The translations under genes and the position numbers were made by a program. This document shows, one piece after another, positions 1-64,000 of a stretch of 64,000 nt of DNA. The DNA lies in contig NC_058499.1 in NCBI RefSeq assembly GCF_020382885.2, positions 18,275,872 through 18,339,871 on the forward strand. The letters run 5' to 3'. How positions within the stretch are numbered: the stretch's first letter is position 1; each line of letters opens with the position of its first letter. The notes under the pieces were generated by a model that did no database searches, was not told the origin of the DNA, and saw nothing but the letters and a program-made list of their open reading frames with translations. The stretch is from Scatophagus argus (taxonomy: Eukaryota; Chordata; Actinopteri; Scatophagidae).

Positions 1-319
1 GCCCCTGAAATTGCAATTGAAACTGACATCAAAAGACCGTAGACTACAATATAACTCTTATACAAAACATCCATGAATTGCAAATTTAAATAAACATGCC
101 CTTACATGCTAAATGTCTGTCATTACACGCTTTATTAATCTATCGCTTTATTCATCCTTTTTTTTTCCAGCAAGTTGTGGTAGCTCTGCCCTCTCTTCTC
201 TTCTTCTTAGTTTTTTCTACTGTTTTTTAGTGTGTTTTACCTGTTTTGTTTAATGTGGTTGATTGCTGTTGCAAATGTGCACACAGGGACACCACTTTTA
301 TTAGTTTTGTTTTTGCTTT
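1..319. other. left flank, no gene seen
   Basis: AT-rich DNA leading into the LINE that follows. The last 150 bases or so are T-rich and could be the 5' part of that LINE, but I cannot place a boundary. I see no exon, RNA gene or tandem repeat here. Confidence 0.4.
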
Positions 320-2145
320 TTGCTGTTTTCTGACCTTTCTGGCACTTCTCTGGGGAATCCCTTCAGCTTCAGCCATGGCTCTATTGTTTACACCAGGGAT
401 CAGCTGTTAGCTCTATGCGGCCCTGCTCTTCTCTACGCGGAAAAACTAGAGATTCCTGCAGAAATACGGAGGAGAAGGAAAGGCTGCAGAGCGGGACGAA
501 AGATCCAGGAGAGGAAACGGAGGTACAGACCATATATACCCTCTGTTATTATGGGAAATGTCCGTTCCTTCTCCAACAAGACTGACGAGCTTACGGCACT
601 GATCCGGCTGCAGAAGGAGTACAGGGAGTGCAGCCTTATGTGTTTCACTAAGACCTGGCTGAATGGACTGATACCGGACTCTGTGGTTTCCCTGGATGGT
701 TTTAAACTTGTGCGTGCTGATCGGGGAGTGGAGGACTGTGGTAAGCGGAAAGGCGGGGGGCTGGCGGTGTTTGTTAATGAGAGATGGTGCAACCCGGGGC
801 ACATCTCTGTTAAGGAACAAGTCTACACTAAAGACATGGAGTTACTTGCTGTTGGCATTCGGCCTTATTACATCCCAAGGGAGTTTTCACACGTTATTGT
901 GTTTAATGTGTACATCCCTCCCTCGGCCGATGCAGCAGCCGCCTGTGAGTTGCTCCACAGTGCAGTGACCAGGATGCAGACACAGCACCCGCAGTCCCTC
1001 CTGCTTATCAGTGGAGACTTCAATAGAGCCTCTCTATCTTCCACTCTCCCCACATTCACACAGTATGTGAAGTGCCACACCAGGGACAACAAGACGCTGG
1101 ACCTTTAGTATGCTAATGTCAAAGACGCATACACCTCCGCCCCCCTCCCCCCGCTGGGACGCTCTGATCACTGTCTCGTTCATCTGCTCCCTGAATACAC
1201 ACCCAGGGTGAGAAGAGAGCCTGCACAGAAGAAGTCTGTGAAAGTGTGGACTGATGAGGACAGTGAGAGACTGAGAGACTGTTTCCAAACTAAAGCTTGG
1301 GAGACACTTTACAGCTCTCATGGTGATGACATCAATGGCCTGACTGACTGCATCACAGACTACATCAACTTCTGTGTGGAGAACACCTTGCCAACCCAGA
1401 GAGTGCGGTGTTTCTCCAACAACAAGCCCTGGGTGACCCTTGAGCTAAAAGCCCTGTTGAACCAGAAGAAGGCCAAACATTGGGGTGGATGACCATAAAC
1501 TGGACTGGTCACATAACACTGATGCCCTGTACAAGAAGGGCCAAAGTTGCCTCCACCTTCTGAGGAGACTGAGGTCCTTTGGAGTGTGCAGACCCCTCTT
1601 AAGGAGCCTCTGCTATTCAATACGCTGTGGTCTGTTGGGAACCGGGCAGCACGGACCGGGACAGGAAGAGACTAAATAAGCTGGTCAGGAGGGCCAACTC
1701 TGTCCTGGGCTGCCCTCTGGACTCCATGCAGGAGGTGGGTGAGAGGAGGATGTTGGCCAAGCTGACATCCATCATGGACAACACCTCTCACCCTCTGCAT
1801 CAGACAGTGGAGGCTCTGAGCAGCTCCTTCAGCGGCAGACTGCTACACCTTCAGTGTAGGAAGGAGCTACAGCAGGTCCTTCATTCCCACTGCTGTTAGA
1901 CTGTATAATTCTACGGTCTAGTCCTCTTTCCTCCCTTAAGAGGACTTGTATATAGCTGTATATTGTACTGTTTTTAACTGTACCTTGTAAATTGTTAATT
2001 TATTTTACCTCTACATTCTTTTGGAACTGTTTTGCACACTTTTTGCTTTTTGTACTCCTCTTCTGTCCTTGTGAGCTGCCACAACAAGTGAATTTCCCCA
2101 CTGCGGGGTCAATAAAGTTCATCTTATCTTATCTTTCAGGAAGGA
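320..2145 (+). mobile_element. LINE family A (L2/CR1-like), internally deleted copy
   Basis: Non-LTR retrotransposon copy. The first part, to about 1108, keeps a readable endonuclease region: the MGNVRSFSNK start, a TKTWLN block, and LLISGDFN with its catalytic-type Asp and Asn. From about 1485 the sequence jumps to the C-terminal end of ORF2 (KLDWSHNTDALYKKGQS, SHPLHQTVEAL), so most of the reverse transcriptase palm is missing. The 3' UTR ends with a polyadenylation-like AATAAA and a short CTTAT-type repeat, typical of fish L2-clade tails. Stop codons and frame changes separate the pieces, so it cannot make a full ORF2. The clade is assigned from remembered fish L2/CR1 proteins, so 'L2-like' is safer than a family name. 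Confidence 0.8.
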
Positions 2146-2519
2146 ACAAGTAGCTCCTTGGTTACTGCCTTGGCACATTTTTAGTTATGACTTAAACTAT
2201 GTTTTGTCGCAAAATAGAGTTGTAGCAAATGGCAAATGTTCATCTTTGAAACTACCCACAACATGATGAAAATAAATTATGACTGAACTTGTAATAGTTT
2301 TGTTGCAAAGCACAATCTTATGGTGAAATTAGATCTGGTGTTTGTTAAGACGAATTACTTGTACCTGTTGTATAAGCATACCAAGCATCATAGCAAGAAG
2401 GCCAACAAACATATACCACCAATTAACATTAGCCCTTCATTCGTGACATGGATATTGTAATCATACAGAGAGAACATAGCATACCTTTATCTTTTGATCA
2501 TTTCACCTCTTGTGCTTTT
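2146..2519. other. AT-rich spacer between LINE copies
   Basis: No gene, exon or clear repeat is visible. It simply separates the first LINE copy from the composite LINE block. Confidence 0.3.
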
Positions 2520-3480
2520 CTTTTTTTCTAAATTGGGCACTTGATGGCTTTGACCTTTTTCTGTCTATCTCTCCATTTATTCAGCACTCGACAATCAAAA
2601 AATTTCCCATCCCTCAACAGCGTGGTGAAATGTCCCCCGCTCCCCTCCCCTTTGCCTTCCTCACAAACAGCTTCAGTGCACGGCACCTTCTCAGCAAGCA
2701 GGTGTGGGGGTCGCCAGTTTGCCAATTCCTCACACAGTGATATGACAGATAATAGAGATCCATGTAGCGGCGCAGATTTTTTTTTTTCCCAAGAGCTCGT
2801 GCCGCCCCCCTCACAAGGCTCCTGGGCCAGACGGTGTGTCCCCCTCCATCCTGAGACACTGTGCGGATAAGCTGACTCCGGGACCTCAAGTGGGAGGCAA
2901 CCATCAGCTCCCTCATGAAAAGGACCCAGCAAAGGATGTTCTTCCTGCGGCAGCTGAGGAAACTCAAGGTGCCCGCCAAAATGATCATTCAGTTCTACAC
3001 GGCCATCATTGAGTCCATTCTCACCTCCTCCATCACCGTGTGATATGCTGGGGCCACTGACAGGGAAAAGCACAGACTGCAGCGTGCTGTGCACTCTGCT
3101 GAGAAAGTGATCGGCTGCAGCCTTCCATCTCTCCGAGACCTGTACGTCTCCAGGACTCTGAGGCGTGCAGGTCGGATCACAGCTGACCCTTCTCACCCTG
3201 GACATGGACTCTTTGAGAAACTCATTCAGGCAGGAGGTTACTGTCCATTCAGACCAGAACCTCACACCACAAGAACAGTTTCTTCTCCTCTGCTGTTGGA
3301 CCGTTGAACACCAACTGATTAACATACCGCTCTGCACTTTAGTTACTTCAGTACAGTCATTGTTCTATGCTCATGTCATCATCCACCTGCTGACCATTTG
3401 CACTGTTTACTTCACTTACTTGCACTACTCCCACTCTGTACTATATCACTCTTGTACTACCTCCAGAACCATATTTATTT

Positions 3481-4484
3481 GGTTGCTGAGACCCCCCATC
3501 CGAAGGAGCTCAGCAGTTACAGGCCAGTGTCAGTGACGTCTCACCTGATGAAGACTCTGGAGAGACTCACCCTCGCCCACCTGCACCCACTGGTGAGCTC
3601 ATCGATGGACCCGATGCAGTTTTCCTATCAGCCAGGAATTGGAGTGGAGGATGCAATTATCTACCTCCTGCACACATCACTATCTCACCTGGAGAGCGCT
3701 GGGAGCACTGTGAGGATCATGTTTTTCGACTTCTCCAGTGCCTTCAACACCATCCAGCCCACCCTACTGGGAGACAAGCTGAAGTGTGCAGGAGTAGAGC
3801 ACCACCTCAGTGCCTGGACCGTGGACTACCTGACAAACAGGCCACAGTATGTGAGGACGCAGAGCGGTGAGCCTGACATGCTTCTCTGTAGTACAGGTGC
3901 ACCACAGGGAACAGTTCTGGCTCCCTTTCTGTTCACTCTCTACACCTCTGATTACAGGTACAACACCCCAACCTGCCACCTACAGAAGTTCTCAGATGAC
4001 TCTGCGATCGTTGGCCTCAGTTGGGCCACCTCAGTCCTGGGCTGCTCCCTGGACTCAGTGGATGAGGTGGGTGACAGGAGGAGGTGTCGTCCATGCTGGA
4101 GACCCCCTCCCACACCATGCAGGGCACTCTGACAGCACTGGGCAGCTCCTTCAGTGACAGACTGCAATAATTCTTACTCATGTAACACTACTACTAGGAT
4201 CAGTACATGCATACTTAGTCTTCCTGAAACAAATCTGTACAATAATCAATCCATCCACTAATCATAACTTGAGGGACTCTAGTGTGAATAGTCTTTTTCT
4301 TTTCTGTACTGTGTACAGCTGCAGGTACTTGTTTCCTGTGTATTTATTCTTTTTGAATGCTCTTCCTTCCCTTATCCTTGCATGCTTTGCACCCTCTATA
4401 TACTCTTTGCTGCTGTAAAACTGTAAATTCCCAGTTATGGGACTAATAAAGGAATATCTTATCTTATCTTATCTTATTTTACTT
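3481..4484 (+). mobile_element. LINE family A, 5'-truncated, nested in family B
   Basis: It opens inside the reverse transcriptase, with SSYRPVSVTSHLMKTLERL, followed by FFDFSSAFNTIQP (catalytic FD block), STGAPQGTVLAPFLFTLYTSDY and KFSDDSAIVG (which aligns with the catalytic FADD block). After about 4020 it jumps to the C-terminal 'VLGCSLDSVDEVGD' block, so it also carries an internal deletion. Its 3' UTR ends with AATAAA near 4445 and a CTTAT repeat near 4455-4480 that degenerates into TTTAT runs. The same family as the copy starting at 320. It sits in the T-rich 3' UTR of a family B LINE, so it is the younger of the two. Confidence 0.7.
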
Positions 4485-4570
4485 TATTTTATTTTGTTTT
4501 ACTTTATTCTGTTTTATCTTATTTTATTTTATTCTATTATTATATGTTATGTTTTTATGTTTTATTTATG
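4455..4570 (+). repeat. CTTAT/TTTTAT low-complexity tract
   Basis: Short CTTAT units give way to degenerate TTTTAT and TTTATT runs. It starts as the 3' tail of the nested LINE and continues into the interrupted LINE's T-rich UTR. Confidence 0.7.
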
Positions 4571-4712
4571 CACCAATCACTAAGGCAAATGCCTAGTAAT
4601 GTGAAACCTCTTCACTTACATGGCAATAAAGACAATTCTGATTCTGATTAATTTTCTGTATTTGTATCTAACACTATGTACCTCTATACTATGCATGTTA
4701 GCACAAATACAG

Positions 4713-4886
4713 TGTTGTATATTGGATAGTGATGATGTGAAGATGTTGAGAGAGATCTCTGCAGACACAGTCTTACTTGTATAAGAAGTTTATTACAAGA
4801 AGCTCAGCATCAAATTAAGCACATGCACGTGAGAGGATCCCAGCCAATATGGATCACTCTACTGCATCATCTCTAACCACTTGCTT
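4713..4886 (-). mobile_element. fossil LTR-like fragment, inverted copy 1
   Basis: About 170 bases that are nearly the reverse complement of 8597-8767. On the minus strand it has a polyadenylation-like AATAAA followed by a GT-rich stretch, as in LTR R-U5 regions. No coding part is attached. The family is not assigned, and an LTR origin is an inference from layout only. It looks like a broken remnant. Confidence 0.4.
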
Positions 4887-6965
4887 ATATACATTGGTTG
4901 TCAACGTAGACAAGAGATAAAACGTCTGTCAAACTGAATTACAGACACCACAATAGCTCACTCACAATTGTTTTTTTTTAAAAAAAATGTATTAGAACAC
5001 AACCTGGAAATAATGGTGTAATTAGAGATTAGCCTGATGGTAAAAATAATGTCAAGTGTGATGGAAATTTTGTATGCTTTGTAGTAACAATGACATAATG
5101 TTCACTTTTACTTCATACTTAATGTAGTTAATCTGTAGCTTTAGTTGTGTAGTGTTATAGTGACCAAGTAATGACCTGGTGAACTGACTGTTATAGCCCC
5201 GTTATAAATAACATCCTGGGTAAAGCAGAGGGCAGAAAGAGATCTTCATCTCACAGGAGATAAACCTGAACTGGGGTACTTACAGTTACTGCATCCTGTC
5301 TGTTTTTCCTTCAACCTGTGAAGGAATGTCTTTGAAGCTCCAAACAAAGAACCAGAGACACATCAGAAAGTATAAAATGGGATGAAGTCTTCAACCAGTG
5401 GGGCACAACTCTGAACTGCTTACTGCCGTGTGGTTCTGTGTGTTGCCTCCTTTCTATAGAGATTAAAACAGTTTGGTACATGCTATCTTCCGGATTTGTT
5501 GTGTTTTCCTTTGCTTAATTCACTACAGGCAGAAATGAAATTGCCGTAACACAAGTTTGAGCTTAATGTAGAAATATGACACCAATAATTTCCGGGCTCC
5601 TACATATGAAGATCTAGACACCAATAAAATTAACTATGAGAGGAAACCTTTAAGGTAAAAATTTGTCACCATTAAAATCTGAGTTCTGGGAAACTACTTA
5701 ACAGTACATTATTTACCAGAGTTATTGGGGTCACCAGAGGGTGGTACTTCAGAAAAGTATAAAAGAATGAGCACAAGCGCTGTAATTTCAGTCTTGAGGA
5801 CCGTTATTAAGGCTCATTTGTTGTGTTTCACTTGCTGTGATCACAATAAATTCTCTGCACCAGTTCTGCTGACTCTGCTCATCATTTCAAAACCATAGAG
5901 ACTTCAACTAAATTTATAGAAATTTAGTACCAAGTGCAAGATTGGGGTTAGCTACATTAGTATGGACCCAGTCCTTTAACTCTTGGACACAACAAGATCC
6001 ATCGCATCTCTTTTATTTAAAATTCTATAATAACCAAAATTACATATTAATTTTGGGATGTAAAATTCTACTGTCATTTCTAACCTGTGTACAGTGTTGA
6101 TGGATAAACGTTTAGTGTGCTACAATTGTTCATTTATATACATATGACCAGCATATGGCTCATACTTGTTTAATTATAGCACATACTTGTCTAGTCACAA
6201 TTATGCAACATATGGCCTGACATGAGTGGTTGGGATATGGCCTGATATGACATGTGACACAATTATGTGACATGTATCCTGTTGTATGAATTTTATTATA
6301 TTACATATACTATCTATCAACCAGTAACTCTATGTATTCATGCATAATGTGTAATCAATCAAATATAGTTCATTGACATTTGTTTTGTTTTGGTTTTTTT
6401 TAATGTCTTAGAGCACAACTGTAATATCAGAAAAGCCCAATGGTAAAGTCCAAACTCAGTGTATACAATTGATACCAATACATTTAAGAAAATGTGAAAA
6501 TCTAGACACCAATAGAACCAACTAAAGGATAAGTTTAGAATGGATTGTTCAGATAAAAAAAATGTCAAATCTAATTTTTTCGAAGGACATATAGAAACTC
6601 AGTGCTAAGTGCAAAATAGGAGTTAGCTTCAAAATTCTTATTCTTATTTAAATAAGAATTAAGAATTTAAATTCTTATTTAAATTCTTAAACTTTTGGAC
6701 ACCACAGTGTTTAGAAAGTTGATAAACCTTGGTTCTACAAACAAGAAGGGTGCTTCAATTAAAGGCACTTAACTGTATGAGCCCTAAGTTCTGCAGTTGC
6801 TAAAACGGTAAATGTTTTGCTTTTGGTTAAATAATAACAAAGGTGAAACAGAAGGACTAAGCTGAAACAGAATAAATGGCTAATATATATATACTCTTTG
6901 TTCTTGGATCTGTTATTTTACTACTGTTCTATTTGTTACTCCTCAGACTTTTTCTTGCTTCCAAC
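4887..6965. other. intergenic DNA downstream of slc41a2, no gene
   Basis: AT-rich DNA with no convincing exon. Two stretches, roughly 5160-5540 and 5740-5900, each pair a TATA-like 'tataaaa' with a downstream polyA-like signal (ATTAAA or AATAAA), so they could be solo LTR fossils of unknown family, but I cannot define their ends. A small AT palindrome cluster made of 'attcttatttaaat' units lies at about 6635-6690. The slc41a2 3' UTR must lie within the right part, since that gene reads leftwards from 6966, but its end is not clear. Confidence 0.35.
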
Positions 6966-9900
6966 CTACACACTGCCTGAGTCACCAATGCACCACAGCA
7001 TGAGAAAAGCAAGAGAGAGGAGAGCAGTCCCCAGTAAGTCTCCAAGGGCTGTGAGGTACGGTATTGAATAACTGTCTGGGTCTTTACCTCTCCGCCATAG
7101 ACAGTGGACCATACAGTCTGCTATGCACAGGAGGGTGAAGACCTAGGAGACAGACACGAGTAATATTGTAAAATAATGAATGAATTGTGCAGGGGGAAAT
7201 TACCACACATCTGACTCACCTGAATTACGGATGCAGACAAGAAAGTGACAGTCAAGAGAGGACTGGGCAAAGTGTGGCCTCCTTTCATCAGGTGAATAGC
7301 ATGTAAGAAGACAAGCTGACCAGGGATGACCAAAAGAAGCAGAACCTGAGCAGATTGGTGGTTTGCGCCTGCCATGACAAAGATAAACATCAAATTTTGT
7401 ATGTTTTAGATGCAGGCACAACAATAGGCTTATTTTATTTAAATCATTTGGGACTTTGATCGTTACCTGAACCAAAGAAGGTGTGACAAGGGGTGTAGCA
7501 GCTCTGACGGTCTTCAGGAACCTCTCCAGGTGAGTAATTCAAATGTAGATTAGTAGAAATACGACTAGACTGTATGGAGACAAGGTTTCCTCCAATACCT
7601 GAATAGAAAAGAAAAAAATATGGCAGGGTAAACAGAAGAGGGGTAAGCACGGAGGCATCTGGGCTAGACTAGTGACTAACCCTCACCGGCCTGTTATTCC
7701 TACCATCGTGCTGTCCACACTGAATGCCATTAAAAATTTAAGCTATACTAAAAGAAATAGAATAATTTGACAAAAGAGGTAAACAAAAAAGAGGTATGGT
7801 ACATGTGCAATTTTTAATTAAGAATTAAGAATTGCTTTATTGGCAATGTATATATTTTTACATACACACACTGAATTTGTCCTCTGCATTTAACCTATCC
7901 TTAGTTAAGGACAAATTCAGTGTGTGCACAACTAAGGATTTGTCCTCATTGAATATCAAGGTGCCATATTGCAGCTACTGGATGTAAACAGTCAGTGTAG
8001 CATGTAGCATGCCCAGTGCTGTATGACAATATGAAGTAGTCCTGCAGTGCAATGCCTTTAAAATTCTGCACTTCGACATTGAAGTTTTTCTCTGCGCCTT
8101 CCACAGCAGTGATTCTTCAGAGATGCTCAGCATTGTCTCGCTGATAATCACAAAAGTAGCAACTCTTTTTGATATTTTTCCCCTCCGTCGGTCTTGTTCA
8201 GCAAACTGGAGTCAGGATGTCAATGCACCTGAACAGGACTTTCTCTGAACACAGTGACATTTGTGTGTGTGTGTGTGTGTGTATGGGATTGGAAAGTGGA
8301 AGTGGATCTGGACAGATCAGATATAATCAGAGTACACTCCAGTTACCTATTATAACCTATATTCTAGCCAGACAAGCAACTCTTTAGAAGGGACACCTAT
8401 TTATGTTCATTTTTTTATTTATTCATGTTTCACATTGCTTGGAGCATCTGGATTTTTTGGGGACCCAAGGTTGGATATCAAAGAATAAACCAATATCATT
8501 TATCTTAACCCCTGGTTATTGTGCATTTTTTAGGGGGAACTGAGGTCATTTGATGATTGACAGACATTTTTTGTTTTAACCATGAAAACAACCAACCTCT
8601 CTATGCATGTGATTAGAGATGTTTCAGTAGAGTGATCCATATTGGCCGGGATCCTCTCACATGTACGTGCTTAATTTGATGCTGAGCTTCTTGTAATAAA
8701 CTTCTTATACAAGTAAGACTGTGTCTGCGGAGATCTCTTTCAACATCTTCACATCATCGCTATCCAATGTAGAAACTAGATTAACCAACAGAAATACAGA
8801 TTCACTATGTTTGCTGTGTTTTCAAGTGAAACTTTTAACAGAAACAACTTTTTTATAAGGAAGTTTTGTATCAGTTTGCCCACTGACTTTTTCAAATCAG
8901 CTTAAGTATTCTGGAGATTGAAGAGGTAACAAGGTCATGTATTCCATATGTGAGTGGCAGTTCTACAGATCTCCCACAGAGTCCAGAGGTAGTGGGGAGG
9001 CCACGGAGCATATACAGGATCTCCATTAAAAATTGAGGTCCTCACACATTTATTTTGTCAATAGGAATTTACACATGTCCATTGTGAACTGATAGGATGG
9101 ACATTTGTGTATCAACATATGCTAGGGAATAACAAAATACTCTGAGACATGATGTAACTTAAGGATTAATTCATGACTGTATTAATTTAAATCTTCTTTT
9201 CTTTTTTTTAGCACTTTCAAAAGAAAACAACTCACCATTTATGACAGGAGCATAAACTATGATTCCTGCCAGGTTTTGATCTGACACAGTCTTGTCCAGA
9301 ATAAGTCCTCCAAAACTAAAAAAGGAACACAACCAAAAACATGATTTTAGAGGCGCTACACATTGCTGAAATGCTGGAACACATTGATGCGGGGACTCAA
9401 CAAAACAATCAGGGCAATCTTTGTTCAGTGTGTTCCTTGAGAATAAGAATTTACCGAGGCACAAGTGAGCAACTGAATAAACTTCACTGAACATCACCAT
9501 CAGTTCTTAATTTTGAATGTACTGATTTCAGATGCTATTATATTCTAAAATAAATAACTTTGAATATTATAAACTTGATTATTTGATAAACATTGTTAAC
9601 TAAATAATTTCCCACACAGCTTTTTTTTGCTTTGCTTATACTATATAAGCTGCTGTTTGTTGAATATTTTGTATTCTCCGTCACATATTTAAATAGTTTT
9701 AATCAATTCTGAACAGCAGCGTTCTTTGCAACTGTTTGTTTGTCTTACTAGTTTCTTCATGAAAAAATGCTCCTGTACTTGTACTTACTACTTTACATTT
9801 AAAATACAACACTAATCACCATCATGACGAGGAGCAAGGACTTAGACTGTTTAATAGCAAGAAAAAATGTAAATAACAATTTTTTTACTGAATTTATAAA

Positions 9901-12900
9901 CTTCCACTCCTAAATGTATAAAATTCAAGCAGCCTGAATACATGTTTAAGTTTCAGAAAAGGTCAGTTACAAGAGTGAGTTGAATACCTGCTGATGACCA
10001 TTGCTGTAATGATTGGTTCCCACCCTGTGCGGAGCAGAATGTGACTGGCTGGATGTTTGGAAGCGATGACCATCCAAAGTGGAATTAGGCACAAAAATAA
10101 TAGATCCACCAGGTACAACACATAGGAATACAAATCTGTCAAGAGAAAAGGTCAGTATTTATATGTTTATTTTCCACCAGGAATCAGTCTAAAACTACAT
10201 TAACTTTCAGAGCTTCATGGATATGATAGTTTCAGGGTCGCAAGTACCATCTGTTGGCAAAAAGTGGAAATTACATGACCTCTAGTCTACCAGACCAGCT
10301 TGTAGTCTTCATCTCTCTTTACCTATGATGGAGTAGGACCACTGACTGAAGCAGGCCAGTAAGGCAAGAGTAATGAGATCCCCAAAGCTGGCTGCCAAGG
10401 GTGTGGCCACATTGTCAGGGTTGATTCCCAACTTGTTGGAGCCAATGATCACTCCCACCATAATAATACCTAGAGAGTCAAAGACAAAACAGAATTAGGC
10501 AGTTATTCTTTGGGGGGAAACTGATAAACTCAAGTTTACTTTACTTTCAAACTGAATGGACCCTCTTTATTTAGAAATAATTTCTCCTACATTTTGAGGA
10601 GAGTTGTGTTATATACTTTTGTACTCCGGCCTAACATACAGGGGTCAGCACTGTGTTACATGCTATAGCTAAACATAAAGTTGATTCCTGTGGTCATAAG
10701 TGAAGCAATTATCACATGTGTATTTGTGCGATACACCTGCCTAATCTTCTTACACTCAAGGAGAGTAGGTGACGGTGATGGCATGTTGTGTTGTTACCTT
10801 GTAGCAGTGAAGCCATGAAGGCGGTGGAAACACTGATTGAACACAGGAGCACTACATGATCAAAGGGCATCTTCCCTTCGGCCATCCAGCCCAACCCTAT
10901 TGCCATCAAAGAGGCTAACAGGCTGAGCACCGTGGCTTGTAGCTGTTAAATGAGGGTGGTCTTGAGAAACATCCACAAGTCTTCGTAGATTGCAGTAAAA
11001 TTATGTAGACAAACAGGCAACGTGTTTTCTCAAATGAAAATAATAATACCTGCTTGAGCGCCAGGTTCCCAATGATCAACATCCATTTTTCTCTGGCATT
11101 TTCCATTTTTCCTGCATTCACCTGTCAACATCAGATATATACATTAATTCAATTCATGACAGCTGGGCAAACTTAATTCGCTGAGGAAGATCATATGATA
11201 TGATTGAAAGTCAGTAGTGGAATGTAACTAGGTACACCAAGTACATGCAACTACTTTTGAAGTTGCATGCAACGGGGGCAGCCGTGGCCTAGAGGTTGGA
11301 GAAGCGGCTTGTGATCGGAGGGTCACCGGTTCGATTTCGACAGGCAGGAAAAAATTTGGGTGTGGTGGAGTGATTAATGCAAAAAAATGCTCCCCCCCTC
11401 CATTACCTGGCTGATGTACCTTTGAGCAAGGCACTTAACCCCCTAATATGCTGCCCGGGTGCTTGATGCTGCCCACTGCTCCTGTGTGTGTTTCACTGCA
11501 TGTAATTTGCTGGGTGTTGCATGTGTGTGTTCAACTAAGGATGGGTCAAATGCAGAAGATGAATTCAGTATGTGTATGTAAAAATATATATACTGTCAAT
11601 AAAGCTGATTCTTCTTCTTCTTCTTTTATATTTTTAATTTTTAAAAACTAGGAGAACTTATACAAGTAACATTATTTTTGCAATGTGGTATAGTGGTAAG
11701 TGACCAACTTGCTTTGTTGTTTTTATCTCAGCCTAATGCTTCCACAGGTGCTTTGATTGATTGTTTTTTATTGTAATGTCTGGTTTGATGCAGTAGATCC
11801 TTCAATCCAAGGTAAATTTTTCCTGTGGGACTCAATAAAGTATCCTTAACCTGAAAGTAACCTTAAGTTGACAATAGTATGAGAATGAGCCGTGGGTATT
11901 GCAAAGGAATGTGAGATATTTAAGTAATGTTTAGGCTGAATATCCAGTCATTTAAGAATCAGGACTTGGTCTCATACTTTGGATGAGTGTGGTATAATTT
12001 TCTGACAAAGTGTGTGATGTGCTAAAGAATGTAGCATGCAATGCCTTGTGACAACATGAAGTAGTCATGCTGTCTAGTTTAAGAAAGTACACCTGTAGGA
12101 GAGCCAATGAAACCTCACTGTAAACACTGCATGAACTTAAAGGAGCACTTCATCGTAACCTGGCATAAAACTAACCCTTATTTTTTAAATAATATTACAA
12201 GCAAAAGCCAAGAAATAATGGTGTCTGAGATTAGCACTAAATTTGAAAAGAGGCCTAAGGAGAAGAATTAATGGTGAAAATTGTCTCTAGAGGATTATTA
12301 AAAGAAAAGTGGAAAATCCCCAAGATGACCTAAGAGTAAGGTACCAAGTGGTACAGAGGGATGGAATATGACACCTGGACAGCTCCTAGCTAACTCAGGT
12401 TGAAAAAATACTTAATGGCAAATGAGTGAAAACTGATGTAATGTTTAATGGGATGGACAATAGGCATATAGGCATATACCCAAAGGTATGAAAGCAAGAG
12501 ACACCAGCCATTCTAGTCAGAGCTTTTCATTTGTACCTGGAGTGCATATCAAAATGTTCTCCTTTTTTGTCAACATTTAAGACTTTGCTGCTCAGAACTC
12601 TGTCTCCTGTTGATGATTCTACTGGACCTCAAGAACAAGGTTTTCCTGAACAATTGAATACAGCTAAAACTTAGAGTTTTTGATCTATGTGGCCTGGAGT
12701 CTCGGCTCTAAGACACCACATGAGAAAGCACGATTTTCTTTGTGTTGTTCTGATTGCTTTGATAAACCAACCCTAATTCAATAAATAATGTCTGCTGTAA
12801 GTCATCATCTGGTCTAATTAAGTCCAGTGCACAGTGTGGCTCACACGTCTTTTCAATAGTTTTGGCTCTGTGGAACACATAAATATGATTTATCAGGCTA

Positions 12901-13366
12901 TGGCTTGTTAATGGATGGTAACTGTGATTAATATTTGATCATTATTCTCTCTCTTTTTCTAGGATTCCAGATTATCTGAACTGGTAGACTACTGTGTGCA
13001 TTAATTTGTCCTTGCAGAATGCTGTACTTCAGGATGGTCTGCTGATGTAGTCTTCACAGGTCTGTGAGGAGTTTCACACAAAGACAAAAAAAACCCATGA
13101 TGCAAGAGGGCAAAAATATAATTCTGAGAAAGAGATGGTAGTTACCCTGTCAGTCAATTAATTTATTATTCACTTTCACTTTATTCTATTGACCCACCTT
13201 TGTCCACTTCTTTTCTGTCATTGCATTCACACTATTGTGTTAAGTGTTGGTTAAATGTTGTTTTATACTCTATATAATGCTCTAAACACATGTCACTTGT
13301 GCTTCATGCTACCTCTGAGGTCACTTTTTGTGTCTTTCATGATATACATGTGACTGGAATAAATTG

Positions 13367-13420
<54 letters not shown>

Positions 13421-14285
13421 ATGCACTCACTGCAGTCGACAGTCTAGAGGCCAGAGTCATTTCCAGGTTTCCCTTCATGCCTAATATTGCAGGAACCAGG
13501 ATGAAGATCTCTGTGATTTCCTGGAACACGTCCCAGTTCTGCCGTGAAAACAGCAGAAAATATAGCCATGAACTTCAGTCAGCTCCAAAAATATACTGCG
13601 AATCATTTTTGTTTTCAAGGTGATGTGCATTTTAAGTTAATATACCAGTTTTGAAATTTAAATTAGACTCAAATGGTTTGTTTCATAATTCCCATGTTTC
13701 TCCTCTAGCTGATCTCAGTTCAGCAGAATCCTATCCTGCACCAACAAACTGCCGGTCATCCTTTATCCTAATCGACCCTTCTTTTTTTGTCTTGTCCATA
13801 ACTCCCTCTCTCCTTTTCGCCCCTCTAGCCAGTAAAGACAAGAGATGATGATCATCTAAACGCTGAACAACATCTTTGTCCTCTTTGGTATTATTTTGTT
13901 TCCGCACCTGAACCACATCAAGCAGCATCCCAGCAGAGACTGTCCCAAGCCCAGCCAACAGAAATGGCACAAGGATCTGAAGCAGCATGGAGCAGACTGT
14001 CTCAGTAGGTGCACGGGAGCCACCTGCATCCCTCGCATTTGTGGATCTGCTGGACCTTGATGTACTGTAGAGTTTAGTTGGAAGCAGAAAGTCTGTCTCA
14101 GTGTACTCCTGTGGCTCATAATGGATGCTGGTGTTGACTGGTGAAATATTCCCATTAGAACTTAAATGTTGTGGACCTCCAGAGTGTTGAAATATGGATG
14201 GGTTGGTTCTGTACTCTGGGCTGGTGCCTCTGCCCACAGAGTCACTTGGAGGCAGTTGCTTGTCTTGTGACTCTGGGACAACCAT
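6966..14285 (-). CDS. slc41a2: SLC41A-family magnesium transporter, probably slc41a2
   Basis: Membrane carrier of the MgtE-related SLC41 family, which moves Mg2+ and other divalent cations. Coding exons on the minus strand, in order: 14285-13908, 13538-13431, 11121-11050, 10942-10798, 10469-10323, 10135-9988, 9315-9236, 7598-7467, 7368-7220, 7142-6966. The sum is 1536 nt, giving 511 aa in frame. Family landmarks are [19 protein letters not shown] (first membrane segment, residues about 102-120), the first half-repeat [35 protein letters not shown], and the second-repeat [15 protein letters not shown]. The C-terminus has [13 protein letters not shown]. The N-terminal ~95 residues are polar and presumably cytosolic. 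The start is the first ATG of the exon. A splice acceptor just upstream at about 14367 implies a further 5' UTR exon. The paralogue call (A2 rather than A1 or A3) rests mainly on the neighbour washc4, since SLC41A2 and WASHC4 are near each other in human. Confidence 0.9.
7466..7650 (-). other. slc41a2 exon carrying the second GNL motif
   Basis: The exon proper is 7598-7467. It encodes [14 protein letters not shown], the second copy of the SLC41 signature, and a Cys-bearing loop ([14 protein letters not shown]). It is preceded by a polypyrimidine tract with 'attcag' and followed by 'gtaacg'. It is noted separately because this motif best identifies the family. Confidence 0.85.
7820..7930 (-). 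mobile_element. SINE 3' part, slc41a2 intron
   Basis: Read on the minus strand this gives 'aggttaaatgcagaggacaaattcagtgtgt' in outline, then 'gtaaaaatatatac' and a tail with CAATAAAGC. That matches the 3' half of the full SINE at 11272-11625. The tRNA-like head is absent, so it is 5'-truncated. A 19-nt inverted duplicate (7867-7885 against 7908-7926) sits inside it. Confidence 0.6.
8262..8282. repeat. (TG)n microsatellite
   Basis: About ten perfect TG units inside an slc41a2 intron. Any reading frame through it is an artefact. Confidence 0.95.
8597..8767 (+). mobile_element. fossil LTR-like fragment, inverted copy 2
   Basis: Near-identical, in opposite orientation, to 4713-4886. In this orientation AATAAA is followed by a T/GT-rich stretch, as expected of an LTR. 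It lies in an intron of slc41a2. No coding region of an element is attached. The family is unassigned and the element looks like a remnant. Confidence 0.4.
11213..11263 (+). repeat. fragment of a common fish dispersed repeat
   Basis: The stretch 'gtagtggaatgtaacta' followed by a 'gtaca..aagtacatgc' pattern resembles a repeat end I recall as widespread in fish. It abuts the SINE that starts at about 11272 and was probably interrupted by it. This is from memory only, without a library search. Confidence 0.35.
11272..11625 (+). mobile_element. tRNA-derived SINE (V-SINE/CORE-like), full length
   Basis: The head reads like a tRNA. A-box-like 'gtggcctagaggttgg' is near 11284, and B-box-like 'ggttcgattt' is near 11328, the right spacing for an RNA polymerase III promoter. 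The middle carries 'cctttgagcaaggcactta', a block also present in the SINE at 23753. The 3' end is TCAATAAAGCTGATTC followed by CTT repeats, like the tail of the local L2-type LINEs, so it was probably copied by such a LINE. It lies in the 2.3-kb intron of slc41a2. It has no protein product. Confidence 0.75.
12440..12800 (+). other. unclassified intronic sequence, possibly repeat-derived
   Basis: A stretch in the large slc41a2 intron with 'aataggcatataggcatata' near its start and AATAAATAATG near 12780. It could be a decayed element of unknown type. No coding potential is seen and no termini can be defined. Confidence 0.2.
13371..13419. repeat. (TG)n microsatellite next to an slc41a2 donor
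   Basis: About 24 perfect TG units. It starts only 11 bases beyond the 3' end of the slc41a2 exon at 13538-13431, so on the gene's strand it is a CA repeat immediately after the splice donor. Intronic CA repeats at that spot can act as hnRNP L-type splicing elements. The sequence shows only the position. Confidence 0.95.
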
Positions 14286-15257
14286 GATGAAATGTTTTTT
14301 TGCAAGATGTTACTTCTGCTGCTCTGGCTCCTGAGTAACAGTGACACCTACACTCGTCACAAAACCTAGAAGGAAAATTAGCAATACAGAAAAATTACTT
14401 GAAGATAGTTTTACTTTGAAAAGCATTCCTGAGATTTACAATGAGACACAACTGAATCGTTATAACTGACAACATATAATAGCAATGAAGAACTGTTGGA
14501 TGCATAACAGTACAGCGATAGAAATAAGTGTTAAAGTCAAAAGCTTAACATGTTATTCTAAACTCTTGTATTATCCAAACAAATACTGTGATATGACCTT
14601 TTTCACTTCCATGAAAAATCAGGTTGCAGTGTTGGCATGTAGAAAGCTCAGCTGTTGTGTAAGGCTGTTTCAGAGTCATCTGATGGTACAGATTGCCTGC
14701 ATTATCATTCTTCATGCCTGATTCCCATCAACAACACTGAGGCTGTGTTGTCTGACTGAGACAATGCACATCATTTGAAATTCCTAAGAGATGTCCAGGT
14801 ACTAAAAAGTTGAACTTATCCAGCTGCAAGCAAAGAATTGTACAAAGTGTATACATTTTTTAACACAGTCTGTAAAAATGGTTGAATGAAAATGCATCAA
14901 AAATAGTTTCAATACACTTCTTACCATATTGAAAAGGCATGAAAGAATGGTAAAGTTAGTATTTATAAACTAAAGTTAAAACTTTGGTTTGACAGTGAAG
15001 AAACTGATACTTAATACAGATTTTGTTAGGTTATTCATACTGATGATATATCAAGCAACTTCTGTGATCAGTGATTCAAGGCTAAGTGTTTAATATTATC
15101 TGTATCTAAAGGTAGGCATGGTACATCAAACAAACACTGTAAAGGATGGATTTGCACAGTTAGACACTATTCATCTTCAAGGTCATGATCAAAAGGGTTG
15201 AGGATAAAAGAAAGATTAATAATCCTATCAAATTATCAAATTAATTTGATTTGCAAT

Positions 15258-15320
15258 GATCTATCTATCTATCTATATATAATCTATATATATACACACA
15301 CGCGCGCACACACACACAAA
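15258..15320. repeat. compound CTAT/TA/CA microsatellite
   Basis: CTAT units pass into TA and then CA/CG units. Simple sequence in the slc41a2-washc4 spacer. Confidence 0.9.
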
Positions 15321-15452
15321 TGCCTTACCCTCAGTGTGAGAAGACAGGAGAAGAAGAGGCATCTATTCTCACTACTGCTAACTGTGACTCTTCATGGCTT
15401 CTGTCGTCTTCTGCATGCAGACTCACTCCAGTGTGACATTGTCTACCCCCTT

Positions 15453-15453
<1 letters not shown>

Positions 15454-15502
<49 letters not shown>
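15454..15502. repeat. (CA)n microsatellite
   Basis: About 24 perfect CA units in the slc41a2-washc4 spacer. Confidence 0.95.
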
Positions 15503-15506
<4 letters not shown>

Positions 15507-15568
15507 GAAGGCACGCACACTTACATGGAGTGTATAAAACAACAAAAAACATAACAATACAAAACCTA

Positions 15569-15570
<2 letters not shown>

Positions 15571-15626
<56 letters not shown>

Positions 15627-15665
15627 TCACCTATCTATTTATCAATCTATTTATCTATCTATCTA
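15571..15665. repeat. (CTAT)n microsatellite
   Basis: Fourteen perfect CTAT units followed by about ten degenerate ones. It ends about 140 bases before the washc4 start codon, so allele length changes would fall close to its promoter. Confidence 0.95.
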
Positions 15666-15684
15666 GTCTGTACCGCTGACATTT

Positions 15685-15715
15685 CTTCTGCACTCCATTT
15701 CCCATGAGCTCTAGC
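15685..15715 (+). promoter_or_regulatory. possible ZNF143/SBS-like site upstream of washc4
   Basis: 'cactccatttcccatgagc' partly resembles the ACTACAATTCCCA..GC element found near the start sites of many vertebrate housekeeping genes. It lies about 100 bases before the washc4 ATG. The match is imperfect. Confidence 0.25.
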
Positions 15716-15802
15716 GATCATTCACAAAATCATGAGACCCATCATGGGACAGTGTTGCCACACTTCTTAACAGCAGTGTTTTGGGCCATCTCTGCTGGTG
15801 GT

Positions 15803-28032
<12,230 letters not shown>

Positions 28033-28998
28033 CCCTCACTGTGAGATCATAACTCAGAGAGTACTGTAAAATAAGGGAAGTACCCGTCAGAGCAACTGTG
28101 TAGAGATTTCTTGCAGGAGACAGCACTGAAATGTGTGTGTGTGTGTGTATAGTTCACGGAGAACAACAAAAACAACTGACAAATGAAGAGTATTGTTTTC
28201 ATTACTCCAAACGTGTCGGGACAAAGCGATCGTCTTCATTAGATAAAGAATGTGTGCTGAAAGTGCTGCTGTAGGAAGTGTCTTTCTCATTTTCATTCTA
28301 CTGAGACATCGATGTAACATCCCACGGCTTTGAAGTGTTTGCAGCATCAAATAAATTCAGCTTGAATTTGTAGCATTTACTTAGACAACTGCAATTTGTA
28401 ACGGCCAGATGGTGTTTTTATACTTGTATATTCTGTCTGAATTGAACTGTTATTTTTCTATTGTAGAAGCCTTGGCTATATTATGTCCTCTGCTAATTAG
28501 AAACCAGTTCAGCCGACGATTAATTTGCATCTGTTTTGACTTTGCTACATCTTTGTTGGTGTCCAACATACTAATTGGTTGATTGATTGTTCATAACCTT
28601 CAAATGCAGCTCTGTTCTTAATGCCTCAATAGATTGTAGCAAAAGCAGTGAGGACTCTTGAGAATGTTGTCTGTGTATAATCTCATGTTTGTGTGCCATA
28701 TTTGTTCACTGCAAATTTTTTCATCTTTGTTTTATACATTGTACGAATTAAGGTGTGCTTGTGCCTTTCTAAACTCTGTGCTGATAACTTGATTAATTTA
28801 GAATATGTTCAAACATTAAGTTTCCTGCTCCTTGAGTGTTGCACAGTTCAAATATTATTTCTTTGCAGCACTGAAGATGTATCATTATTTTTACTTCCCA
28901 GTTTTATATCTTTCAACATGTTAATGAGTTCACAATTTGGTCGAAATTACATTCCATGAATAACTTGCTTGAAAAGTTCTGTGAAGTCTTTGACGACT

Positions 28999-29004
28999 AA
29001 TAAA
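28999..29004 (+). promoter_or_regulatory. likely washc4 polyadenylation signal
   Basis: AATAAA about 970 bases after the stop codon. An earlier AATAAA lies near 28350. Either could end the transcript, and alternative use is possible. Confidence 0.5.
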
Positions 29005-29850
29005 AATTGCACTTTCAACAGAATTTAACGTTTGAATCAGGAGTTTGTACTGACAGTGCAAAAAAAGTCAGAAAGCGCACATTACATTCACAGTTTATGT
29101 ATATGGTTGTTACAACTGTGTACTATATTAAAAATTGATTCAACAAGTGTGTTCCTTTGCAATAACAAACAGATTTTGCCTGTAAATCTGTACACAGAAA
29201 TTAGGAGAGGTGTTGAATGTATAGCAAAACTATGTAACTTTGTGGAGAAGTATACCTTATTGCTGAGTCTCAATGCCAGATCCTACTTTAACAAAACACT
29301 TTAGGCTGGTGTCAGACCCAAGTCACCAAAACACAGTGCAAGTTTCTGCAGAAAGTTACATGGTGTTGCTTTAAAGACAACTCCCTGACTTAAAAAAAGA
29401 GCAATAAAACACACACACACTGTGGTTCAGGAAAGCCTTTTCTGCTTTAATACAAAGAAATGAAGCTTTTAACTTCAGAAAATACAAGATTGGTCTGGAT
29501 TTTTTTTTCTCTCCTCAAATTGTCATTTTTCCGTTTCCTATGAAATGCTGCTGTTCACTGCTGTTCAAACGACTTCAATTGAAATACATCCCTTGTTCTG
29601 CTTTGGACTCAACGTGGAGGATGACCTCCATGTTTATTTATTTTTGTATTTATTTATTTATTTTTGTATGAGAATCAGGCCTTTCCTTAGATGACATTTT
29701 AATTTTGTATCATTTTGATTTAAGTGCCCGTAGTGCCATATGACACCCTGTCCAGCAGCTCCAGAAATGTCCTGTTACATCCACATATTGCATCCATGCT
29801 CACCTCATAAAAACGAGGTACAAGGCAGGGCAAAATTTTTCCAAAATAGA

Positions 29851-29893
29851 TGTCATATATATATATACATACACACATATATATATATATATA
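29851..29893. repeat. (TA)n microsatellite
   Basis: Interrupted TA/CA units between the convergent washc4 and cnot2 transcription units. Confidence 0.85.
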
Positions 29894-30832
29894 GCAATCA
29901 TATATACACATTCGTACATACGTATACTAATTTATGTGATGCAAAGAAAAAAATGTACACATTTCTACAAAATTGTAACAAAGACTGGAAAGTGTTTTGT
30001 TTGCTCTGGAGCAACATCGTGTAGCTGTTAAGCCTCTGCGAGGATTTGTCCACATTTGTGGAAACCAAAGAAATCTCCCAGATTTGTGTCCATGTTCAGC
30101 TGGCATAGAACTCACAGAGAGAGAAACAGACAGGGAGGGACAAACAAAGTAAGTATGAGACAAAAAAAAAACACATTGGTGGTGCAACTGCAGAAGTTGG
30201 AATCAATGAAAGTGGAGGAAAAAAAAAGGGGGGGGGGGCAAGATGAAAAGGGATGCATGTGGAAAAGTTGCATGAATGCCCTGACCCTTAACAAAAAATG
30301 GAAAAGGAAAAATATCAGGGAGTGTTCACATAAAAACAAAACAAAAAAAATCACAAACAAATTTTGTGTTCTTTTATTACTAAATATAGTGCAACAATAA
30401 ACATTGCATTTTTCCATCCTTTCATTTGTATCTGAGGATGTTAACTTTGCTTTCCCTGGCTTTTTGCCTTGCTTAATACTCGAGGCATAACTCTTGTTTT
30501 GTCACTGTTCTGTGCCACAAGGTCAGTCCTCCGTTCTGCAAGAAAACCGGCTTCAGATTCAGAGACGTAAACATAACACACACCCTGCTTGAAACAAGAC
30601 AAAAAAACCCAAAAAAACAGGAGGAACATAAAGAATAAAAACAGAACAAGTGTTGGTGTTTTGGGCAGCATGTAATTTTGGAAAGACAGGGCAGTTTTGA
30701 TGGTGGCAACGACCCTGCAGTCAAATAGCCAAATCCTGGAGGAATAAAAACCAAGCTGTGTGAACCACAGCGCCTGTCTTGGATAACAGTGTTATATGCA
30801 GGAAGAGCTGTGGCCTTTGGACTGGTCGGGCC

Positions 30833-33800
30833 TTAGAAGGCCTGCTGGGCTGGGTTGTAGTTAAATGTTGTTGGCACATGTGGCCTCTCTTCCAGCTTGT
30901 CATACTCCAGATGAAATTCCTTAAAGATGCAAGACACACTTTTAACATGACAGCAAAAGCTCTAATCCACATCAACAAGTCAGTACAGCTTATCACAGGT
31001 GCTGTTTTGCCAGATAATGAAAGTTCAAAGGACACTGACCACTTAATGAATAGTGGACGGAGCCACCATAATGTCAATGAAGTTCAATAGATTACAAAAT
31101 GTACCATAGGCCTGTTCTGCGGAAGACCTGAAAATAGCAACTGAGACCATAAACTCACTGAGAAATAGCTAACTCAAGTAACAAATCAGAAGTACGGTCG
31201 TTTTGTCATAAGCTTATACACAATCTGACTTCTTCTAGTAACCATAACGTCACCCCCTGCTGGCCACTACAAGGAATACCGATTTAAGACACTTTGCAGT
31301 GACTTGACTTGGCAGATCATGAAGCTTTGTCCACATATTTTACCGTCTATGGCAAAGAGGCAGCAGAAAGACAAATGCTTACCTTGGCTACTTTTCTCCA
31401 GTTAAGACAATCAAAAAAGTAGTAGGTTCCTCTCTCGTAGGCGTTGGTTTTCAGCGTAGGTTCCATGCCAGGTGCCCTTGTTATCCAAACCCGCTCCTCT
31501 TTGTGGTACCTCCAGTCCCGGTTAAAGCTTGAAAGTGAAATTACAAACATTGGGTACATAGCAATGGGAAGAAATCCAGCAACTGACCCATGACCTTCAC
31601 GAAATTTTAACCCCACAACCTCAAAAACCACATGAATCTGTCAAAAATGTCCAGAGAGAGGAATATTATTAAACATACTGCACATTAAACTATTCACAGT
31701 TTTCAAATTAAGAGTGAATGGAATAATATTTTATTTCCGCTGCAGAAATACTCACAGCTCCACTGCTGCCAGAAGCTGAAGCAGGTCTCCACCATTCATG
31801 TAATACAGGTAGAACAACAGGTCTTCACCATATCGAGCCAGTTTGATTGCAGCCAACTGAAGACACGACAGCAAAGAACAAAGAATAATTAGTTTTGTAC
31901 CCAAATGTACTGCTTGCAAGCTCTTATTGTGGCACTGTTCTGAAGTTCATAATTACCTTGTCCCGTATGTGGATGTTGGTTAAGTATTCAGACGGAACAT
32001 GAAAGTCTGAAAAGGCAAGCATGTAATCTTAATGGAATATTAAGAGTTGTTCTCAATTCACTGTCATACCAATGGAGAGATGTGAAAATTCAAGTTCTTT
32101 AACACCTGGGATGCAGGATATTGAATTTTTTATCTCCTCTTTGGTCTATTTCTACCCTCAAATAAAGCAGCGGTAATGTGCAACATGAGCACTACTGCTA
32201 AAGCTCTAAAACACTAGATTTCAGAAGATCATATAGCCCATTATATAGAATATGTGTAATTATTGTACAAAGTGTGCAGAAAGACGAGGGGGCTTTAGCC
32301 GCCCTTCTCCCCGCATGTACCTCCTGTCTGTCATCATAAAACTGTCTTCAGGCCAGTTTAGACTTCAAAACTTGAAAGCTAATCAAGTAATGATACCAAA
32401 TGACTACTAAAAAAGGTAATTAAAAGAGGATTGAAAAGCAGTACTCCCCCACATACTTCATATTAACGTCTTACCAATGTCTTGAGGTCGACAGGGTGAT
32501 GAGGCCCACGGAGAGGCGAACTTGGGGTACAAGTTTCTGTCAGGAAAGTAAGATGCAATAAGTGCCTGCCATGACGAACATCAAAAAAAGAACATTTTCT
32601 GGACACATTTAAAGTAAAACAGAAACTATGCACTCTAGTTAAAAACAATTCAATCCAACAATATCAATATCCTCTGTAAAAAAAAAGCCTGCCAGTAAAA
32701 AGGAGGATTTAGTGGTCCCGGTACAGACCAAAGGAAGAATTTGTCTAAGATTTATTAGGTGAAAAAGAAAGCTGGACAAATATCAGTGTAACCATGGTAG
32801 CCAGCAGTGCCCCTAATCTAACCATAAAGCAACAATTTTATGTGCATCCTCCAAATATCTTAAAAACCATTCATCTGATCTGTGTTGAATGTGAGGTAGA
32901 ATATGTACATTTTGAACAGCCACTGGGCTGTTATGTATAATAAGTCATTTAACATTTAAATGAGCTACAGGCTACTTCTTTATTAATGCCATTTTCACTG
33001 CATGTTTTACCAGCCATATACCTACTGGTTAATGAAAAAGCAACTTTATTTATGACAGAAAGGCTGTCTTACTCTGGTGAGTTTAAGTTGAGTCCCAGTG
33101 TCGTGAGGTCACTTCCTAGCGCCAGATGGACCATCCCTGGATCAGTCTCTGCAGCCCGGATGAACGTCAGCAAGCCAATCATACCAAATTGGTCTGTCAC
33201 CATTCCTGAGGGAATGTTCGTCACCCGACCTGCAGCAGCAGCAGGACAACTCAGAGTTCAAGGAATGGCTGAAACTGGACTTCTGATCCACAGTTAATAT
33301 TTACAGTCAATACATTACCTCCATATTTCTAAACCACACTCTGCGGACACATTGTGATGTTAGTGATGGCCACAGACAGACTAATGGAAAGATGATGATT
33401 GTCTGCATCATACTCTATATATTCTTTCTGTTTCCTCATTGAAGCCTATCCAGTAATTATTTAACACCAAATACAGGGTAGAGAACCCAACTGCCTCACC
33501 CAAGTCTTGCGATTAAGAAGGGATGTCTCAGTGGAATTGGAGCGATACGATTGGCTGAGAGGTCTCACCATCGGGCAACACCTGGATCCCTTTCTTCTGG
33601 TTGTTGTTCTGTGCTGAGGCTGTCTTGTCTCCAGGGAACTTGGGCCCATCCGCACTTGATGTGCTCTTGTTTGTAGAATTCAAGTTCTGTAAACAAAGGA
33701 AAAAAAGGGTTTTAAGTACAGAATAATAAAACATGTTAATTTATCATAAATAATTCTCTTTGATGTGTAACCTTGACGCACACACAAAAAAACAGACCTA

Positions 33801-36117
33801 CTGCCAGATGGTACTGCAGAGCCATCAGTGGCTCGCACTTACAGTTTTGCTGTCATCGTTGTTCAGCGTGGGGTCCTTATAGTTTGGGCCAGGCAGTGCA
33901 GGGAAGTCCTCGTTATGGATGGAGAAATCCTGTGTCTGTTCAGTTGATGGCTTCGTCACCATGCCAACTTGATGATGATGATGAACAAAGTGAAGTAGAG
34001 ATTACTATTCCCCATAGTGCAATAAGGAATAAACCACAACAAAAGCATATCATAAGCCAGTCATGTTTCTATGGACTTAATGGTGCATTAAAACAGGCCA
34101 TTCAAAAAGCTCATATTCTTTTCCTCTCCTGTGTAAAAATGAGAAACTTTGTCTCCAACCTAATAGCCTACCGTAAGGAGCCCGTCCAGCCAGTGGGTTG
34201 AGCACTGGTGTTGGGTTTCCAGTCCCTTCTCTCCGATTCCTGTCTGCTAACGCAGGGAAGTCTGACAGATCCAGTCCCGTTACATTTTCACTGCCATCTG
34301 TAGGAATAGAAAGGTTAGGAACTTGTAATGTGTAATGTCACTTTCAATGCATAACTGTGCAATAATTTAGCAATGATTAATTTGACAATCTAATTTTATT
34401 ACACTGTAAATGAATGATAAAGTAGCCCTCCGCTAAATAGTAACAGTTGAGTGAGCCAATTCTACTCAACCCCTGTTTCAGCAGTCATATTTAAACTGAT
34501 ATAATGGTGTTACTACTACCTACAGTTTTTCCGGAAATTATTTCTACTTACACGGATTATCATCAAAAAAAGTTGAAAGTAATCTTCCTGCTTCAAGAAG
34601 ACACTGGTCACGGCATTTACAGTGAAAGCTCAGAATATGCTTTCATTAACAGTAAGTGAACATACGAAAAATGAGAAAATTTACTTAAAAAACCATTTTT
34701 TAAAAATTAATGTAAATAACAAATGTATAAACCATTGTGGATCATGGCATATTTCTAAAACAAAATTTTCACCATGGCTTTTGTATAAAATTTTTTTGGA
34801 AAGAAGATTGTCACCCATTTCCTTAATATTCAATATAAACACAAACAAATTTCAGGAGAGCATGTTTAAATAAAACCCCAAATCAATGATCCCTTGGTAC
34901 AACCTCCCAGGTCAAGCACACTAACCTGTGCCATTGAAGATGTTGCTTGATAATGAGTTGTTCATCCCAAATGCCTGATTGCGATTCATACCAAACCCTG
35001 ACATGCTGCAGATGAAAGAAAACCAAAAACATATCAGTAGCTGTAGAGGACACAAAGAAGCAGATCTGTACAAAGATACATCACATGAGTGAACACGTGC
35101 GACTTTCACAGAATTCATTTACCTGTTTATGGTGAAAGGTTGGCGTGCTGGTTGCTGTTTGGGCATACAGATGATACTGGGCGAGCTGCGGTTGGGGCTG
35201 CCCAACCCCGAGCTGCTCATACTATTGGTCCTGCCACTCATTCCAATGCCTTGACCGACCTGAGAGTGATTCAGCATGTTCCTTGAGTTCATCGGCAATG
35301 TCCCCCTGTTATAGTGGATAAAATTTTTTGCTCATGTCGTTAATTGGCATTGCTATTTCCAGGTTTTATTTACTAATATTAACCACACAGGTGTGCAAAC
35401 AAACTGGGTCTTCATAAAAAAGTGAACACCTTCATACAAACCTGCTTGGTGATGGCGGGGTGTGGAGGGACATGGTGGGGACCCCCGTTGTGGGGGTGAT
35501 ATGACTTGGTAGCTGCGTGCCTTGTGTTAGATTTCGATTTAACTGAGGTGTATTGTTCCCCATATTCCTTACCGAGAAGCCAAGTGCACCTGCAGAGAGA
35601 AACAGGAAGAAAAACAGAAAAAAACACAAATGCTGTCAGGCAACTCAGAGGATGTCCCAAACTCAAACTTTTCGAAATATTTTATTGGCAATAAATCCCC
35701 ATAAAAACCCGCTAAGTGCAACTGCATCAATGCTCACACTATTTACAAGCAAAATTTCTTTTCACTTCAACTACGCTGCATGAGAAAACTGCTACATGGT
35801 TGACTGTCGGGAAAAAACTTACTTTGTGGACCATACAAACTTGCACCAAGCTGCGACAGCTGACCTGATGATGATGGTGAGGGAGAGGACAGCATCTGAA
35901 GAAAAACATTTGAGAACAACTAGAAAACATCTCCTCTGATGTTAACTTTAAAATGACAGAAGTGTGCAGAGATGGGGAACAAACTCACATCCTTATCCGA
36001 CCGATGTGGGAACATCGACGGTTGGTTGTAGTACATGCTTTCATCAGTAAAGTCGTTATCGACTACCTCGACGAACTCTACAAATTTCTTTCTAGCACCA
36101 AACATGCCTTTCGTCAC
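30833..36117 (-). CDS. cnot2: CCR4-NOT complex subunit 2
   Basis: CNOT2 helps assemble the CCR4-NOT deadenylase and binds CNOT1 and CNOT3 through its C-terminal NOT box. Minus-strand exons: 36117-35989, 35895-35823, 35589-35442, 35305-35123, 35005-34926, 34297-34172, 33967-33843, 33686-33569, 33229-33073, 32536-32475, 32006-31957, 31856-31756, 31527-31383, 30919-30833. Sum 1584 nt, 527 codons plus stop. Matches to human are close: FGMNRNQAFGMNNSLSSNIF, VTGLDLSDFPALADRNRREG, MVHLALGSDLTTLGLNLNSP, then the NOT box from YPKFASPWASSPCRPQDIDF to the last residues FNYNPAQQAF. The first exon listed opens with codons VTKGMFGARKK, where human has VTNSMFGASRKK, so about 10-16 N-terminal residues should lie in an upstream exon I could not identify with confidence. 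Otherwise translation starts at the ATG at 36105. Confidence 0.95.
31240..31320. repeat. possible dispersed fish repeat fragment
   Basis: 'caccccctgctggccactac' followed by 'gatttaagacactttgcagt' resembles a short sequence I recall many times over in fish introns. It lies between the last two cnot2 exons. Memory-based only. Confidence 0.3.
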
Positions 36118-36580
36118 CTGGAGAGAGAGCAGAGCAGCGCGGCTGTTAAAGATGTGAAAGAGTTAAGGGCAAAGAACTGGAAAGAAGAATACAATTTCAT
36201 AGTGACATTCACATTTGTAATCAGAATACACTGATTGCTCTTTGAAACCTAATGCTGTAAATTATCTAATTTTAACAACCCAAGTTTGACCTTAAGTGAC
36301 TGACAGCATTGCATTGTTTTTGGTCTGCACCTGCTTGCTCCAGCACATCACTGACACTACATATACAATATTTAATCAACTTTATATACACTCGACAATA
36401 TTTCTTGAGAGTGCACTTTTAAATTAAATAGATATATCATTTACTTGTAATTTACTTTGAAATATGTGGCGTCTTGGGTTGTTAAAATAAAGTTTTGAAC
36501 AGTGTGTGTGTAGTTTGTGATGATATAAACGCAAATGGGATGAAGATTCTTACACTACTGTAACAAAATCATCTAATTAC

Positions 36581-36673
36581 CTTATCTACAACATGTATGG
36601 AAGCAACTGTAAAACGTCTCTCTTCTACGAGTACCAGTGTGACTTGAGTCCTCAACAGATACCCAAATTGACA
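36581..36673 (-). other. candidate upstream cnot2 exon
   Basis: On the minus strand it is bounded by 'tgttttcag' (acceptor) and 'gtaattag' (donor). It is 93 nt, an exact codon multiple, and stays open (31 codons, ending HVVDK) in the phase of the next cnot2 exon, which begins with a full GTG codon. It has no in-frame ATG and does not clearly resemble the human N-terminus, so it may be a 5' UTR exon or chance. Confidence 0.3.
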
Positions 36674-36699
36674 CTGAAAACAGCAGTAACGCTAACGTG

Positions 36700-37250
36700 C
36701 TAATTTAGCCAACACTGGTGTAGCTAACGTTAGCAGGCAAAGCGCTTGAAGTCAATCTGTGTTAGCTTAGCGAGCTTAGCGTCAGTTTGCAAGCGAACTA
36801 CCCCAACAAGGAGCTATGTACCACGACATACCAAATCCTTTCAACTCCAAAACATTCTTACTTGGCTACCAAGCAGCAGTCACTGACACTAAGGCCCTGT
36901 ATGCCTGCGTATAACCACAGTCAGCTGTCCGCTTTCTCGGCTCAGTGTACAGGCAGCAGTAGCAGCCAAACCAGCAGCGACAATCTGCTACAGCTTAAGG
37001 CTTATGACTCGCTGCGTATCGAAACGGAGAAAAACAGCGAGTTAAATAGCTCATGCCGAAAGCGTAAATATGCACCGAGCCGATTTGATATGGTGAAAAA
37101 TACGTTAATTATCCTCACCGCATCAATTCCGCCTCTCTACGTTAGATCCAAAATGGCTGTGTGTATTCTGAATCGAAAAAGACGAATAGCCTTTACCCTC
37201 TGACCTTACAACCTGCTGACCACTTCCGTACACAACACTGTAACTGAACG
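36700..37250 (-). promoter_or_regulatory. probable cnot2 promoter region
   Basis: Less AT-rich than its surroundings and with more CpG than nearby introns, upstream of all cnot2 exons. It contains 'ccaaaatggctg' near 37149, similar to the YY1 motif often found at housekeeping start sites. The 138-codon plus-strand frame here (36787-37203) has no domain that I recognise and is probably incidental. Confidence 0.35.
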
Positions 37251-39120
37251 TGTATTCGTTAGTCCCACAGGGTGCTGAACAGTGGCCACAACACAAAACA
37301 AAACCCTAACAAAATGTATGAACATAAATATGATATAAATTATTGACTATAAGCAGGGGCATCGTTGTCAGGCCTCTGCCTCCTCCTTCCCTTATGTGAT
37401 CATAAGTTGTCTTCCATTATGAAAAGAGTGTGCTGTCTGTAGCTGCTATCACTACAGAGGTTGCCTCTTTCAGTAATAATATCAATATTCCAATAATACA
37501 GGTACTTATATGTTTCTTTTGCACTTTGCCTGGGGCCACAGACAAGTGTAATGATACTAAAGCAGGAATAAATATTACAGGAAAGTTAATTGTGGATTCA
37601 CAGGAGCACAGATTATTTGTGCCTTTGTCTATTTTGTATATTTATAAAGAAGTATATTTTTAAAGAAATATTAATACTTTCTAGACCATTTTCCCAACAG
37701 ATTTATTATTATTATTATTATTTTTACTTTGACAGGTATAATACATTAATTATTACATTACATTATGTGCCCCAGTAATCACCTGATAGGCCGATGAAGT
37801 ACACCTGTGCTTTCTCCTCTATGACCCATCAAATGCGAGACATGAACAGGGCCTATTGCAGCAGTCACAGGGTTCTTTCTGTGGGCTCAGCCAGGGCTGT
37901 ACTGTGGCCTGTTTGAGGCCCCAGCAGTACATGGATAAGGAGAAGGCCAAGTGCTAAAAACAGTCTGTCAGTGAGTGAAAACAGACAAGGGATAAATCTT
38001 CTGATAAGGAAAATGAAATTCCTTGTCAGTTTTATCTGGCTGGAAAATAGCCCTAATGAAGGAATGCAAGATAGCATGGGTAAATCACACCTTGGGCATA
38101 GGGGTGACAGACCACCTCTTACAGTTTGAGAGTAGGACACCCCAGCGAGGAATAAAATGATATTCAGCTTTTAAAACGATATGTCTACATGGAAAACTAC
38201 AACATGAGCATCTGGATTTGAAGGATTTTGGTTATAGCACTGAAGTCTCAACTCCATAATGACCACGCAGTTGAGGTCAAACCAATTCAAATGTGACACT
38301 GACAAGACACAGATCTACAGAGCCATACACCCTCCACTAAACTTTAGTACCCCTTCCTGGGATTTAGCTTACCTTACCCGCTAAAACATTTCAAAACAGC
38401 GAATGATTTAGTACAGTCTAAGTCAGTGCAAAAGACACATAAACTCCCACTTTTGGTCTAAGTGTGAACACTGAATTCTTGATATTATTGCACAGTAGAG
38501 GCCCTCTTGTCTGGCTCAGTGGCACAGACCCAGAACTATGTCCGTGCCGAATAAAACAGAATGTAGATGACCTTTGATGCTCTTTCATCATAAAGCACTT
38601 CTTATGCTTATCCACGGCACCCTGCCCCTTCCTGTCTCTCTCTCTCCCACCTCTGTCATCTCGGAGAAGAAGGGGAGAAAGTCATTAGGCATAAATGGGG
38701 AGGAGAGAGCAGCTAGTGGTTGCTATCGCCATGAAATTCAGGGCAAAGCTCAGAGCCAGTGAGAGATAGTGAGAGGACTGCACTGGGGAATATCTGCTGA
38801 GAGAATACAATACCTTTTCAGCTCATTAAGTTGGATAAACAAAGGGCTCAGTGTAAGAGATGATGAGAATCATGGGCAGCAGCAGGGAAACATTGGAAAG
38901 TAGGTATTCTTTAATTCTTATGATTATCATCATAATGTCTTTTCTTGGTGACCACTGGTGATGCATATTTTCATTGTAAATAACTTACCAGGGTGGCTTT
39001 TATTACACGAAACAATGTGATTCAGCATCATAATAATGTAATTGCTGCTATGTGCAGATGCAATACAGTGTTACAACCTTGTTTTGTTTTCGTATATTAT
39101 TAAGATCAGTAACTCCAGAG
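37251..39120. other. cnot2-lrrc10 intergenic region
   Basis: No gene is seen. It has AT-rich stretches, a TTA run near 37705, and a more purine-rich part at about 38640-38800 that could hold lrrc10 regulatory sites. I could not find a clean CArG or MEF2 box. Confidence 0.35.
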
Positions 39121-39205
39121 GGGCGGTGGCAGAGCATTAATGGGATGCCATTCAATGTACTTGAAGACAACAACAACAGCCTCAGTGACAGAGACATTAA
39201 ACGAG

Positions 39206-40030
39206 ATGGGTAATACCATGAGAGGCATCATTGCCTTCATTCCCTCAGAGCGCTGCCAGCGTTTCTTAGTGGGCGACCTGAAGGAGATGCCACTTGATCG
39301 GACCTTGGACCTGAGCAACCGGCAGTTGCGTCGGCTGCCTGTTGCAGCCTGTGTCTTCAATGAACTAGTGAAACTCTACTTGAGTGACAACAACCTCAGC
39401 AGTTTACCAGCTGAACTACAGGGCCTGAAGAAGTTGCAGCTCCTAGCCCTCGACTTTAACTGCTTTGAAGAACTCCCTGCAGTCGTCTGTAGATTGCCCC
39501 AGCTCAGCATCCTTTACCTGGGTAACAACAGGCTTTACCACCTCCCAAAGGAACTGAGAGAGCTCAAGGAACTCAGTACTCTGTGGCTGGAGACTAATTG
39601 CTTCACTGTCTTCCCTAAGGTTGTTTGTGAGCTCTCTAATCTCAAGACCCTGCACCTAGGGTATAACCAGATACAGAGTTTACCCAGAGAGCTTAGTATG
39701 CTAGAAGAGCTAAGAAGTATCTGGCTTGCAGGGAACCAGCTGGCAGAGTTCCCACAAGTACTGCTGGAAATGCACTTATTAGCCGTCATCGATGTGGATC
39801 GGAACAAAATACGCCGCTTCCCTGGCCTGTCCCACATGCAGGGGTTGAAACTTGTTATCTATGACCACAACCCATGCGTTAATGCTCCGGCAGTAGGCGA
39901 GGGAGTCAGAAGAGTCGGGCGCTGGGCGGACAGCTCAGATGATGAACAGGAAGATGAAGGGTCAAAAGCAGCGAGTGAGACTACAGCAGAGGTCACAGAA
40001 ACACACCCAGAGGAGGAGCAAAACATTTAG
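39206..40030 (+). CDS. lrrc10: leucine-rich repeat protein 10 (cardiac)
   Basis: LRRC10 is a heart-enriched leucine-rich repeat protein reported to sit near actin and alpha-actinin in cardiomyocytes. One exon encodes 274 aa, as in other vertebrates. The N-terminus MGNT.R.IIAFIP..RC matches human MGNTIRALVAFIPADRC. LRRs fill about residues 31-220, with the repeated pattern LxxLxLxxNxLxxLP (for example VKLYLSDNNLSSLPAEL and SILYLGNNRLYHLPKEL). The block LKLVIYDHNPC..AP and GVRRVGRWA follows, and the tail is acidic (DSSDDEQEDEG). I chose the ATG at 39206 rather than the in-frame one at 39140, because homology begins there. An AATAAA at 40268 lies 240 bases after the stop. The neighbour cnot2 is also close in human 12q15. 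Confidence 0.95.
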   Translation: MGNTMRGIIAFIPSERCQRFLVGDLKEMPLDRTLDLSNRQLRRLPVAACVFNELVKLYLSDNNLSSLPAELQGLKKLQLLALDFNCFEELPAVVCRLPQLSILYLGNNRLYHLPKELRELKELSTLWLETNCFTVFPKVVCELSNLKTLHLGYNQIQSLPRELSMLEELRSIWLAGNQLAEFPQVLLEMHLLAVIDVDRNKIRRFPGLSHMQGLKLVIYDHNPCVNAPAVGEGVRRVGRWADSSDDEQEDEGSKAASETTAEVTETHPEEEQNI

Positions 40031-40267
40031 GTTCAAGGAACAAAGTGACCTTCAGCTGTGATGAGATGTGGACGTACAGGATGAGTGGAACACTTAAGCT
40101 TGAGGTGGTGTGTTGTGCATCAGGCTGAGGGTTGGTCCATATATAGTAAAGATCTTATGAGCTTTAGTGTAAGACACAAAGTAGTCCAAAAACATGACCT
40201 GCTTTAAAAGTGGAAATTTGAATCCTGACACAAAGAAAAGTTTCAATATGCTTGGTTACTTACACTG

Positions 40268-40273
40268 AATAAA
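40268..40273 (+). promoter_or_regulatory. likely lrrc10 polyadenylation signal
   Basis: AATAAA about 240 bases after the stop codon, followed by a T-rich stretch. Confidence 0.55.
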
Positions 40274-40299
40274 ATGTTTTTGTCATATTTGAATTTGTA

Positions 40300-43200
40300 A
40301 TTTTTTTTTTAAATAAGATAAGTTGCATCAGCAGTGACAATGCAAACTATTAATTTCCACAGATGTCAGATTTTCTGTTCGTCAAAACTATTTTATTTTC
40401 ATTAAGACATATATAGAATTTTACAGGTAGTATCTGTGGAATCAAAATAATATGGACAGCATGTATTGCTACTCTATACGTATTAGTAATGTGTATGCAG
40501 GACAGCAATACGTTCATACTTTTATTGGTCATCTAATAATCTGTTCGTAACCCTGGTGTCAGTGGAAACAAAATATAACCATTCAATCAACAGAAGGCTC
40601 TAGTTGGCAGCATCTAGGTTGTGTGAATTTCAGCTATTGAGAAAAAGAAACAGATATAGAACATTGCATAAATTCTTGTTCAAGTAAAGTCTGAAATAAT
40701 ATCTGTACCTGCTGAGGCTGAATACAGTGGGGTTTTTAATACCAGTGATGGATGATTTAAGTCAATTAGTGCACTCTTTATCCAGACCAATGCATAATTC
40801 ATCTGATAGATTGGGCCTGTGGCTTTGAATAAAGACTGCTAATGGGCCTTAATATCATCACCATAAGGTTCTCATCTAAAACAGATTGTAAGTGCATCTT
40901 TCCAATTCCTCAGTGTACCAGGAAAATGTTCCATAAACAAGATTACATGTCATCAGTGTTTCATTTTGCACATACTGATTTTTTTTTAAATGTACAAAAA
41001 TCGATTATAACAGACTGCATACCAACTCATTTACTGGAAATTTGATTATTTCAAACCATGAGAACACAATAAGCTACTTTATTTACAGCTACAACAAATA
41101 CTTTGCTTGTTTCTGTAAGTCCAAAAGATTCTATGAACATATAAAGGCTTCTTTCTATTTTATCATTCAATTACTGTACAGCGTATGTCAAAGGTGAACT
41201 TCTCGATTCTGTTACACTGTCTGCCAGCATGCCAAATTTAAGCTGTGACAACATATGATGTTCCATTTAGTTTAGCTTTAGGTCTCATGAATTAATCAGA
41301 TCTACCTTTATTAAGTGTGTGATCACAACCTGACTACAATACGGACATAAAACATCCTAACCATCTTAACTTACAAATAGATTTCTAGCTAAGTGTGTTG
41401 ATGCAAAGCACATCTATTGTAGGCAATTTCAATAATGAGTTTCTTTCCTGAGCTTCTTGACTGTTTGCCAACCATGGGACTGCATTTCGTGATTCAGTTT
41501 TCAATTCAAGTGTCACTCATGGTATTGGAATAAGCTGGATCAAAGGGCTTTGTACTTGCAAAACTGTACTGTAGTTAATATCACCCTTCATTAATTGTCA
41601 TAAATCTTTGTCAAAAAATTGGTTGTAATGATTTTTTAAAAGACTTTATCAGAATAATATTGAATGGTACACCATATTCTGGTATGTAAAAACAGTAATG
41701 ACCTAATCTTAAATATAAGTGTGCTGTTTAGAGAAATAAATATTTAATCTTGCAGTAATAGATAAGGTAAACAGTTATTTATCAACATAAATTATATTAT
41801 ATTAATTTATTATTATATTAGTTATATTTGTATGTAAATGTAATAAATGTTGCAAATCTAGTATTTCTGACAAATTTAAAAATATATATTTTTTTGCAAT
41901 AGTTTGTGATTGTACATATTACAAATTTACCAGAGAGACCACAATGAAAGAAAAGTGCACTACTGTACCTTTATTTAAGTTGTTCAACGCATAAATAACA
42001 CCTACTCTTATAACTACACAAGCTTTTACAATGAATATTCCAAATTACAGAATAAAAGAAGACAGAACATGAACGCAGTATGAGTTTAACAATATCTTTG
42101 GTGCAAAACCCTACATCACCGCAACCTCCACAAACCCTCTCATAAACTTGCTTAAACCATAAGCTGAAGTGTGGTTCAGTACATAGAGCCATACACGAGC
42201 ACCACCTTCACTTTATTAGCTCTAACAACAAGCACCAATTTCAAAACAGTAACTTCACTTATTCTTCTTATATTTTATGTTGCTTGACATTAAATACAAA
42301 CTTAATACAATACTTAAAAAGACCCATACACATATAATATCTTGGCGCTTTGTTGTGAGGAAAACTTAATAAATACCATTTTTACAGCACCAACCTGCAG
42401 AGTACAATCTGTACTGTAACAGACAGTGAATACAAAGATATGCTGGAATGAATGTCAGCTTTGTAAAAGCATTGAAGCTTGAACTAAATATGTCACAGCA
42501 GTGAGATCACATTATACCAAAACAGAGTGTCTCTATTTGCAAAATGAAAAAGCAACAAATGCCTTATGTCCCTCTGACTGGACCATTGACTCATTTTTTT
42601 CTGGCAAATTATTATAAACAGAGACACTTTTATAGACACATTTTCCAAATCTAATTGCTCTAAATCTAAGAATCTAAGACCCTCTGAGATAAAAGCATCA
42701 CAAGACTTATTTGTGTGTATCCTCCAAAAGGGTTTGAAACACTTCAGGATATTCCTTCTTCGAAAAAACCCAACTTAAAATTCAGTTTCAAGGAAGGGGT
42801 GGCCACATTCCAAAACAGAATCAACTCGACTAATGTTTGAACTGCTCATCTGACTTCTTCTGATTTATTATAGGATGTGTGCATCAGCTTTCAAGCTGGC
42901 CATTACATGAGAAAAGGCCACCTTAGACAGGAGCAGTAAAACATAGGAACACCCAACTGATTTTAAAAGGGTGTTAAACTGTTGATGGTAATGCAAAATT
43001 GCTATGGGCCAGAGCTGGAATATAGTATCACCTGCTATTGGCACAAACATAAGACTGTAGTTACGCTGTTGTCTTTAGGGCAGGCTTCCCACTCAGCAGA
43101 CAATAAGCAGAATTAAATGATCAGAGGTCTAAGTTGCAATGAGGTAACCTGTTCTCAAACAAGACAATAAGCTGTAGTTAGTAAGCTAAAACAACACGGG

Positions 43201-43364
43201 TTTTACATTTTCATGCATCTGTATTTAGGCCAACTTAAACAGTGGGTTTGATTGAGTTGATCAATACATGTCAAATCACATTCAATATATAATAAAGAGT
43301 GATGGGACTTTGTGCAGCTTATCTGCATATACTATAGGTACTTCAGTGTGTGCAGTGGCATGTT
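40300..43364. other. lrrc10-seipin spacer, no gene
   Basis: About 3 kb of AT-rich DNA in which I see no exon with homology. The right part should be the seipin 3' UTR (minus strand). Minus-strand AATAAA candidates lie near 42864-42869 and 41972. Confidence 0.45.
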
Positions 43365-44633
43365 TCACAGGCTCATCCACGGTCCGGGTCTCTGTCGAAG
43401 TGCTGTCTCACCCTTCTGAGGCAACTGCCATCCACTGATCACATCTGAGCTATTCGTTTCCTCTGGGTTTACAGCTTCATGAGACTCTTCATCCTTTATA
43501 TCTGGCACATCTGCCCCAGAGCCATCAGGGATTATCGAGGGCTTCTTTAACGACGGCTCAGACACTGTGTCGTCTCCCTGATCAGATGCCTCATTCATAG
43601 ATCCAATCACTTTAGGAGCGTCAAGTTCCTTCTGTGAGTTTTCCTTCTCCATGCGCTTCCGAGCCTCCTCTCTCCTCTGTTGGATGCGGGCGTTGTCTCC
43701 CATCATAACCCTGACTCTTACTTGGTCTGGTGGCCAAAGCCCGCCCCATATGAACTGCAGGTAGCTGAAGAGCACAATGACACTGAGGAAGGCAAAGTTG
43801 GTGGCCACGCCAATCACTGCAGAAGTCAGAGGGAAGTTGTACAGAACATATCTTATACCGGTGAAGTATGCATGGATACGGAGCTGAGATGAGTAGATCT
43901 GCACTCGTGTGGACTGGATCTCAATGACGGCGCCGATTGTGGGCTGATAAGCATTAGTCTTGTAGTCTGAGAAGAGCTCAACTTCTATGAGCTGCTTCTG
44001 CTCAGCCATGCCAGTCAGAAGGAAAGGAGAGAATACTACAGTACTCAGGGTCTGCAGAAGGCTGGAGCGGTAGTGCAGCATTGTAGATCGTCCCACTGAT
44101 GAGACAGTCTTCCCACCTTTGGTATAAGAAAACATCTTGACCATGAACATACCAAGCTGTTCATTCACTGGAGACTCTGGCATCTCTAACTCCAGAGATA
44201 TTCGATAAGGCTGACCGTAAGCCATCACCTGGTCCCTCTCATTCTTCATGAAAGAGATGTTGGCCGTGGGGAATGAGCAAAGCGCTGACTCTGAGGCATC
44301 ACAATCGGACTTATAGTAGAAGTGCACGGGGGTGGAGAAGCTCACAGTGGGCATGTAGGAGTAATAGAAGCTTCCATAGAGAAAGATGGACACCCACAAT
44401 AGCAGGACCAGGACACATAACAGAATGGCAGCCTGAAATAAAGTTCGCCGGGCTTTGAGGAGCGTCACAGCTGCTACATCGTGTAGCCAGTGCAGAACCG
44501 GTCCCATCGTAGCCCCCATTGTGTCTGATCCGGAACACGCTGATCTTCTTCTGGTCCTGATTTGAGCAGCTGTTCCTCCTTCGAGCCCCGTTGAATGCTG
44601 CCACTGTAGTGGGTCCTCCTTGTGATCAGACAT
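43365..44633 (-). CDS. bscl2-like: seipin (bscl2-like), intronless
   Basis: Seipin is an ER membrane protein that forms rings at ER-lipid droplet contacts and shapes droplet growth. The 422-codon frame is uninterrupted. Features: a polar N-terminus of ~60 residues, membrane segment 1 at about 65-88 ([20 protein letters not shown]), the luminal domain with [15 protein letters not shown], a glycosylation sequon NIS at N125 (human N88 in NVS), [17 protein letters not shown], and [15 protein letters not shown], then membrane segment 2 at about 268-292. The charged tail ends in ALRQRPGPW, similar to human ALRQRP. The luminal domain matches human over its whole length. Methionines at 39 and 43 align with the short human isoform start, so two start sites are possible. 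Human BSCL2 is split by many introns and this copy has none, which suggests a retrogene. It shares a short divergent promoter with fnbp4. Confidence 0.93.
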
Positions 44634-45047
44634 CAGTGGGTGGCTCCTACTCAGATCTGTGTAATTGCTTATGTTCGCCCTCCCATGTCCAGTCTGTTCA
44701 ACAAACTAACGTTACACCCTCACTCACCTAGGCTCCAAGTTTTAACTTGTTAATTAAGCTAGCTAGTTACTGCTAATTTGGTCTACGAACTAGGTACGCA
44801 ACACGGCAAGAGGAAAATACTAATTGCTTCTAGCTAGAGGTTAAATGCGGGTTTTATACTGACTTGGCCGCAGGATCTAAGCTGTTTAGCAAGTTGACTA
44901 GCATTCCACTGCTGCTGCTACACAGAAAACATGACCTCATAAACCGGAAGTTGAAACCTTCTTTTGTGCTAGCACGAACCAGCGAAGCAGATTTGCAACA
45001 ACGACGCAAGTGAGGGGAGCAGGCGGCCCTTAGACTGTCATACAGCA
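44634..45047. promoter_or_regulatory. bidirectional seipin/fnbp4 promoter
   Basis: Only 414 bases separate the two divergent start codons, so both promoters must be here, unless distant 5' exons exist. An ETS-type site, ACCGGAAGTT, lies at 44943-44952, the kind common in divergent housekeeping promoters. I see no convincing TATA box. Confidence 0.6.
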
Positions 45048-48000
45048 ATGGGGAAGAAAAGTCGAATCACCGGAGGAGCGGTCGGTCGGAGGACGATCCT
45101 ACAGCTTTCACCCCCTGGGCTCCGTGGTGGGAATGGCGGGGAGAGGGATGAAGCACCCTCTGGATCTGATGGTATATTTTTAACATGTTAGCCACGAGTT
45201 AGCTAAATGCTAAATACCTGGGTTGTGAAGAATTGGCTCGTCTAAAAAATGGATTCCCTGAACTAAATTTAGCTGCCGGATCGGTTAACACCTGGTACAA
45301 AGATACAGTGTAACCAACAAACAGCTAAATGATCGCTAACTGTCACCGCCCATGAAAGGAGACCCTTATTAACCGATCGATCAGAAGCTATCGGCTTACG
45401 TGCTAACCTAGCCGTTAGCAAGCTAGTGATTCTTGTGAGTCTGGCAGAAAAGGCTTTCGACAAATGACTTGCCTAGTTAATGCTAACTAGAGGTAATACG
45501 CCTACATAACACAAACACTGTTACATTTGGTTTGCTTTTTCTACGTGTATTAAGGTCTGTGACCTTATGGGTGTCGCGTTAATTGTTAGCCTGTGTGGGA
45601 ATACCCGTGGCTTATGCTACAGCTAGCTTGCTGTAGCAATTGTTGCAGCTCAGAATTAATCTCCTGGCTGACCTTGATTGTTTTTTTTGTAGATGAACAG
45701 GAGAGTGATGGTCACAGAATCGTGAGAGAAGTGCGCGCAAACATGAAGGCTCCCGCAGTGAAGGCCACAGGTACAATAACTCTGTGTGTGTGTATATATA
45801 TGTATGTAGCTGCTTGTGTTTGAAACAAGAAAAGACTGCAATTTTTGTCTTCTTCTTTAGAGGGGTTGTCCTTGCTTGGAGCCTATGAGGACAGTGATGA
45901 TGAGGAAGCCGGGGACTCTCAGCGTTCAACTGCAAATTCTCAACTCAATCAGTCAACTGACATTGACAGTACATTGGCCAATTTCATGGCTGTGAGTATA
46001 ACTTGCTGTGTATCTTAATTCTCTGGTTTGGTCACTGGACTCAGAACAAATGTTTACATTGTGGTTGTGTTTTCTTTTAAAATGTCAACTTTCAAGACAG
46101 ACAGCTTGATAATTAAAAGTTAACCTATACCCATTAGAGGCACCATAACATTTATGTATGTATAATTTCCAACAACTAACACAGTGGAGGCGCCCAACGA
46201 ATGAAACGGCTGATATTTATCTGTCAGACTCCGACCTATACAGAAATGGATGTTCTTGGTTTGGTTCTGTGATTTAAAGTTCATAGGACCTTAAGGATCA
46301 TAAGTGCACCCAGTTCAGTCCAAAAAAAGAAATGTTACAAGGTTTCAAGATGAGAAATTGGATAGCAGTATTTAGCTGTGAACTGAATAGAGAGATTTTC
46401 ACTAGACCTGTGGGCCTATTCCACTGTAGAGTGATACAGTAGACTTTAGGCTTTGGTTTCCTGATTTGTAATTAATTTTTTAGGATTCAAATTCCTAATA
46501 ATTCTTAGGGTTCTAACTTGGATCTATTTTTATGATTAAATCACATTAATTATGCAAAGTAAACAGTGTGGCTCATTCTTAGGACTGAACATATGTTTTT
46601 GTTAAATTATAAATGAATCTCACCGTTTTCTCCACCACAGGAAATTGATGCAATCACCACTCAGCCAAGTTCAGATGATACAGCATCTCATTTGTCAGTC
46701 TCAGCGACTGACCCTCCCAGACCTGAGGTCAATACTCAGCAGCTACCTGCCAGTGAAGGACAGAATCGAGAAAGCACTGAGTTTGAGTACAATACTCAGT
46801 ACTCACTAGCTGGAGGTAACAGTCTTTACTGTATAAAGATCAGGTGTGCATGTCCTCCTGATTAATTAATATTTTAACAAAGAAATTTCAAATTAATTGT
46901 AGTTGTTTTCACAATATAAGCTTGCTTACTTATGTGTGTGTAAATTGCTCCACATTGATGAAACCATTATGGTTTTTTTGCAGTGGGTGTAGAGATGGGA
47001 GATTGGCAGGAGGTATGGGATGAGAACTCTGGCTGTTACTATTACTGGAACACTCTGACCAACGAGGTGTCCTGGGAGCTGCCACACTATCTGGCTGATC
47101 AGGTGCAAAGCCTGGGGCAGTATGCCAACAGGTAGGGTGAATCTGACAACATTGTCAAAACTTTACAGAATATATTACAACAATAACATCTTTATCTTCA
47201 AGTCAGAAAATAAAAACAAAATGAAATAAAAATAAATCTACTTGCACGACCTGAAACACTTGTATTCACTTTTTTGGTTATGTCTCAGTACAGAAGTTCA
47301 ACTATGTTTTTCTTTGCAGCTCTAGTGTCAATGGCAATGGCACAGTGCATGCAGGTTATCACAGTGAGGAAAGCGCTGCATCCGCTGTTGCCCCGACACT
47401 AGTGAAAGAGACCAAAGTGAAGGCAAGTTTCATTTAAGTTCAAAATGAACGTGAATCAGTGTTATTCTGTGGAGCTGAAGGGTCATTATTTTGAGTTTTA
47501 ATGTATCACCTTTTGTATTAAAGGAGGTCATTGAGAGTGTTGTAGGCCTTACAAGTGAAGAGGAGGAGCACCGTGGAGTGGCTGCATCTCTGCTTGGTCC
47601 TCTGATCCCTTCTGAAGTGAAAGAAGCTGAAGAAAAATGGAGAAAAAGACTGCTTAAAGGTCCAGACGAGCCTGAGAACAGTTTGGATTCTGATGGAGAA
47701 GGTGTTCGTCCTGCAGGCTCCCCCTGTACGCCTCCACAGGACCCAGACCCAGTCTCAGTCCCCAATGTTCAGAAAGAGCTTTGCATCAAGAAGCAGTCCA
47801 GAGAGAACTCAGATGCTGAGGAGGCAGAGGAGGACACAATGGAACTAGAACTGACACTGGAGAGAAAAAAGGTGGGATTTTTTTGTGTGTGTGTGTCCTT
47901 TTGTTACCGACAGGAATTACCTTCAAGTTGTTTGTAGCACTGGTATTTCACAATTTGCTGCAAATGTTATTGTCAGTGTGACCAAGCTCTAACCTGTTGT

Positions 48001-51000
48001 CTGGTTCTTAGGCTGAGCTACGGGCGCTGGAAGAAGGTGATGGAAGTGCAGGGGGCTCCAGTCCTTGTTCTGAGACAAGCCAAGAGGCCTCCGGGTCTCG
48101 TGTTCTTCTGCTGAAGAAAAGCCGATGGAAGACTGCTTTCCCCTGTGCTGCCAGCCCTGACTCAAACAGCAGAAGCTCAGACCTACAGGACAACACAGAC
48201 ACAGGTGGGTCCAAATAATGACATGCATGGTATTAGAATGTTACTAGCATGACAAGAGTGGACGAAAGGACATTAAAAATCCCTCCACTTAAGCAAAAAA
48301 AATCCTGTATACTTAAATGCCTCTTTTGTGTCCTATAGCACCTTCTCAAGTACCAGAGAGCATTGCAGAAGAAGAAGACAAAGAAACAGACGGTAATGAG
48401 GAGAAAGCTGTTTCAAAACCTATGGTTAAAGAAGAGTCGGAAACTCCCGAGCTCAAAGTGGAGACTCCTGAGCTTAAGGTAACAACAACATTGCATTGCA
48501 TTGCTGCCGTTTGACTGTTCTCAATCTGGTGTAAATAGTACACTGTATATTTTATCTAGCTGGCACCATTGCTACTACTGTATTACCAATCATAACAACT
48601 GTGACAGTGTCTATTAAGACATGTTTTTCATGATGAAAACCTATAGTTTCAGATTGGACAACTGGCTAACACATTAACCAGCAAGATGGAGTTCCTGGGG
48701 ATAAACAAAAAGGCAATCTCAAACTTTCAGTTGCTTCTGCTACAAACTGAGGTGAGAAGGGTTCAAGTTCACCATCCTTCCCAAGCAACATTATCCCAGT
48801 TTCCAGTTGTAGCAATCCCAGTTGGACTTATGAAATATTTAACGCTTAATTTTGTTTCATATCATTTTGCACACAGTCATGTGGTAGTACTTAATATTTA
48901 AAATTCTCATAATAATCCATCAGAATGTGTCATTCTGGAAACTTACTGTAGTTACTCTTCCATGTGGCTCATCTATCTTATAGCTCTTCTCTCTTTGTTA
49001 TCTGTCTTTATCCCTTTTCCTCTACTTTCTGGACTTGTATTTCACACATATCTCCTCCCTCCCCCTTTTTCTTGTCCTTTTTCCTCCCCAGACTCGGATT
49101 GCTGACTGGAGGGAGGGCGCCCTGAATGGGGTCTATCTTCGCCGCCGGCTGCAGGAAGCTGCCGAACACATAAAATATTACGAACTTAACGCCACCCCTA
49201 AAGGCTGGTCCTGCCACTGGGACAGGTACGCGCTCCTTACCTTTCACATCTCTAAACTCCCTCGTCCCCCAAAAATCTTACCATGTGACTACAACTCCCT
49301 CGGTGCTGAGGTTGCAGACTTTGTAACATGACTTGGGGAGAAGCTTAACCAGTCCCAGAGGATCAAAAAAATTACCAGAAACAGACTCTTCAGGTATCTG
49401 TGATACAATCCTGGCACTCTGCCTTGCACGTACTGGTAAGGGAGCATCCACTGGGCCAGCCTGCTTCCTGTAAAATATACCTGCCACCTTGTCCTATAAT
49501 ACAGACTCTTAGGCCCTTTGTTGTGAGGGCATTTTTTAGACTGCTTATGGGTCCAGTCAGTGGAAAAATTGGAAGTGGGTGGGGGCGGTGTGGTAGGAAG
49601 GTTGGTTTCGTGGGAGAGCTTTGCACTTTACAGGACCACAACTCCCAGAATGCAGTGCAGACAGAATGATGCCCTGGATGCGAGGAGTGTCAAGCATCAA
49701 ATAAAAGGTGAAGATGGAGCAATGACGGGAATCCAGCAGGTCAGACCTACTCTATTTCATATGTCTTTCTGTTTTTTTTATTTTCTTTTTTCTGATGTAA
49801 AATGAGTTGACTGTGTGCTTGTTACTTTCTGACATGTGATTATGATGATGATGATGATGATGATGATGCTTCCTCCCTGGCGTCTTCCTGTGTCTGGGAG
49901 GGAATGGTTGTCTAAAACGGAACAAATGTGACAACCATGGTGTGAGCTGCTGAATGCTACTTTCAGGACCTAGAGATGATTTGTTTTGCTTTTTTTGTTT
50001 TTGAGAGCAAGGTGGGTTCCCTATCCACATCCATAACCACACTCTAATTGGGCCCTTCTGTTGGATGGCTAAAGTCGCTGTCCATACCAACAATCCTGCC
50101 CCCTACTGTGGCCATTATGTCCACTCCTTTGCCCCAATGTCCCAGGGTATCATGCCACTCAGCCAGTTGCTAGGCTGGTCGTTGAGACTTGTTGTCTTCT
50201 ATCTCTGTTGTCCTACTTTTTAGAGAGCACAGGCGGTATTTCTATGTGAACGACCGGACCGGTGTCTCCCAGTGGGATTTCCCAACAGAGGAGGACAAAT
50301 GCGAGGACCTGAAGGGCAGCCAGGGTACCCTGACACAGACATCCATCCAGGGGGATACCAAAACATCATCTACATCTACTGATGGGGTCACAGGTCAGTC
50401 TACTGCTGCTACATCTGCTTTTTAGCTCAGCCTGTTAAGTGTCTTGTTTAATGACTTTAGGCTATGAACGTTTTTTTTTAATATTCACTCATGCATGAGT
50501 AATGATCAGTTAATATTGTGTTACTGTGCGTACTGTCTGAAAAAAATGCTATCCTCACTAACGGCCTGTGTTATATGTTTTACAGGAACTTCCTCTGCTG
50601 CCCCACCAGCCCCTGCTCAGCCCAGTGCATCGTCCCTCTGGTCTCCATCTCAACCTCCTCTTCCTGACAGTCCACCTCCACCTTCCAACTACCCCCCACC
50701 TCCACCTCTCCCACCAGGCTCACCACCTCCACCTCCTCCCCCTCCTGACAGTGATGGAGAGATCATGGAGGTGGAGATGGAGATGGATGATGATAATAAT
50801 GACGGGGAGCCTCCAGCACCTGGAACTGAGGAAGATGCCGGTGTGAGGCCTCCTTTACCTCCAGGCGCTGCTAGCATGAAGGTAGGAGTAATCAGGTGTC
50901 TTGGTTTATTTTTAATTATTGCACTGATGTTGTACCTGATAAGGCTATATGTGTAAATTCAAAGTAAAACAGGACAGCAGCTGTTAACTTGTATTTGTCT

Positions 51001-52202
51001 TCACTCACACAGATTGTGGAGTCGTCTGGCCCCTTGGGGAAGGGTCAGAAACGTAAAGCCAGTCAGCTGAATAAAGCTATTACTATTGGCAGCAGTCCCA
51101 TTCTCTACACCCAGCCTGCTGTCAGTGCAGGTAAAACTGTGTCATTACTCAGCATCTGCAGTTACTGCATGTATTAATCATATTAGGAACAAAAATGGCA
51201 ATTTGTCTGAACAGAATTATTACACATCCTCAGAAAGAAGACCAGAGCCCAGTCTGTGTTCACTTAGAGCAAGTGCTCCCAAGACAAAGCTTGGAAGTAT
51301 ATTTTACTGATTAAAGCCTCAGAAGTGTGTCACTTCTCTAAGGCAGTGTTCTAGTTAGGGTAAACAAATGACTGCAAATTACTGAGTAACATTCCAGTGT
51401 TCTCTCAATAAAGGTTTCTTTTTGTCTGCAGCCCCTTTAATGTCAGCAACTGCCTACTGGGGCGTATCAGCTGTCAGTGCCCCTTTGGTCCCATGTGAAC
51501 CTCCTCCCCCACCTGTCCCAGCCCTACCCCCTCAACCACCACTGCCACCATCCCAGCCACCCTATGAACATCCTGGAGCCAAAGCTGTGGCCACAGACAA
51601 GAATAAGAAAGCAAAAAAGGATAAGGTAGAGTTAATATTTTACGTCATTTATCAAAGAATGGAATTATGGCATTAGATTAGAATATCAATAATATTCATT
51701 ATCAGCTGTTTTTCATTGTAAAGCTTCTGGATTGGTTTTCTTAACTTTTTGTAGTCCAGTGATTAAATCCCAAAACACAATAGAAGGAGCAGTGTGATTT
51801 TGTCCTCCTTTGTCTCCCCTGTAGTCAAAGAAGAGTAAGATCAAAATGCCTTCATTGGTGAAAAAGTGGCAGAGCATCCAGAAGGAGCTGGATGAGGAAG
51901 AGAAGAGCAGCTCCAGTGACGAGGACCGAGATCAGCTTAACAAGAAGAGTATCGAGGAGTGGAAGCAACAGCAGCTTATGACGTATGTTTATGTTTGAGT
52001 AGGCAAAAAAAAAAAAAAAAAATAGTTAGGATGATGACATAAGGTTGTAGTTTCATTAATCTTGGTAATCCTTTACAACTTATTAACCTTATTAACTTTT
52101 CAATTCTACAGGGGAAAAGCGTCAAAGAACGCCAACTTTGAAGCACTTCCTGAAAACTGGCGGGAGCGACTAAAGAAACGAAAGACCATGAATAACACAT
52201 AA
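45048..52202 (+). CDS. fnbp4: formin-binding protein 4
   Basis: FNBP4 is a WW-domain protein that binds proline-rich formins and is probably nuclear. Exons: 45048-45171, 45693-45770, 45861-45991, 46641-46815, 46984-47131, 47320-47422, 47524-47871, 48012-48204, 48339-48478, 48647-48751, 49092-49225, 50224-50393, 50586-50881, 51013-51130, 51432-51625, 51825-51982, 52112-52202. Sum 2706 nt, 901 aa. N-terminus MGKKSR..GRR.ILQLSPPG as in human. WW domain 1 is at about residues 176-207 (WQEVWDENSGCYYYW..TNEVSWELP) and WW domain 2 at about 552-585 (WSCHWDREHRRYFYVND..SQWDFP). Between them is the block FLGIN..AISNFQLLLLQTETRIADWREGALNG. Polyproline runs (exons 13 and 15) precede the basic tail KMPSLVKKWQSIQ..L and NANFEALPENWRERLKKRK. 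Intron 6 uses a GC donor. Confidence 0.95.
47423..47523 (+). other. GC-AG intron in fnbp4
   Basis: The exon ends AAG and the intron starts gcaagt rather than gtaagt, then ends 'attaaag' before GAGGTC. The rest of the donor matches the strong consensus typical of functional GC introns. Joining the exons here keeps the frame (KVKEVIESVV, compare human REVKKEVNEG). Confidence 0.75.
49575..49660 (+). promoter_or_regulatory. promoter-like cluster in fnbp4 intron 11
   Basis: A GC-box-like 'gtgggggcggtg' near 49577 is followed, at 49634-49656, by ACCACAACTCCCAGAATGCA, a near match to the ZNF143 element ACTACAACTCCCAGAATGCA. The pair could mark an internal promoter of fnbp4 or of an unseen transcript. 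Confidence 0.4.
49842..49868. repeat. (GAT)n microsatellite
   Basis: Nine GAT units in fnbp4 intron 11. The poly-His and poly-Met frames it gives are artefacts. Confidence 0.9.
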
Positions 52203-52632
52203 TATCCAGCCAGGATCGTTTTTTTTTGTTGTTGTTGTTTTTTTTTTTTAAATCCCCTCCAAACATCACCATAAGGTCATCCTTCCTCAGCTTTGTTCAG
52301 GTTTTGTTGAATGATCTATGGACTTAATTTACCATTTTCCTGGTTCTTGATTGAGACATTTAGAGGCCCTTACATGGCAGGCCATTCACCAGAGGGGTTT
52401 GAGTGTCGTCTTGTTTTTGTTGTCGTAAATGTGCCAAATGTCTGGAATTTATCAGATATACTTCATCACCATTTTGTATAGACCCCAAGCAGATGACCAC
52501 CACTGTTTGTTTGGAAGGATTATCTATTTTATTGAACATTTTTAGAGCTGTGTACATACAGTGAATAATGGGATAAGCCAAGTTTTTGGAAGGGGAGGGA
52601 ATCTAACTGAACTTGTATATTTTGTATAAAGT

Positions 52633-52638
52633 TATTAA
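52633..52638 (+). promoter_or_regulatory. likely fnbp4 polyadenylation signal
   Basis: ATTAAA about 430 bases after the stop, followed by a long T run. A second ATTAAA lies near 52705. Confidence 0.45.
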
Positions 52639-52739
52639 ACGTTTTTTTTTTTTTTCCAGAGCCATTTGTTAAGTTGTTTTTCTATGCTGTGTATTTTTAT
52701 TATTCATTAAAAACAAATGTTTTGAATAGACAACTCACT

Positions 52740-54600
52740 TGTATTTATGTTTATCTTGTTCCATAATGTTCAGTGCCATCCCCACATTTTCACAAGTCCA
52801 TGAGTAGATGGTTTATTGATTTTAATTTTTTTTCTTCACCTACATTCTGCAAAGACCTGCTCTCTCTTCCTGAGTAGCTCAGGGTTAGCAGTCAGAGGCT
52901 GAAAATTGGCGGGTCCATGGGATTTTGTGAAATATTTGCAATTACACTTCACAGTAAGGTACACAGAATTTAAATAACAGAATATTGAGGAACTGGAGAA
53001 TCATTGAGGAATGTTTATTAATACTTTTGATTATACTGACAACTTTCTTCACTAGTAGTTCCTGATAAACTCTGAACCAGCTGGTGAACATTTGAAAAGC
53101 TATTCAATATTCATTCATTATTAACTACTTAAACACGACCTCCTGTTTCTGTGCACCAATCATAATGTTACATAATGCTGAGTAGTTACTAAGTAGTCCC
53201 TCATTACTTTATCTTATAGTTACTCGCTTGTGTGTGTGTAATGAAGTACTGATTCTGTATCAGTAACCACTCAAGTAAAGTTGTACATCATACTGAGTGG
53301 TTACTGATACAGAATCAGTAATTCGTTACACATCCATTAGTCTCTTTGTGGTGGTGACTATGGGGGCCTTCTGATACATCACACTATGTGTAGTTTATAA
53401 TGAGCCAAACAAGTGGCTGAACAACAAGAAGCTTATATTGGAACATTACCAGAGGGTTTAATGTTACTATTACTGATTTAGTAGTACAATATCGAGTAAA
53501 CACTGGTGATTTAGTGGCAGCTGTGGGAGATGACTCCAACATTCACATCCACATCCATATTATATTTCTTTTAATTTCCATCTATTTAAACCAGTCAACA
53601 CCTTAAACAAAAACTTTCAAAGACAAGGACAAAGACCACCACCACTAACAACAACAACAAATAATACATCTTGATAAACATTTTACATACATGAGCTGGG
53701 ATTCAAGACAATGATCAAATATACGTCAAATGTAAAGCTTTAAACCAGATCATCTCAAACTAACTTTATCAGACTTCTAGCTTCGAATAGTCTTAAAATC
53801 CTTCTGGAAGTCTCCAAGAGTATTTTTTCACTGTTTAAAGAAATGACAGCTTCCTACAAATTATACTCAACTATTTCCAGGTATATTGTAGAACACACCA
53901 CCCCAGTGTTATTTTTCAACATACTGAAATGTCAGCAGATAAGGCAAGGTAACAACCGGTACGCAACTTCATAATCTACCCTTGTCTTTGAATGTCCACA
54001 TGCACATCTGTAGAAAACAAGAAGAAAAACAAAATTAATAACTAAAGGCTACTACAAGCAAAATGAATTGATTCAGCCACATAAAATATGAGCCACTCTG
54101 ACAAAGACAGGCTTCAAGTAAGCTGATGGGAGGAGGCAACCTAATATAGTTGGTGTCTAGAGCATCCATGTGATGTAATAAAACATGGTGCCTTTTGGTT
54201 ACTAACAGATTTGCAGTTGGTGTAAATGACAATACTGCTATTGTGTCTACATGACCACTTTTTTAGGTACATGTGCACATTCTAACGCAATCAAATGCAA
54301 TAAAATACAACAGCAACATAAATTCTGCTTACACTGAGCTCATAATGTTCAGGTTTTGTTGAAGCTGTCATAAATCTGTAATGCAGTTTCACTCACCATG
54401 ACCTCAACAAACAAACAGTGGAGGTAAGACTTTGAGGAACTGAACATTAAGCTTCATTAAGGCAGAACGGATTGCGTTAGATAGTGGTCCACACTATTCA
54501 AACACTCTTCAGTCTCATGTAAGTCATGCATACCCACACTCACAACTCAATGTTTGAGTTACTGTAGAAATAAAGGCCCAAACTTGTTGGTAAAAATATT
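52740..54600. other. fnbp4-parp12 intergenic region
   Basis: No gene is seen. It holds a strong palindrome (listed separately), scattered degenerate 'tgagtRgttact' units near 53170-53300, and AT-rich DNA elsewhere. Confidence 0.45.
53236..53331. repeat. 38-nt inverted repeat (palindromic hairpin)
   Basis: Arm 53247-53273 (tactgattctgtatcagtaa..) is a perfect 27-base reverse complement of 53294-53320, with a 20-base spacer. The pairing extends outward to 53236 and 53331 with two or three mismatches. It could be a MITE, or a foldback made by an inverted duplication. No ORF. Confidence 0.85.
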
Positions 54601-54627
54601 TAGGGGCCGGCCCACTGTTCTGTCTGT

Positions 54628-54662
54628 GACGTACAATCCTCTAGTTTCAGTTTTAATTTCTC
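54628..54662 (+). promoter_or_regulatory. ISRE-like site before parp12
   Basis: AGTTTCAGTTTTAATTTCTC (54643-54662) fits the interferon-stimulated response element AGTTTCNNTTTCNY with one mismatch, and has a further TTTC half site next to it. It ends 56 bases before the parp12 ATG. A CRE-like TGACGTAC lies at 54627-54634. PARP12 is a known interferon-stimulated gene in mammals and fish. Confidence 0.55.
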
Positions 54663-54717
54663 TGTGCACAGATCTGCTCAACGGTGTAGATTAGGCTCCG
54701 GTTAAACGCATTTCAGG

Positions 54718-57700
54718 ATGGCCACAGTCAATCATAATGCACTCAGCCCGGATAGTCTAATAGTGGCTAAAACCAGTCTGCGGCTCTGTCAGAAAAAACC
54801 CAGAGAGTGTCCACAGTGCGATGGGTTACACCTGTGCAAGTATTTCGTATGCGGGGACTGTACGTTCGGGTGAGTAGACTGTCATTGTGTTAACTCACAT
54901 TTGGAGGGTTTGCAATTTGTTTTTATGTTAACTAGTGGTGAGCGGTTTGTTATAGCAAGTCAAAACTTGAGCACTCTTGAGCACCTGGAGGCAAGACGTT
55001 TCACTCTTTAAAGCCCCACACCCTCCACTTTCCACTTTTCATTTCCTGAATAGACCTTTTCTATTCTATTCTTTTCTAGCCTTTTTTGGGGGGCGTGTAT
55101 GACAGGTTGGCACACATTTCATACATTCCGCCAGTGTTTGATGATCCATCTAGCAGGACAACTCACACTTAAAACATCTTGCCGGTACACTGAGTTTGGC
55201 GAACACAGGTAGTTGACAGCAAAACTCCACACAACATGAGCCTGAGCAGAGGCCTAATCAAGATAAAATGAAACATCTGTGTGGGACTGCAGGGTGTTGA
55301 AGTAAAAGCAGTTTGTGAGTCCTGTGCTCAGTGACAGAGGTGATTGTTGATTGTGATTGTTGAACAACAAAATGCATTCTGTGGGTCCTTAATTTACCAG
55401 AAATGCCAGCAGTAGACCAAATGTATACTTTTAAGCTATGTCAGTGGTAAATTCACTAAAACCACAGCCCTTCACTGAGATTACACTTTATTTATTCTTC
55501 AGACACAAGTGTAAAAATCCCCATAGTGTGGCTTCTACACACAATGCAGAGCTTTTGAGGAGACATGGTCTTCAAGATTTGACAGAGAAGCAGTTGTTCC
55601 AGCTCTTACTGCAGAATGATCCTTACCTGCTTCCTGAGGTAGGTTGTACTAGCAACAGAAACTATTGCTATTGGGTAGGAAATGATATAAATTTCTGAAT
55701 GATCCATCATACATTTTTGTTGGAATCACACGTTAACCTCTGTACACATCTCTAGATTTGTCCACATTATAACAAGGGCGATGGCTGCAAGTTCACGACC
55801 TCCTGCAACAAACTTCACGTCTGCCAGCATTACCTCCAGGGCGACTGTAAGTTTGGCTCTTCCTGCAAGAGAACCCACCATTTCAATGCCCATGGAATGA
55901 AGATCTTCCGAGGATTCAGTCAGGAGAATATTGAAAATCTTCATGAGATCTACAGAAATAAATTCATCATTGTGGAACAGCAGGAGAGAGGAGCCACTGC
56001 TGGTCCTGGTAAAGAATTAAAGACTCTTATAGAAAACTTTTGAACTGCACAGTGTATCAGTGTATTTTATATAGAAATACATGTCTGCTGCAGTGCTGCC
56101 AGAGGCGAGAATCCCCTCTCAGCAGTCTTCCCACAGCAGACCTGCATGCCTCACGAGTTCTTCTCCATCGAAAGCCATGAGTGATGCTGACAGGAATGAA
56201 ATCTGCCTCTTCTTTATTCGCAGACACTGCAGCTTCAAAGGTAACACTGAGAGCAGTCATATCTACAGAAACCTCTCAACACGTGTGTGCAAAGAGAATC
56301 TAATGAGTGCCTTTGTACCTTTTTTTTCCCTAGAGAAGTGTGCCCGTGTCCATTGGCACCTGCCTTACAGATGGCAGGTGTTAGACAGCGATGGTGTGAC
56401 CTGGAAGGACCTGCCTAACATGGAGGACATTGAAAAGGCCTACTGTGATCCAGAACATGACAAAGACTGCATGGCAACAATAGGGACTCCCGGATTTCTG
56501 TCTATTCAAAGGTTCATGAATGGAGAAATAGACCACAGAGAAGCACAGACAACTGTCTTTGTAGAGTGATATAGATTTTTAAGCATTTGTTCACATTAGG
56601 TGTTTAAAAGTGTTTAAAAATGTCTAGGAAAATGTTGTTTTACTGATGCTGCTTGCTTCCAGCTCTTCACCCTCCCTTGTGCAGTCAGTTGACTTCATGG
56701 CGATGACATTTAGAGGTTCTCCAGTTAGTCGCCTGTCCACTGCCTCGTCTGTCTCGAAGCCCCCCCACTTCATTCTTACAACAGAGTGGCTTTGGTACTG
56801 GAAGGATGACAGTGGGAAATGGCTGGAGTTTGGAAAGGTCAGTCAAACATGTATGAGTGTGTTTGATCCTTCATAGTCCCTGTTTGAAAGAACAAGTACA
56901 CAGTGATTTACTACGTCCTCATCTTCTTTCTTTACTAATCACTTTTTCCATTGCTGGCACACTTTGAATTGCTGTCTGCGGTTTTTCCTCCACAGAGCGA
57001 TGGTGACACACCAGCCTCTATTACATCTCAAACTCTGGAGAACGTCTACCTGGCAGACAGAGATACAGAGATTCCTTTTGGTGCTGGCAAACAGCAGTAT
57101 ATTCTCTACTTCAAAGGTGCACCAGGAACCCAACAGATGTATCAGCAGAACGTAAAGTACAAAACCAAGAGAGAGGTCAGAAGGAGGCCTCGCTTTGTGT
57201 CTGCTCATGACGTGGAGGTGAAGCTGAAGAGGTATTTTCATTTCTGATATAGATATTTTGCATTGTCTTTGCAGCACTGCTGTTTTGAATCCGGTGACTT
57301 TGTTAATCAGTCAGTTTTTGTGTTTGTGTCCTCTGTAGTGCATCACCTCACAACTCCAGCTCCTCCACCGATGAAAGTTTCCCATCCTACTGGGACAAAA
57401 AGGCCCTACCAGATGTTGGATACAAGGTATTTTTGTAGCTTGAGTTATTGTCACTAATATTCCTGTTTTTGTTACCGATTTTGTTCGTCCATATCCAACC
57501 ATTCGTTAATGACCTGTTCATCTACACCGTTCTCTTATGTTTCAGCTCATTACTCTCTCCAAATCTGCAAAGGAGTTTGAAAGGATTGAGATGTTGTTTA
57601 AGCACACCATGACCAAGAGTAGTATTAACAGCATCCAGAGGATCCAGAATCCCTCTCTGTGGACAGTCTTTCAGTGGTAAATCACAAAACATTTTGGCTT

Positions 57701-58795
57701 AAAGCAGCAGTAATCATTTTTTTTACAGTAACAATGTGAAAGTAATGTGAAATTGGCTTCTCTTCTTGTGGCGATGAACCTATAGAGAATTTTCAGCTAA
57801 ATCTGCAGCTCCTCTCAGTTTTAGGGAGCTTTATAGCGAGTTTCAGCTCATTGCTTACCTGTCATGCCCACAGCTTTACTGTTGTGGTTCACTCACAGCT
57901 GTCATAGCCTTGTTTGCAGCCACAGCAGGAAGTTGTTTGCTCTAAAGCTGTGAAACAGCAGACAGATACAATTTAATGAAGCTTTTAGCAGCCAAGATTT
58001 TTTCCTCAGGAGCTGGTAGAGATAAAAAAAAATATAAGCTTATAGAAGCAGCAACTGATTAATGTGAATACTTAGTTGTACATCATCATACATATGTTTT
58101 CTGCATTGTGTGGTCAGGCAGAAAGGGCAGATGAAGAAGAGGAATGGAGGGAGTGCTGTGAATGAGCAGTACTTGTTCCACGGGACAGATGAGTCCCTGG
58201 TTGAGGCCATCTGTGACCAGAACTTTGACTGGAGGGTATGTGGCGTCCACGGCACAGCCTATGGCAAAGGTAGAGTGGATCAGTTTAAGTAGTAGTTTAA
58301 ATAGCTGTTCATGTTAAATCCTGATCATACAGCATATATGATATAATGCATAAATGTCTTTTCCTCAAATTTCCTGCACTGTGTTATGTTTTGGTGAGGG
58401 AGCAGTAAACTTTGGATTCCCTGGTTTATCAGACAAAAGGCAGCATGCTTCACCGTGGCAGTATGAAAGAACCTATCACAAACTTGGACTTGACAGTCTT
58501 TTGGGCTGTGCTATAACTAACACATTTCTATATTTTAGGAAGCTACTTTGCCAGAGATGCATCCTACTCAGACAGATATTCCAGAAACAAAATAAGCCTG
58601 AAGAAGACCATGTTTGTTGCTCTGGTCCTGGTGGGGGAGTACACCAGGGGAAGCAGGAGCTACGTCCGTCCCCCGGCAAAAGAAGACGGCAAAACCTTCT
58701 ACGACAGTTGCGTTGACCACAAGAGCAACCCTGGCATCTATGTTGTCTTTGAAAAACAACAGATTTATCCAGAGTATCTTATCAACTACTCATAA
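54718..58795 (+). CDS. parp12: PARP12, CCCH zinc-finger mono-ADP-ribosyltransferase
   Basis: PARP12 is an interferon-induced enzyme that adds single ADP-ribose units and restricts viruses. Exons: 54718-54869, 55503-55638, 55756-56008, 56094-56240, 56334-56511, 56663-56837, 56996-57231, 57339-57426, 57546-57676, 58118-58269, 58539-58795. Sum 1905 nt, 634 aa. CCCH fingers: one or two at about residues 23-58 (CKYFVCGDCTFGHKCKNPH), two at about 98-140 (CPHYNKGDGCKF, CQHYLQGDCKFGSSCKRTH), one near 219-235. WWE modules follow: LPYRWQV, then HFILTTEWLWYWKDDSGKW at about 315-335. The catalytic domain is about residues 440-634, with LFHGT, GKGSYFARDASYSDRYS and IYPEYLINY: an H-Y-I triad, as in human PARP12. 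About 55 N-terminal residues of the human protein (winged-helix part) have no counterpart here. An in-frame stop lies just before the ATG, but 'tttcag' also precedes it. Confidence 0.94.
57700..57970. repeat. possible dispersed repeat in parp12 intron 9
   Basis: The stretch with 'cttgtggcgatgaacctatagagaattttcagct' in outline and 'gagctttatagcgag' resembles a repeat I recall in fish introns. No ends or coding part can be defined. Confidence 0.3.
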
Positions 58796-59318
58796 GTCAC
58801 AATTCTGTCGTTTCTATATTTGAGGATGTTTTTACTTTGGAATCTAGTGGCTTTGTGGGGTTTCACAGTGATAGAGAATGCAGTCAGTTCCTTTACTTCA
58901 GTGAGATATTGAATATAGGGCTTTTTATTGTATTTTTACAGCATGGATTTTTCACTTATGCTTCAGTAAGGGTATATATTAAATTGCTGGATTATTAAAT
59001 GGTTATGAAACATTTTAAAGAAGCAAATCTTTGAGGTGGTGGTAGTGTGAACTTATACACTTTTGGGCAGTTTGAGTTGATACGTTACAATATTATCCTC
59101 TGAAGTGTAGTGGATTATAGGTATGAAGTAGAAAAAATGGGAAAACTTTTTCTGTGTAGTCATTACCTGTATACCAACAGAAAACAATGCTTTTTTTTGG
59201 CCAGTAATCTGTCAAAGAATGTCTGTCAAAGGTCATTCATTAAAGTTCAAATGAAGGGGTACTGTGGGCAACAAATCATCTTGTTCAGTTTTGGAATGAA
59301 ATTCACTGATTGTTATGT

Positions 59319-59324
59319 AATAAA
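59319..59324 (+). promoter_or_regulatory. likely parp12 polyadenylation signal
   Basis: AATAAA about 520 bases after the stop, with ATTAAA shortly after. A minus-strand AATAAA at 59463-59468 could serve tbxas1, so the two transcripts end within about 150 bases of each other. Confidence 0.45.
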
Positions 59325-60045
59325 CACAAACTGTCATTAAAGTAGTCACTGTAATTATATGACAACAGATCAAACCAACAGGAGAAATCTCATCACCAAA
59401 TGTAAAGGTTTAATTACATACAAGTGGCATATATATGTTGTTTCATAGAAACATTTGAATTATTTATTCACAAATATTTTATAGATTCAAAATCCAAATT
59501 ATCTGTGAGCTGTAATTCTCCAGTGTGAGAATTATAAAGTGAGCAGCAGAAAAGGGAGCGGCTCAGTTAAACAGCAGGAATGTGCAAACATTCAAGTTCA
59601 GCTGACAGAATTGATCATGAGCATTGTGGCATTTAACATTTCAGGCTGAACTTGTTCTATCAGCTACCCTCATCATTATTGTTCTGTACAACTGCTTTCT
59701 GTTAACTGAAATGACAGCAGTAACGCGTGAAGACCATAAAAAAATCAAATAAAATCAATTAAAATATCAAATTAATTTGATTTGTAAATAATAACTAAGA
59801 ATCAGTGCAAGGAAGAAGAAAGAAAGGTAGTATTGAAACTAACACCATTATTCAGATGCAAAAAGGCTTTCCCTAAATCACATTGTGTAACACAGCAATA
59901 TTGTAGCCTGTTCAAAAGCACACATAACAAAGTTTAAGTATTGCTGCATACTGGGGCAAGAAGCTGACAGTTCTGTCCGTGAGAGTCCTACACATTTCTA
60001 CTCCTTTGTTTGCTCGTCTCTCTTTCTTCTTTTTTTTTTTTCAGT

Positions 60046-60248
60046 CCACTTTCCAGTTCATTCCCCAAGACGACCAGTACTGCGATCGAGGTATTCTGTG
60101 TCCTGTAACGTATTCAGATTACCTATGGAAATATTTTCATTTAAAGGAACAAATTGTGAAGCCTACTCACACACTCCACACTGTGTGTCAGGATGCTTTG
60201 CAACTCTTCAGAGAATTTTTTCCTACTATGCAAGAAGATGAACAGTAA
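60046..60248 (+). other. orphan open frame behind a strong acceptor
   Basis: A T-rich tract ending 'tttttttttcag' is followed by 67 open codons and TAA (STFQFIPQDDQYCDRG.. to ..FPTMQEDEQ). No homology is recognised. It is antisense to the tbxas1 3' UTR, five bases beyond that gene's stop. It could be the last exon of an unseen plus-strand transcript, or chance. Confidence 0.2.
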
Positions 60249-60252
60249 CTTT

Positions 60253-63200
60253 CTAATTGTCTGGTGAAGAATTCGCTTGACCTTGTCCCAAGTCTCTCCT
60301 TTGGATTTTCACAAATATGCCATTCTTGGGTCCTAGAGTGCTCGACGACTTCAACTCAAGAGGAACCTGCACAAAGAAAAGAAATGCCCATGTAAAAAGG
60401 GAACATCTTCCTCCATACATGTTTGTATTTTCAAATGTAAGATTACATTCATAACAGCCAACAGATACATACTGAAGTTGACATTTGAAATTACATTATC
60501 ATTATTATTATTTTTATTCTTATTATCACTGTTACTATTATTATTATCATCATTATTTCAATTATGCATGATGGGATATTAACAGCTGTATAACTGTTTT
60601 CACAAGAGGACTGATTCTGACTGACAGATATTTTTCCATTTCAAATGCACATGCGTGTGTGTAAATGTGTTTTCTGTGTGTATGATACCCTTCTTTGACT
60701 TGAAATGTTATGAACAAACAGTTTTTTTTTTTATTATATTGTTACTGTTATTGTTATTTTATTGTTTTAAAGGTGTCCAGCCCACCTTGGTCTCAGAGCA
60801 GGCCACGATGTTGAACGTGCGGAACAGACGCACAAGAGCCATCTTGATTTCCAGTTGGGCGAGCCTCATTCCCACGCAGTTTCGAGGACCAGCCCCAAAC
60901 GGCAGGTATACAAATGGATGTCGACTGGCCTTGGCCTCTGGTGTGAACCTGGAGATCCAACCACAAGTTTTATTTTTGAATGAATTAAAAGCAGAGGAGA
61001 GTTCGACTCAGTATTAAAATAGAGGATTTTATTTAGCTTCAGTGCAGTTTAATGCAAGGATTTTACTACCATTGCTACTACGGTGTTTGCATGTATGTGA
61101 TAGACATATGCCATCATATATACTACATACACAAGGAGCAGACACTGTAGTTTTTCTTAATTACTATCACAACAGCCTCCTACCGCCCAGGGATGAACCT
61201 CTCAGGCTCTGGCCAGTGCTCTGGGTCGTAGTGGAGGAAGCCTGCTGGGATCTCCAGCGTCGCTCCTTTAGGGAGGAACTGGCCGTTCACCATGCAGTCG
61301 TGGTCGATGTCTCTCGCAAACCTTGGTGGGGCAAAATGCCACCTTTTATACGTCTGAACTCATTTTCCCTTTCCTGTTTGTACCATCTTTGTGATTCCTC
61401 TATGATTTTGGTGATTATAAAAATAAGCAAAACTCTACTTCATACATGTGGAAAAATAAGTGGACTTATTTTTGACTAAATCTAGTAAAAGTTGATTTTT
61501 GACTTTTATCATCATTTAATGTTCCTAATTTACCTGAATCCAGGAGGGTAAAGGCGCAGTGTTTCACTTATAACCATGTCTAAATACTTCAGTTCCTGGA
61601 CATTTGTGTAATCTGGTGACTCCTACAACAGAAGAGAAAACACCAAATCAGTTATGAATATTTTTGAAGTTTTCACAACACCACAAAAACAAGAGAGAAA
61701 GAAAGAAAAAGTCTGTGAGAACTCAATCTGTCTTGAGATAAATCAACAACTGTTCAACAGACACTCACATGTCTGGTGAAGAACTCATCCACCTCTTCCT
61801 GTACTTTGCACTGACACTCCGGGTGGATGGCCAGGAGGTAGCAGGTGAAAGCCAACGTGTTGCTGCTGGTCTCGTAGCCTGCCAGCAGAAAGACAAAAGC
61901 CTGACCCACAATCTCATCCTCAGTCATCATCTTCTTCTGTGGACGCCTGGTGGGTGGTTCCTGCGGGTGAAGACGGTCCTCCTGACCGGAGGCCGATGGT
62001 TGTGTCTGCTTGCTCGTTTGATCGAGCTCATCAGCAGTGTTCGCTGTGTCAAACTGTTCCAAAGACACACACTCTTTGCTGGTTCGTGCATCTAACATCA
62101 GCTGAAGGAAATCTCGACGCCTCTAAACGTTAAAAATAAAAGATTTACTGACAAAAACGCCTTCCCCAAGACTGTACTGTATTTAACATTATTAAGTGTC
62201 CATTAGAGTCACCTGTTCAGGAGGCTGCTCCTCTCTCTGCTTGATGATCTTCTGAATGCTGTTGATGAAGAAATGACTCATCTGATCTCGTCTTTTATTG
62301 GGGAGGAGTCCCGCCAGAGGAGCCGCCACGGATGGAAAAGCAACTGGACACACAAATCAAATGTACTGGGGTGACTCTACTTGAAATGCCAACTTTACAC
62401 ACTTATACAGAACTGTACAATCATAAATGCTTTGTTTTACTGTCTGCTTAATAAAATTTATCATCCACTTAAGAGTTACCGGGGAAGTCAAGACACTGAG
62501 AAATATTCTGCATTTCAATCTACACCACAACAGAGTACAGCAAAGCCTCCACTTTTAGGTCTACGCTGTATTAATACTTTACACTTTTTCCCTAATTGCA
62601 TTCCTGTATACACATTCTTTATACAAATATATCAATTGTACATGAACAACAATACAAAAAGATTGGACTGACGGAAAAATAGCATGATGGGCCTGAAGAA
62701 AGAAAAGGAGAAGAACATCTGTGCGTGGTGGACAAACGGGTCATCTGGGTTGTTCTGAGAATCCACCTGAGTTGCAAAAGCCACACTGGCAATAACATCC
62801 ATGGTGAAGCAGCCAAAACACCTGCAAGAACATGCACACACACAGAAATATGAGGCAGGACAGAAAAAGACAACACAACTCTAATAGACTCTATTCATTG
62901 CTGTGTGATTACTTGTGGATGTCAAAGGCCTCCGCTGACTCAGTGTAAACATTCAGGTTGTTCATCAGGGCATCAGTGGCTGTGTTGATGAGTGGGACCA
63001 TCTACAGGAAAATATAAGAGACCTTGACACTCTTCAGAGCTGCTAAGACTTTCTGGAAAAATACTGTTTACCACAAAATCTAGGAAAATGTTCCACAAAC
63101 AAAAAACACACATACCAGGCAGTAAAAAAAAAATGCTTTATGGATCAAAGTACACAAACTCAGTGGATGTACAGTAACTGCTTTTAAATAAAAGATGAAA

Positions 63201-63928
63201 CATGTGGTGCAGTATGTGGAGCAGATGTGCAGTAAAAGTTGTAAGGATGAATACTTTATCACAGTTTATTAAAAGTCTATTAAAATATGTCTCTGAAAAA
63301 AATTGGGTGAGAAATGCACAAAGACGTCACAGAATCTTGGTTCCTATTTGTTTTGCACTGTTACAGTTTGATCTGAGATTGTGTCTTGATGTGTGAGTGA
63401 AGGGGCAGCCCTCCTCTCAGTCTGATTTCTGTCCTCTTTGGGTCTGTCGAAGCAGGCATACAAAAATGCTGAAGTCCAATCTGAAGTTCGACAACAGCCC
63501 TAAAGTCATTAGTGACCTTGTCCAATTTCAAAATTTTCAGACCGCAAAAAATTCTTTGTAATAAATGAGGGCAGTTTTAATCGGTGCCCAATAAATTCAT
63601 ATCTCACCTCCTTCATCTTGGCAGCACTGAACGCTGGGGTCAGGATGCTCCGCACTCTCTTCCAGCGTTCATTCCTCAACATGAGCAGACAGTCAGTTGT
63701 AGGCTTGGTGGCAAAGCGAAGAGTCTGTGCAGTGAGGACAAGCACAAACATCAGTTATAATTACATCAAAGTTTACGTTAAAATCATGAATAAGCACGTG
63801 TACTTGTGCCTGCTCTGGTTAATGTCCTCACCATTCTGTTTGGGAAGCTGTTGAAGTCCCTGACCATCACTTGTCTCAGCATGTCAGGATCCGCTACCAC
63901 CACCACTGGTCTGCGACCCACATAGTAC
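60253..63928 (-). CDS. tbxas1: thromboxane A synthase (CYP5A1), 3' part of gene
   Basis: ER-bound cytochrome P450 that isomerises prostaglandin H2 to thromboxane A2. Minus-strand coding exons seen: 63928-63832, 63724-63608, 63001-62913, 62821-62673, 62343-62213, 62122-61769, 61622-61534, 61321-61184, 60948-60786, 60366-60253. Phases agree throughout (480 codons and one base). The gene runs off the right edge, so the membrane anchor and first exons are missing. Landmarks in order: [69 protein letters not shown], the I-helix [22 protein letters not shown], the ExxR in [16 protein letters not shown], and the haem loop [14 protein letters not shown] with the axial Cys. The end [11 protein letters not shown] matches human LGPKNGVYIKI, followed by ~16 extra residues. 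PARP12-TBXAS1 are also neighbours in human 7q34, which supports the CYP5A1 call over CYP3A. Confidence 0.93.
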
Positions 63929-64000
63929 CTGAAATATACAAAGAACAGTCTCAGGTAAATCAAACAACCTATGTTCAGACCCTCATTTTATCAAATGCTG

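Follow-up and report, generated by a model that had tools for sequence, protein, structure and literature searches.

The 64,000-nucleotide stretch of Scatophagus argus DNA analyzed here (hereafter the window) carries a genuine, intact seipin gene without coding introns. We favor, at a probability of roughly 0.55, the view that this gene is an old retrogene, its coding region derived from a spliced seipin mRNA, which settled head-to-head with the neighboring fnbp4 gene. To judge from its sequence, the gene is apparently functional. The features on which these statements draw are collected in Table 1.

Table 1. Features of the seipin gene and its surroundings, numbered from the first letter of the window.
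Feature	Position	Strand	Basis or remark
Single-frame leucine-rich-repeat gene (probably lrrc10)	39113..40030	+	Neighbor on the other side, 3.3 kb from the seipin frame
AATAAA, probable poly-A signal	42864..42869	-	About 0.5 kb past the seipin stop; no poly-A tract after it
Seipin coding region	43365..44633	-	422 codons plus stop, single open frame from ATG to stop; ORF, Pfam, and PDB matches
ALRQRP motif, C-terminal	43386..43403	-	Residues 411-416; SLRQRP at the equivalent aligned place in 9c8d
Second hydrophobic (membrane) segment	43734..43832	-	Residues 268-300; three overlapping Kyte-Doolittle windows merged; coordinates converted by hand
Lumenal N-glycosylation sequon NIS	44253..44261	-	Residues 125-127; aligns with NVS of 6ds5, 9c8d, and 9p9w
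First hydrophobic (membrane) segment	44358..44453	-	Residues 61-92; Kyte-Doolittle windows above 1.6; coordinates converted by hand
Gap between the divergent seipin and fnbp4 ATGs, candidate shared promoter	44634..45048	.	415 bases
Donor-like TAG/GTGAGT	44722..44730	-	-94 from the seipin ATG; possible 5' UTR intron
TATAAAA	44852..44858	-	One copy, -225 from the seipin ATG; motif scan without shuffle control
ETS-type site	44944..44951	.	-318 from the seipin ATG; ACTTCCGG on the minus strand, CCGGAAGT on the plus strand; consensus match, without shuffle control
fnbp4 (presumed), intron-bearing	45049..52000	+	Divergent neighbor; end approximate

The original prediction of a whole seipin in one frame was confirmed by the open reading frame itself and by Pfam and PDB matches. 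Measured from stop to stop, the frame comprises 446 codons (43365-44705, minus strand); a simple composition model expects about 7e-8 such frames in the window. Its product covers the complete profile of the Pfam family PF06775 Seipin (profile positions 1-196 of 196, protein residues 76-280, E value 3.3e-64), and, with the cut-off at 25 bits, its score of 216.9 places it within the family. A PDB search at E values up to 1 returned five matches, the best four of which are named Seipin (6ds5, 402.7 bits; 9c8d, 397 bits; 9p9w, 365.3 bits; and 6mlu, 178.8 bits), the fifth being a designed protein with an E value of 0.18. The alignments to the PDB seipins span the lumenal domain together with the two membrane segments. 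The frame was also the top segment by a crude codon score (85.1), which is not independent evidence because this frame, together with the leucine-rich-repeat frame, served to train the scorer. Within the window, a tblastn search for a second seipin found only the gene itself, followed by matches at E values of 0.96, 1.9, and 6.5. Pattern searches gave 3 viral and 16 prokaryotic matches, without a confirmed relative among them, an absence that was expected.

The hallmarks of the family are likewise in place. Hydropathy analysis predicts two membrane segments, one on either side of the lumenal Seipin domain, and the two segments, the lumenal sequon, and the C-terminal ALRQRP motif, all said earlier to have been kept, were each recovered by hydropathy, motif scanning, or alignment to the PDB chains. 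The alignments to 6ds5 and 9c8d do not include residues 1-44. A single-sequence structure model of the protein reached a mean pLDDT of 46.7, too poor for a structure search.

Comparison with the PDB chains, of which we take 6ds5 to be human seipin and 6mlu to be fly seipin, showed core identities of 65.6% to 6ds5 (158/241), 65.0% to 9p9w (154/237), and 39.3% to 6mlu (88/224), with 67.2% between 6ds5 and 9p9w (160/238). From the first two values, the window seipin is well diverged from the seipins with which it was compared. Relative-rate tests were conducted over 230 ungapped columns with 6mlu as the outgroup. The window seipin carries 21 unique changes where 6ds5 has 12 (chi-square 2.45), and 20 where 9p9w has 16 (chi-square 0.44); both comparisons lean toward more change in the window seipin, and neither is significant. 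Support for the three possible pairings over 233 columns (24 for the window seipin with 9p9w, 27 for the window seipin with 6ds5, and 31 for 6ds5 with 9p9w) singles out none of them.

Many introns interrupt human BSCL2, whereas the coding region of the window copy is undivided; the human gene stands in here for the structure of a parent. In alignment with 6ds5, the lumenal domain of the window protein contains no insertion, and hence no intron is read through in that domain. Because fnbp4 has introns, their absence from seipin is not a region-wide trait. The leucine-rich-repeat gene on the other side, probably lrrc10, also occupies a single frame, and human LRRC10 likewise consists of one coding exon. 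For a coding region entirely free of introns, an RNA origin is the simplest reading: a single event, derivation from a cDNA, would account for the absence of every coding intron.

That reading overlaps with another, on which we would put even odds: that the window gene is just the regular fish gene annotated as bscl2l and known by that name already, for which a single coding exon is normal in teleosts. This fits either origin of the intron-free frame, and its odds therefore overlap with those of the other readings. A zebrafish bscl2l does exist: passages of three papers give its RefSeq number in a list of cloned genes (PMC6588384), report it in xanthophores (PMC12923660), and treat it as a lipodystrophy gene (PMC12611321), and a passage of a fourth calls seipin a proposed xanthophore marker (PMC6966818). 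These passages on bscl2l, however, give neither its exon structure nor its position, and the two zebrafish primers in PMC12611321, allowed up to five substitutions, had no match at the window seipin. One of these primers had four chance-like matches elsewhere in the window and the other had none; species distance alone may explain the mismatch. Among the literature matches listed, seipin was nowhere described as a retrogene or as intronless. Searches combining seipin, zebrafish, and intronless, or seipin, teleost, and introns, or bscl2l and seipin, returned no papers, those joining bscl2 with retrogene returned papers unrelated by title, and none treating the neighbor genes of the seipin locus together were found.

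Classical marks of retroposition were sought around the gene. Within 1,864 bases after the seipin stop codon, no A run exceeds seven, and the four repeat pairs of at least 11 bases found in 42300-45300 include none that flanks seipin as a target-site duplication would. Such marks decay, and their absence thus argues only against a recent insertion; were the window seipin a retrocopy, it would probably be an old one. Of the earlier alternatives, that the gene is either under selection or recent, the first may apply, the frame being intact and the relative-rate tests showing no significant excess of changes; the missing poly-A tract and flanking repeats speak against the second. The broader prediction of a probable functional retrogene stands in so far as the gene is intact, free of coding introns, and conserved; the absent marks weigh against it, and the same features do not separate it from intron loss in place. 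By this last route, which we consider possible though unlikely, an ancestral fish bscl2 resided at this site and lost its coding introns through recombination with its own cDNA. The outcome would be an identical single frame, and the failure to find either a poly-A tract or flanking repeats is in its favor.

The surroundings of the gene bear on these two origins from both sides. Between 13400 and 63900, we take the gene order to be slc41a2, washc4, cnot2, lrrc10, seipin, fnbp4, a parp12-like gene, and a tbxas1-like gene. The washc4 piece contains WASH-7_C above the cut-off and the slc41a2 piece MgtE below its curated cut-off; PDB searches with the cnot2, washc4, and slc41a2 pieces were uninformative, and cnot2, for which the searches run offered no domain or PDB support, is a tentative name. 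In fnbp4, one WW domain (46980-47129) is above the Pfam cut-off and another (50225-50419) falls just under it (25.6 versus 26.9 bits). Its 11 coding segments were picked by eye, one of them lacking an open frame as set, and 5 of the 11 start at a pyrimidine-rich AG acceptor, the other boundaries being unrefined. The parp12-like gene has WWE above and PARP below the cut-off and matches chains of the zinc finger antiviral protein, and the P450 piece, presumably tbxas1-like, has CYP3A chains as its best PDB matches.

In human, the genes from slc41a2 to lrrc10 are on 12q, FNBP4 is on 11p11, and the parp12-like and tbxas1-like genes are on 7q34, while BSCL2 is on 11q12, adjoining GNG3 and HNRNPUL2. 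Neither gng3 nor hnrnpul2 was recognized in the translated segments of the window, which were read by eye. The absence of recognizable BSCL2 neighbors favors a moved gene over intron loss in place, without settling the matter. Conversely, FNBP4 and BSCL2 are both on chromosome 11 in human, and their nearness in the fish could therefore be partly ancestral, which would favor intron loss in place. The mixture of human chromosome 12, 11, and 7 genes across 13400-63900 may also mark a rearrangement junction around seipin and fnbp4. Elsewhere in the window, remains of a non-LTR (LINE-type) retrotransposon were observed at 305-4132, with RVT_1 at 3323-4132 and a hint of an endonuclease at 305-1108 that is below the curated cut-off; elements of this type could have been a source of reverse transcriptase. 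Tandem arrays of the AC dinucleotide and of ATCT lie at 15455-15665, and no tRNA or Rfam family was detected in the window.

The gap separating seipin from fnbp4 is a candidate promoter for both. The two genes are indeed head-to-head, as had been noted, although the distance between their ATGs is one base longer than the 414 bp originally given. The suggestion that seipin borrowed the promoter of fnbp4 is upheld as anatomy only, that is, by a divergent neighbor and a promoter-like gap. CpG observed/expected ratios in 250-bp bins rise from 0.45 (44501-44750) and 0.70 (44751-45000) to 0.81 (45001-45250) and 0.89 (45251-45500), against 0.33 for the whole window, with GC above 50% in just one of the last three bins (44751-45500). 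Of the two highest bins, one is mostly and the other entirely within fnbp4, and since the ratio is lowest beside seipin and peaks inside fnbp4, the enrichment may belong to fnbp4 alone. In the motif scan of the gap, a TATA motif and an ETS-type site were detected, whereas NRF1, YY1, CCAAT, and SP1 patterns were not. The TATA motif, the ETS-type site, and the partial CpG enrichment are compatible with, and do not prove, a shared promoter, which we consider a plausible candidate.

The donor-like TAG/GTGAGT ahead of the seipin start codon suggests a possible intron in the 5' UTR. Only 10 of the 3,941 GT sites on the minus strand, this one included, score at or above its level. Under intron loss in place, such an intron could be a leftover, given that a cDNA primed from the 3' end is least likely to reach the 5' end. 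Between the donor and the ATG, however, just one of the eight best acceptors listed is found, and it is inadequate, with a score of 4.4 and an implied intron of 34 bases. The splice scores discriminate poorly: near four fnbp4 segment ends, the best GT scores only 3.8 to 5.9.

Two further explanations fare worse. A recent or redundant processed copy, devoid of function and still open by chance, would also present a single frame, yet no poly-A tract follows the gene, every seipin hallmark checked has been kept, and no significant acceleration was detected, making such a copy improbable. An assembly artefact or cDNA contamination, for which no support was found, is more improbable still, given that the sequence continues beyond both ends of the frame and that the poly-A signal, 0.5 kb past the stop, has no poly-A tail after it.

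Under the favored reading of an old retrogene, a spliced seipin mRNA would have been copied back and its whole coding region inserted beside fnbp4. The retrocopy would then have settled head-to-head with that gene, with transcription probably starting from the common upstream gap. By homology, the product most likely does the ordinary job of seipin as an endoplasmic reticulum (ER) protein with two membrane segments; through its lumenal domain it is predicted to form the seipin ring, which would gather triglyceride at sites of lipid-droplet formation. A bolder version, which we regard as doubtful, holds that a large group of fishes no longer possesses the intron-bearing bscl2, its sole seipin being the intronless copy driven by a bidirectional promoter shared with fnbp4.

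Zebrafish are used for studying seipin, and if the window gene is a retrogene running on a neighbor's promoter, its regulation need not mirror that of the human gene. In people, seipin mutations lead to severe lipodystrophy, according to a passage of one paper (PMC12499419). If the intron-bearing copy was lost, the locus would constitute a clean retrogene replacement of an important gene, one acting at the lipid droplet and now placed in a new regulatory setting; if the introns were merely lost in place, it would be an ordinary curiosity. Either way, the window seipin is of interest as an evolutionary detail and is ordinary in kind.

Among known systems, the vertebrate seipins (BSCL2; 6ds5, 9c8d, and 9p9w) resemble the window copy in having the full Seipin profile, two membrane segments, and an NxS sequon, and the RQRP tail motif is common to the window seipin and 9c8d. 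Zebrafish bscl2l is, by name, also a fish seipin gene. Teleost hatching-enzyme and opsin genes offer vertebrate examples of intronless genes like the window seipin, which their authors, in the passages available, tie to RNA-based copying (PMC6385490; PMC10339062), although the proteins are unrelated. The closest parallel found in the literature is amphioxus SYCP1, a retrogene with one coding exon that is proposed to share a bidirectional promoter with its neighbor (PMC5803294). Both SYCP1 and the window seipin have a single coding exon, a head-to-head neighbor, and a putative shared promoter; for SYCP1, 5' UTR exons and the loss of the parent gene were demonstrated, whereas for the window seipin a 5' UTR intron is only possible.
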